Of a DNA stretch of 64,000 bases, positions 1 through 64,000 are shown piece by piece. A program made the translations under genes and the position numbers. Below the pieces are notes generated by a model. It was not told the DNA's origin, searched no databases, and worked only from the letters and a program-made list of their open reading frames with translations. Every line of letters begins with the position of its first letter. Position 1 is the stretch's first letter. Source of the DNA: Channallabes apus (taxonomy: Eukaryota; Chordata; Actinopteri; Siluriformes; Clariidae); assembly GCA_030522415.1 (NCBI GenBank), contig CM060106.1, forward strand, positions 30,858,485 to 30,922,484. The letters run 5' to 3'.

Positions 1-791
1 ATGTCTCATTACAACCCCGGTGCCAATAACTCCATTGCATCATTCCACATATCTCTGCCTCAAACCGTCCCACCAGAGGCTAATCTCTTATTGAGAATAA
101 TGGTAGAATTAGCATCTGTGAGGCTGAATAGGACACAATAGTACATCTCACTGACAGTTATATGGGTTGACTGCTCTGGGGCACAGAGAGCGAAAGAGAG
201 AGAGAGGGAGAGAGACTTTATACTTTGCAGCCTTTGAGTTAGACAGCGGAAGAAAAAAAAAGCAAGGATATGAAACAAAAACCTCTGGGCTGCACTTGGC
301 ACTGTGCTGAGCTTTAGCTTTCCTGTTTGTTTTGTTCCAGCATGTTTTCTTGTTATTATTATTTCCATATAATTTATTATTTTTTTTTTTTACTTTCTCA
401 CACTCGGGCAGTCTGCATCCGTATGCACTGATGATTTCCCACCGTCCAGTCTTTCAATACGTTTTGGGAAACAGGGGGATTATACACAGGGGCTCCTTGA
501 GGCTGATGGTGGTCTTACTATTTGATTACTTTCTTTTCCTCTCTCTCACGCACAGACAGGGAGTAAAGACTGACCATTGGTGGGAAAGAGATACAGACGG
601 GGATAGTGTGAGGGTGTCTGTTTGTGTGGTATCAGCCTGGGTAGGATGGGATGCTTTGATAGCACAATGATAGTCCGAGTCCTGAGCTGCAGCTGCCTTA
701 GTGTGTTCGTTGGTCCAACGCCATGCGATATTGCCAGAACAGAGGAGCGACTCAAGACGTCTGGCTAGCTGCTTGTTCACACTCCCTCTAC

Positions 792-793
<2 letters not shown>

Positions 794-834
<41 letters not shown>
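794..834. repeat. (ATT)n microsatellite
   Basis: Thirteen or so uninterrupted ATT units, read directly. Confidence 0.95.
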
Positions 835-989
835 CTATGCTCCTGTATCTGCTCAGGGACACTTTTCTATTTAGGAGCTGTCAGAGCGTGCGGCAGCATA
901 CGCAAACCTGACACGTTTCAGAGTGCACTAAGCTGGATTTGCAGCATATTTAGGGAAAGGTTGCGAACAATAATCTGCACTTTTAATGC

Positions 990-1030
<41 letters not shown>
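990..1030. repeat. (TG)n microsatellite
   Basis: About twenty TG units, read directly. Confidence 0.95.
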
Positions 1031-1031
<1 letters not shown>

Positions 1032-2114
1032 ATGAGACAATTCACAAATCTGTTTTTGTGATATGCTGATGGGTTTTTAAAAAAAGCAGTTTTCTGGCCT
1101 CCTGGGAACTTTAGAAATTATTCCAAATAAACTGTAGTGCCTTTTGCATTTGCCTTCCTTTTCCATTTATGTGTACAAACATGGCAGAACCCACTTAACC
1201 AGCTAGCAAGCTCTGACAGGCGTATGCATACGTCAGATAAAAAGAGCAGATAAGTGCGTGCTCATTTTTCGCCCCGCTCTCAATGCTGAGTTCTCATTAG
1301 GTTTAGAACAAGATTCGAGTCTCCAGTGACCATAACAGGTCCTGATGTCAACGCTGTTCAACTGCTAAAACAGAACAGTTGTGGGCTTTTTTTTTTTCAA
1401 GGATTTTATGTCATCAACCTAACATATTTGAGGTCATATATGATGTGCCATGTGTTACTAAGAAGAAAATTCTATGAATTTAAAAAACTGGTTTTACATT
1501 ATGTGAATTGAAATAAAAATAGACAAAATAACGACATAGTAATTTAAACTATTCATAACAAAATAATAGGGACAGGAGTCAAAAAGCACCTCCCGATACA
1601 ATATTATCACAATGCCTATGTGATTTATACAGCGATTTTGTAAGTATGTACATTTTTTTTTGTTACAATTCTAAACAAACATAGCAAATAATTAGCTCGT
1701 TCCGTACAGAATGCTAGTCTGTGGGAATAGTTTAGAGTGTGCCATCTGCAGGATTAAAGAGGAACAGCAGTTTCCTCATTTTATCGCATTTTATGCTATA
1801 CAGTATATGAATTGTTACACAAAATAATCACGATACATCACTGAACCGATCCACACCCCCACCCCATCTCTACATCTCGACTGTGAAGCCCAATTCCCAC
1901 TTTTATGATTTTTGCTACATTTTTCTATTGTTTAAAAATTGCAGCTTGCCATGACTCTGACACACTCTGACATCAGCCCTGCCATGGCTCTGAAATGCTT
2001 TTAACCCAGTAGTTCAAAAAGCCATGGGAAAGTTGACCGATTGAAGGACAATTAATTAAAAATAGTTCTTGGGAGTGTTAAAAGGGTCTACAGATCACTA
2101 CAGAGAGACCTGAG

Positions 2115-4310
2115 ACAGGGCTTGACATTGGCACCCGCCCAACCGCCAAATGCGGGTAAAATTTGGCTGTGGAGGGTAATAACTTTAGTCTCACTAGCCA
2201 CTTTGGCGGGTAGTTTATTCTTTGGTATGACAATATATTTTTGTTGTAGTTTTCTCTAAAGGCATCTGATATAATAAACGCATTGCAACGTAATATTACT
2301 TGCATAAAACTCCCATTCGCACATGCATTGCGCGCGCACACACCTTTACTTCCTGTTTGGTGTGTGTGTATCATTTCCTTAAAGGGCTATTGCTTCTCAA
2401 CAGGATGAGAATGTTTGCCCCTTTCGCATAGGTTATTTACTGATTATATATATAAAAAAAGTAATCACTATTAAAATCTATTTAGATTTCATGTTGAATG
2501 ATAGAAAATTCATCAATTGATTGAATTACCTCACACTATACAGAGTCAACACAACAAGATCGACCAGAGTCCATTGTCCTAACTCAGAATTCTGATATAA
2601 TACATAATGAATAATAATACCTGATAATAGTACACAACACACTAAAATGATAAATGTTCTGAGTAGGGCTGCAACTAACGATTATTTTGATAATCGATTA
2701 GTTGGTCGATTTCTTTTTCGATTAATCGATTAATCAGATAAATAAGTGACCGCTTTAATTTGCTGTTTTGCTTAACAATATAAAACCATAAATCAGGGTA
2801 TTATTTATGTATAAAACTAAAGTTTAAAAAATGCAATGGCCACAGAGTATAATCTTTAATTTTGACATTTAAACCTTAGTTTATGTAAATCAACATTCTT
2901 TTTTAACAATAATTGCAGATGGCAAGTTAACAGTGTTGATACGGTGTATGTGTGTGTTATATATATATATATAAAATACACACATATATATACACATATA
3001 TACACACACATACATACATACACACACAGAGTAGTTTAAAAAAATACACTGACATATTCAGTTGTTAAGAATGACCTCAATTTTAAATTCTCTTAAATTA
3101 ATTCAACTGAATAAGAAGAAGAATAGACTTCTAGATTATTATGATATTATTTTTAATGAAAGTGTCTCTTGCTACATCCTTGTCACGGTTTATACATTAT
3201 TTCGATCCTCTCGGGTATTTTATCCTTTTTTGTTGTCTCAATAAATAAATAAAAATATTTTATAGACCATTTTGCTATACTAGACATTCTTGTAATACGG
3301 CGACGTGGGGAGAGAAAAAATGGCCGCTACTGGGTTCACTGTTTATTTTGCCCTTTTCCCGCATTTCCCTCTGTATAGCCTGTAGGATGATGGGATATAT
3401 CCGGTCCTCCGAGGTGTAAACTGAACGTGAAGAAAACGCACTAGAAGTGTTTTTCTTGCGTTCGTTGGGATTTGAACACCAAGAAAAAGCTGCATGCAAC
3501 GTTTTTTTTTTTTTTTTACTCCGTATAACCGCGCAGCCGGACAAACTCACATCACCAAAGCCCGTGTGAACTCTCTCACTGACTCCTTTTTTTTTTAGTC
3601 ATGGCCAATTCCTCCCCGTCGCTAGGGGCTCCCACATGTGTAGAAAACCCTCGGCGCTTCATCTGCGCTCACCGGACACTACGAACGGCAGAAAACCGCT
3701 CGATTTTAACGCCCGATAAGAGGTGTTAACTGTAAATTGCTCCCATACCTTGGAGGATTTGGGGCGCGCGCTTTTTCCTGCAAACGCTTCTGTAACCTCC
3801 ATTGCGCGAGCGACTGTGTATCTGTGTGTCTTGTGTCCTCAGTAACGTGAGCAGCCCAACTAATCGATAACGGCATTCGTTGACAACGAATTTCATTATC
3901 GATAATTATCGATTTTATCGATTAGTTGTTGCAGCCCTAGTTCTGAGTTACTGTATTTTTAATATCAGAATGAGTTCAGTTGTACTGAATCTGTTATTTT
4001 TCATTTTCATGTGGTAAGAGGCTTGGCTTGAATTTAAGTTCAATAAGCAGAATATACTGTTCATGTTTGCATGTTTTTATATTGGGAGCTATCTTAACAG
4101 TACTGAATACTTGACTACTACTATAGTGATACAGTGTATGATGTCATTTATAAGTAAATCTAGATCTAACAAACATTAACGTATCATGGTGAAGAAAAAA
4201 CTGCGATTTTCTGGTAACAAAATTGTGGCTAGTAAAAAGGCTGAATGGCGAGTGACTCCGGAAATCCACTAGCCACATTGACCAGTGAGCAAAAAAGTTA
4301 ATGACCTGAG
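2115..4310. mobile_element. Older DNA transposon relic, split by a hAT insertion
   Basis: Sequence near 2117-2250 (beginning CAGGGCTTGACATT, with 'actagccactttggcggg') and the opposite-strand sequence at about 4225-4310 ('ctagccacattgaccagtgagc', 'gttaatgacctgag') look like the two ends of one element in inverted orientation. The younger hAT copy at 2664-3939 lies between them. The ends are diverged and no target duplication was found, so the boundaries are approximate. Confidence 0.35.
2664..3939. mobile_element. hAT-type DNA transposon, non-autonomous, intact ends
   Basis: The element begins TAGGGCTGCAACTAA and ends with its inverse, TTGCAGCCCTA. It is flanked by a perfect 8-bp duplication (gttctgag at 2656-2663 and 3940-3947). 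Eight-base duplications are diagnostic of the hAT superfamily. Subterminal sequence is rich in TAATCGATTA palindromes at both ends. No transposase frame is present in the 1276 bp, so mobility would depend on an enzyme made elsewhere. An AT/ACAT microsatellite sits at about 2958-3028. Confidence 0.85.
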
Positions 4311-5341
4311 ATGACAAAGTGGTCTTATACATAAAAGTAGCTCCACCAAAATTGTCAAAAAGTGAGCTAAGCTTAATGCTGGTGTTTTTACTGCGTGCAT
4401 TTGAATTTAAACAGATTCTTTAATTAATTTTTACCAACAAAAAATTATAGTGTCCATATATAGTACTTTTCTAGGACAATTAATATACAGTATATTGGAG
4501 ATTTAGTATATTGCAAAATAATTTTTTTAGTATATCAAGGGGATTGATTGATTGATTGATTGATTGGAAACCCCAGCGGAGATATGCTGCTCTGTGCATG
4601 ATGTGCAATCTGCTGTTAAGTATTAGTTTTAAAAATGAAATTTTAAACTGAAAACATGTTGAGACAAATGCCCCACAAAGCAAGCCCAGACATGGCACAG
4701 AGGGTCGAGTAAAAGATCCAAAATCGCTCAGACCCAACACATCATACAACACCAAGCAGTAAAATAGCAGAAGTTCCTGCCATTGACGAAAGCAATAGAC
4801 ATGCTGGCGCAGTCATTGCATAGCCAGAGGACACACACAAACTCATATAATATCAAGGCCAGGAGAAATCCACCACGCAAGCTTGAGTCTAGAGCTCAAC
4901 AGGCAAGCCGCGGACAACTTTATGAAAAACAAAAAAAAAGATAGTGTCCCTCTTGTTCATAACAGTTTTTGTATTTCATTTGCAGTTGCATGTGTAATAC
5001 AAGTCAATAAAACGGTTTCCAGAACATCAGAATATTAACTTTTATTCTGTTCGTCATTATGCTGTTGTATTCATATATAGAGAACCATCTCTGATGCCGC
5101 TATGTTATTTGTCAGTGTTTATGATTTTTAGTTATGCTGCTGCCCAAATAGAATGTAATATATCTGAAATATAAATAAACTGTATACACAGAGGATGAAA
5201 AAAGTCCTCACATTCCTTATGAAACCAAAGTACATCATGTCAGGTAATTTTCCAATGTCAAATAGCAAATGAAAAAAATGCAAGAGAAAAACAAAAATAA
5301 AAGCTGTGAACGTATATCTTTCAAAGCAGCATAAAGGCGCT
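4311..5341. other. No feature recognised
   Basis: AT-rich sequence with a short (GATT)n run at about 4543-4565. I see no gene and no clear transposon ends. Confidence 0.5.
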
Positions 5342-5545
5342 CATAACGTTGGAATGGTAGTGTAGTGGTTAGAACTGTCGCCTTGCACCTCCAGGGTTCG
5401 GGTTCGATTCCTGCATTCCCAAAAATGACCTGTAGTGTGTGAATGATTGTGTGTATGTGTGGTTGTCCTGCCTTGTGCCCTAAATCTACTGGGATAGGCT
5501 CCAGGCCCCCCTGTGACCCTGTATACAGGATTAAGCAGTATATAT
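5342..5545 (+). mobile_element. tRNA-derived SINE, + orientation
   Basis: The head resembles a tRNA with a pol III A box (GTAGTGGTTAGAACTGTCGCC) and a B box (GGGTTCGATTCC, about 5399-5410). The body 'cctgtagtgtgtgaatg ... gggataggctccaggccccc' recurs many times in this window. This copy lacks the middle of the body present in the 45.6-kb copy. Confidence 0.75.
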
Positions 5546-5770
5546 GATGCGTGTTTATTCCAATCTTCCTTGCAAAACTTGTCCAAATTGTCTGTACACA
5601 GGTTTTCAATAAACCTAGATTTTGAGTTTGACTTGCCCATGCATAAATTAGGCTGGAAAATAAAAATTGTCAGTTGTTTACCAAAAGACCACCATTTTTT
5701 CATTTTTGTTTGTTTTTTGTCAAAATGTAGTGATATTTGGAGCCATTCATGATTCTATGACTAATAACCA

Positions 5771-6272
5771 GTTTTGCGGGACGTTACTTTTTAAAGTAAC
5801 TAATTACATTACAAATTTACTGTCATTACAAAGTAAACAGTTACATTTCAGCATTTCCTTCTGATAAAAGTAACTTGTTAGAGTACTTGTCCACTGCAGA
5901 AAATTAAAACCTTTGTGATTCCTCATGCATGTTGTTTTAGTCAAGACCTTCATAATTCTTCTACCATCATCACTCAGTGAAGTTTGTCCAATAATCTGTT
6001 AACTACTAACAGCAGGAATAACAGAGGGCGGAACGGGTTATCGAGGGTGGGGGTGGGGCTTGTAGGACGACTTTCACACACCCATGCACACACACTAACG
6101 GAATCAATTCAGTTTGGCTCATGGATTACATACATTGTCTGAATAACGGATTACATTTTTGAAAATATTACTAAATACTTAACTAAGTATTTAAATGGCG
6201 GACCTAACGCAGTAGATTACTCGTTACATCAAAAAAGTAATCCAAGTACTCTAACTTTGTAACACCCAACAA
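5771..6272. mobile_element. Non-autonomous DNA transposon, copy 1 of a two-copy family
   Basis: The right end reads, on the minus strand, GTTGGGTGTTACAAAGTTAG. The left end contains the related TTACTTTTTAAAGTAAC. A second copy lies inverted at 59953-60361 and shares the terminal 'gttgggtgt..agagtacttggattac' and an internal 'gtcgtcctacaagccccat' block. There is no coding capacity. The termini resemble hAT-type elements common in fish, but I see no clean target duplication. Confidence 0.6.
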
Positions 6273-7071
6273 TGCTAATAATGCTGTCTAGGTAATTCTT
6301 AAACCTACAGTATAGTAGTTTAGAAGATGTGAAAGTTAATCAAGATCATGCTCAGGTATTAACGTTTCTAAATAAGGACTAAGGGGGTGCATATACAGAA
6401 ACACTGTTTTTTGTCAGTTTGATCTGAATGACAGGGAAGTGTGTAATAGCTATCCGTCCCACCAAGGAAAAAACAACAACCAATTATTCTCTCTTGGACT
6501 CCTGACCAAGGGTGGCTGCAGTTTTAAACTCAGTATCTATTAGGAGTGTGTTATCTTCTACTCAGGAGCATTCAGACTGTTCCATGTGTTATATCAGTTT
6601 TTCCTTTTGATCCACCTGACTGCCTGGTTTCACACACCATTAAATTCATGCTCTGTATTTCTAATGTCGTCCCACATTTCGGGAATCTTGTCATTTTAAA
6701 CCTACATTATTGTGTTGTTGGTAAGTCAAAGATAATTAGTGTAATCATGACAAAGTATTAATTTGTCCTTTGATCGCACTGTTGCCTGCTTGCTCCATGT
6801 AACCTAATTAATTATTATGTCCCATGAATAGCAACAAGAGTAAATCTAGACATTAATTAAAAGTACAGTAGGTCAGGATCATATTGTCCCAGTGAAGCTG
6901 TTTAATGAATGCCCAAGTCATTACACATGAATTTGAACTACGAATAGAGCACCATAGGACATAAAATTCCAACTGCTCCAATTATACAAATTGCAATAAT
7001 AATCTGTAGACAGTTAAATCTTTAGTCTTTGCTCAGGAATGGCATTTTATTTTAAGTGGGAAATAAGAGCA
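6273..7071. other. No feature recognised
   Basis: AT-rich sequence without a gene, repeat array or transposon ends that I can support. Confidence 0.5.
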
Positions 7072-7079
7072 CTACATTG

Positions 7080-7902
7080 TAGGGATGTAACGGTATCAAA
7101 ACTTGACGGTACGGTAATACCTTGGTATGAATGGCACGGTACGGTATTTATTGAATCATTTACAGGAAAAACAAAACTAATGAAGAGACTCGAAAAAAGT
7201 GCCAGAAGTGTTTATTAAACAGTATACATGAACACTGAACATATCAATGGCATACAAATTAACCATCTATCTGTAGACTTTGAAACAGAAACTTAAATTT
7301 TTAAATTTTAATAACAAAACATTATTAAACCATGTAAACCATGCCTACTTATTGCAGCTGGCCCATGTGCTGAATGAGTATTTGAAAACACTCACCTCAT
7401 TCACTCACTTATTCAGACAGAGACAGGATTTTTTCTCCCCTTTCTTGTTTCTTTTCATAGAGAAACCGAAATGACTCGCTAAAACCTATAGGTCTTCTGA
7501 GAAAAGTTTGCTCAGGCGAATGGAGCGAACGGGAGGTACTGGGAACTACAATTCCCATCAGCCCAGGCGTGACCATCATCCTTTGCGGTCTGTTGTCGCT
7601 ACAGATAAAGTAATGCGGAAATGGCGGGTGCTGCTATTAGCGGCGAAGGAAAAGAGATGGAAAAAGTAATCATTACGGAGTAAGCGGGTTTTAAATCGGA
7701 TGTGTAGCGACAACAGACCGCAAAGGATGATGGTCATGCCTGGGCTGATGGGAATTGTAGTTCCCGCTACCTCCCGTTCGCTCCATTCGCCTGAGCAAAC
7801 TTTTCTCAGGAGACCTATCATTTTACCGTCATGCGACCACGGTATTATCGAAATAAAGTGTTATTGCGGTACGACGGTATTTACAATACCGTTACATCCC
7901 TA
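7080..7902. mobile_element. hAT-like non-autonomous element with nested hairpin
   Basis: The ends are exact inverses (TAGGGATGTAACGGTA... and ...TACCGTTACATCCCTA). The flanks ctacattg (7072-7079) and ctacatta (7903-7910) match at 7 of 8 positions, which fits a hAT-type 8-bp duplication with one later mutation. Repeated 'acggtacggta' lies just inside the ends. The interior has a long palindrome at 7488-7818. No transposase frame is present. Confidence 0.8.
7488..7818. repeat. 116-bp inverted repeat with a 99-bp loop
   Basis: Positions 7488-7603 and 7703-7818 are reverse complements with only about four or five mismatches in 116 bp. Each arm contains 'gaactacaattcccatcagc' or its complement. 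The two overlapping ORFs on opposite strands here are a by-product of the palindrome. Confidence 0.9.
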
Positions 7903-7910
7903 CTACATTA

Positions 7911-9159
7911 TCTTGTAAAATTGTTGACTTGTAAACTTAACGATTATTTAAATCTTTGGTTCTAAGGTTCAAGGTTAATTAAACTTGTACTCTAAATGAA
8001 CCTTTAAGTCTCTCATGAGGGTTGCAAAAACCCACCTAAAAATACTATTATTTTAAGTTAATTTCAGTGATTTCAAGTTCAGTGAAATATGTCACAGAAA
8101 TGAGGCATACATCTATGAAGACGTCCCTAGTGGAAGTGATGCGCAGTTAAAATTGGGATCGATGTTACAAAGGTGATATTACCCCTAGGCTATTTGGACA
8201 GATTTCATCCTTTTTACTTTGCTGGCTACAAACTTGAATAGGAATTAGAAATTAAAACATGTTTTACCATCTCTGTAAAGTATGAGTAATTGATCTGTTT
8301 TGCTGCACACCTGCTGACACTTTAAATAATAAAAAAAAGATTCATAAGCTGAATTTGAATATCACACTGAGGTTTTTTTATGCACAAAGAATCTTTAGAG
8401 TTTGTAAAGAAAATGCGAACATGCAGTTATTACAAATCATTTCACAGACACATGTACTGTATAAATAACAGACAGACATTATAACATGAATATTATTGTA
8501 ACAACTTGCATAGGTACTTCCCCTTTGGCACAAATACCACATAAGCACTGTATACAAAAAAAAAAGAATACTGGTGTTTAACAAATGTAGTAATTTTATG
8601 AAGTGTAGCATTTTTCAAACATTTCAACTACTTTTCTTATACATTCCAAACTAAAAATGGAAAATTGTGAATGGGACATGCTTTCTTCTGAAAAAATGTA
8701 TTGCTCCATAACAGCACCCACTCTTCAATGTGTTTTATATAGCAAAATCCTCAGTGTGAATTTACCACCCAAAGTGTTGATTTAACACTTAGTTTGTAAA
8801 AGTAAAAATATGGTAAGTAAAAACATATGCATTTTATTGCAAATTAAGTTATGTGGCTTATGCTTCCATTTTAATCTGCTGCCTTTTGTTATTAATTGCT
8901 GAATTAAATAGAATAGAAATAAAATAAAATATATATCATGTACAATATTGTATATTTTATACAATATTGTATTCTACAATCATCTTCATTGTTTAGTTTA
9001 ATTGTTAGTTTTAATGTGTTTTTGTGCAAAAAAAATGACCTGATCATAGCAGGTTTTAGTATTTGGCAAATACAATCTCAGATCAACAAATTCTAACTTT
9101 TTTAAAATTGTGTCATTATTTATTTAACAAACAAAAGAAAATCTAAAACGAAAAAAAAA
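7911..9159. other. Non-coding stretch
   Basis: No gene seen. Around 8742-8795 the sequence 'caaaatcctcagtgtgaa...gttgatttaacac' resembles a small transposon end common in fish, but no partner end was found. Confidence 0.45.
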
Positions 9160-9640
9160 AAAAGTTTGGACAGTACTAAGTACCTCCATGTATATTCAAC
9201 TTCAGCAGCAATAACATTAAGTAGTCGTTTCCTCTTTAACTTTCAGTCTTTCACACAGTGTGGAGGAATTCCTTCAGGTCATTGAGTTTTTGGGGAATTT
9301 GCACAGCTTTCTTAAGGTCCTGCCATTTCAGTTGGATTGAGGTCTGGACTTTTTTTTTTTTTTTCAGTCATCCTGATGTACATTTACTGTAGTTGGGATC
9401 ATTGTTCTGTTGAATGACCCATTTTCGACCAACCTTTAGCTGTCAGACAGATTCTCTGGCCTACAGCCTCCTGAGGTATGTGGAGTTCATAGTCGACTTA
9501 CTGACTGCAAGGTGCTCAGGTCCTTTGGCTGTAAAACATGCTCAAATCTTCACCCCACTACTAAATGTGCTTGGCAGTGGGTATGAGGTGTCTGTGCTGA
9601 AATGCTGTTTTGTTCTGGCCAAATATGTTACTGGGCACTA
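9160..9640 (-). mobile_element. Tc1-like transposon relic, 3' truncated
   Basis: Read on the minus strand, this resembles the C-terminal half of a Tc1-type transposase gene: the blocks around 'gggatcattgttctgttgaatgaccc' and 'tcatagtcgacttactgactgcaaggtg' are recognisable. The frame is broken by many substitutions, indels and a poly-T insertion at about 9351-9364. The N-terminal half and that terminal repeat are missing. Family recall only, not searched. Confidence 0.55.
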
Positions 9641-11734
9641 AGAACTCTGATCTGAGTTTCCATTATTTCTTATGGGGAAATTTGCTTTGATATACGAGTG
9701 CTTTGATATACAGTACAAGCACACTTTTGGAACGAATTATGCTCACAATCCAAAGTTTATCTATATTGTTTTTTTTTGAAAGTTTATTTGATTAAAAGTT
9801 AAAGCATCCTCGTCATTTCAGTATACTTTAATTACTCTTTCTTGGTAATTATACTTTAGTAATATATTACTTATTTTTACTCAAGTTAATTATGCAGGAT
9901 TTGTATCAAACAGTTATTTGGTTAATAACAAGCACTTAGGGGGATATAAAACTACCATAAAACAACTATTTAATACTCTATACGAACAATCCACTCTGTA
10001 GGCTAATCATTTGCAATAGTATATCAACAGATAATACTACTATTTTGTTATATATGTGACCCCAAAATCTGCTGTCTGCCCCACACACATCTACTGTACG
10101 GTTTGGGTGCCAATAACATTGACATTCACATTTGTTTTCAGGCTATAAAGCTTTGCCAACTTGGGCAGGAGAACACTGCATATCTACCAACATCCATTGT
10201 GAATAATTAGTGCTAATCTGACACAACCTGGAGAATTAAGGGCAAAACCAACTGCGAAAACAACTCACATTGTTTATTAGCATTAATTCAAACTGTGTAT
10301 ATTCTCGAACTATTCTACACTGTAATTATCTCTTTTTTTAGACATGCCGATTTGGAGCTTATCTCTTAGAAGCCTAAATTTCCTGCAAGAAATGTAGCAT
10401 TCCATACCAGGGATCCACCTACAATATGCCCTGTCTGACGTCGCGTCTTGAGTGACAGTTCTCCCGTCTTAAATTGGAACTAAACCATGGTGCCTGTTGT
10501 CTCTTTCTGTCATAATTGATTCCGAAATGTCTACACCTCACGTGTATGGCTGCTGTCAGAAAGCAGTATGTTTGGGTGTGTGTTTGTGTGTGTTTGGGTT
10601 GTAAGTGGAGATGGCTCAGGGAGGTCCCAGCAGTGCTGTAGGACTACTGTTCCCGAAAGTGCTTGAGGTTTTTCACTCTGTTGTTCTTTACTGTCTGCAG
10701 ACCAGCGGTGATGGTCTCCATGGGGTTGATTCTATGCTCAGTGCATGCTTTTTGTTCCTCAATCTACCAAATGAAATCCTTTATCTGTTCATTTATGGAC
10801 TACTCAGATTGTGCCTGTGCTGCTTAATGGTGCTGCTTCAAAATATCGCCAGCATTCATTTGAAAATATAGCTAATAAACCACTGGAAAGGCAGATTATT
10901 TGTGCTCTGACATAGGCATGGATGATTTATGAGCTATTCAAATAGATATTGAGCAAGCACTTATTATTTTGGTTTTTGATAAGAAATTAATCCATGTTTT
11001 TAGGGGAAATTATTAACATATTATAAAATGGCAGAGCTAACTAGATTCTAGAATGGCTATTATTTATGCATACAAAGATCTCTGATACTTTTTAAAGTGT
11101 TATCGGCATTTCAGAATTGAGCATGGAAATATTGTTATTGACCTGCAGGACTGCATGCAGCAATTTAGCTCTAACCAGCTTCGTCTAGCAGCTCTGATTA
11201 ATCATACATCTGTTCGATTTACCCCCGGCCTGTGTCAGGGGAATGTGGATTATTAGACCTTTTGGCTTGTTCTGATGGAGGTTAAATTTTGTATTTTTGC
11301 ATGCTTGTTATCTACATTAGTGTTATATTTAGACTTTAGTTTAATAATTATTTGTTTCAGTTCTTTTTCTGGGAGAATATCGTCCTCTTTAGCCATGAGC
11401 TTTATCCATGAGCATGTAAGAAAGGAATGCAGGTTCTATAATACAGTACATGTACGCTGGTCATGTTTGACTTTATATATACTGTAGTATATGCCGGAGC
11501 ATGGTGGAAGTTTTTCAAGCGGCCAAAAAGATCGCCTCTAAAAGACTTTTTTGATAATTTTGTCATAATCTTTATTTGTTGATATTTTTCTCATTAAAGT
11601 TTAAAAAAATCTAAACTGTCTTTACCATTGGGTAGACAAATTATAAGTGTATTATCGAGTACACTTGGTAAGTAAAACCGCAACCACCTTTGCATATTAC
11701 CATTTTATGTTTCCTTGGAAGCCTGAGTTTATTG
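9641..11734. other. Non-coding stretch
   Basis: No gene recognised. At 9655-9760 'cttatggggaaatttgctttgatatacgagtg' resembles a widespread fish repeat. The rest appears unique and AT-rich. ORFs here lack family features and splice context. Confidence 0.45.
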
Positions 11735-12262
11735 CACATTGGTGGCTCAGTGGTAGGTTTCTTGCCTGCCGTGCTGAATGCTAGGGGTCAATTCCCACCG
11801 AAACCCCAGCCCCTGGATGCCCAGGGAACAGGTGGAGGAATATCTGGAGAGGTGGAGGTACGCTCTGGAAAGCAGAGGGATGAAGGTTAGCCGTAGCAAG
11901 ACAGAATACATGTGTGTGAGTGAGAGTAACTTATGTGGAACGGTAAGGCTACAGGGAACAGAGGTACAGTAAAGAGGGTGCAGGACTTTAACTACTTAGG
12001 GTCAACGGTCCAGAGCAACAGAGAGTGTGGAATGGAGGTGAAGAGGCAGGTACAGGCAGGTTGGAATGGGTGGAGAAAAGTGTCAGGTGTGTTATGTGAC
12101 AAAAGAGTATCAGCGAGAGTGAAAGGAAAGGTGTACAGGACAGTGGTGAGACCAGCGATGCTCCACGGCTTAGAGACAGTGGAACTGAAGAAAAGACAGG
12201 AGTCTCAGATGGATTGCTGTGGCGACCCCTCAATGGGAGCAGCCCCGAAAGACTAACAACAA
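11735..12262 (+). mobile_element. tRNA-like head joined to an RTE-type LINE 3' fragment
   Basis: A pol III-like head (GGTGGCTCAGTGGTAGG at about 11741, GGGGTCAATTCCC at about 11785) is followed by the 3' part of an RTE-type reverse transcriptase gene. In two overlapping frames the text encodes 'EYLERWRYALESRGMKVSRS', 'FNYLGSTVQSN' and 'KVYRTVVRPAMLHGLETV', a typical region downstream of the RT catalytic core. After 'KKRQE' about 100 residues seem deleted, and the copy ends in 'ggcgacccctcaatgggagcagcc', a 3'-end type seen in RTE LINEs. It is dead, with at least one frameshift near 11950. Confidence 0.6.
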
Positions 12263-13222
12263 CTTGGAGGACAAATTTGCAAATCAAGGAAGTATGTATG
12301 TAGATGTGTAAACGCTTTGTAAGCAGTTCAGTCTCCCAGTACAGTTACAGTGTGATGTGTTAGTTCTACTAAAACTAGAGTTTTTAAATAAATGTAAACA
12401 TTAGTATGTGTGGCTTAGCACACCCAGTCAATGTGGTTGGGAGTCGAGCTTCTGCTTCATGTATAAATCCATAAAACCGGCCCAGACACACTATACTGTA
12501 CATGCTCCACAGCTCCCATCCCAGGCTTTGACCGAGAAATTAAACAAAATGCCCAATAGCTGAGGAAGCCACTATTACGGCGGTGTTGTCTGCCTTCAAA
12601 TAACACCATAATCACAAGGGGTAGATACCGTGCATCTCATTTCTACAGAAAGTAACGTGTACAGCAAAGCATACAAAATTTACAGTACTGTACATTTTTT
12701 CATGTTTTCACTGCTTGATGGCTGCCAGTTTACAGATAGCTAACTTGTTTAACTGCTTGTCATATGTGATGTAATAGGTCAACCAGGAATACGATACTAA
12801 CAAGTTGACAGGGGTAATATCACCACCTATCGTAGTGGAGTTGAACATACTGTACTTTGGTCAATAAATAGATTTTTCTGCCATGCTTGTACTGTATAAT
12901 GGGACAAGAAGTCACCCAATTACATGGCCTCGTCAAGCTATAGCCATAGCTCAGCTTAGTTGTGCATGTAAATGTACAGCATGCAGAAGAGTTAATATTC
13001 TTAATATAGATTCTATAGAACGGGAAAAATGCATTTGGTTACTTACTGTAGTTAAATTCTTTTGTTTGGTGATTCATGTATTGCCACATCGTCATAGATC
13101 ATTGTCAGAATAATTTATATATAATTAGTTTTTTATTTATACTGTATATATGATTGAGTTTGGTGTGGTAACATGTTGCTTTTCCTCTATAATACTGAAG
13201 TTGGTCCAATCTAAACTATTCA
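12263..13222. other. No feature recognised
   Basis: Non-coding, with no repeat structure that I can support. Confidence 0.45.
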
Positions 13223-13286
13223 CACTGCAACCACCTTTGCATATTCCCATTTTAGGTTTATTTAGAGTTTATTGGACATTGGTGGC
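13223..13286 (+). repeat. Second copy of the 11.68-kb element head
   Basis: 'ccacctttgcatatt.ccatttta.gttt' and 'attggacattggtggctca' repeat the sequence at 11685-11749 with a short deletion. The copy then diverges just after 'ggtggctca', where the 11.7-kb copy continues into its tRNA-like head. Confidence 0.65.
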
Positions 13287-14284
13287 TCACACATTGATAA
13301 TAATGGATTGGATGGTACCTGATACCATGGGGGATTCCCATGCCTAATAGATTCTTCATGTTTGTTCAACTCCAATGAATACTAATTCTAGTTCTACCAA
13401 AATATGTTCCGTCAATTTGTACGATGCTCATCAAAATCGAAATGTTTTATCATGGGATCAGCCACAATAAATATGTGTATTACTACATTCAACACCCGAG
13501 TCTTTCCTTATGGTAAACTTAAACCATTTACTCTTAAACCAGATTATTAAGTCATTCATTTGAGCATTCCAGTACCATACAACTCTCTCTTTCCAAGTGA
13601 TTTACAAAATGTGATGATGGAGGCAGCAAAACAATTGACCAAATCTGCAAGGGGTACCAGATCTAGAACCAGAAACAAAATTATCTAAAGTCATCTAGGT
13701 GAAGAGAACAACAAATAAGTTCAGGAATCCAAGAATGAATACAGAGATGTACAGCAAAAATGGGCATTCTCTACACTTCCAAAAAACCCATCAAAAACCA
13801 AAAGTAATACAATAAAGCAATCAATTCAAGATAAGCACATAGAAAATACAGGCATAATCCTAGATACTGTCTGAGGAGGAGGATGTTTAGACATTTGCAG
13901 ATGGAGCAGAGACACACTGAGTCTCAGATTGTGTAGATAATGTTTTACAGAGGTCTGGGATGAAGGGAAAAAAGCAACAACACGATTTCTGAAATTGATT
14001 CTTGCTTTAAGCAGGAAGTCAGTGGGCTGACCTCAAGGGGGTGAAAGAACTACTCATATCTTTCAAAGCATTATTTGAATAATATTTGCCTTTATTCACT
14101 GCAATGGCTTATCTGTATGCTAGTCGGTAAGCGACACTTGCTGCAGCGGTCATATAGACTACTGTTACATTTCAAGCTTAAACATTATTTAATAAAGTCG
14201 TGACATGCTCAAGTTAACCGATTGCAGTTAACGGTTAACTGGCTGAGTGATAATCATTTCTTGTGTGCAAAACTACCATATTTC

Positions 14285-14288
<4 letters not shown>

Positions 14289-14318
<30 letters not shown>
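14289..14318. repeat. (AG)n microsatellite
   Basis: About fifteen GA units, read directly. Confidence 0.95.
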
Positions 14319-14324
<6 letters not shown>

Positions 14325-15009
14325 TTGCAATGCATGCTTTGGCAACCGTAGTTAACGCTTAATCAAACGTAAATTTGATCGTTTCCCTCTTCCTTTTAAA
14401 ACGTCAACCGCTGAGGCAAACCTCTTGTATAAAATGTGGCAAGGAGCCTCTCAGTTTGTGCAGACATAAAGAAAAAATATGTTTTACTTCACAGCACCAA
14501 ATCATTACATGTTTACTGTGACACCGGTCTTAAATAACTGCACAGCAATGCGTTAGCAGTGAGACAGATTGCCATGATATGCTGACAAGGCTGTTCCATT
14601 TGGTCTTAAATTGATATGTCTTTGCAAAACTGCATCTGGGAAAAAAATAATTATAAACTGCCCGTCGTAAAGCTTTCAGACTTGCAGCTAATCCACACCG
14701 AGCGCCTTCTGATATCAAGTGTCGTTTGGTTTGCTTTGATTCAGATTCGGGTCGATTCAGAGTCAGATTGCTTTCTCACTAATTGAACTTAGAGTTCGCT
14801 TGGAAGCAGACAGAAACCTGGTTGTTTTGCTCTTTCTTCTGCTCGGAAAAACCACACTGATGGAAAAAAATGCACCAGGGTTCAATTGAAAAGAAACGAG
14901 TGCTGGATATGTGAACTTGTGCTTAGTGCAAGAAATTCAGAACCCTTCAACAGATACACATCCACTTTTCCTTACTTACTGAAGTGATCGATATTAAATA
15001 AACCCAAGC

Positions 15010-15010
<1 letters not shown>

Positions 15011-15061
<51 letters not shown>
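15011..15061. repeat. (ATT)n microsatellite
   Basis: Seventeen ATT units, read directly. Confidence 0.95.
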
Positions 15062-15064
<3 letters not shown>

Positions 15065-15100
15065 ACACATTATTTAAAAAATGTGCTTCATCCACAAAAT

Positions 15101-15650
15101 CTATACATATAATAAAACCGTACAGTTGGCATGTCACTAAAATAAAGATATTTGCGGAAAAAAAAACCTTCTTCGGGAATGTAAGATGAGTAACAGAACA
15201 CATCTAGGTGGTTTTGGGAATTTTTGTCTGTCTGTTTGTCTGTTTGTTTGTGCATGCATCATGTAAAAGCTACTTAACAACTTTTAATGGGGTTTTCACA
15301 GGTGTGTTTGGCTGAGCTTGAGATAACATATTGGCTTTAATCGACCCACAGGAAGAGAAGATTTGCCACTTTGATATTTAAATGGAAAATGCTTTATTAT
15401 ATAATTCAAAAATCAACCTTGAAAAAAATCACAAGTTCATCTCAAAAGTCAACAGATGGCGCTGTACATTTTTATTACATGCTTATGAGTGTGCAGTTGA
15501 AATCTACTTAATAAATGCGACCTCACACCTTCCTTCCGCGTACTTCACGGTAACACATAAAAAGATTTTGTTTATTCCAAAATTTAACAGATGGCGTTGT
15601 ACATTTTTTTTAAACGCACTTAAGAGTGTGCAATTAATTTCCATTTGACC
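15101..15650. mobile_element. Possible Helitron-derived stretch with a diverged internal duplication
   Basis: The start has an AT-rich 'ctatacatataataaaaccgtac' followed by 'tttgtctgtctgtttgtctg', a layout I associate with fish Helitron-type elements. Inside, 15449-15500 and 15588-15640 are two related copies of 'caacagatggcgctgtacatttt...gagtgtgcagtt'. No Rep/helicase frame and no terminal hairpin were confirmed. The class is an inference. Confidence 0.3.
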
Positions 15651-16208
15651 ACATCTAGTACTGTATAAAATATGAAAACTAATAGCAGGATTCAATAAAT
15701 TAAGCTAAGTCTTTGACCTGACAATAAGTAATAAAGAATAAATCAGCTGTAGATGTGTTTTTTTGCAGCTTAGATAGATAAATTGTTGGATGATCCAATG
15801 TAATTTAGCAATCCCCATGAGAAAATGTGGAGACTTAGAAGGCTTCAAGATACTGTGGCATGAGACTACAGTCGGGTTTCGACCCACTTTTGTTTTTACA
15901 CTTAGATAAGTCTGATATGTGTGCCGTGTGGGTAATTGTTGTTCCTTCGAGAAATCAATTGCATTGGCACTTGTTAGACACCTCTATTGATTGCCTGCAT
16001 GTGTGATTGGTAAGAGCCTATCACTTACTACTCATACTACTCATACTAGACTTTTTTTTTTATTGAAAAGCAGATCACAGAAGGTGAACAAAATGCAGCT
16101 TCACTATCGATCGAGCAAAAATAAAGCTTCACACCGCAATGAGTGAATCATGACATTTTCATTGATCTCATCGGCTCTTTTTTCCTCTCTGTCTCTCATG
16201 TTCCGTCT

Positions 16209-16267
<59 letters not shown>

Positions 16268-18029
16268 CTTTTGGCTGTGGGTGAAAGAGAGCTAGTATCA
16301 GGCGAATAATTTTGACAGAGCACAATAATTGATTCTATGCTCCAGTGCCATGTTCTCTATCCACCTCCACACTGATTAAGGTTTTCTGAATCAGACTAAT
16401 GAGAGTCTTTGTCCAAATCATACCGTAATTAACTATTCTGTGATGCCAGAAAGGACGCACGTTCAACCAAGATATTGTTTTCTTACGCTTTACCCGTATT
16501 TATTCTCCCTGTTTTTGTACAGATTATAAAAGAACATCATTTTTGTAAGAGAAATTAAAACTCGCTCAGCAGACAGTTGTGATGTAAATTTCAATAGGTT
16601 TTTTTCTAACATCTCAAAATATGACAGATAAGCTCCTACGTATGAAAAGAGCATTTAATCTTGTACATCTTGTGTCTTGTGCAGGAAAATCAGATTTGAT
16701 GGAAGTGCTTCCAAAGTGACTTAGTGTTCACATGCATATTTTTATCATTTCTCTTGGCTCCTGTTTTGTCACTTAGCGTAGCCTTCATTTCCAAATGAGG
16801 TGTTGAGCATTCCAAGTCAATTTTTTCCTGCTCAAATCTACTTCAAAGCTACACGGATAATCCTCTCTTCCTGTGTTCACCCTGCACATTATTAATCCTG
16901 ATAGTAATCCGTTTAGGAGCTTTCACACATTACGGTTTATTGGCATTGTGTTTGAGCAGAAAGCGAGACGGAGCTTTTTCTAGCTGCTTCTCCCAGCCAT
17001 TCCGCCACCATTAAAATTTTACACATCTTGGATGTTTTATTTCTTTTTGCCCTTACCAATTTATTTCAAGCACAAAAAAAATAATGAATGAGTAAGCTTC
17101 TCCTAATCTGGCATCTCCCAGCTGTTAAAAAAACTGAGACTGCTACAGGTTAATGAAGTTTCTCTTTTACAGCAGATTTCTCCCTACCTCTTGCAGAAGG
17201 CATCCTGCTGGTGTGATGAAGACATTATTGAAATTTTCCATCTTAATTATCATCCTGTTGGCTTACAGGTGGAAAAACTGGCAAACATCGAGATGAGCAT
17301 TTTCTTTCCCCTCCCCTCCACTGTCATTTACAGGGTAAGCTTGGGGTTACATTAACTAGGCTTACATGCTGAAACAACAGCTTGCCTAACAGATTCTTCT
17401 AGAGGTCTGATTGCAATCAACATTTTACTGTTATATAACGATGTCTGTCTGTAATTTAGCTCACCGGGATGAGAAGCATTTTAATCAGCATTCCAGCAAT
17501 CCTGATAAGGTAAAGATTCTCGAGAAAGACACTTTGAAACAGATATGTGCAGTTTTAAATTGCTAATTGCTTCTTTCGCTGACCATGTTTGTCCTGCAGT
17601 ATATTACACTTATGGCTGTAATTCTATATTTAAAATCCCAGGCTTATTGTATCCAGGTATAGCAGTAGCTTTTGAAATAAATGGTTCGAATAAATAGCTC
17701 GTGAATTTACAACACCAAAAAAAAACATTAAAAGTTGCTTATTTCAATTAAATTTTATTTATACAGTATAGCGCTTTTAACAAATGGTCATTGTGTCAAA
17801 GCAGCTTCACAAAATGATCTATTGTTGGTAAAATATAAACACTATTAAAATTTAATACATTACTGGGATGAAACAGAAAGCATGTCCTAAACAAATATGA
17901 ATGTGGATATCAAGTTTACCAGATCAAGTTTTTCTGCAGTTCTACTTTCATCTTAAAATTATCTACAATCTCCACAATTTATAAAAAATAATTAATTAAA
18001 CAAACAAACAAACAAAAAAAACCCGGAAA
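15651..18029. other. Non-coding stretch
   Basis: It contains a (CT)n run (16211-16265). Near 17752-17815 'attttatttatacagtatagcgcttttaac..' resembles a dispersed fish repeat. No gene was seen. Confidence 0.45.
16211..16265. repeat. (CT)n microsatellite
   Basis: About twenty-seven CT units, read directly. This is an unoccupied (CT)n tract of the kind into which the 32-kb LINE is inserted. Confidence 0.95.
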
Positions 18030-18960
18030 ATATTCACTTTACACAGCAGACCAATCACTTAGTACTTGGTTGATGCACATTTGGCTACAACCTGGGTACA
18101 CCATTCTTTCTACGTTTTTTCATTCTTCTTGGCAGAATTGTTCCAGGTCAACCAGCTTGGATGGGCACATTCAGTGCATAGCTATTTTCATGTCTTTCCA
18201 GAGATGCTCGACTGGTCTTTGGTCCGGACTCTGACTGGGCCACCCTGGGACTTCTGCAGTTGAGATCCTGAGCAATCTGGAGAAGGTTTTCACTCGGGAT
18301 AGCTCTTTGACCTTTTCTGCATCCATTTTTTCCACTCTATACTAAGTGGTGTCCCAGTCCCACTGGCATAAAATCATCCCCACAGCATGATGCTGCAAAC
18401 ACTGGGTTTGCCTGTAGGGATGGTTTTAATAAGGTGATGCACAGTGCCCAGTTTCCTGATTGTTCAATCCTTGTATCATCGCCCCAGAGGATTCTCTTCT
18501 CATGGTCTGAGAGTCCTTCAGGGGCTTTTTGGCAAACTCCCAGCAGGCTAGTATGTACCTTTTTAGTAAGGAATGGCTTCTATCTGGCTACTCTACCATA
18601 GAGGCCCGATTGGTGGAGTGCTGCAGTGATGGTTATCTTTCTGTACGACTCTCCCATCTCATTTATAGTGACCCTTGTGTTTTTGGTTACCTGTCTGACC
18701 AAGGACCTTTATCCCTGATTGCTCAGTTTGGCTGGATGACCAGATATGGGAAGACTTTTGGTAGTTCCAAATCTTTTCCAAGTGAGTGATGGATGCTACC
18801 GTGCTCTTGGACTTTGTTCTTTAATGCTGCACAAATATTCCTGTATTCCTCCCCCCCAGATTCGTTATCATGACCCAATCCTGTCTCGCAGGTCTACATA
18901 CTGTATAATTCTCTTGACCTTATGGCTTTGTTTTTGCCTTAGATAGTCAGTTTTCCCAAT
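18030..18960 (-). mobile_element. Tc1-like transposon with decayed transposase, minus strand
   Basis: On the minus strand, about 18480-18930 aligns by eye with the N-terminal and central part of a Tc1-type transposase. The + strand landmarks are 'tctcatggtctgagagtcc', 'ggcttctatctggctactc', 'gattggtggagtgctgcagtg' and 'ttgctcagtttggctgga'. About 18330-18420 ('cccacagcatgatgctgc') matches the region just before the catalytic core. Numerous indels break the frame. Terminal repeats were not delimited, so the ends are approximate. Confidence 0.65.
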
Positions 18961-19944
18961 TATGAGTACTTTCCTTTGTCTGATTCACATATACAAAAGT
19001 AAGGCAGAAAAGAAAGATGGCCCTACCCACCATAGGTTTAAATACTGAACATTGAATAAAAACATATAGTAGAATAGTGTTATTCCCTTAGTGCAGCACT
19101 TTTATATAGACATAAAGTTAACCGAAGTGTAAGCCATGTTGGGAAAACAGTATGTGAAATATTATAATATTCATGAGACATATTTTTACACTTCCACATT
19201 TAGATCAGAAATGTTTGACCCTAGTCTTCTCATGTACTGCATTTATTGTAAGTGGTATTAACAAACCTCTTAGTTGCTCATTACTAATCCTTCTAGGTTC
19301 ATCTGTTTTATAAATTAAGCAGCCTGACTTTCATGGTCATGGTGTAATCTTCTTTTCAATGCTTCTAGCATAATACTCCACTTTGATGTGTGATGTCATC
19401 CATTAAAAATCTGAGTTTTTGTGATTAGTCTTAGGGTAGAGAGCTGTGTGGTGTTAATATTTCTGCCTGAAAAAAGGGGCAGATTAAAAGTGCAACCCAT
19501 TAAATGAGGAACAGATTTGCTTTAGTCTGAATTTGAGGCTGATACGACAGCGGCGGTATCTGGGAAATGTCAAAACAAAGTGGGCGTTGGCTGTTCGATG
19601 CATCCCGGGTGAGATTATGACTCTGAAAGATGAATCTGAAAGATGCTTTTAATGAGAAGCATGAGGTTGAGAAAGAGCAGGGAGTCGCATGAGACTTGCT
19701 TTCTGGAATCGAATGAAGCTCATTGTCAAGTGTATTGAGTTTTTTTTTTTGTGGTGGTACTTCAGGATTTATTGGCAAAAAGACCAGCTAGGTTGAGAAG
19801 ACTCATGGAGACAGAAACCTAACTAATAAGATTTAACCACTAACCTAACTAATAAGAACGTACCACTATGTCTACGTTTCAGCATTTCCTCTCTTCCCAG
19901 TATAGAATCGCAGCCATTTTGAGAACTGACAAAGATTGAGTGTT
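18961..19944. other. No feature recognised
   Basis: Non-coding. No repeat ends seen. Confidence 0.45.
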
Positions 19945-20021
19945 CCAGTTTCCTTCCACAGTCCAAACACATGTAGAATGGGCTAACTGGCATGTGTGAG
20001 TCCATGGGATAGTGACGGCTG

Positions 20022-20022
<1 letters not shown>
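19945..20022 (+). mobile_element. SINE body fragment
   Basis: 'gtttccttccacagtccaaacacatg..gaatgggctaactggc' matches the middle of the SINE family seen in full at 45603-45972. The copy stops at the (AT)n run. Confidence 0.55.

Positions 20023-20078
<56 letters not shown>
20023..20078. repeat. (AT)n microsatellite
   Basis: About twenty-eight AT units, read directly. Confidence 0.95.
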
Positions 20079-20083
<5 letters not shown>

Positions 20084-20502
20084 TTAGCCAAACTTATACA
20101 CTAAACCCGCACTTGTCATATACCATTTTATGAATAATTGGTAACACTTATTAAAAAAAAAAAAAAAAATGGGTAAACAAACCAGTTCAATTACATTCAT
20201 TACGCCCATGACTGAATCCGTAAAAAAACACCCACTGATGTGTATTTTGGAAATGTCTCAGAAACAGCCTAAAAGATATCAGCCCATATAGGGAGTGTAT
20301 CACACTGTATAATCGCATTGCATTTACACACTGATAGGCAGTGTGTAACTACAGTGCTGGATTCTTTACAATTAGCTTAGTAAATGTTGCTTTATTTAAT
20401 TCTATGTGCTCACTGGAAGTGCTGCTAAATTTTGAAAATGACACAATATGAACCTTATTGGTACCAATGTATAATTTAAGTGATTTTGCAGTGATGCGCA
20501 TA

Positions 20503-21006
20503 TAGTACTGGGCAAGTGTCTTTAGCCACCACTAATTTCTTCATATTTTGAAAGATTTTTAATGTGGTCTTGAGGAACAGTTCTCTAAGCTTCCTGAAGG
20601 ACTTTTGTTCACTCTCATTTTTGGCAAGTTTTCCTCTCTAATTTTCCTTGTACCTGACCAGATTCATAGTAATGTTTTTTTGTTTGTTAAGCCACACAGT
20701 GACCTATGTATCATTCAAGCATAAAAACCATCTAACTTAAGGCATGAATCAGTGAGAAACAGGTGCAGATCAGACTAGTGATGCTGAGTGGTTGGAACAG
20801 ACAAGAGAGGAAATGAGGTTGCTGCTGAGGTTATTAAATAAAGAATCAATTTTTTTATGTATCTTTTGGTACTTTGCAGCCAGTCACAGCAAAATATCTG
20901 TTCCACTTTCTTTCATAAAATCTACATCATTTCATTAACAGTAATTTAATATGAATAGATGAGGGATAAATGAGGGGAAGCCCAAGCCTTTTGCACAGTA
21001 CTGTGT
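20503..21006. mobile_element. Non-autonomous DNA transposon with short inverted ends
   Basis: The left end, 'tagtactgggcaagtgtctttagcc', and the reverse complement of the right end, 'cagtactgtgcaaaaggcttgggc', are clearly related. They enclose about 500 bp with no transposase frame. The termini look Tc1/mariner-like. Both ends have drifted, so this is an old insertion. Confidence 0.6.
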
Positions 21007-22439
21007 GTCAATGTAATAAATCACTACTTCAGCAGTAAAGATCATTCTTCTTGGCCTTACAATGTATTACGCTGCAGCTGCATGAACTGGTGGAAAGACC
21101 CTTTATAAGTGTCAACATTCCAAATGAATATGCCCATTACAGATCAGTCTTGCATAATACTTCCATTTATACTCTATTTATCAAGGGTGAGCAGAATAAA
21201 CCCTTTCTTTTCCTGTCTAACTACAATAAGAGAATTATCAGTGCCAAAATGTTTCAAAGGCTCTTTGGAGGCAGGAGGGGGTAGAGACACTGCATACCAT
21301 TTCCTCAGTTCTTTCAAATAGTCATTCTATCATTAGCTTAGGGAATTGATTTTCAGAATCTTTCCAAGATCTAAACCTTCGTTTTTTTAAATCTCTTTTA
21401 GTCCCTCTCTTTTTTCACTGACTGTGCAGTGTATGCAAAGGCAAAGTTTCAGTCCAACAAACTGCACTGAGACTACTAATGGAGCTTTAAATAGGGAGAA
21501 TCCAAACGCACGCCAAGTGACTCCCAGTCTTTTGAAGCATGTAAAAGTCATCAAAAAGTGTGGTGTGAGGACAACACAGATATAATGTAGTACTGTAGTA
21601 CAGCATGTCAGGGAAATCACACTGGTGGGTTCTGCCCTCCTACACACAGCTCCAGTGTGGCTGTTAGATAGAGTTTACAAAGAGGATTAGGTTGCTATTT
21701 ATTTCAGCCTCACATTGGTGTGTCAGCTGTAACAGATTCAAACGAAGCCACTGTTCGGCGAGGATAAGTCTAGCAGATCTGGTTTGCCATAGATCTATTC
21801 TTTTGCAAAAGATGACACTTCCTAGTCGGATAAACTAAGAACGCCATTTCTGTTCAATCCTCTAACCCTCTTATGGTATGTAAAAGGCTCACCACCACTG
21901 AAACGAGCATCCCGTTCCCTCTGTAAGTGCTTCCTACTGAGAGAATATAGCCAGCCTGTGCCTGTGCAGTGTGCCCCAATTCTCTGAAGTGGCCTTTTGT
22001 GTTCTCATGTTAGGTTAAAGCAATAATGGAAGTCAAACAGCACTGCTCTGGCAGGTCCTGACTGAGCTCAAATGATGAGCAATGTTAGAGCTGTCATCAG
22101 AGAATAGGGATTGGTCAAATAGGTTAAGCCTCTTATTACAGGCATTACAGGAGGAGGTGTACTTAGTGTCAAGTCCCAACAATATAAGGCCGAAGGCAAG
22201 TGGGAAACACTTATGTTTAGGATTATTATTTATTCATTTGTACATCTTCAGTAACGATTTAAGTCGATAAGTCATGGTTGCAGAGGAACACAAAATTGTT
22301 TAGGATGAAATGCCAGTCTGTCAAAAGCCACAATGAACACACACACATTCATTCACATCTCCTGTCCAAATCTATTTCACATTCTGTCCGTTTTAAAATT
22401 AATAAACACTTTTAATAGGTTTAAAAGGGTTATCTTCGT
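21007..22439. other. No feature recognised
   Basis: Non-coding, apparently unique sequence. Short ORFs have no family features. Confidence 0.45.
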
Positions 22440-22604
22440 GTTCCTCACACAGTCCAAAGATTCTTGTTGGCATTCCCAGTTTGCCTGTAGTGTGTGATAA
22501 GTGTGAATAGGTTTGTTGGCACCCTATCCAGAGTTTACCCCATCATGTATCATAGGATCCATGCGATAAGCTCCATGGCCCCACTTCAAATCAAAACAGG
22601 ATAA
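22440..22604 (+). mobile_element. Diverged SINE body
   Basis: 'cacacagtccaaagattc', 'gtttgcctgtagtgtgtgat' and 'ggcaccctatccagagttta' follow the order of the window's tRNA-SINE body. The head is missing. Confidence 0.55.
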
Positions 22605-23008
22605 GTGGTGTACTTAATGGAATGATTAATCTCCTTTGAACAGTTGATATTGAGATGTGCATTCTACTTCTGCTCTGTAAAGACTTCATAACGCCTCTAA
22701 TCTGAGGTGCTGTTAATTGGTCATTTTTCAGGCTGATAACTCTAAATGAACTTCTCGTCTGCGGCAGAGGTAGGTTTTGGTCTCGCCCTCCTGGGACGGC
22801 CTTCATGAGAGCCAGTTACAGAAAGGCTGACCTGTGTGTCTTAAAATAACAACTAACTGTTGTTTTTGTTGTTGTTACATAATTACCTAATTCCATATGT
22901 TATTTTATAGTTTTGAAATCCCCAGTATTGTTGTAGAATGTAGAAAATAAATCACTAAACAAAAACAAAGAAATTTGCAAGTGACCCCAAACTTTTGAAC
23001 GGTAGGGT
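22605..23008 (-). mobile_element. Tc1-like relic with a transposase N-terminal trace
   Basis: The minus strand reads 'KAVPGGRDQNLPLPQTRSS' then 'TAPQIRGVMKSLQSRSRMHI' and 'STVQRRL', the DNA-binding (paired-like helix-turn-helix) part of a Tc1-type transposase. To the right, 'tttgaacggtagggtcac' and the preceding 'gtagaatgtagaaaataaa' resemble the element's terminal region. The rest of the transposase is absent. Confidence 0.6.
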
Positions 23009-24333
23009 CACTTTTTAAAAGAAAAGTAACATTAAATCACCAAACAGGAGGATAGTCTTGAGCCACCTCTCATGGCTTCATGTTAAATTATAAGATTATA
23101 AAAGGTTTTACAATTTAAAACATGGTTGTTTACTTAACAAGCTCAGCAGCGACTTCATTTCCCCTCTCATCTCTTCCAACCAGCATTTAGCATTCATATT
23201 CACCAGCCTGAAAATCTATCATCGACTGCACCTGTTTTTCATTGGTTCACGCATTAGGTTAGATGTTTTTTTTTTTTTTTTTTTAATACTCGAATGATTC
23301 ATAGGTTCATGTGTGGCTTAAGAAACAAACAAAAAAAACATTCCTATGACTCTGGTCAGGTACAAAGGCTGGAGTGAAAATTTGAACCAGAAAATTGAAA
23401 GCTGAAAAAGCCCTTTAGGACCCTAGGAGACCTGTTCCTTAAGACTCCTTTAAATATACAAGGAAGTCTGGCTCTTCGGAAGCAAAATATAAAGAAATGA
23501 GGTATGCATAAGTCATTAGCATAGTCCTGTATATACAGTATGAGATGCCAGTGGATGAATCTGATTGTTTGTCAATAGAGAAACACAATCTCAAGTCTGT
23601 AAGTAATGCCAAGTCATGTAAGAAGCAACTAATATACTCACCATAGCTATAAAACGTTTATCCAATTAGCTAAGCTTACAATTAATCCTGGCATTTACTT
23701 TCCATTAATTGAGAGAGCCAGAATAGAAATCACAATTAAAAATACAATTAATTATCTCTACCCCTACTAGTAGTTAGGACAACTAAAGACTCAAAAAGTC
23801 ATTTGCATTCATTTGACACATTCCAGAAAAAACGACTTAGCTGACAAAACTATTATACATCAGTGTCAAAATGAGCTGACTTAATAGAAGTCATTAAGTG
23901 TTCATTTTGCTTACAATTAATTGACAACACATGCAAAACTTGATACAGTACATTACTTTCAGAACTGCTCAGTGTTCATCGATGATACTCTGCTTCTACA
24001 TCATTGCCAAATAGTTCATAGTTAAAACTAATAGCTTGGCAAAAAAAATCAGGCGTTGTCCAGGACGGGTAGGTGTAAACTGGTATATTTCTATGTACAG
24101 ATTGAATTTACAAGGTACTGTAGCAGCTGATATGGTAATTGAAATTAACCATCAGGGAAAAAGAAAAGAAATTCCATCAGAAGTCGTCCATCAGATTTTC
24201 TCTTCTCTTAGATTACCCTAATTAGTTGCAGCTCTGTCTCCTTTCCATCTATTACTACTTAGAAAATATACTGGCAGGGGTGTTACTATTCTTCTTCCCA
24301 TCCATCCTACAGTACCTTCCTTTATTCATTCAT
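23009..24333. other. No feature recognised
   Basis: AT-rich and non-coding. A poly-T run lies at about 23266-23285. Confidence 0.45.
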
Positions 24334-24595
24334 TGCGGTGGATCTGGAGCCTATCACAAGAACACTAGGCGCAATGTGAGAATATACCCTGGATGTCAGT
24401 CTGTTACAGAGCATGATGCATGAACACATTCATACCCAAGGACAGGTTTTTTTTTGGGGGGGGGGGGGGATGAAATAAAGAACCCGGAGGAAACCTACAA
24501 GCAAAATATCTATTGTAAAGTTCTATACAGAGTCGAGCTGAACTCAGGATCACTCTAGAGGCCTTGAAGCTGTATGGTGCTACCTGCTGCATTAA
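24334..24595 (-). mobile_element. Diverged SINE, minus orientation
   Basis: 'gcggtggatctggagcctatc', 'ataccctggatgtcagtctg' and 'gaacccggaggaaacctac' match the reverse complement of the SINE body in order, interrupted by a G run at 24457-24468. Confidence 0.55.
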
Positions 24596-24697
24596 ATATA
24601 AATATATATGAAGGGAATAAGAAAAAATAAGAAATAACAAGGAATACAGTGTGTATTTGCACCATGGTGGGAATAGCCACATGGCAGATATTGGCTA

Positions 24698-24766
24698 TTT
24701 ACCCCGCCCCCCCTCGTCCACCTTTGCTGAAAATAAAAAAAAAAAGGACGGGGGGCGAGGGGTAAG
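24698..24766. repeat. GC-rich hairpin around an A tract
   Basis: 'ttaccccgccccccctcgtcc' (about 24699-24719) and 'ggacggggggcgaggggtaa' (about 24746-24765) are near-perfect inverses. They are separated by about 26 bp that end in an A run, inside AT-rich DNA. Confidence 0.75.
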
Positions 24767-24769
24767 TAG

Positions 24770-26394
24770 TAACCTGTAGTAATATAGTGAAACTCACATT
24801 ATATATGAATAGAGCCTTTACCTCACCAAATTTAATAAGTCAAAGTAAATATACCTGGATGAAAACAGGTAAGTACATATGGACACCTGGGTGCATATAG
24901 GATCTGGCAATAAATTATCCAAAACATTCAGTAGTTTCTTCTTCTCTGAATCAACTTTAAACACCACTGCATATAACAGCCTTTCTGATAAGCAACACCT
25001 GACTAGATGCAGCAGTGCAGCACTTCTGGGTGTGTTAACACTCATGTTCTGTCTAACTAACAGATGATTTTTTTTTTTATTTAAGTTTTTTTTTAAATAC
25101 AAAAGAACACCAGGATCATTGTGTCTTTGTTGCCGCATCATCCAGCTCTTTCACAGATTTACGCTCTTGAAGTTCTGTGAAAAGTCTGTGTTGAACCACT
25201 TTTCATGTTAGCGTATGCACTCGTTAATGTGTTAAACTAAGTGTTCATGTAAAAGTGTTTCTCAGTTTCCGTGGACGCTGTTGGGCGCGTTAAACTTTGC
25301 AATCATAATTTGACATGAAAAGAGAAAAAATTTGACATGCTATAATACGATTATGAAAATCACAATCCCAGAGAGGCGCAAATAACCCCTTGGTAATCCT
25401 TTGCGAGAATTGGAGAATATTTAATTAGCTGTAGACCCAAGTTGCTCTCATTCCCTCCTTTTCGTTTCTTTCTTTCTTTTTCTTTTTTCTTTTCTTTTTC
25501 TTTTTAAAAGCATTCCCTCTCTCTCAACTCTTTCTCTCAGCTCTTGCTGTGATCCACCTTTTTCCTTCAGCTCTAGAGACCCAGGAATCGCGTAAGTTAG
25601 TTAGCATGCTGAGCCCTGAATGGAAGAAAGAGTTCTCCATGCAGAGGGTGGCAAATTGCCTTCAAACCACCCTCTGTCAGCAGAAATCGGGATGGAGAGA
25701 ATATGTGCAGGAGGTCTTGATTGGGGTTCAGAGAGGTAACAAGGGCACGTGCGGATATATTCCACCATCGCACTTAGTTCTGGCTTCCAGAGATCACTTG
25801 AATATCATCTGAGTTTTAACTGTTGTGCAGTTACAGTATGTCATGTGCCACCCTAGCTGTTCATTGTTGTTCGTGTGCGTCTGTGGAATGTCAGATGGCT
25901 TTCAAGTAATTACGGTCATAAACTCGTAATGATAAAATTAGGACATAGTGAAACTAAATGTCAGGAAAAAATATGTATCGAGTTGTGCACTCTCTGCAAC
26001 ACATTCGGTATGAGTCTATGATACAGCTTAACTTGACCCACCATCTTGTAAGATACGAGGAAGACATGCGTGAAGAGATCATTATGTAAAACTCCTGGGG
26101 CTGCTAGAAATACTGCAGTGGCAATAAGGAAATATAAACAGCTAATGATTCTTATACTAACTTAACTCACTTTGAGAAATGTTTCGGTTTAAACAGCCCT
26201 ATTTTCTTACAGAGGACAGGCCATCCTAAATGATGACTTAAGCAGAACATATTCATTTTGCTTTTACCATAGCACAGATGAATTCTTGAATGAATTCTTG
26301 TTCATTTACTCATTGCTACAATCTCATGTATGCATCGCCTTAACTCCTCAACTGCCTGACTCAATTCTGTTTTTATTATTATTATTAGGCTTCA
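24770..26394. other. Non-coding stretch
   Basis: A pure pyrimidine tract lies at about 25453-25506. The 87-residue ORF at 25549-25812 shows no motif or splice context that would support a gene. Confidence 0.4.
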
Positions 26395-26471
26395 ATTCTC
26401 ACCTCGGGTCTGTGTGCATGGATGTTTCATCTCGTGCTCCAAAGACATGGACATGGTGTCCCCAAATTGGC

Positions 26472-26513
<42 letters not shown>

Positions 26514-26612
26514 TCTGCAATGGATTGGCACCCTGTCCAGGGTGTACCCTGCCTCGTGCCCGAGGTCTCCTTGGAGAGGCTTCCCACTACCCTGTACAGA
26601 ATAAACATTATG
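26395..26612 (+). mobile_element. SINE copy with internal (GT)n expansion
   Basis: 'ctccaaagacatggacatggtgtccccaaattggc' and 'gcaatggattggcaccctgtccagggtgtaccctgcc' are SINE body sequence. The short GTGTG of other copies has expanded to about 39 bp (26472-26510). The tRNA head is missing. Confidence 0.7.
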
Positions 26613-27753
26613 AAAAAGGAACGAATGAATTATTAAATTAATCTTTTATTGCATTAATTGTATTAATTCGCTCCTCTCCCTCTTTCATACATAGGCCCTA
26701 TGTTATTCCTTGCTTAACTGCAGTTCATCATATATCTGACATGGAGAACATCCAGTAGTTAGTTTGAAAATATTTGTCGTGGAAATTATATTATTCTATA
26801 GCTGCCTTCTGATCTAGAACATCAGATGGCTAATCTACGGACACCCAGGGTTGATGTCTTTTGGACGTCTCTCAGATGTAAAAAATGTTTAGTATTCACG
26901 GTATTGCTCAAGATTTTATTGGAATAATCTCATACAGTGTGTAAAAAGTTATACTCTTTAAAGCCTGTTGTAATTGCACAGTCTAAAACCGGCTTAAGAC
27001 TACTGTACCTCTTCAACATTCACTTTCAAAACCACTTAAATAAACCACTTCTCTGCAACAGGATTTTTGTTTTATAGTATTTTTAGACCATGGACTGTTT
27101 ATACTTGCATGAGTGTATATTTTTTGATGGAGACTATAAAGCACTCCTGCAAGTCACTATGGATGAGGGCGTCTGTCAAATGTTGTAAATGTAAATGCAC
27201 TCGGCACCTAGTCACCGGCTGGGTCTGCTTGCTGCTGGCCCATCTTAGAAGGCAGTAGCAATGATGGCACCTGAAAGAAAATAGTTTGAGATAGGTTTGA
27301 AAATCAGCCTGCATCAAGATGTTGCCAGGATACCTGGATTATGTAGAGCTACAGTAGGTGGAATACCATAGTAGGGGTATGATATGTTTAGACTTTTCGG
27401 AAGTTATTTCTCACCACCATCATCATCATCAACAACAGGAACATGAACAATGACAAAACCCTATACCTACCCACCATGCCCGCGGTGCTTTCCACTGACA
27501 TTTTTCCCCGGGTTGGCTGCTACACAAAAACTGTCACCTGTGATTTTATGGTGATTAGGATGATGCCATACATGCTTTGCTGTCTTGCTCGATATAAGGA
27601 TTGCCAAAGACAGCAAGTTTTTGAAAAAAAAAAAAGACTTATCAACTTTCTGCCTAATAATAATACATTTAAACTAAGAAAATAATAGAACTTATTAAAA
27701 GAGTTTTGCATTCTGAGTGGTTACATTCTGTTCACTGCCTGTGATTACTGTGT

Positions 27754-27791
<38 letters not shown>

Positions 27792-28394
27792 CACTTTTTG
27801 CGAACAGCACTTGTGTGCATCTTTTAATTCTATTTGAGGAATTGTACACACTACAGCTTTGAATCTTTGATCATTTGAAAGAGAAGATTTTTGAGAGAGA
27901 GAAATTTTATGTATGTGTATTGTATGGTCGAGTAATAACTCGAATGTAGGATAGCAGTTTTCCCAAAGCGGTCAAAAGGCTTTTTTTTCAGTTGGCGTCC
28001 ACTCTACAAATCCAATTATAGTCTATGGAGTGATTTTCGCAGTGATTTTAGGACCATTTTTGAAGGGGTGAATTATGTTTGATCGATATGATTTTTTTCT
28101 ACAGTACCAGTACTAGTATTAGAGTTCTTTGAGCCCTTCGTCATGCCGTCACATTTTCCAATAAGACCAAGAACATGGCCGCGGCACGTGTATGGCAGTG
28201 GCACGTGTACCAAATGGATCCTAATAACTCAAAAGCGGAATTGGAAACCAATTAGTCAGAATTCTTAGATAAGTAATATAAAGCCATTCTTGGTGGGGAG
28301 AAGGGATCAGACCGCTTCAACCCGCAATAATCACTAAGGTTTTTACACTTTCAGGCTCCTTCTCCTCCTACTACTAATAATAATATATTTAAAC
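26613..28394. other. Non-coding stretch
   Basis: It contains (TG)n at 27749-27789. At 27150-27200 'gtcactatggatgagggcgtctgtcaaatg' is the 3' tail type of another fish SINE. No gene was seen. Confidence 0.45.
27749..27789. repeat. (TG)n microsatellite
   Basis: About twenty TG units with one interruption, read directly. Confidence 0.9.
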
Positions 28395-28615
28395 TAATTT
28401 GGATGGAGTTTTTTCTCCATGCTTGGTGGGTTTCCAACGGGTTGCAGAGATGCAGATTAGGCTAATTGGTGTTCCCAAATTGCCAGTAGTGTGTGAGTGA
28501 GTGAGTGTGTGTGCACTGCGATGAGTAGGCACCCTGTCCAGGGTGCACCCTACCTGTAAGTGCCCTGGGATAGGATCCAGGCCCCCTGTGTACAGTATTA
28601 AGCAGATTATCCAGA
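28395..28615 (+). mobile_element. SINE copy, + orientation, head missing
   Basis: 'gattaggctaattggtgttcccaaattgcc', 'taggcaccctgtccagggtgcaccc' and 'gggataggatccaggccccc' follow the SINE body in order. Confidence 0.7.
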
Positions 28616-28627
28616 GTACCGTATACC

Positions 28628-28860
28628 GACATTCAGGTCCATAAGTACTGGATAGCAACGGAATTTGTTTGCTTGCTTGCTTTTGGCTCCATACATCAGC
28701 GCAAAGGATCTGACGTGTAGACTTTCAGCTTTAATTCAGCGTGTGTTTAATAAAAATATTGATCATTTAGAAATTCTGAGCATGTATTACGTTTCACATG
28801 GCCAAAAGAAATTGGCTGACTGACTGATAAGCAGTTTCATGGCCTGTTTTTTGACAAATT
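28628..28860. mobile_element. DNA transposon fragment
   Basis: 'cattcaggtccataagtactgga' followed by 'gtagactttcagctttaattcag' resembles one end of a widespread fish DNA transposon. No matching inverted end was found nearby. Family recall only. Confidence 0.35.
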
Positions 28861-29622
28861 AAGGAGATGTAAAAGGCCTTGAGTTGATTTCAGGTGTTGA
28901 ATTAGAATTTGGATTTTGTACCTGACGACAAAAAGCGACTAAAATGTGATTATAAGATTTTCAAACAGCAAATGTGCTACAGTGGCACATACATTTTACA
29001 ATTTTATAGTAAGACCGTGATTGTCAATTTTCGGCTCATAATTGGTGCTCATAGAATACAATTGACTGGCACTGACTGTTTATTAAGTATTACATTTAAA
29101 ATGTTGATTAATTAGACATAGGAGGCAATATGGATGCATCACTAAATAATTACCATACCATTATTCAATATAGTATTTCAGATTTAAATTTGTATAAAAC
29201 TACATCAGTTTTAATGGGCTTTATGCAGCTTATACAATTAATGAAAGTATTGTAATCTATAATTTGCAGGTATTGAGAAATGTATTGTGGGAGCCCTGGG
29301 GTGTCAGGTGTGACTGTGACACTGGTAAATGGTTTAAATGGCATACTAGTCAGGAAGGAGGGCCCCACACCTTAAGCTTAGCTTAGGGCCCCAAGGCAGT
29401 CAGGACCAGCACTCCCTGTCAAAGAAATAGCAGAAACTTTAGGAATTGACAAATCAGCAGATTTTTTTTTTTTTGTACATTTAAAATAGGAATACACTGG
29501 TGAGCTCAGCAGCACCAAAAAGCCCGGAATACCACAAAAGGAAACAAAAGTGAATGATCACAGAATTGTTTCTTTGTTGTAAAAAAATAAATAAAAATCG
29601 CCTTTCCAGAGCCAAAAGTCAA
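28861..29622. other. No feature recognised
   Basis: AT-rich and non-coding. Confidence 0.45.
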
Positions 29623-29828
29623 GGCGGCACTGTGTGATAGTGGTTAGCACTGTCGCCTTACACCTCCAGGTCTTGGGTTTGATTTCGCGTCGGGTCATGT
29701 GCTTTGTGGGTTTCCTCCCACAATCCAAAAACATGGAGAGTAGGCTAATTGTCTTTCCCAAATTGCCCGTAATGTGTGATTGTTGACAGAAGGTCCTGCC
29801 AAGGTTGTACAAAATGGATATAAATACA
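29623..29828 (+). mobile_element. SINE copy with tRNA-like head
   Basis: The start 'ggcggcactgtgtgatag' is followed by the A box region 'tagtggttagcactgtcgcc' and a decayed B box (GGGTTTGATTTC). The body 'gtgggtttcctcccacaatcc' follows. The 3' part is diverged. Confidence 0.75.
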
Positions 29829-31410
29829 AAGGTCACCACTGACTAATGGTTTATATTTGGACTGCAGAGGTTCCTAGATGGATAGATGGAACATGATGCT
29901 TTTCACTCACAAAACTCCAGCAGTCCAGACAAGCTACAACTGAAGGCAGCTGCAATAAAGGGTTGGCAAAACATCTCAAAGAAGGAAACTCTGCATTTGG
30001 TAATATCCATGGGTTCCAAGGCTTCCAAGCTGAAAGTCTACATGTCAATCAGATCTTAATGGCTTCATTTTATTTCCCTTGTGGTTTACATAGGTAAAAT
30101 TAAGAAAATTGTTACTGTCAGCTTTGTGCTTTCTCTCTCGCTGTGTGTGTGTGTGTTTTGTGAGAAAAGATGTAATTATTTCAGCAGTCATGCTGTCATT
30201 CTCTTTTCTCTAAAGCTGATCAGATGCCTCCACTGTTCCATTTGTCAGTTTTGTTGGCTCCCTCCTGTACACCCTCTTTCGTAATGGCATCGCTTTATGC
30301 AGTCACTTGTCAGGTTGTTCTTTAATCCGTGTGTTTTTTTAAAAAAAACTGTTTCCATAACAACCTTTTGAACCTTTAATGCAGCTCTCAGTTTGTCCAC
30401 TCACTTTCTCAATTTTTTCTATTCTCATAATGCTCTATTTTCTCCAATGAATTGATGTGATGCTTTACATCTGCCTTAGAATCCTTTTATAATATCATCC
30501 TTTTTTCCTGCTGATTTTTTCCCCACCTCTATTAGCTTCTAGTCACCTGTATTAAAGTTCCACTTTTTTTTTTATATATAACGTAATGCATAATGCATCT
30601 TGAACTTGTTTTGCTGTAATTGGGAAATCATCCACCATACTACTTTTCTAATTCACTAATTCAGCGAAAATGGATGAGATTTAACAGATCAAGCGGCACT
30701 CAGGGGTTTTGGTCTTATCAGTAATGTAGAGCAGGACCTTTTTTATTTACCTGGTGTGAGCCCCCAGGATGGAGAATGGCAGTAAGCCATATGGCATGGC
30801 TCTGAAGGAAACTCTCCACAAGCGCTGTAAGTCCACCTGTAAGCCTGTGTTATCTCTTCATCTCTCCGCTAACTGCGAGTTGCAGAGTGCCAACAAGCTT
30901 CAAGATCCTCACAGGCTGATTAGTTCCTAAATACAGTGATTATATGCATCAACATTCCATCTGGGCCTCTTGCTGCCTTATATCCTGTGTTAACAAACAG
31001 TTCTTTTTTTTTTTTTTTTTTGAGGAAGCTAAACCTCCACGTGGTTCTGCGCATTACTTATATATCAAAGTGGATATTAATAAAATATCTTCATTGGTAA
31101 TTTGCAGAAGCAAAAATAAGAAAAAAAGTTTTAAGTTCACAGAGTTCGTGAAAATCTATCTGTTTCAGGGGGAGTACAAAAAGTTTCCCAAGATTTTTTA
31201 TTTAAGAAGTCAGTTTACATGTGTATAAGGAGGCTCGACTGATAGGCTTGAGGTCGTCCAATTGGCACAATTTATTGCAAATTTATCTAAGCAATATTCA
31301 ATCAGGTTAAATTAGCTCATATAGGTTATTATGCACACACAGTTAATGAAAATTGCAAACCTCAGTTGAAATAATGAATTAAAAAGAAAGCAATCTATGA
31401 ATTTATGAAA
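29829..31410. other. No feature recognised
   Basis: Non-coding. Poly-T at about 31004-31021. No cadherin exon or transposon ends seen. Confidence 0.45.
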
Positions 31411-31500
31411 CATATGAACTAAAATATATTAACTAAAAAACATATGAACTAAAATCTATGAACTAAAAAACATATGAACTAAAATCTAGTAACTAAAATC
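31411..31500. repeat. 30-bp tandem repeat, three copies
   Basis: Units at 31411-31440, 31441-31470 and 31471-31500, each of the form 'catatgaactaaaat' plus 'ctatgaactaaaaaa', with a few substitutions. A partial fourth unit follows. Confidence 0.9.
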
Positions 31501-31963
31501 TATGCACCTATGAAACATAATCTATGAATGAATACTCGTTATTTAGTCATTGCATAGATGGAGTTGGAATGTTTGCTATAGTAGCTGAGGATTTCTAATG
31601 GCTAAGCTACATTGGTGGAAGATTGAGCACACACTGCATTTAGGAGACACAAATTCACCATTTAGTTAGAATTTTCTCATTTTTTTATGTTTTATGGGGC
31701 TTTGCCATGAACGCACGTTGCACTTTACAAGTGATACGAAGGATATCCTATGAAAGTGTTTACACACAAAACTGATAAAAGACATCCAATATGGGTGTAT
31801 GTGCCTGAATTTATTATCAACCTTGTCTGGAGAAGGCTGATGGTTTGAGAGTTAATCAAACACTGTGTTGTGTCTTTGAAGTCGTTCCTATAGAAGATGT
31901 CTTGATTTATGGTGTAGATCCTTGACTTTAATTACCAGTTGTTAATATGTACAAGGATAGAAA
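31501..31963. other. No feature recognised
   Basis: Unique-looking flank to the left of the (CT)n tract that carries the LINE. Confidence 0.45.
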
Positions 31964-31989
31964 TCTCTTTCTCTCTCTCTCTCTCTCTC
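31964..31989. repeat. (CT)n tract, left side of the LINE
   Basis: An almost pure CT run that abuts the LINE 5' end. Together with the run at 37475-37502 it represents one microsatellite split by the insertion. Confidence 0.9.
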
Positions 31990-32180
31990 GCGCTCTCTGT
32001 GCATGCTGGGAGTGAGTGGGGCGTTTGCGTGAGCGGTGACTCTTGTGCGAGTTTCTTTCTTCCCCCCTATTCTCAACCTTTTTCTTTATTCAATTTGGAT
32101 AGTGTGGAGACTTAAATTAGATACCTTTTTTTGGGGTTGTGGTTTTGTAGGGGGGGTGGGTTTTTGGGTGTAGGGGAAAC

Positions 32181-33419
32181 ATGGCGCTTACAGGTGCGCA
32201 GGATTTGACTTCACTCACGCGTCGTCACGGTGTGAAAGTGGCGTCTGCAGTGAGTGTGGAGAGTTGTTGTCTAGCTGTGGGTGAAATTGTGGGACACGAT
32301 AATGTACTGTCTGCCTCAAGAATGAATAGTGCCATCGTTATCTTTTTAAGCACAATTGAAAAGGCTAACGAGTTAGTTCAGAGAGGAGTTGCACTTGACG
32401 GCGTTCTCACTCCCGTTCTACCACTTTCATTACCGTCAAAACGAGTCACCATCTCGAATGTCCCGCCGTTTATTAGTGATGAAGTCTTAGTACAAGCACT
32501 GTCTCGCTACGGAAAACTGGTTTCCTCCATTAAAAAGATTCCAATTGGTGGCGTTTCTCCTTTACTGAAACACGTTGTATCCTTCAGACGCTCAGTTTAC
32601 ATGATTGTAAACAATGACGCTGATCTGGACCTCGCGCTGAATTTCCGAGTGGATGACTTTGACTATGTGGTTTTTATAACCACTGACAAGATCAAATGTT
32701 TTGGCTGTGGAACAATCGGCCACTTGGTCCGATCTTGTCCCGGCAAACAAGGAAAGAGTGGCCGTGTGGCTGGCGCGGAAAGCGCAGCTAATGACGGAGA
32801 ACAATCGGCCAAAGACCCCGCGGAGGTGGAGTCAGCGGCGGGGCAGGTGAGCACTCATGACGGCGCTCATGGCGCTGAGAGTGCAGTGGTTTCAGTGGAG
32901 GAGGAAATCCAAAGTGCAAAAGATGCCGAAGACGAGGGAGACAAAGGTGAGTCAAGCGATAAAATGGATGTAGAAATTGGCATCGCGGACACTCGGGAGG
33001 CTGACAGTAGGCCTAATGAAACTGGTGCAGAACAAACTGTGTTTAAGGTGCCACTGAAAAGGAAGAAGTCAGACAAAGTAAACAATCCTCGGCAGGTTAA
33101 AAAAGTAGATCTTGAAGATGTTCCCGATCAGATCGATTCAGAGAGTGACAGTGAGCTATCTGACTCAAGCGTTACTCTGTCACAAAGTAGCTTTTCTAAC
33201 CGTAACTATGACGTAGATGACATTAAACTGTTCCTTAAGTTAATAAAGAAAAAGAGAGGGGTCATAGTCAGTGATTACTTCCCAGATGTGGTACAGTTTG
33301 TAGAAAAAACTAAAACTTTTATGGATGAAGGCTGTTTTTTAAATAAAGAAGTGACCCGGTTAAAGAACATAATGCGCAAACTTAATATGGACTTGAATGA
33401 TGGCGGTGAAAAAGCTTAA
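32181..33419 (+). CDS. LINE ORF1, nucleic-acid-binding protein with a zinc knuckle
   Basis: A 412-residue protein read from the first ATG after the leader, in the context 'ggggaaacATGGCG'. ORF1 proteins of this clade bind element RNA and chaperone nucleic acid in the retrotransposition particle. About residues 85-170 (from 'KRVTISNVPPFISDE') have the look of an RRM-like fold. A gag-type knuckle CX2CX4HX4C (CFGCGTIGHLVRSC) lies at about 173-186. The second half is acidic and Ser/Glu/Asp-rich, with a basic nuclear-localisation-like patch (PLKRKKSDK) at about residues 290-300 and a charged C-terminus. The domain order matches Tx1-type ORF1 rather than mammalian L1 ORF1. The stop lies 23 bases inside ORF2. 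Confidence 0.85.
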   Translation: MALTGAQDLTSLTRRHGVKVASAVSVESCCLAVGEIVGHDNVLSASRMNSAIVIFLSTIEKANELVQRGVALDGVLTPVLPLSLPSKRVTISNVPPFISDEVLVQALSRYGKLVSSIKKIPIGGVSPLLKHVVSFRRSVYMIVNNDADLDLALNFRVDDFDYVVFITTDKIKCFGCGTIGHLVRSCPGKQGKSGRVAGAESAANDGEQSAKDPAEVESAAGQVSTHDGAHGAESAVVSVEEEIQSAKDAEDEGDKGESSDKMDVEIGIADTREADSRPNETGAEQTVFKVPLKRKKSDKVNNPRQVKKVDLEDVPDQIDSESDSELSDSSVTLSQSSFSNRNYDVDDIKLFLKLIKKKRGVIVSDYFPDVVQFVEKTKTFMDEGCFLNKEVTRLKNIMRKLNMDLNDGGEKA

Positions 33420-36400
33420 ATTAACAAAAATGAATTATAGTAGTCTGGTTGTACTTCTACTTCTATTTATGAGTATGACTGAAGTGTGTGTTGCATCACT
33501 TAATGTGAATGGTGCTAGAAATAGCAGAAAAAGAGCTGAACTGTTTGAAGTTATTAAACAAAAAAATATAGATGTTACTTTCATTCAAGAGACACACAGT
33601 GATGCTACAAATGTTGCTGACTGGATGCAGGAATGGGATGGTGTTTCTGTCCTAAGTCACAAAACCACACTTAGTGGTGGTGTGGGGATCTTGTTTTCTA
33701 AACACTTTTGTCCAACTTCATATCAAGTTGATGAGATTGTGAAAGGAAGGCTTTTAAAAATAAGAGCAATTTTTGAAAAATATGTTCTGATTTTTGTCTG
33801 TGCTTATGCACCAACATTGGCAATGGAAAGAGTATTGTTTTTGGATACGCTTAGTTCAACAATACAAAGTTGTAGTACAGAAGAATATTTATTCTTAGGC
33901 GGCGACTTTAATTGCACAGAAAGTCCTATAGACAGAAATCACACTGAGCCCCATATGCTTTCACGTAAACGCCTTATTAGAGTTATAAACATGAATGATC
34001 TATGTGATATTTGGAGGCATTTTCATGACGGACAGAGACAATATACATGGGCTCATGCTCGTGACAATCTTCTGTCTCTTGCAAGATTAGATCGCTTTTA
34101 TAGTTTTAAACATCAGTTGGGCATTTTCAAAAGCTGTGTTATCTCTCCAGTCAGTTTTTCTGATCATCACATGATCTTGTGTTTCTTCGTTTTAAGTCAA
34201 ATTAAGCCCCACAGTGCTTATTGGCATTTTAACATCAATTTATTGTGTAATAAGGACTTTAAGGATGTCTTTAAGTTCTTTTGGGAAGATTTTAGAAAAA
34301 CTAAAGATTTGTTTCAAGATTTAAAGCAATGGTGGGACTTTGGAAAGGTTCAAATAAAACAACTTTGTCAACAGTACACTTATAACATTACCAAAGAGTT
34401 AAATAAATCGATGAAAGCCTTGGAGACGGATATAATCAAATTACAAAGTCTAGTTGAATCCACAAATAATAAAAACTACGCAGAGATGATCTCAAACAAA
34501 AAAACACAGCTAGCAGACCTACTGGGATTAAAAACACAAGGAGCTCTGATTCGTTCCCGTTTTTTAAGCATTGAACAGATGGATGCACCATCTAAATATT
34601 TTTTTAGTCTTGAAAAGAAAAATGGGCAAAAACGTTTTCTGCATGTTTTGCGCTCTGAGACAGGAGACATTTTAACTAGTCACGCAGAAATACGTAAAAG
34701 AGCTTGTACATTTTATGAAAACTTGTATAAGAATGAGTTGAGAGCAGAGTGGGATTCTGAGAATTCTTTCTTTGTAGGCCTGAACCAAATGTCAGAGGGG
34801 GCCAATGCAGATCTCTCAGGCACTTTAAGCCTGGATGAGCTGTACAAGGCCCTACAAGACATGGATTCTGGAAAAGTCCCTGGAATCGATGGACTTCCGG
34901 TTGAATTTTATAAATTCTTTTGGACAGAGGTAGGGGACGATCTTTTGCACGTGCTCAATGACAGTTTGGCCTCAGGCAAGTTGCCGGTAAGTAGCCGTAG
35001 AGCGGTCATCACTCTTCTTCCCAAAAAAGGAGACCTTTTAGAAATTAAGAACTGGCGTCCCGTCTCACTTTTATGCTCCGACTATAAACTGCTTTCTAAA
35101 GCTCTAGCTAACAGGTTAACAAAGGTAATTGATCAGGTGGTGCATCCAGATCAGACCTATTGTGTTCCGGGTAGGTCTATTTTTGACAATATTAATCTTA
35201 TGCGAGATATGTTTGATGTCTCCAAGTTGCTTGGTGTTAATATTGGACTTATTTCTCTAGACCAGGAAAAAGCTTTTGATAGGGTTGAGCACCCTTACTT
35301 GTGGAGAACATTAGAAGCTTTTGGAATTTGTCAGGATTTTATTGACAAAGTGAAAGTTCTCTATGGTGATGTTGAAAGTGTGCTGAAAATAAACGGTGGC
35401 TTATGCACTCCTTTTAAGGTTCACAGGGGCATAAGACAAGGTTGTTCCTTGTCTGGAATGTTATACTCACTTGCTATAGAACCTTTGTTGCAACAATTGA
35501 GAGAAAAAGTTTGCGGATTGAACCTTCCTGATTGTAAAAACAATATCATTTTATCTGCCTATGCTGATGATGTGGTGGTTTTAATTAATGGGCAAAATGA
35601 CGTCAAAGTATTAATGGAAATCTTAGAAGATTTTAAAGCTTTATCATCTGCAAAAGTTAATTGGAGCAAGAGTGAAGCACTTTTAATTGGACAGTGGCTA
35701 AAAGGGAAACCCAGCCTTCCTGATGGTTTGAACTGGGGAACAAGAGGGTTTAAGTACCTAGGTGTGTATTTGGGAGATGAAATGTTCATCCAGAAAAACT
35801 GGGAAGGGGTTGCTGATAAAGTGAAAGGTAGACTTGACAAATGGAAATGGTTAATACCAAAGATGTCATACAAAGGGAGAATATTAATTGTGAACAATTT
35901 AGTAGCCTCCAGCCTTTGGCACAGGCTTGCCTGTTTAGATCCTCCCTCACAACTATTGATAGAAATTCAAGGAGTCTTAATAAATTTTTTTTGGGATAAC
36001 TTGCATTGGGTGCCACAGAATGTGTTGTATTTACCTAAAGAAGAGGGTGGTCATGGTTTAATACAACTAAAAAGCAGAATAGCAGCATTCCGTTTGCAAT
36101 TTTTACAAAGATTTTTGTATGGATCCACAATGAATGGTTGGCGGGCTGTTACATGCTCCATTTTGCATAATGTTGCAGGTTTGGGGTTGGATAAATCCTT
36201 GTTTTTAATGGACCCCCTTAAACTGAATGTGAGTAGACTGCCAGTGTTTTATAATAATCTCTTTAAGGTTTGGAGCCTATTTGATTTGCAGAGAAGTGAG
36301 ACAACACCTTCTCTCCACTGGCTTTTGGAAGAGCCTTTAATAAATGGAGCGCGTTTTGACTTAACAAAGGACAATTCCTTCTATCATGGACTCAATGCAC

Positions 36401-37371
36401 TGTTGATGAACTCACAGATTGTTACTTTTGGCCGCTTGATTCGTGTTGCTGGGATAGATCTTGAAAAAACAGAAGAAGTGGCCGTTTGTCTAAAAATCAG
36501 GTCCTTGCGGACTGTTAAACAGATGTTACAGAACTGGAAGACACTGGTCAGCGATGAAGAAAAAAATCTCCTGATGGACAATGATGAACGAACAAATGAT
36601 ACCAACTCTGAAGATTGTTTCCCTTTATTTACCTTGCTACCCAAAATGGAGGGTTGTAAGGGACCTTATCTAGATGCTGATAAACCCATGTGTTTAAACT
36701 TGTCTACAGCTACTGGCAAAGCTTTTTATAAAATATGTGTTAAAGTTTTTAACAAAAAAGTACTGAATGAAAAAGTTGACACGCCTTGGCGTAAAGTACT
36801 GGGTTTAGAAGAAAATGTAAAACCTGAATGGAGGTCACTGTATAAGCCACCGTTATCTAAACGGGCAGGAGATATACAGTGGAGACTTCTTCACTGCGCC
36901 ATTGCAGTTAATGCTTTTGTTTCAGTCATTAATCCTGAAGTCATTGCTGATTGCCCTTTCTGTTCAAAAAGAGAAACCGTCTTTCATGCCTTCATGGAAT
37001 GTGACAGACTAAAACCTCTATTTTTACTTATGGAAAAAATTTTCATCTCCTTTAATGAATTGTTTTCAATGAAAATGTTTATCTTTGGTTTTAAGTTTGT
37101 TCGATCTAATGAAGTTACATGTCAGCTTTTGAATTTTGTTTTAGGTCAGGCTAAGTTAGCCATTTATATGAGCAGGAAAAATAAGGTTGAAGGACTGCGT
37201 GGTGGAGACGTGGTGGCAATGTTTTTAAATTTGGTGAAATCACGAGTGTTGATTGATTTTTGTTTTTATAAGTCTATAAAGGATTTGATAACTTTTGACA
37301 TGAAATGGTGTCGTAATGGGGCATTGTGCTCAGTTGTTGAAGAAGAGTTATCGTTTTCACATTTGCTGTAG
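33397..37371 (+). CDS. LINE ORF2, APE endonuclease and reverse transcriptase
   Basis: A 1324-residue polyprotein that nicks the target and copies element RNA into it (target-primed reverse transcription). Endonuclease motifs: SLNVNG at about residues 34-39, QETH at about 64, GGDFNC at about 167 and SDHH at about 255. RT motifs: WRPVSLL, the first catalytic aspartate in LDQEKAFD (about 621-628), GIRQGCSLSG, and the catalytic pair in AYADD (about 721-725). A C-terminal Cys/His motif (CPFCSK...H...C) lies at about 1187-1206. No stop or frameshift interrupts it and all visible catalytic residues are present. The start overlaps the ORF1 end by 23 bases in the +1 frame. Residues 12-33 are unusually hydrophobic. 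The true initiator could be the Met at residue 1, 2 or 12. Confidence 0.92.
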   Translation: MMAVKKLKLTKMNYSSLVVLLLLFMSMTEVCVASLNVNGARNSRKRAELFEVIKQKNIDVTFIQETHSDATNVADWMQEWDGVSVLSHKTTLSGGVGILFSKHFCPTSYQVDEIVKGRLLKIRAIFEKYVLIFVCAYAPTLAMERVLFLDTLSSTIQSCSTEEYLFLGGDFNCTESPIDRNHTEPHMLSRKRLIRVINMNDLCDIWRHFHDGQRQYTWAHARDNLLSLARLDRFYSFKHQLGIFKSCVISPVSFSDHHMILCFFVLSQIKPHSAYWHFNINLLCNKDFKDVFKFFWEDFRKTKDLFQDLKQWWDFGKVQIKQLCQQYTYNITKELNKSMKALETDIIKLQSLVESTNNKNYAEMISNKKTQLADLLGLKTQGALIRSRFLSIEQMDAPSKYFFSLEKKNGQKRFLHVLRSETGDILTSHAEIRKRACTFYENLYKNELRAEWDSENSFFVGLNQMSEGANADLSGTLSLDELYKALQDMDSGKVPGIDGLPVEFYKFFWTEVGDDLLHVLNDSLASGKLPVSSRRAVITLLPKKGDLLEIKNWRPVSLLCSDYKLLSKALANRLTKVIDQVVHPDQTYCVPGRSIFDNINLMRDMFDVSKLLGVNIGLISLDQEKAFDRVEHPYLWRTLEAFGICQDFIDKVKVLYGDVESVLKINGGLCTPFKVHRGIRQGCSLSGMLYSLAIEPLLQQLREKVCGLNLPDCKNNIILSAYADDVVVLINGQNDVKVLMEILEDFKALSSAKVNWSKSEALLIGQWLKGKPSLPDGLNWGTRGFKYLGVYLGDEMFIQKNWEGVADKVKGRLDKWKWLIPKMSYKGRILIVNNLVASSLWHRLACLDPPSQLLIEIQGVLINFFWDNLHWVPQNVLYLPKEEGGHGLIQLKSRIAAFRLQFLQRFLYGSTMNGWRAVTCSILHNVAGLGLDKSLFLMDPLKLNVSRLPVFYNNLFKVWSLFDLQRSETTPSLHWLLEEPLINGARFDLTKDNSFYHGLNALLMNSQIVTFGRLIRVAGIDLEKTEEVAVCLKIRSLRTVKQMLQNWKTLVSDEEKNLLMDNDERTNDTNSEDCFPLFTLLPKMEGCKGPYLDADKPMCLNLSTATGKAFYKICVKVFNKKVLNEKVDTPWRKVLGLEENVKPEWRSLYKPPLSKRAGDIQWRLLHCAIAVNAFVSVINPEVIADCPFCSKRETVFHAFMECDRLKPLFLLMEKIFISFNELFSMKMFIFGFKFVRSNEVTCQLLNFVLGQAKLAIYMSRKNKVEGLRGGDVVAMFLNLVKSRVLIDFCFYKSIKDLITFDMKWCRNGALCSVVEEELSFSHLL

Positions 37372-37474
37372 TTTATTTTTTTCTTTGGTACCCATGTGAT
37401 GTGACATGATATGATGAAATTGTTGAAACAAGTGAATTAACAAAGCGTAATCTCTAGTAATAAAGAGCATTTAA

Positions 37475-37502
37475 CTCTCTCTCTCTCTCTCTCTCTCTCT
37501 TC
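37475..37502. repeat. (CT)n tract, right side of the LINE
   Basis: A pure CT run directly follows the LINE 3' UTR, followed by degenerate pyrimidine sequence to about 37520. Confidence 0.9.
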
Positions 37503-37859
37503 CTCTCTCTTTTCTTCCCTTCCTGTATTTATTTCTGTCTCAGCTGTTGCCACTTTGCTTTTCCCTTTATTGATATATGATTCCCTTTCATCTGTAACTC
37601 GTCTTGGTAAAACTTCATCACTGCTGTAAACAATGTGAGATGGCAGGTGTTGTGCTGTCAGTGCCAATCAGAGTGACAGGACCAGTCAGGAATTACAGTC
37701 TCCACCACTCCAAACGTCAAGCCGCATACAGAAACACTGACATGCAAAGTTGGATTTTGTATGAGCAACAGGAAAAAAAAGAGAGGGTGTAATAAAAAGA
37801 AGAGGTTGTTGGGTATTTTTTTTTTTTAAAGACTCAGATTAAAAGCCCCAAATATCATC

Positions 37860-38045
37860 ACCTATACCGCTTTTTCCTGTAGTCAGGGTCGCAGGGACAT
37901 GGAGCCTTAACCCCCTAAGGTGGGGTGCCAGGGGAGTGGTGGTGTGGAGTGGGTGCCAATCCATCTCTGAGCACACAAACAGACACACTCATTACGGGCA
38001 ATTTGGGAACGCCAATTAGCAGGATTGAAATCACATAAAAACTTT
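37860..38045 (-). mobile_element. SINE copy, minus orientation, head missing
   Basis: 'cctataccgctttttcctgtagtcagggtcgc', 'gggtgccaatccatc' and 'gggcaatttgggaacgccaattagc' match the reverse complement of the SINE 3' half. Confidence 0.7.
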
Positions 38046-38229
38046 GTGAAATTCCATGGTAAAAAAAAAAAAACAGCAACAACGATTAAACCATGTCTAT
38101 GCTTAATAGTGAATGTAAGCACTGTGAACACTGTATTGAGACTAAACAGCTGTGTGGGCATAAGAAACCTAAAGTAGTAAGAAACCACGCTAATGAGATG
38201 AATCAGAAAAAAGGCTTACATTTGCTAGG

Positions 38230-38440
38230 GAACATATAGATTGGACTTTGGAGCAATGGAAAAAGATCATGTGGTCTGGCATGATGGGTGCATCAGGGTA
38301 AGAAGAGGAGTGCATGAAGTAATGCACTCATCATGCATAGTGCATACCAAGCTATGAAGCCAGTGTGATGATCTGGGGTTGCTTCAGTTGTCCAGGTCAA
38401 TAAAATGTTGTAAAGAATATGGAGCAAAATTGTAAATAAG
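38230..38440 (+). pseudogene. Tc1-like transposase fragment
   Basis: 'agattggactttggagcaatgg', 'gatgggtgcatcagggtaag' and 'tgatgatctggggttgcttc' encode pieces of the central DDE region of a Tc1-type transposase (for example 'VMIWGCFS'). The fragment is frameshifted and has no terminal repeats. It lies only about 200 bp upstream of a cadherin exon. Confidence 0.6.
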
Positions 38441-38644
38441 ACAAACTTAATTATGTATGTATAGTTACATATGTATGTATACCCTTATTTCCTCACTCAG
38501 TGAGCACTGCTTGTGATTGTAGTTGGATCTCCAGCCTGTCCTGACATTAGTTGATTACCCTGTTGTGTTCATCTGTTTTCTGTTGTGAAAGACGAATCTG
38601 TACATGTAACCTGGGTAATAATGCCTCTCTTCCTTTTGCTGCAG

Positions 38645-38842
38645 GTACAGATTGGTATTTGGTGCGAGTTGAGCTGACAGTCCTGGATGTCAATGATAAT
38701 GCTCCAGAGTGGACAATGGTACCCTTCCCTTACTTGGCAGTCGTGTCTCCTATCGCAGCCCCCAGCACACTCGTATACAAGCTCACCGCTCGGGACGGCG
38801 ACGAGGGTGTCAACGGAGAGGTGGAATATTTCCTGTCTGATG
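38645..38842 (+). CDS. Large cadherin, internal exon 1 of 4 in this window (Neural-cadherin-like)
   Basis: 198-bp exon, bounded by ...tgctgcag and gtaagaca, phase 1 at both ends (66 codons). It encodes the end of one extracellular cadherin (EC) repeat with the calcium-binding linker motif DVNDNAPEW, then the start of the next repeat with ARDGDEGVNGEVEYFL, which matches the DxDxGxN calcium motif. It is part of a cell-surface adhesion protein. The exon joins in frame to 40888-41113. The ORF continues without a stop past both splice sites by chance. The match to the CadN/DN-cadherin type is by recall of conserved phrases. Fat or Dachsous family membership is the main alternative. Confidence 0.85.
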
Positions 38843-39970
38843 GTAAGACAGCTGCTTTCATAACCAGCTTTTGTACCGGTGCAAGCGAGTCAGAGAAAAT
38901 GAAGCGGGGCTGTTTTAAAGCAAATCCAGATGGGAGACAGGCAAAGCATGCCAGACAGATATAAATATACCAGAAGAGGTTGACACTCTTTTTTTTTTTT
39001 TTTTTTTTCTTTTGAAATAAGAAAATTGAAACTCAAAAAACTTGAAGTATGTGTAGTAATTATAGGGGTTAAATTTGTGCTGTAAAAATGAAAAGACTTT
39101 AACAAGTTCAAGCTGTTCCTTAAACAGAAATATGCTCTATAAGTCAATAGCGTTTATATTTACATTAGCACAATTTAGCAGATGCCCTTATGCAAAGCAA
39201 TTTAAAAAGTGATAAACATGAAAAGGGAAAATCCACCGTAAACAGTTTGCATATTAACCTTCAGGATTATTCTGTAATAAAATTATGTTTTGATACAGTA
39301 TTTAAAGATGTTTTTTACAAATCGGATTGGATTTTTACAAATGTTGATCTATTTTAGGTTGTCTAATGGTTTTCAACGATGCCTTTCAACTACTGTACCT
39401 ATTCATAATAACACCATTGGGATTTAGCCTTTGCTTCATCTCTACCTAAAGAGAGTCATGCAGCAGCGATTTAGTCCATTAGTCTGTCCAGCTCTCTCAC
39501 CTCCTCATGCTCAGAAAGTTTGACATCCAATTTTAAGCTTCAAATGTTATGCTAATCTCAGCGTCAGTGCCATTGTGCTTTTAATCTCATAGATTGCTAT
39601 CTACATCAGCCAATTCTGTGTTGGGAAATTAAAGCAACTTTGAGTCAACATAGAGTTTTCTGCCTTTGCTAAATCTACAATATATTGCATTTTTTATTTA
39701 ATATAACATGGAACATTGCTGATTGAGAAAAGAAGCAATTTTTTCTGTTTTTAGGCTCTAACAATCATACCTGCCTGTTTGAGATATTGTTTATTTCCCT
39801 CCCTATTAATAGGCATTGGAACGCTGCACTAGCAAGCTAGCACTAGGGAACCTATCCCCCTGTGATGCTAGAATAGAATACATCCACTAGGATCCCAAGA
39901 TAGCAAAAATACAGCACCAAAAAAAGCCCTAGAATTGCTGAGCACATCACATATATTTCAATATAAACCT
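38843..39970. other. Intron, repeat fragments only
   Basis: First part of the intron between the first two exons. At about 39155-39215 'tagcagatgcccttatgcaaagc' is the reverse-strand tail of a fish SINE. Poly-T lies at about 38991-39009. No other feature was seen. Confidence 0.5.
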
Positions 39971-40720
39971 GCACTATATTACCAAAAGTATTCGCTCGCC
40001 TGTCTTCACATGCTTATGAACTTCCAATTCTTAATCCACTTACTCACTCGCTCACCCATAGTCTATACCGCTTTATCCTGTACTCAGGGTCGCTGGGGGC
40101 CTGGAGCCCATTCCAGGAGGCCTACGTACTGTAGCAGGTCCTTGGAATGTGGGATAAAACCAGGAAACTCGTGTAGGGCACGAGATGGGGCACACCACGG
40201 ACAGGGTGCCAATCCATCGGATGGCACACACACACTCACACACACACTACGGGCAATTTGGGGACGCCAATTATCGTAATCTGCATATCTTTGGACTGTG
40301 GGATGAAACCAGAGTACCCGGAGGAAACCCACCAAGCAAGGGGAGAACATGCAAACTGCACACAGAGACAGGAATCGAGCCTGGCCGGGAATTGAACCAG
40401 GACCCTGCAATTCTTAAAATGATGTTGGCCCACCCTTGTTTTCCACAAGGTTTAGGAGTGTGTTTATTGGAAATTTTGACCATTCTTACAGAAGCGCATT
40501 TGTGAGGTCAGACACTGATGTTGGACGGGAAGGCCTGGCTCGCAGTCTCCACTATAATTCATCCCAAAGGTGTTCTGTCAGGGTGAGATCAGGATTCTCT
40601 GCACGCCACTCAAGTTCTTCCAGACTGAACTCACTCATCCATGTCTTTATAGACCTGAGGCATGCTCAGGTTTATATGCACGTGAAGGCAGGCGAGCGAA
40701 TACTTTTGGCAATATGTGTA
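39971..40720. mobile_element. Non-autonomous Tc1-like element, host to a SINE
   Basis: Inverted ends: 'ccaaaagtattcgctcgcctg' at about 39981-40001 and its complement at about 40689-40709. The inside ('aggtttaggagtgtgttt', 'atgttggacgggaaggcctggctc') belongs to the same family by recall. The SINE at 40034-40407 sits within it, flanked by a 9-bp duplication. No intact transposase. Confidence 0.75.
40034..40407 (-). mobile_element. SINE copy nested in the Tc1-like element, minus orientation
   Basis: Long SINE body from 'tataccgctttatcctgtactcagggtcgc' to the decayed B-box region 'aattgaacca'. It is flanked by a 9-bp target duplication (caattctta at 40025-40033 and 40408-40416). The A-box half of the head is missing. 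The clean duplication suggests a 5'-truncated insertion rather than later loss. Confidence 0.85.
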
Positions 40721-40887
40721 TATATATATTTTTTTTTTATTTCAGGGTCCTTTTAATACTGATTTGCAGGTGCCATTACAGATTAGTCATTGAACATATG
40801 TGTCATTAGATAATTTACCTCATATCAGCCTGAGAAGTGCGGGGTGTAGTCTACTATATCATTTATTTCTCAATATTTTAAATGCAG

Positions 40888-41113
40888 GAGGCGATGGCCG
40901 ATTTGATGTGGACCGGAAGATGGGTCATGTGCGGACCACGGGTTTGCCTCTGCAGCGGGACAGAGAATATTTACTGACTGTCATTGCTGCTGACCTCTTG
41001 GGAAGTCGCAGCGTTCCTGCCACCCTTTCCGTGATAGCAGGACCCCGAGCGCCACAATTTACCAACGCCTCCTATACAATATCCATCCCCGAAAACACAC
41101 TCGAGGGACAGCC
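40888..41113 (+). CDS. Large cadherin, internal exon 2 of 4
   Basis: 226-bp exon, after ...aaatgcag and before gtgagtaa, phase 1 in and phase 2 out. Its first codon, completed by the last base of 38842, continues 'LSD' into 'GGDGRFDVDRK'. LQRDREYLLTV is the classical DRE calcium-contact motif of an EC repeat. The repeat then ends in SVIAGPRAPQF, where an intact linker would carry DxNDNxP. The next repeat starts NASYTISIPENTLEGQP with the normal PEN motif. The missing linker residues predict weak or no calcium binding at this joint. Confidence 0.85.
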
Positions 41114-41919
41114 GTGAGTAATGATATTGCACACGAATGCGAACTAAACTAATCTAACACCATACATACAGTACATACAAAATCACGCACACTGTATAAA
41201 CTATGGATCTTTTACTCGGTGTCAGTCACAAATTGCTCATCATCATCATCTTCCTCATCATAGCAGTGACATTCTCATCTTTGCCTCTGTGGTGCTCTTT
41301 TCCCTGCCCGCTGAAGCATACAGTCTGTGCTCAATAGAGTGCGTGCACGGCTCATTAATGGCTCTGTTTGTGCAGCTGTATGATGAGAAGCATTAACTAT
41401 GTATGACACATGCTAATTCAGCAAAGTCATGCTTATCACACATGCTCTCGCAGTGCGGTATTTGTAGACTTTAGAGTGAAAACTGAGAAACATACATTCT
41501 TAGGTGTATTTCTGTTTATTTTTGTACTTTTCCAAGGCAGAAAGTAAAGACTGTTTGTCTTTGTTTACCCTGTCTGTGCTGGCTTCATCCAATTAATTTC
41601 CTTGGCTTGTGTTTTCACTATATGAGCTGATTTGTAATTACATTTTACAAGAATAAACACAGTCCCTACAGCTGGGAGATATAAAGTAATCCTAAAATAT
41701 AACTCCTCATTATTCGCATTTGCCTCCCTTACTAAGTGCTACAGATATTACTCTTGCACCATAATTTCCTATAACGTCTTTTAAAATGGAAAAATCAGTA
41801 TAATATGCATGTTCATCCCACTGAAGCTTTCCACAGGTACAGTACTCCATACCTAAACAAAATCTAGGTATTAGAAGTGTAGATGCTGTAGGAAATAAAA
41901 AAAGAAATGCTACTTTTTC
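41114..41919. other. Intron, no feature recognised
   Basis: Start of the intron between exons 2 and 3. Unique-looking, with a short CAT repeat at about 41237-41260. Confidence 0.5.
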
Positions 41920-42303
41920 TACGAGGGGCGTTCAAGTCAATCCGGAACTTGTGATGAATTTTCTCATGAACGAAGAACAAAAGACTTTAAGTAAATTAAG
42001 GAAATCTTTAAAGAATCCCGGGCAAGGCGGGTTGTTTCCTGATTCTTGAAAATCAATTAATAACTTTTAAGCAACTTGTAGAAGAGATGCGTCTGTAGGA
42101 ATTGTACTGTACACACATTCATGAACTCCACTGGCGCATTACAGGAACTCGGCTATGAGTTACTGACAAATCCTCTGCAGTATATAGTCCTGACCTCGCT
42201 CCAAGTGATTTCCATATGTTCAGGTCATTAAATGATCTTTTATTTTAATCCTCAGAACTGTGTTCAGTTATTCTACACAATAAAAAGTCCTTGTTTGACT
42301 TGA

Positions 42304-45300
42304 GAAGACCTCTTATGATGAATAAAACCACTGGAAAACGTTTTCCCTCGCCCGGACGTGGGTCACCGGGGCCTCCCTCTGGAGCCAGGCCTGGAGGTGG
42401 GGCCCGATGGCGAGCGCCTGGTGGTCGGGCCTGCACCCATGGGGCCCGGCCGGGCACAGCCCGAAGAGGCAACATGGGTCCCCCTTCCCATGGGCTCACC
42501 ACCTGTAGGAGGGGCCAAAGAGGTCGGGTGCACTGTGAGCTGGGCGGTGGCCGAAGACAGGGGCCTTGGCGGTCTGATCCTCGGCTGCAGAAGCTGGCTC
42601 TAAGGACGTGGAATGTCACCTCTCTGGCGGGGAAGGAGCCTGAGCTAGTGCGTGAGGTTGAGAAGTTCCGGCTAGATATAGTTGGACTCACCTCAACGCA
42701 CAGCTTGGACTCTGGAACCAGTCTCCTTGAGAGGGGCTGGACTCTCTTCTACTCTGGAGTTGCCACCGGTGAGAGGCGACGAGCAGGTGTGGGCATACTT
42801 ATTGCCCCCCGGCTCGGGGCCTGTACATTGGGGTTCACCGCAGTGGATGAGAGGGTGGCCTCCCTCCGCCTTCGGGTGGGGGGACAGATCCTTACTGTTG
42901 TTTGCGCTTATGCGCCGAACAGCAGTTTGGAGTACCCGCCCTTTTTGGGGTCTCTGGAGGGGGCGCTAGAGAACGTCCCTCCTGGGGACTCCTTCGTTCT
43001 GTTGGGGGACTTCAATGCTCACGTGGGAATGACAGTGAGACCTGGAAGGGCGTGATTGGGATGAACGGCCCCCCCGATCTGAACCAGAGCGGTGTTTTGT
43101 TATTGGACTTTTGTGCTCGTCACAGATTGTCCATAACGAACACCATGTTCAGACATAAGGGTTTCCATATGTGCACCTGGCACCAGGACACTCTAGGTCG
43201 CAGTTCGATGATCGACTTTGTGGTCGTGTCGTCGGACTTGCGGCCACATGTCTTGGACACTTGGGTGAAGACAGGGGCGGAGCTGTCAACTGATCACCAC
43301 CTGGTGGTGAGTTGGCTTTGGTGGCGGGGTAGGATGCCGGTCAGGCCTGGTAGACCCAAACGTATTGTGAGGGTCTGCTGGGAACGTCTGGCAGAGTCCC
43401 CTGTCAGGACAAGCTTCAACTCCCACCTCCGGCAAAGCTTCAACCACGTCCTGGGGGAGGTGGGGGACATTGAGTCCGAATGGACTATGTTCCGCGCCTC
43501 CTTTGTCGAGGCAGCCGACTGGAGCTGTGGCCGTAATGTGGTCGGTGCCTGTCGCCGTGGCAACCCAAGAACCCGTTGGTGGACACCGGCGGTGAGGGAT
43601 GCCATCAAGCTGAAGCAGTCTTACCGGGCCTTTTTGGGTGGTGGCACTCCGGAGGCAGCTGATAGGTACCGGCAGGCCAAGCGGAATGCAGCTTCGGTGG
43701 TTGCTGAGGCAAAAACCCGGGCATGGGAATGACTTCCAGACGGCTTCGAAGAGATTCTGGTCCACCATCCGGCGTCTCAGGAGGGGAAAGCAGTGCATGG
43801 TCAACACAGTGTATAGTGGGGATGGTGCGCTGCTGACCTCGACTCAGGACGTTGTGGGTCGGTGGGAGGAGTACTTCAAAGACCTCCTTAATTCCACCAA
43901 CATGCCTTCCGATGAGGAAGCAGAGTCTGGAGACATAGAGGTGGACTCTTCCATCTCTGGGGCCGAGGTCGCCGAGGTGATCAAAAAGCTCCGTCGTGGC
44001 GGGGCCCCAGGGCTGGATGAGATCCGCCCGGAGTTTCTCAAGGCTCTGGATGTTGTAGGGCTGTCATGGTTGATACGTCTCTGCAACATTGCATGGACAT
44101 CGGGGACAGTGCCTCTGGACTGGCAAACCGGGGTGGTGGTCCCCCTCTTCATGAAGGGGGACCGGAGAGTGTGTTCCAACTACAGAGGGATCACACTCCT
44201 CAGCCTCCCCGGGAAAGTCTATTCAGGGGTCCTGGAAAGTAGGGTCCGTCGGATAGTTGAACCTCGGATTCAGGAGGAGCAGTGTGGTTTTCATCCAGGT
44301 TGCGGAACAGTGGACCAGCTCTACAGCCTTAGCAGGGTCCTGGATGGGGCCTGGGAGTTTGCCCAACCAGTCTACATGTGCTTTGTGGACTTGGAGAAGG
44401 CATTCGACCGTGTCCCTCGGGGAGTCCTGTGGGGGGTACTCCGGGAGCCGGTAGTAAGTCGGACATGTTTCCGGTGAGAGTAGGACTCCGACAGGGCTGC
44501 CCTTTGTCACCGATCCTGTTCATAATTTTTATGGACAGGATTTCTAGGCGCAGCCAGGGCGTTGAGGGGGTACAGTTTGGTGGGCTCAGGATTGGGTCAC
44601 TGCTTTTTGCAGATGACGTTCTGTTGGCCTCATCATCCTGCAACCTACAGCTCTCACTGGACCGATTCGCAGCCGAGTGTGAACTGGCTGGGATGAGAAT
44701 CAGCACCTCCAAATCTGAGGCCATGGTCCTCAGCCGGAAAAGGGTGGAGTGCCCTCTCAGGGTTGGGAGTGAGATCCTGCCCCAAGTGGAGGAGTTTAAG
44801 TATCTCGGGGTCTCGTTCACGAGTGAGGGTAAAATGGAACGGGAGATCGACAGGCGGATCGGGGCAGCGTCTGCAGTGATGCGGGCTCTGTATCGGTCCG
44901 TCGTGGTGAAGGAGCTGAGCCAAAAGGCAAAGCTCTCAATTTACCGGTCGATCTATGTTCCTACCCTCACCTATGGTCATGAGCTGTGGGTAGTGACCGA
45001 AAGAACAAGATCGTGAATTCAAGCGGCCCGAAATGAGTTTCCTCCGCAGGGTGTCTGGGCTCTCCCTTAGAGATAGGGTGAGAAGCGCAGTCATCCGGGA
45101 GGGGCTCAGAGTAGAGCCGCTGCTCCTCCGCATCGAGAGGAGCCAGATGAGGTGGCTTGGGCATCTATTTAGGATGCCCTCTGGACGCCTCCCTTGTGAG
45201 GTGTTCCGGACACACCCCACCCGAAAGAGACCCCGGGGAAGACCCAGGACACGCTGGAGGGACTATGTCTCTCGGCTGGCCTGGGAACGCCTTGGGATCC

Positions 45301-45412
45301 CCCCGGAAGAGCTGGAAGAAGTGGCCAGGGAAAAGGAAGTCTGGGCATCCCTGCTGAAGCTGCTGCCCCCGCGACCCGGCCTTGGATAAGCGGAAGAAAA
45401 TGGATGGATGGA
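42304..45412 (+). mobile_element. Rex3/RTE-type LINE, nearly full length, decayed
   Basis: Flanked by a 12-bp target duplication (tgtttgacttga at 42292-42303 and 45413-45424). The 3' end is a very short UTR closing in (GATG)n, as in Rex3 elements of teleosts. The GC-rich 5' region (42350-42600) contrasts with the AT-rich surroundings. The coding part runs from the APE endonuclease to a C-terminal 'KLLPPRPGLG', about 50 bases before the end. Confidence 0.85.
42597..45389 (+). pseudogene. Endonuclease/reverse transcriptase of the Rex3-type LINE, broken
   Basis: Family role: nicks DNA and reverse-transcribes the element. Endonuclease phrases: [20 protein letters not shown] and STDHHLVVSW. RT phrases: FVDLEKAFDRVPRG, GLRQGCPLSP and LLFADDVLL. 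C-terminal: MRWLGHLFRMPSGRLP. The frame is broken near 43025 (frameshift), near 43728 (stop and short deletion), near 44446 (deletion of roughly 25-30 codons between RT motifs, plus a frameshift), at 45014-45016 (TGA where arginine is usual, possibly CpG decay) and near 45031 (frameshift). This copy cannot make a functional enzyme. Confidence 0.85.
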
Positions 45413-45602
45413 TGTTTGACTTGAATGCCCTTTACAAAGTTAGTTCCCTGTTTGTCTCTGAATACATACTGTATATTTGGAAACTTCTGGTAGGGATTTG
45501 TTCATGTTTAAATTACTACCTATAATTTTTTACTAATTTTGTTAAAAATTTTAAATTTCTGCCAACTTTACTAAATGAAATGGTTTCAAGTCTGTTGGAA
45601 TT

Positions 45603-45972
45603 CATTCATTCATTCATCTTCTATACCGCTTTATCCTGTGATCAGGGTCGCGGGGGGCCTGGAGCCTATCCCAGGAGGCTTTCAGGCACAAGGCGGGGTA
45701 CACCCTGGACAGGGTGACAATCCATCGCAGGGCACACACACACATTCACCCATCCATTCACACACTACAGGCAATTTGGGAACGCCAATTAGCCTAACCT
45801 GCATGTCTTTGGACTGTGGGAGGAAACCGGAGAACCCGGCGGAGAACCAAGCACGGGGAGAACATGCAAACTCCATGCACACAGAGACGGGAATCGAGCC
45901 TGGCCGGGGAATCGAACCCAGACCCTGGAGGTGCAAGGCGACAGTGCTAACCACTACACCACCGTGCCGCCA
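45603..45972 (-). mobile_element. Full-length tRNA-derived SINE, minus orientation
   Basis: The best copy of the window's SINE family. Head (minus strand) starts GGCGGCACGGTGGTGTAG. The A box region lies at 45938-45957 and the B box (GGTTCGATTCC type) at 45907-45918. The body is about 290 bp and ends in (GAAT)n. It is flanked by a perfect 12-bp target duplication (tctgttggaatt at 45591-45602 and 45973-45984). It lies 160 bp right of the mariner/LINE nest. Confidence 0.9.
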
Positions 45973-46570
45973 TCTGTTGGAATTTAAGCCAGATAATCCA
46001 ATGGCAAGTTTTTCAGCCAAAGTGGACTTATTATAACCAGCCATAGAATTGCTCTGCATGTTTTGGGGATTTTACATCTACCAACAGAACTCATTAGCTA
46101 ATTATCAGCCTTTTTGAATTGAAGTGGAGGTCATAGAGCAGGGAAAACAATATATTGTACATGAAAGGAGACTTCAAGGACAATGCTTTGGAACCTGTCA
46201 ATTATCGATATAGACAATTGTGTACTTGGGCCAGTTTGTCCTAAAAGGGGCGAGATTTAGACTTGAAAAGCTATTGTAATTAAGTGGTGCAAATGCCATC
46301 ATGGTTATGTCGAATTTTAGCTATGTAGAAGACATTGTTCCCAGTCATGACTAAGATATGGTATCATCAAAATTAAAATATGGTCATGTTCCATGGTTGT
46401 CTTGGACTTATTTTCAGAAATCTTTCAAATTGTAGAATTTGAGAACTTTTCTTCCTTTTTCCTTGTTTTTTTTTTTTTATAATAATGATGACTTAAGACT
46501 TTATCTGAACATAAATTTGTGCTAGCACGGACCGATCAATATGTTCATAAATTACAAGTAAGATGATGAA

Positions 46571-46765
46571 GGGGCCTGGGGTAGCTCAGTGGTTAAGGCA
46601 TTGGACTATGGTTCAGAAGATCCCCGGAAGATCCCAGGTTCAAACCCCACAACCACCAAGTTGCCACTGTTGGGTCCTTGAGCAAGGCCCTTAACCCTCA
46701 ACTGCTCAGATGTGTAATGTGATAAAAAAAAATGTAAGTCGCTCTGGATAAGATGTAGATGAATA
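46571..46765 (+). mobile_element. Second SINE family, tRNA head with a conserved 3' tail
   Basis: Pol III boxes: A, GTAGCTCAGTGG (46581-46592); B, GGTTCAAACCC (46637-46647). The middle reads 'ttgagcaaggcccttaaccc' and the tail 'gtaagtcgctctggataaga', a tail shared by many fish SINEs and thought to come from a partner LINE. It is unrelated to the SINE at 45603-45972. The head is too diverged and embedded to be a working tRNA. Confidence 0.85.
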
Positions 46766-47865
46766 TATATTCCTAATATTTTAGATGAACGACCACTGCA
46801 GTGCAACTAGGTTGTTATAAGGTGGTTCTGGTATTCTGCTTTTATAGAAGTAGTGAGAAAAAAAAAACGACTTGGCACATGGATTCAACACATCCTGTTA
46901 ATGTTTTCATGTTATTCTTTTTTTTTTTTTTTTTTTTACCATTATTCACTTTCTATTTTTGTAGCATATTGTAGACCCTGTTCGCATTACATGACGCAAT
47001 GATCTTTAATCACCTTTATGATACTTGCTACTACTGTACCTTTGCAGTGATTGCTTACTGTATATACATCTGGTTTATTCAATATTATTAATTGAGTTTA
47101 GTTAAGTTTTAACAAAAAAATAATAATAAAAGCAAGTAATGGAGATTTTCATTTATTGTTTAAATGCGAGAACTATATCACATCACCTTTGCATGTACTT
47201 TTTCCCATGAGCACACAGTATCTACTTATTATCAGTCCCTTTATGTAATGATAACTATTTCTTTCATGGTTCCGTTCTTCCATCTGACTTCATCCGTTTA
47301 TCTCTTTCACTTCTCCCTTTGTCAAAAACTGATGCAGATCATATGGCAGCCATGTTACTGTAATCTGGCTGCTGTCTGATAAGTCTCTGGACCCTTCAGG
47401 CTTGCATCACCAATTTCAGTCTGTGCTCAATGATTGTTTTAGGCTGTAATCTATTGAAGAAATGATGGTTGTGGGCTTTGTTTATGCCCTCAGGCCTGCA
47501 GTGATTAAGATTAAGTGGCCCTACACAAGTCGGTTCACAGAAATTCTCTTGGGTGCTGTTACCTTGATATGTTGTGGGGTAAATGGATAAATGTTTGCTT
47601 CCGGGGTTATCTTTGTCAAACTTAATTTGCAAAATTGCATAGTCTTCGATCAACCTTGCTGAAAAAGTTGTAATGACATGCTTGCCAAAGGAGGCATAGT
47701 ATTAATTAATTAATTATTACAGTATTTTAAAAAAATGTATGTTATACTGTACCTGGCATCTTAATTTTATAAGCTAGAGCTTTTATACACATTTTCTTTT
47801 CATCAGGTTTCATGATTTTACATTTCGTTCTTGTTGTAACATCCATCTCTCTGTTTCTTCTTCAG
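46766..47865. other. Intron, no feature recognised
   Basis: AT-rich and non-coding, with poly-T at about 46918-46937. It ends in a good polypyrimidine tract before the exon 3 acceptor. Confidence 0.5.
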
Positions 47866-48070
47866 CTTTCTGGTCACTCCAGCACTGTCTTTCCAGAAGG
47901 AAGCGATCAGCTACAGCTTGCTTATCAACCCCAGCAGTCTATTCAACATTGATCAGGAGAGTGGAGAGATCAGCTTAACGTGTAGCCTTGACTATGAGAC
48001 TGACCAGCATCGATACCTGCTGCTCGTCAGAGCCAGTGAGAACAAGGAGAGCCTCAGCAGTGCAGCAGAG
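47866..48070 (+). CDS. Large cadherin, internal exon 3 of 4
   Basis: 205-bp exon, after 'ctgtttcttcttcag' and before gtgaggga, phase 2 in and phase 0 out. It continues the EC repeat opened in exon 2: 'FLVTPALSFQKEAISYSLL' replaces the usual DxDxGxN calcium loop, then FNIDQESGEISLTCSLDYET is the standard strand-and-DYE region, and RYLLLVRASENKESLSSAAE leads to the next linker. Loss of the usual loop matches the missing DxNDNxP in exon 2, so the two defects face the same joint. Confidence 0.85.
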
Positions 48071-48304
48071 GTGAGGGATAGCAGAACCATGGCTAATATG
48101 TCTTAAAAAAAACAAAAAAGGACATAAAAACAAGTCAGAATACTGCACGGTTTATTAATCACATTAATGTTTTGAATTTTCTATTTAATATCTGTTATAT
48201 CTGTGCAGTACAGTATACTGCACATTCCCCTGTACTAAGAAAAGAAAAAGGAAACTGTTACCTTAGAAATCCAATATAAAAACAGTCTGCAGGCAGATGC
48301 TAAG
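48071..48304. other. Start of the 14.7-kb intron
   Basis: No feature. This intron holds a mariner relic, a BED relic, the chromovirus and a small DNA element. Confidence 0.5.
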
Positions 48305-49146
48305 GAAAACTATGAGAGGCATTCAAGGCAAACCAGGACTTTCTCCGGCATTAAGTTTCTCGTCAATGAACAAGTTAAACCGACTGACGTTTACAGAAGA
48401 GTTCAAGCACAGTATGGTAATGAGCAGACTATACTATATGTCTGTGAAAGACAATCCCGGCAGAGGTGGCTTAAAGCCAATTGCAGTCCTTACTATGAGC
48501 AAGTGAAACGCTTGATCCTTGAAAATCAGCAGATAACTTGTCGCCAACTCGTCTGTAGTAACTGTACACTTGCACATTACAGGTAGGAGTTATTACCAAA
48601 GCTTCTATAGTGTACAGTATAATCCTGACCTTGCGTCAAGTAATTTCGACATGTTTGGGTCATTAAAGGAGTTCCAGGGAGGCCAGGGTTTTAGATGTGA
48701 ATCAGAAAGTCTGATTATTGCTCTGGCAATGAGAAAACATTTTACTTCGATGGTATCCAAGAACTATTGAAATGCTATGATAAGTGCATTAGTTTAGCAG
48801 GTGATTAAATTGAAAGAATTTTTCTCTCATAATTGTGTTCTATTATTCTGCTGAAATGATCCAGTAACTCGGATGGGAGTTATTGCCACATCCTTCTTAC
48901 AGTCCTGACATCACCCCAAGCCATTTCCACATGTGTGGACCATTAAATGAGGCCAGTGTTTCAGATGTGATCATGGCTTCGGCATACTGGGAAAACTTTC
49001 TACATTGATGATATATAAGCAGAAGTGAAACACTGGGATAAATGCATTAGTGTATCAGGGGATTATATAGAGAAATAATTGCAGTTTTTACTCTGACTAC
49101 TTTTGGTTTTGCAGAATAAAAGTACAAAGTCCTGGTTTGACTTGAC
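48305..49146 (+). mobile_element. Mariner relic with duplicated 3' region
   Basis: Left end 'gaggcattcaaggcaaacca' (about 48308) and right end 'aaagtcctggtttgacttgacc' (about 49125-49146) match the terminal repeats of the 41.9-kb mariner. The transposase C-terminal part occurs twice, at about 48585-48830 ('YNPDLASSNFDMFGSLKEF') and about 48870-49080 ('cctgacatcaccccaagccatttcc'), as diverged copies. All frames are broken. Confidence 0.75.
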
Positions 49147-50519
49147 CACTCTTACTTTAAATGCTTTATAAATGATACAGAAAAAAGCATATTCTTGATA
49201 TTACGCATATCTTTATTTGTCTAGGTTCAGGGTTTATCATATTTGTTGCCTGTAGTAAATAGAAAGGCTCTTTCTTTCATGAATATTAGTCCCCTCAGTC
49301 GTGTCATTGCTTAACCTTGCTCAGTATGTGTTTAAATTCTTTGCTCCTTTATGGTTTCTGTGTGTCTTTACACCATGTCGCTGAATGGATATCAATCACC
49401 CCTGAAAAAGACCTTCCCTTCTTGTATCTTAAACCGGTCTGACAGTGAGTTTCACTGCTTCTCACATTCACACTTTATTGGAAGCACTCATTCCCTGAAC
49501 AATTTGATGTCTTACTCAGGGTGATTGATCTGGACTATAGAAATTGTGTTTCAAATGAACCCTTCAAGTCTATTGCATCCTCTACTTCCAGACCTCCATA
49601 TATGATTCTTGATGGCTCATTTCTTCCCAAAGCTTTTATAGAATTGTATTATTTAAATTTTTGAGGGCCTACTGTATATCACCCCCTGACGAAAGACTTT
49701 ATAATACAATATTTGGTCACGGAGTGCGGCCTGGAAAACTGTATTAAAACACATCAATGGACGAGAGTAGTTTCCTAGGCATTTTATCTGAAGCATGCTC
49801 CTGTATTATGACTTACTTTATCTTATAGGCAAATTCTTTATGAGAGGTTTTGGTGGTTTTGGTTTTGGTGGTACATTTAACAAGAAAAAAAGCACCAATA
49901 TTATACCAAAGCGTACACTTTATAGTTTTACCATACTGTATGCGTCGGGTTTACATAATAAAGACAACGAATGGCTGTCGAATGTTCACCAGTAAATGTA
50001 GACATTTTAATGTGGACACAATGCCAACGCATCCTTCACCATTAGTATATAATGTTTAGCTTTGCGTCAGAGTTGTATCGAATCTTTAACGATTTGGGTT
50101 AATTTGGTTAACTGAAACAAACTTTATAATGTACACTTTATCGACTACCCGTCCAGCGTTTAGCACAATTTAGTGTATCTTACCAGTTCCGCTTATCATG
50201 TGGCCAACGACGATAACACACAATCTAGTATTTAGCAATTATGAGCAGGGTAACAAGATCTGGGCAAATGTTTAGACTTTAAAATACATGACCAAGACAA
50301 CTGTTCTTTATAAAGAAACGAGAATTTATTTGACTAATCTGCGATACATGAAATTACGCTACTTAAACGCACACACACACACACACACACACAAACGGTT
50401 TGGAAAGCGAAAAATTAATGAAGTTTTTCTAGTACTGTTTACTAGATCAACGAAAGTCACAAGAGCAGAGTCTTGGGTTTTATCTTACGGTTTAGTTATG
50501 AAGCGAGCACCAACTTCAG
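49147..50519. other. Intron, no gene; (CA)n at 50369-50393
   Basis: Non-coding. From about 49850 the base composition shifts and CpG becomes commoner. This may be part of the repeat that ends near 51000, but no boundary can be fixed. Confidence 0.4.
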
Positions 50520-51000
50520 CAAGGTATGCAGCTTTGTTTGTTTACTTGCGTTCCGTTCCGTTCTCATTCGCTGGAGGTGAACCGTAGAGATGACGTCTGT
50601 TGGAAAAGTCCCGTTGAGCGTTCTTGAAGAGCGGATGATGTCAGCAGCGGCGGCGAGGCGCCGCAAGGGCGGAAGCCCGAGCTGCTTGGAAGATGTTGTA
50701 GGTTGCAGTCGTGATGTTTGATTCTCTTTTTGAACTCTTACTCCTTAGGGTTTTTGTCTCTTCGGGGTCAGTCCGTCCCACGGGTGATTGGTCCAATCGG
50801 ATGTGATCGCGGGGCTTAGCCACGCCTCACGTGGTTCCTCCTTTTGTGCATAAATTAGCCCGGTGTTTCGGCTCTCATGTGGGGCCCATCCGGTTGGAGT
50901 TTTTAATACTTTTTGTAAAGTAATTTTGCACGAGCTCTGTTCATGCTACCAATTTCCAATGTTCAGCAACATTTTTTAAATAAAGCCAGCTTGAGATTGA
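50520..51000. promoter_or_regulatory. GC-rich promoter-like block, possible solo LTR
   Basis: A CpG-rich segment within AT-rich DNA. It contains a CCAAT-like palindrome (attggtccaat, about 50788), 'ctcacgtgg' (E-box CACGTG, about 50828) and a TATA-like 'gcataaat' (about 50849). About 125 bp later comes an AATAAAG polyadenylation-like signal (about 50979). That order is what an LTR would show. No TG...CA ends or target duplication were found. Confidence 0.3.
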
Positions 51001-51089
51001 CACCAAACATTACATGTCTTACCCACTCATTCCTTCCTTTATCTAATAAAAGGGGTTTGTAAATGCTGATTACGCCTTTAAAGCTATGC

Positions 51090-52212
51090 AGAACCTTTTC
51101 ATACTGAATACCGGTGTTTTTTTTTTTTAATGATATTAATGTTTCATATACCCCAATACCTGTGAGTGTGTGCGTACACAGCGTCAGGAACACAGAGCAG
51201 TGGAACGTTCCGCCGCGGGACATTGTTTGAGAGGGGGATGGTTTTGCAGTGGTACCAAACTTGCTGTATGCGTCTGCATGAGAGCGGTGGAAGTACGGCC
51301 AGTGTGTGTTGAGCGGTGAACAGCATGGACGAAGAAAATGTCACAGGTAAAGAGGAACTTCTTGCGAAAAGAGGAGCCGTGTCGGTTGTGTGGGAAAACT
51401 TCGGTTTAAAAAAATTTGACAACCATCATATGTAAATGTTGTCGGGCTAAAGTTGTAGCCGCAGGAGGCAACACAAGCAATTTGCTTCGCCACCTCCGCC
51501 ATAAACATGTCCTGGAATATGAAGAATGCATGAAACTAAGCATCTTCTTCCACATCTGCAGGTAATGATAAAGTTGGCACTGCAACACAAAACGCGACTC
51601 AGACGTCACTCAAAGACGCGTTTACTAAGGGGACTGCATACGACAAGAAAAGCAAACGGTGGAACAATATTACCAACGCTATTACTGTCCACTTAGCTAA
51701 AGACATGGTACCGCTTAATACTCTAATAATATTAAATACTGAAGTAATATTATTAATGTTTCACAAAGTGAAAAGTTTCACTCCTTTTGTATTTACCTGT
51801 TTCAGGTAATTTGCCTTAATGAAAGTCCAGTGGATAAAGTTTTCATTTTGCAGTTACAGGGGACATATTGTTTACATTGTAGCCAGATTAAAGATGTTTT
51901 CAAGTTGCAAAACTTGCACAATAAAGTGTTGTGTATTTTGACTGCAAGTCATGAATTCTGATTTCTTCACCTCATTACAATTATTACTTCTTTGTGAACA
52001 GCAGCATTTTGTGAGACCAATCAAACCTGGGTTAATACTAGTCCGGTCAATGTAAGCCAATATACTGCAGTAATTATTCTCTAATTTATTAGGAAATGGG
52101 GTTAACACCTAATCATGCATGGAAAAAAAAAATACCGTCAAATACCGTGACACCGATATAATTTAGAAAAATACCGTGATATAAATTTTTGGTCATATCG
52201 CCCATCTCTAAT
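51090..52212 (+). mobile_element. hAT-type element with BED-finger transposase remnant
   Basis: The right end (minus strand) starts TAGAGATGGGCGATATGACC and continues with 'acggtattt' repeats, a hAT-type terminus. The left end is diverged or truncated around 51090-51160. The interior carries a BED zinc-finger coding remnant. The catalytic hAT domain has been deleted. Confidence 0.6.
51325..51722 (+). pseudogene. BED zinc finger / hAT transposase N-terminus
   Basis: Starts MDEENVTGKEELLAKRGAVS then VVWENFGLKKFD, followed by an in-frame TAA near 51433. In a shifted frame the finger CKCCRAKVVAAGG...LLRHLRHKH shows the CX2C...HX4H pattern of BED domains, which bind DNA in hAT transposases and ZBED proteins. 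Downstream text includes 'QTSLKDAF' and 'DKKSKRWNNITNAI'. The coding sequence stops being recognisable after about 51722, so about 500 catalytic residues are absent. Confidence 0.7.
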
Positions 52213-52335
52213 ATACAGTAAATATATGTAAATACGTTTTGCCCTACTGGCACACTTTAAAGATGTTTAAAATAGTGTCCATGCCGTATGTCTTCCGGGG
52301 GTCAAGAGAGTGTCTAGGTGTGACGTGGTCGTTCT

Positions 52336-53202
52336 TGTCAGGGGCCGCTAGGGGGCGTGAGGGATCCAAGTGCAGACAGGGTAAATGGGAGACAGTGGTG
52401 CTTGTGAACAGTGAAGCAGGCAGGGCAGTGATTAAATTCCGCGTTGCAAAATACCTTATGCAGGCAGGAGGCTTCGCCGAAATGCGGAAACACGGAGTAC
52501 CAGCTCGTGACTGTGTCGAGATGGGGAGGCGATGCGTGTGACGCAAGCGTAGCGTAAACACGGAAGTGCGCGAGCCGGCGCGAGTGACAGCTGGGATCAA
52601 TGCAGGCGCGTGCAGCGTGAGCTTGAGCTGTGGCGGCGCGCAGAGCGAGCGCATGCAGAGGGAGCCGGCGCGAGTGACAGCTGGGATCAATGCAGGCGCG
52701 TGCAGCGTGAGCTTGAGCTGTGGCGGCGCGCAGAGCGAGCGCATGCAGAGGGAGAGCTCCGCGATGAGATGCCGGTGTGGATGGAGGGGGAGAGAGCTCA
52801 GCGAGCCGCGAGGGCTAATCGTTGTCGTGAAGCAGGCAGAGGTCGAAGCCGGAGAGACGAGAGGGGGTCCGTGATCCAAGCTCGTAGTCGTAAACAGGTA
52901 AGAGGTCGGCAACATGAAATATCCAAAGTATAGTATCCAAAAACGAGAGACAAAATCGTGGTCGGGGAAAACAAAGCGTGGTCGAGATCCAATAGACAAT
53001 GAAGAAAAATCGCTGGAAGATTGGGCTAGTGAGGCACACAATAATCTGGCGACGAGGCAGTGTCAGGGTGTGGTTTAAATAGGTAACAGGGCTGATTACT
53101 AATAGCGTCCAGGTGTACAGGGAGGAGAGGGGGCGTGGTGCCATGCGAGAGTTGTTGACAAACATGGATCATGACGGAGCTGTGGCTTGGCGTGTCATGA
53201 CA
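52336..53202 (-). repeat. 3' LTR of the chromovirus
   Basis: 867 bp, from TGTCA to TGACA in + orientation. It contains a TATTTAAA box (minus strand, 53081-53074), the predicted transcript start at about 53050 and a 90-bp unit in two tandem copies (52572-52751). ORFs on both strands here are shadows. Confidence 0.95.
52572..52751. repeat. 90-bp tandem duplication inside the LTR
   Basis: Two adjacent identical-looking 90-bp units start at 'gagccggcgcgagtgacag' (52572 and 52662). They are GC-rich with several 'gcgcg'. The same pair occurs in the other LTR at 57711-57890. In element sense they lie downstream of the predicted transcript start, so in the leader and not in the promoter. Confidence 0.95.
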
Positions 53203-55667
53203 GTACCCTCCCCTCTATGAACGCCTCCAGGCGTTCTTGCAGGTGCTTCGGGGTGAAGTCTGTGGAAATCAGAGATTAGAGAACGGTCTAGGATAAACCT
53301 GGCGGGTACCCAACTCCTCTCTTCAGGGCCATAGCCTTCCCAGTCTACTAAGTACTGGAGGCCCCGCCCCCGGCGGCGAGACTTGAGGAGCTTGTGAACT
53401 GTGAAGGCTTCTCCCCCATCAATGAGTCGGGGGGGTGGGGGGGGCTGGGGGGGGGTGGACAATGGGCAGGAGACTAAACGACGAATCTGGGAAACATGAA
53501 ATGTGGGGTTGATCCGGCGCATGGAGAGGGGTAGAGCAAGACGGACAGAGCATGGGTTTATGATTCGGGTGATGGGGAAGGGTCCGATGAATCTTGGTGA
53601 GAGCTTTCTGGACGTGGTCTTGAGTGGGAGGTCCCGTGTAGACAGCATGACCCTTTGGCCGATACGGTAGTTGGGAGCTGGTGACCGATGACGATTTGCC
53701 TGGCGTTGAAAAGTGCTTACAGTGCGTAGGAGCTGCTGCCGGGCGTGTTGCCATGTTCTTTTGCAGCGACGGACAAAGGTTTGGGCTGAGGGTACTGCTA
53801 CTTCCTTTTCTTGGACCGGGAAGAGGGGTGGTTGATACCCCAGACAGCAGTGGAAAGGGGACATGCCTGTCGAGGAGGTAGGGAGCGAGTTGTGGGCGTA
53901 CTCGACCCATGGTAGGAAACGACTCCAGGAGGATGGATCCCGCGAGGCCATGCATCTTAAGGATTTCTCCAACTCTTGGTTCACTCGTTCTGTTTGACCG
54001 TTGGTTTGGGGATGAAATCCGGATGAGAGGCTGGGGTTGGCGCCGACAAGGTTACAAAAGGCCTTCCAGAACTGGGCAGAAAACTGAGGACCCCTGTCTG
54101 AGACAATGTCGACGGGAAGTCCGTGAAGTCGAAAGACATGATTAATTAGGAGTTCGGCTGTTTCCTTGGCCGATGGGAGTTTGGATAGTGGGATGAAATG
54201 CGCCGATTTGGAAAAGCGGTCCACGATAGTTAATATGCACGTGTTATTTTGGGAAGGAGGCAGGCCAGTGACGAAGTCGATGGAGATGTGTGACCAGGGG
54301 CGGTGAGGGATGGGGAGGGGTCTAAGGAGACCCTCAGGGGAGCGGTTGGTTGTTTTATTTCTGGTACAGGTGTCGCAGGAAGCCACAAGGCTCTTGACAT
54401 CCTCTTTCATGGTGGACCACCAAAAACGTTGGCGTAGGAGGGAGAGCGTACGTGCGGCCCCAGGGTGGCAAGCCAGTCTGGAGCTGTGGGCCCAGTCAAG
54501 CACCTGTGGTCTCACAGAAGCTGGGACGAAGAGCTTGTTGGGTGGAACGGTGCTTGGGCCGGGTTCTCGTTCGAGGGTCTGTTGAACCAGACGTTCCACG
54601 TTGAATTGGAGCATTGCTACCAGGCAGTGAGGAGGAAGAATCACCTCCGTCATGGATGAATCCTGAGGGGTGGAGAATTGTCGGGAGAGGGCATCAGGCT
54701 TGATGTTCTTGGAGCCAGGGCGATATGACAGTGTGAATCGGAAACGGGAGAAAAATAGTGACCATCGTGCTTGGCGTGAGTTAAGTCTCTTCGCTGTCTT
54801 CAAGTACTCCAGGTTTTTATGGTCGGTCCATACGAGGAAGGGGTGGTCCGCCCCTTCTAGCCAGTGTCTCCATTCTTCCAAGGCCAACTTGACCGCCAAG
54901 AGTTCACGGTCCCCAATACCGTAATTGCGTTCAGCAGGTGTGAGTCGGCGGGAGAAGAAGGAGCATGGGTGGATTTTAGCATCCTTTGTGGATCTCTGGG
55001 ACAGGACGGCGCCTACTCCAGTCTCAGACGCGTCTACTTCCACGATAAACTGGAGGGAGGGTTCGGGAAAAATAAGGATGGGTGCCGTAGTGAAGCGGGA
55101 CTTGAGATCCTTGAAGGCTATGTCAGCCTGGGGGTTCCATCGGAATGGGATCTTGGAGGACGTAAGTGTCGTGAGTGGGGTTGCCACCATGCTGTAGCTT
55201 CGAATAAAACGTCGATAGAAGTTTGCGAATCCCAAGAACCGCTGGAGTTCGCGTCTTGAGGTCGGTACTGGCCAGTCCGTGACTGCCTTCACCTTGGTGG
55301 GGTCCATCTGGATGCCTGCAGGGGAAATGAAGTATCCTAGAAAGGACGTGGAGGTACAATGAAATTCACATTTCTCTGCCTTGATGTAGAGCTTATTCTC
55401 CAGGAGCCGTTGCAGGACCTGGCGCACATGGAGCTTGTGTTCCCTCACCGAACGTGAAAAAATCAGGATATCATCCAGATAAGCGAAGACGAAAACATTA
55501 AGAAAGTCTCTGAGGACATCATTGATTAGGGCCTGGAATACTGCCGGCGCGTTGGTTAGGCCGAATGGGACCACTAGGTACTCATAATGGCCGGTAGGTG
55601 TGTTAAAGGCGGTCTTCCATTCGTCGCCCTCCCGTATCCTGACAAGGTGGTAGGCGTTCCTTAAATC
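53169..55667 (-). CDS. Chromovirus pol, second part: RT core, RNase H, integrase, chromodomain
   Basis: Open from about 55667 to a stop at 53169; 801 residues follow the VPFGLTNAP segment. Residue numbers count from there. RT catalytic YLDD at 32-35. RNase H, first aspartate in VDASETG at 181, then DHKNLEYL. Integrase zinc-binding H...H...CDTC (about 363-403) and the DDE triad at D433 (IDFVTG), D493 (SDRGPQF) and E529 (NGQTERVN). A C-terminal chromodomain ([15 protein letters not shown], about residues 725-745) would steer integration by chromatin marks. The frame lies downstream of a frameshift, so it is translated only if that is bypassed. The last 11 codons run into the LTR. Confidence 0.92.
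53203..53218 (-). promoter_or_regulatory. Polypurine tract, plus-strand DNA primer
   Basis: Directly next to the 3' LTR the minus strand reads AGAGGGGAGGGTAC, the expected purine-rich primer for second-strand synthesis. It lies within the pol coding region. Confidence 0.85.
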
Positions 55668-56524
55668 TTAGTATAGATGCGGGCGTCCTGGAGAAGTTCA
55701 AAGGCCGACGACATCAAGGGGAGAGGGTAACGGTTCTTAATCGTGATCTCGTTCAACCCCCTATAATCGATACAGGGTCTGAGGGACTTATCCTTCTTTT
55801 CAACGAAGAAAAACCCAGCCCCTGCTGGTGAAGAGGATGGGCGGATGATCCCAGCTGCAAGTGATTCCTTTATATACTGTTCCATTGCCTCTCTCTCGGG
55901 GCGGGAGAGGGAGTACAGTCGCCCCTTAGGTGGTGAGGTGCCTGGGAGGAGGTCGATAGCACAGTCATAGGGGCGATGCGGGGGTAGGGAGGTGGCCCGT
56001 GATTTGCTAAACACCTGCCGAAGGTCATGATAGTCCGTGGGTAACTTGGTTAGGTCGGGAGTTTCCTCTTGTGGCGTGGGTAAACTTCGGCCCATATGTG
56101 CTGAACGTAAGCATGAAGAGAGGCAGGTGGGACTCCAGTCCAGGACTCTCCTTTTAATCCAGTCGATGTGCGGGTTGTGTAGTCTTAGCCAAGGGAGGCC
56201 CAGAACGATGGGTGCATGGGAATTTTGAACGGTTAGGAAGGTAATCGTTTCAGTGTGATTGCCTGAAAACTGCAGGGTCACGGGGTTGGTGCGATGAGTG
56301 ATGGGGGAGAGTCTGCTGCCATCAAGAGCCTGAACCGTAAAGGGTTGATGCAGGGGCGTGAGGGGGATCTTGAAGTTTGAAACAATGGAGGAAGAAATTA
56401 GATTCTGATCAGCCCCGGAGTCCACTAGTGCGTACGTGGCATAGGATTGGTCGCCGTGGGTCAGAGTTACGGAGAAGCATGATCGCTGGTCCGGGGAAGA
56501 AACAGATGCTGGGCCCCCCTGCAT
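55661..56524 (-). CDS. Chromovirus pol, first part: protease and RT N-terminus
   Basis: 287 residues from the first Met. The frame is also open upstream across the end of gag. The aspartic protease motif [10 protein letters not shown] (about residues 34-43) cuts the polyprotein. The RT N-terminus follows: [20 protein letters not shown] and [23 protein letters not shown]. The frame stops at 55661-55663, just where the first RT catalytic aspartate is expected. Comparison with the next frame shows a net loss of four bases immediately before that aspartate codon. The aspartate itself is still encoded, in the other frame. The frame is -1 relative to gag, as expected for frameshifted Gag-Pol. Confidence 0.9.
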
Positions 56525-56544
56525 CCCCAGAACTACGGGGGGGC

Positions 56545-57453
56545 CTAGCCTTTTAGTGGACAGGATCGCACAACATGGCCGACCTGGCCACAGTAGAAAC
56601 AGGCGCCCTCATTTCTACGGCGCTGACGCTCCTCCGGCGAGATGCGTGCACGGCCTATCTGCATGGGCTCAGGGGGTGGCTGGGGTGTAGCCAGGGTGAG
56701 TGTTGGGGTGCGTGGTTCGCGATAAGGCTGCTGCTCCTTTCGGCGTGCCCGTTTACGGTCATCAATGCGGGTCGTTAAGTCGATGAGTCCTTGTAAGTTC
56801 GAGGGCAGCTCCCGGGCCGCCAGCTCGTCCTTAATTGGGTCTGAGAGCCCATGAAAAAAGCAGTCGAAGAGGGCCCTCTCGTCCCAGTCGCAAGAGGGAG
56901 CCAGGGTCCGAAATTCGATGGCATAATCAGAAACGGAACGAATTCCTTGACGTAGCTGAAGGATGTGATCAGCCGCTTGATGTCCCGTAAAGGAGCGGTC
57001 AAAGACCTTCCTCATTTCATCCGTGAAGGTCCTATAGGCGAAGCAGCACGGGACTTGGGCATCCCACAATGCCGTCCCCCACTCTCTCGCCTTTCCTGAC
57101 AGGAGGGTGATGATGTAGGCCACCTTGGAACGCTCCGTGGGAAATGATGTGGCCTGTAGTTCCAGGACGAGAGAGCATTGAGACAAAAAGGAGCGGCAGG
57201 TGGCTGGATCTCCATCATAGGTGGGCGGTGCTGGCAGGCGGGGCTCTAGGCCAGGCGAGAGTGTTGGAGGGAGGGGCTGAGGAGTGTGTGCAGGAGGTTG
57301 TAGGTTCCCAACCTGAGCAGAGAGAGACTGCAGTGTTTCCGTGATGCTTTGAAGTGAGATCGTGATCTGTCTTATTTCCTGCTGGTGGGCGCCTAAGAGT
57401 ACTCCTTGACTCTCTAATGCTCCTCTCAGGTGAGCTGCCTCTGCTGGATCCAT
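56545..57453 (-). CDS. Chromovirus Gag
   Basis: 302-residue structural protein that packages element RNA. It starts at MDPAEAAHL, only 21 bases after the 5' LTR. An N-terminal coiled-coil-like segment (about 10-50) and a proline-rich linker (about 52-75) are followed by a retrotransposon Gag capsid-like region ([11 protein letters not shown]... through WGTALWD... and FDRSFTG, about 75-240). A CCHC knuckle ([14 protein letters not shown]) lies at 285-298, four residues before the stop. No internal stop. No canonical slippery heptamer was obvious in the overlap with pol. Confidence 0.92.
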
Positions 57454-57462
57454 TTTAGTATG

Positions 57463-57473
57463 GCCAGATTATT
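57463..57473 (-). promoter_or_regulatory. Self-complementary primer binding site
   Basis: On the element strand, one base after the 5' LTR, the sequence AATAATCTGGC occurs. It does not look like a tRNA 3' end (no TGG at the LTR junction). It is perfectly complementary over 11 bases to GCCAGATTATT at 58189-58179 (and 53050-53040), at the predicted 5' end of the transcript. This is the Tf1/sushi type of self-priming. Confidence 0.85.
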
Positions 57474-58178
57474 CTGTCAGGGGCCGCTAGGGGGCGTGAG
57501 GGATCCAAGTGCAGACAGGGTAAATGGGAGACAGTGGTGCTTGTGAACAGTGAAGCAGGCAGGGCAGTGATTAAATTCCGCGTTGCAAAATACCTTATGC
57601 AGGCAGGAGGCTTCGCCGAAATGCGGAAACACGGAGTACCAGCTCGTGACTGTGTCGAGATGGGGAGGCGATGCGTGTGACGCAAGCGTAGCGTAAACAC
57701 GGAAGTGCGCGAGCCGGCGCGAGTGACAGCTGGGATCAATGCAGGCGCGTGCAGCGTGAGCTTGAGCTGTGGCGGCGCGCAGAGCGAGCGCATGCAGAGG
57801 GAGCCGGCGCGAGTGACAGCTGGGATCAATGCAGGCGCGTGCAGCGTGAGCTTGAGCTGTGGCGGCGCGCAGAGCGAGCGCATGCAGAGGGAGAGCTCCG
57901 CGATGAGATGCCGGTGTGGATGGAGGGGGAGAGAGCTCAGCGAGCCGCGAGGGCTAATCGTTGTCGTGAAGCAGGCAGAGGTCGAAGCCGGAGAGACGAG
58001 AGGGGGTCCGTGATCCAAGCTCGTAGTCGTAAACAGGTAAGAGGTCGGCAACATGAAATATCCAAAGTATAGTATCCAAAAACGAGAGACAAAATCGTGG
58101 TCGGGGAAAACAAAGCGTGGTCGAGATCCAATAGACAATGAAGAAAAATCGCTGGAAGATTGGGCTAGTGAGGCACAC

Positions 58179-58189
58179 AATAATCTGGC
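58179..58189 (-). promoter_or_regulatory. Predicted transcript 5' end, self-primer sequence
   Basis: GCCAGATTATT on the minus strand starts 31 bases after the first base of the TATTTAAA box. It would therefore be the first 11 bases of the element RNA if transcription starts at the normal distance. It pairs exactly with the primer site at 57463-57473. Confidence 0.75.
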
Positions 58190-58212
58190 GACGAGGCAGT
58201 GTCAGGGTGTGG

Positions 58213-58220
58213 TTTAAATA
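58213..58220 (-). promoter_or_regulatory. LTR TATA box
   Basis: TATTTAAA on the minus strand, about 121 bases inside the 5' LTR. It is the only clear TATA-like site near the upstream end of the LTR. The equivalent in the other LTR is 53074-53081. Confidence 0.75.
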
Positions 58221-58346
58221 GGTAACAGGGCTGATTACTAATAGCGTCCAGGTGTACAGGGAGGAGAGGGGGCGTGGTGCCATGCGAGAGTTGTTGACAA
58301 ACATGGATCATGACGGAGCTGTGGCTTGGCGTGTCATGACAGTTCT

Positions 58347-59952
58347 CCCCCCAGCTCGGGGTGAAGCTGTAAAACTGTCTGCTTTGTTTACTCTCCAACC
58401 TCCAATTTACACCCTTCGTTTTGGGGTTTACTTCAAAGCATCTTGTCTTATGCCTTGTGAGGTTTCCTGCAGCTTCGTCTCACAGATCTCCTTTATGGTC
58501 GAGAATCAGATAAGATTGCAGCCTCGTTTTGAAGATGCCCCTTCATGATCGCTGATCAGATAAGATTATCGGGATGGCGACATGCATGCTGGGAGAAGGT
58601 CTCTGGACTGTGGTCAGTTGACTGCTGTCTCTCTCTCTTTGGGAGCCTCGTTATTCGCTACACAAATGTAGAATATATCACACACTTTGGAGCAATTCTG
58701 AGTCAATGTTCACATGTTTCATATAAACCTTTCAAATAATTAATTTTTGTAAATGTCTGAGCAACAAATTGAATGTATACCAAACTGTTGTTTAGTCCTT
58801 AATTGATATTTATAGATGGTCATTTTGTTCATGAAATGTTTTTATTTAAACCCAGGTAATTGGCTGAAATTGAGACTAAAACTGCAACAACAACAAAAAA
58901 AAGTGCAATGGCAATGATTTAAGTCTGTGAATGATAGCTGCATGGATGCCTCCAACAACATGACCCTTGAGACTCAAATCTTGCTTTGGCGAGGCACAAT
59001 CTGTGCTGCTCAGTGATCCATAGGACTTTCTTGTCCTAAGAAGAGTTAGTCAAGCACACAGACATGTGGTGGGCCAAGAGGATGGTACAAAACAATGCCA
59101 GTGCACTCAACTGCAAACACCAAGAGGGCTTGATAAGTGCAGTACAGGGCAATGAAATGACGGGCAGCTGTTTCTCCGATCTTTTCAATCTGTGATCTAA
59201 AGTCTTGGGGTTAAAGATAAAAAACAGACCAAGATAGACAGAAGTGAACTGAAGTTGGACTACAAGCTATACTGAAAACTCCTGTCATCCTAAATAATTT
59301 TGTTTCTTTTTCAGTTCATGTCACATCTCAGATCTCATCACAAATGTCTTTATCTTATCATCACAAAGAGCTTGGGGCCTTGTTCTTTCCTACTCATTCT
59401 CTTTTAAATGTACTTGTGATGCTTAATGAGTTATGGACTTCACAGTGATGCTTTAGACAGTGATCTCTTGTTAGGTGCTTGTCATTTCTGGAGGAGCTCA
59501 GACTATTTTTGATCTCCGCTGCTTTGAAAGTTACTAAGCAACTGTCTATGGGCTTTAGAGACAAACTGTCTCTCTCATAAAACACTCCTACACATTTTAT
59601 TTAGTGGCAACAGTAATACAGGAACCAAAAAATCTGTTGAAAACATACTGAGCACCTTATCTTTTATGAAAAAAGCATATTTGAATGAAACTAAAGACAA
59701 GCATTACCCCAACCCATTTTTGCCAATACAATCTCTAAACAATAAAACGTCAACCTTTATTTATAGCATCAATACTGCTTAAAATCTGTTCGCACTAACA
59801 CTGTACATTCCTGGTCCCTTAAGTTTGTGACAAAATTTAGAAATCCTGATCGGAGACCTGGAAGATCTCAAAAGTATCACACACAGAGCATGTGTCTCAG
59901 GTCTCGTGTACACAGAGTGCTTGTGCATCTCTTGAGTGTTGTAGTATTATCT
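58347..59952. other. Intron, no feature recognised
   Basis: Right flank of the chromovirus. Non-coding, with no repeat ends seen. Confidence 0.5.
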
Positions 59953-60361
59953 CCAGTGTTGGGTGTAGAGTACTTGGATTACTTTTTGTAAAAGTCGTCC
60001 TACAAGCCCCATCCCCAATAACCCACCCCCCTCTGTTATTCCTGCTGTTATACCCCTATACCCCTATCTCTCATATGTGGTTTGACTATGCGAGGACCGA
60101 CGCGCGGAAAGATGAAAACATAATCACAGCGCCAAAACTCTCAGTGAATCATAATGAACCGTACTTACGGCCACCACGCGAAACCGCGTTGGTGAGATAG
60201 GGTTATTAGTAGTTAACAGTTTATGGGCCAAATTTCGCTAAGTGATGATGGTAGAATAATGATAAAGGTTTTAAAAGAGTTTTAATTTTCTGCAATGGAA
60301 AATTACTAGTTACTTTTATCAGAAAGCAATGCTGTAATGTAACCAATTACTTTTTAAAGAC
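59953..60361. mobile_element. Non-autonomous DNA transposon, copy 2 (inverted relative to 5771-6272)
   Basis: The left end, 'agtgttgggtgtagagtac', matches the reverse complement of the right end of copy 1. 'tcctacaagccccatcccc', 'gttattcctgctgttat' and 'agttaacagtt' recur inverted. The right end 'accaattactttttaaag' matches the left end of copy 1. The two have diverged in the middle. Confidence 0.65.
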
Positions 60362-62728
60362 ACTTTAAACCACTTTTTTTTACCATAAAGTGAAATCATG
60401 ACTTCTGAATGCAGCAAAGTCAGTGCTAGGGATAGCTGCAGAAAAAGGCAATGTAAAAGTATAGATAAAAAACAGTGAACTAAAAAAATATTAAACAGCT
60501 ACACTCTTCGGTAAGATGGGGTGTGCCAACATCCAAACTGTATAATGGTTTAACCGAACAAATGATAGAAAAAGGGGAATAAACTTCCATCAGAGGTATT
60601 TCACTTGAGAAAAAAAAAAATATTTTTAAATGTTGTTTTGAAGTCTTCTGAAACCACAATATTTTGACAACCAAAACATTCTGAGGGGGTCCATATGCAG
60701 AAAATACAGATGACATAATCTTTGTAATTAGTAAATCAAAGTTTTTTTTTTTTTTTTTTGGAAATCAGCAACCAAATTAAGCCATTCCTGTGAATTATTG
60801 GACTGCCATAAACATTAAATACCCAAACCATTAAAACCGACAAAGTAATAAACACATTGGATTTATGGCAGCTGTCACCACCTCTAAGAGCCGTTCTGTT
60901 AAGAAAATTAATGCTCACCTTCTGCCCAATCAGAATTGAGAAATCACTAGTATTGTGATTGAGAGTGGATTAGAGGAGGAGCTGTGAAGGAAACAAAGCA
61001 ATTCATTTTAGATAATAATTAGTAATAAATCGTAGTTCCAGTAAGTAGCTTTAATAGTACTGTAAATGTGCGCTTTCATTGTTGAAATTTAACAAATAGC
61101 CATTTATCTTGCTTGCTTTATAAAGAGTTCATGATAAAACAAGAAACGTTAACAGATTTTAATAAAACAAAAAGATGAGGTGAACAGGACTGCACAGAAT
61201 AAGAACACTTGACTGGAATGCTTTAAACCAAGAGGGTAGCAGACAAATAAAATGTTAAAAACTGAATATAAATGAACTTGAACTATAGAGAAGTATAAAA
61301 CAGATAAATAAATGCAGGTCATAAAAACATAAAAAAAGAAATAAGCAGAATTACTGGGACCATATAAATAAATATAGTATAAAAAATACAGTCCTAGGAA
61401 ATATCACGACAAGTGCACATGTAGTGCATGTGCGATGCTGCCATTAGAAATCTTCCTACTCTACACACTGACGATGAAGATTGTCATCCAGAAAAGGAAT
61501 ACAATGGAAGTAATCATGGTCAAATTTCGCAACCCTTGTTCCATGAAAATTCATTCCAAAGTTCAGCTGAGACTCAAATGAAGCTTTTGCAGTCACATTG
61601 AAGCTAAACTTAATAGATCTTTCTGAGTTATTTTAGTACAAATGTAAGTTAGCCATCTACACAGTTTACACATCTGTTCCGCACAGATATATTGTTGTAT
61701 TGTAACTTTGGATAAAAGCATCTGCCAAATAAATAAATGTTTATCTGTATTTGTTCTCATCAGCTGTGTAAAATATAAACCGCTGAGTTCAGCTGAGTGC
61801 TTTTTTTTCTTCTAAATTTCCTCTTCGACATAAATGAATCAAGACTTTATAACGCTGTGCAAACTCAGCTGTTGAGCTCCGTAGCATTTGATATTTGAGT
61901 AAAGTGCAAGAAAAATTATTTTCAGGTTTCAATTTCTTAAAATGTTTTGTTTTGGTATTGAATTCCTAAATGCTTGGTAAAAAATAGTTTGGAATAATTA
62001 AGGTTATTCTTAGTACTTAGTATTACAGTATCACTATACTGCTAATCCCAGTAGTTCTGTGTCTTTGTTTACATGACACAACAGTGACGCAATGTCATGT
62101 ATACTAGCAATTTCATGCTCATAAAATGTAAAGTTTTGAGTGCAGGCTGCTTCCAATAATCGTTTAAGTGTATTGGACAAATCTTTATTTACAATATGTA
62201 TACTACTTTGCTACAGAACAGTATGTAGCCAATTGATACATATGATTAACATTGGTACTACAGTACATTGCTGGGTGTTCACCTACTAGTACAGGGAATA
62301 TCAGAAAGAGCTGGAAATCAAGTGATTTCACATTTTTCCCTAAAAAGAATATTCGTACCAATTCAGCAAGGTAGGTCAATTTAGCAGGGTTATTGCTAAA
62401 AGGGCAATCTAGCCAAAATAGCTTCCAGTGTATGGCAAGAAATCGGGACAATTACTGCCAAATCCTTCCTGTGTGCTCCCTAGCCCCTTATCCCCAACAC
62501 AATCAGTGTCTTTCACTAGAACTTAATAATATCGTCCCATTGCACCCCTTTTCTCCTAATCCCTTTTCCTTTTATCTCCACAATTCACTGTGCCATGGAT
62601 CATATGCACAGTCTCAAAACACATATCACTGATGGTAGATATCTGGCCTTTTCCTTTGTCCCCCCCCCCCCTTTCTGCTTCTATCCTGCCCTTATCTCGT
62701 TTTTTTTCTGTTTATTCATATGCACCAG
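60362..62728. other. Intron, no gene
   Basis: AT-rich. At about 61690-61735 'gtaactttggataaaagcatctgccaaat' is a SINE-type 3' tail. Poly-T lies at 60741-60759 and a C run at about 62661-62671. It ends in a pyrimidine-rich acceptor region. Confidence 0.5.
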
Positions 62729-62840
62729 GTACGTGTAATCATCACAGACGAAAACGATTGTGTTCCAGAATTCCTGCAGTCCATTTATAGCAAAGAAGGC
62801 ATCCCAGAAACAGTAACGACAGCAACATCTCTGCTTCAAG
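62729..62840 (+). CDS. Large cadherin, internal exon 4 of 4
   Basis: 112-bp exon, after 'catatgcaccag' and before gtaaggct, phase 0 in and phase 1 out. It continues 'SLSSAAE' from exon 3 into VRVIITDENDCVPEFLQSIY, so the linker is DENDCVPEF, a full DxND calcium motif. SKEGIPETVTTATSLLQ opens the next EC repeat and is the phrase that most suggests the CadN/DN-cadherin type. The following exon must start in phase 1 and lies outside the window. Confidence 0.85.
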
Positions 62841-63160
62841 GTAAGGCTTTATACGCAGATTTTTACTGGGGTTCATTTACACATCATGATCCATTTGGGT
62901 GGTGTTAGAATGGTGGTGTGTGTGGGTTCGAGGACATGCCATGAACTGGATGAAAATTTTTTTTGCTTTTAACCCTGACCAGGATAGTGTTTTATTTTAC
63001 CTGTGCTGGTTATTTACATTTACATTTACATAGCGATCCTGAATACAGGATAAAGTGGTACAGATGATAAGTGAGTGAGTGAGTGTGTAATGACAAGTAA
63101 AATAACAGTTAAAAACCATTTAGATTCTATTTCTAATGATACATTCACAATAAAGATTGC
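62841..63160. other. Intron with a short SINE 3' fragment
   Basis: At about 63031-63065 'gatcctgaatacaggataaagtgg' is the 3' end of the main SINE family. Nothing else was recognised. Confidence 0.5.
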
Positions 63161-64000
63161 CTCGGGTTACTTTGCTATAACCCTGTTCCCTGAAAAAGCG
63201 GTAACAAGATGCTGTGTGAAAACGCTATGGGAACATCTTTCTGTGTTGCCGGTTGTGAAGCATGTGTGTATCAAACACGCCAAATTTTGGCATATAAAAC
63301 CTCGGTCAGGTGACGTCATCTGATGAAGCGCACCTGCAGGTTATAAATAGGAGTGAACCGGAAACATTCCTCAGATCAATTTTGTCTGAAAGGACGTCTG
63401 TTCACGCAAGCAGTGTGGCATTGGAGCGCAGCATCTGGTTCCCGCTTTTTCAGGGAACAGGGTTACAGCAAAGTAACCCGAGATGTTCCCTTTCAAAAGC
63501 TACACTCAATGCTGTGTGAAAACGCTATGGGAACGAGAATACCAACACCGCCGCACTGCCAACAGTGTCTGCCATGGCTAGTGTGGTGGACGTAAATCTG
63601 ATGAATGCATAAGTGAAAACCTTTTCTGCTCCGGAGCTGTAAAAGGCGGAGGACAGAGGCTTCGAGGAAGACTGGATGCATGGACAAGAATGAAAATAGT
63701 TCGGGTGAGGATGCAGAATAGCTTTGACTAGCCCAGGGGCAAAGTCTAGGCAGGACGGGAGCCTGCAGATCTCTTGAAAGGAGTAACTACTGTATAAGAA
63801 AAAACATATTATGGGTCAGAAGCCAGACAATCAGACCCCATCAGTCAGAACATGACAAGCCGAAATAGCGGCTACGTACCTTCTGAGGGTACTAGGGCAT
63901 AAGCCCGAGGACAACTTTCCTGCAGAACTCCAGCACTGAAACAATTCGGCAGTGGACTGGGTCTACATGTTTCACCATGCACCACTTTCAAATACCCTCT
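63161..64000. mobile_element. Repeat element with inverted and direct repeats, family uncertain, runs off the window
   Basis: A 41-bp inverted pair (63161-63201 and 63442-63482, 40 of 41 matching, starting CTCGGGTTACTTTGCT) and a 26-bp direct pair ('atgctgtgtgaaaacgctat' plus 'gggaac', 63209-63234 and 63509-63534) surround a promoter-like core. The right-hand sequence to 64000 is denser in GC than the intron. Split inverted and direct repeats recall DIRS-type elements, but no YR or RT frame is visible, so the class stays open. Confidence 0.5.
63311..63350 (+). promoter_or_regulatory. CRE plus TATA core inside the inverted repeat
   Basis: A palindromic CRE, TGACGTCA, at 63311-63318 is followed 24 bp later by TTATAAATAG (63341-63350), an orthodox TATA box. 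Transcription would start near 63372, run through the right inverted arm and into the element body. Confidence 0.6.

Follow-up and report, generated by a model that had tools for sequence, protein, structure and literature searches.

A young chromovirus copy in a fish genome predicted to prime reverse transcription with the 5′ end of its own RNA

Within the window, by which we mean the whole 64-kb stretch of Channallabes apus DNA analysed here, an LTR retrotransposon with both ends kept lies on the minus strand at 58341-52336. Judged from its sequence, the best explanation of this element, to which we give a probability of roughly 0.86, is a young fish copy of a Tf1/sushi-type chromovirus whose own RNA serves as the primer for minus-strand DNA. 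The sequence-only reading of this DNA had already proposed self-priming, and the proposal is now supported by an 11/11 match at both of the positions where it would be expected, by the lack of a TGG close to the LTR, and by sushi-type affinities of the proteins and LTR ends. The features on which this reading draws are as follows.

58342-58346, minus strand: target-site duplication AGAAC, upstream copy, 5 bp
58341-57475, minus strand: 5′ LTR, 867 bp, TGTCATGACA...CCCCTGACA, identical to the 3′ LTR
58220-58213, minus strand: putative TATA box TATTTAAA, read from the sequence
58189-58179, minus strand: putative self-primer GCCAGATTATT, predicted to form nt 1-11 of the RNA, exact complement of the primer binding site (PBS)
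57711-57893, minus strand: perfect tandem repeat of a 90-bp unit within R/U5 of the 5′ LTR (2.0 copies, 100% matches)
57474-53203, minus strand: internal region between the two LTRs
57473-57463, minus strand: putative self-priming PBS AATAATCTGGC, complement of GCCAGATTATT
53203-53216, minus strand: purine-rich AGAGGGGAGGGTAC ahead of the 3′ LTR, read from the sequence; its role as polypurine tract is a prediction
53202-52336, minus strand: 3′ LTR, 867 bp, identical to the 5′ LTR
52331-52335, minus strand: target-site duplication AGAAC, downstream copy, 5 bp

The 5′ and 3′ LTRs show no mismatch over 867 bp. Because the LTRs are identical and the 5-bp target duplication AGAAC is present on both flanks, we consider the insertion to be young. 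The 90-bp tandem pair is found again in the 3′ LTR at 52572-52754 and represents a duplication of recent origin, placed inside the loop that primer and PBS are predicted to close. The purine-rich stretch at 53203-53216 is probably the polypurine tract.

Complementarity between GCCAGATTATT and AATAATCTGGC extends over 11 of 11 bases. A single spacer base (57474) separates the end of the 5′ LTR from AATAATCTGGC, while GCCAGATTATT starts 31 nt past the first T of TATTTAAA, with C/G at -1/+1 of the putative start at 58189, and has a second copy in the 3′ LTR at 53050-53040. The leader comprises 21 nt (57474-57454) and is followed by the gag ATG at 57453. Re-reading the sequence confirmed all coordinates of the sequence-only reading, which had described the site one base past the 5′ LTR, its 11-base complement beginning 31 bases from the first base of TATTTAAA, and the 21-base leader between LTR and gag ATG. 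No other exact match between the 21-nt leader and the LTR is as long, and when the first 200 bases past the LTR are compared with the LTR, no other match reaches 10 bases. A search rule for self-primers given in PMC6317226 asks for a match of 10 bp or more whose start lies 0-5 bp behind the LTR; here 11 bp start 1 bp after the LTR, the RNA 5′ end being predicted.

By analogy to Tf1, we infer the RNA start, the folding in the cell, the cleavage and the priming. Transcription would start at about 58189, and the first 11 bases of the RNA would fold back across about 0.7 kb of R/U5, forming a duplex with the site that follows the LTR by one base. Reverse transcriptase, through its RNase H, would then cut after base 11, as described for Tf1, where the 11 bases at the RNA 5′ end pair with the PBS and RNase H cleavage falls between bases 11 and 12 (PMC7175516). 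The freed 3′ end would be extended through the spacer base into the LTR, followed by the usual transfer of the DNA to the 3′ R region.

The start of the RNA was originally proposed to lie at 58189, 31 nt from the first T of TATTTAAA; a start at A58186 could also be envisaged, in which case 8 bases would be paired. Self-priming would then proceed with an 8-base primer or from a mixed start. YYANWYY is the initiator consensus, and the sequence CCAGATT matches it perfectly, with its A located 34 nt past the first T of TATTTAAA. However, the initiator consensus is matched at five other places in the LTR, and the shorter primer would leave the three further matching bases GCC up to 58189 unexplained. 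Furthermore, the 8-bp duplex is much weaker, at -5.4 kcal/mol against -14.0 kcal/mol for the 11-bp primer:PBS duplex. We therefore regard a start at A58186 as improbable and retain 58189 as the predicted 5′ end.

The expected frequency of such a match was estimated with simulated and real sequences. In LTRs generated by a first-order Markov model, an 11-base match anywhere was found in 7/20,000 cases with leader offsets of 0-3 and in 22/40,000 cases with offsets of 0-5. A match of 11 bases with its start 25-40 nt past the TATA position occurred only once in 40,000 Markov LTRs, and one of at least 10 bases in the same band twice in 40,000. Among 20,000 pseudo-LTRs, drawn as random stretches of the window outside the element, 155 contained an 11-base match somewhere and 307 a 10-base match. 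Similarly, an exact complement within the preceding 867 nt was present for 416 of the 126,238 11-mers of the window. Since these real-sequence controls show that the length of the match is only moderately rare, the weight rests on the agreement of both expected positions. The original statement that a chance 11/11 match at both expected positions is very unlikely thus stands (1/40,000 Markov LTRs); a match of this length without regard to position is less rare (155/20,000 real stretches).

The same counts bear on the possibility that the primer is a whole or partial host tRNA and that the 11-base match arose by chance. The frequency of matches somewhere in the pseudo-LTRs leaves room for such a coincidence. 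In addition, a TGG is present 8 bases past the LTR, and 18 bases would fit into the 21-base leader or overlap the start of gag. It had been argued that the leader offers no room for a tRNA site; this argument is not decisive, because an 18-base site fits a leader of 21 bases. Nevertheless, no TGG was found 0-5 bases after the LTR, the range used in the search rule of PMC6317226, the first being that at offset 8, and a match within the band where transcription should start behind the TATA box occurred in only 1 of 40,000 simulated LTRs. Tf1/sushi chromoviruses and most elements of the Tcn1 clade are, moreover, described as lacking tRNA-complementary sites (PMC6317226). ARAGORN, run with its bacterial setting, predicted no tRNA genes in the 64-kb window. 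Taken together, we consider a tRNA primer very improbable, and self-priming remains the preferred reading.

We further folded the predicted RNA in silico. The sequence-only reading had suggested folding the first ~740 nt in search of pairing between the 5′ end and the PBS, and the minimum-energy structure computed for the first 735 nt indeed contains the full 11-bp duplex; when the interior was shuffled, however, 39 of 40 folds likewise kept at least 9 of the 11 primer:PBS pairs. Because the duplex is retained in 39/40 shuffled interiors, the predicted fold neither supports nor refutes self-priming. Forcing the duplex costs 0.0 kcal/mol at lengths of 735, 745 and 765 nt; with more of gag included, the cost is 2.5 kcal/mol at 795 nt, 6.7 kcal/mol at 845 nt and 7.5 kcal/mol at 895 nt. 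At 795 nt, each primer:PBS pair has a probability of 0.0003 and other pairs are preferred.

According to PMC10085805, Tf1 RNA needs two further duplexes, which together with the first form a three-duplex 'pretzel'. When the region after the primer was compared with the LTR end or with the sequence following the PBS, candidate flanking duplexes of this kind fell within the range of shuffled sequences in 9 of 9 tests, and for the best-ranked one 371 of 2000 shuffles were at least as good; the central duplex is possible. It is conceivable, albeit unlikely, that self-priming in this vertebrate spans ~0.7 kb of R/U5 without the flanking duplexes of Tf1, in a loop holding the recent 90-bp tandem duplication. 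If true, vertebrates could do without the Tf1-type three-duplex scaffold, and the 11-base match would suffice. The match would then perhaps compete with a hairpin that takes in parts of the PBS and the gag start codon.

This hairpin, CUGGCCAU...AUGGAUCCAG at 57467-57444, includes the gag AUG and overlaps the PBS in its 3′ part. That the complementarity serves gag translation control or packaging instead of priming is hardly credible: the hairpin can form at -6.8 kcal/mol in a 34-nt stretch, but 14 of 200 shuffles fold as well, its z-score is only -1.85 in 34 nt and rises to -0.37 and 0.01 in stretches of 50 and 80 nt, and minus-strand priming must start directly after the LTR, where the match sits. 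A role of the hairpin as a switch was rejected on the same weak statistics in the longer stretches.

The coding region was assigned from open frames and from matches to protein domain models as follows.

56545-57453, minus strand: gag, with Retrotrans_gag, DUF4939, Ty3_capsid and a CCHC zinc knuckle
55661-56524, minus strand: first part of pol (from the first ATG), with aspartyl protease and the N-terminal part of the reverse transcriptase (RT)
53169-55574, minus strand: remainder of pol in another frame, with the C-terminal part of RT, RNase H, integrase, SH3_Tf2-1 and chromodomain

The paired LTRs, the target duplication, gag and the order PR-RT-RH-IN are those of a Ty3/gypsy (Metaviridae) LTR retrotransposon. 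The chromodomain (PF00385, E 3.7e-9, residues 724-772 of the 801-aa Pol part) places the element among the chromoviruses. In a comparison by sequence with the PDB, a PEG10 chain was the only match to Gag at E 0.01 (E 2.1e-11), and PEG10 is described as having homology to sushi-ichi. M-D or M-E stands at the gag start column in 24 of 25 aligned Gag relatives, 3 of which extend further N-terminally. For 55661-56524, only protease models passed, and the assignment of its end to RT comes from the open frames. The GTG start of 53169-55574 is mechanical, as the open frame begins further upstream. The pol frame is -1 relative to gag, which PMC10085805 gives as usual in Tf1/sushi elements outside fission yeast; the -1 relation was read from the coordinates and frames, and inspection by eye showed no canonical slippery heptamer.

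Gag has relatives in 408 proteins, of which the best 120 were listed, and Pol in 6154 of 8000 scored candidates, of which again the best 120 were listed. Among the matches listed, most rows lack an organism name, and the named ones are fish, including Takifugu, Gadus, Gasterosteus, Cyprinus and Dallia. By these matches, the element has Gag and Pol of chromovirus type with fish relatives. At the DNA level, a search with the Pol part gave no pattern matches in a collection of viral contigs and 5 in a collection of genome contigs, with none of the latter confirmed. An alignment of 26 Gags gave 22 matches in viral contigs and 39 in genome contigs, none confirmed in either. A 17-base word spanning the LTR/PBS junction matched 2 viral contigs, which we rejected as chance matches on account of the absence of both the 12-base LTR start word and the second complementary site (stretches of 13.5 and 5.9 kb).

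Despite the identical LTRs, the pol frame is interrupted inside RT, at about 55661-55680. Given this frame break near 55.66 kb, the copy probably makes no complete RT itself, although it moved recently. The break and the identical LTRs suggest that the copy may have been mobilised in trans by the proteins of other copies, or may have been broken at or after insertion.

Integrase motifs of the Sushi clade for the LTR ends are given as TGTYANR and CNTNACA (PMC3601003, Table 3), and both ends of the LTR fit them. In a script test of 6 of the 11 clade motif pairs in that table, only Sushi passed at both ends, with the pairs of rGmr1, Mag A, Mag C, CsRN1 and Gamma failing at one or both. By eye, the pairs of Zam, Sire, Retrofit and HML fail at the 5′ LTR end, and the unspecific Class III pair TGT/ACA likewise fits. 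No AATAAA hexamer, allowing at most 1 mismatch, was found in the 867-bp LTR at 58341-57475, which is unexpected in a sushi-type LTR. The Sushi LTR model shows a clear AATAAA, and was trained mainly on LTRs of Danio rerio (PMC3601003). Because the description in PMC3601003 concerns this training set, we do not treat the hexamer as strictly defining.

Several further open frames were observed in the window. A 241-aa frame at 57455-58180 runs through R/U5 and the leader and is probably a by-product of the C-rich LTR. A probable non-LTR retrotransposon with long open frames lies at 32181-37371; its first ORF, of 412 aa, has no Pfam match at 1e-3, and its 1324-aa ORF has endonuclease, RT and zf-RVT matches. 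A second endonuclease/RT element, at 42291-45016, is broken across several frames.

That Tf1 and sushi-type elements of fish self-prime was put forward as known in the sequence-only reading, and the literature bears this out. Self-priming is called a common feature of Tf1/sushi elements in PMC10085805, is described in this group from yeast and vertebrates in PMC6317226, and is implicated from fungi to vertebrates in PMC4600332, with all three citing Butler et al. 2001. As these three papers already attribute self-priming to the group, the element is a fresh example of a known mechanism and not a new one. A search for paper titles naming the primer of this fish family found none; the search was thin on subscription journals, and we do not claim that the primer is unpublished.

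Self-primers have likewise been predicted in other hosts, namely for Tj1 of S. japonicus (PMC4600332), for the plant Tcn1 clade of moss and club-moss (PMC6317226) and for Tcn1 of Cryptococcus (PMC7175516). For SM-Tcn1 of the moss clade, PMC2864245 reports that a self-primer was not found, and the Skipper chromoviruses of Dictyostelium are described as lacking complementary LTR regions (PMC5006619).

With Tf1 of Schizosaccharomyces pombe, the founding self-priming element, the element shares 11 complementary bases between the RNA 5′ end and the site behind the LTR, as well as RNase H and an integrase with a chromodomain. In contrast to Tf1, which has a single ORF (PMC10085805), it carries gag and pol in different frames, and its Gag has a CCHC knuckle, whereas the seven fission-yeast elements are described as having none (PMC10085805). 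The two flanking duplexes required by Tf1 (PMC10085805) also have no counterpart above chance here.

By described features, the element can also be likened to sushi-ichi and other vertebrate Tf1/sushi elements, with which it has in common fish relatives, the chromodomain, the CCHC knuckle, the -1 arrangement of gag and pol, the LTR-end motifs and the predicted self-priming. It differs from the Sushi LTR model of PMC3601003 in the AATAAA, which the model has and this LTR lacks. Its Pol part is 64% identical to the Takifugu rubripes protein P0186. With its identical LTRs, it offers a clean young case of a fish element for which RNA self-priming is predicted. While leaving the overall picture unchanged, it should lend itself to vertebrate tests of a mechanism that was worked out in fission yeast.
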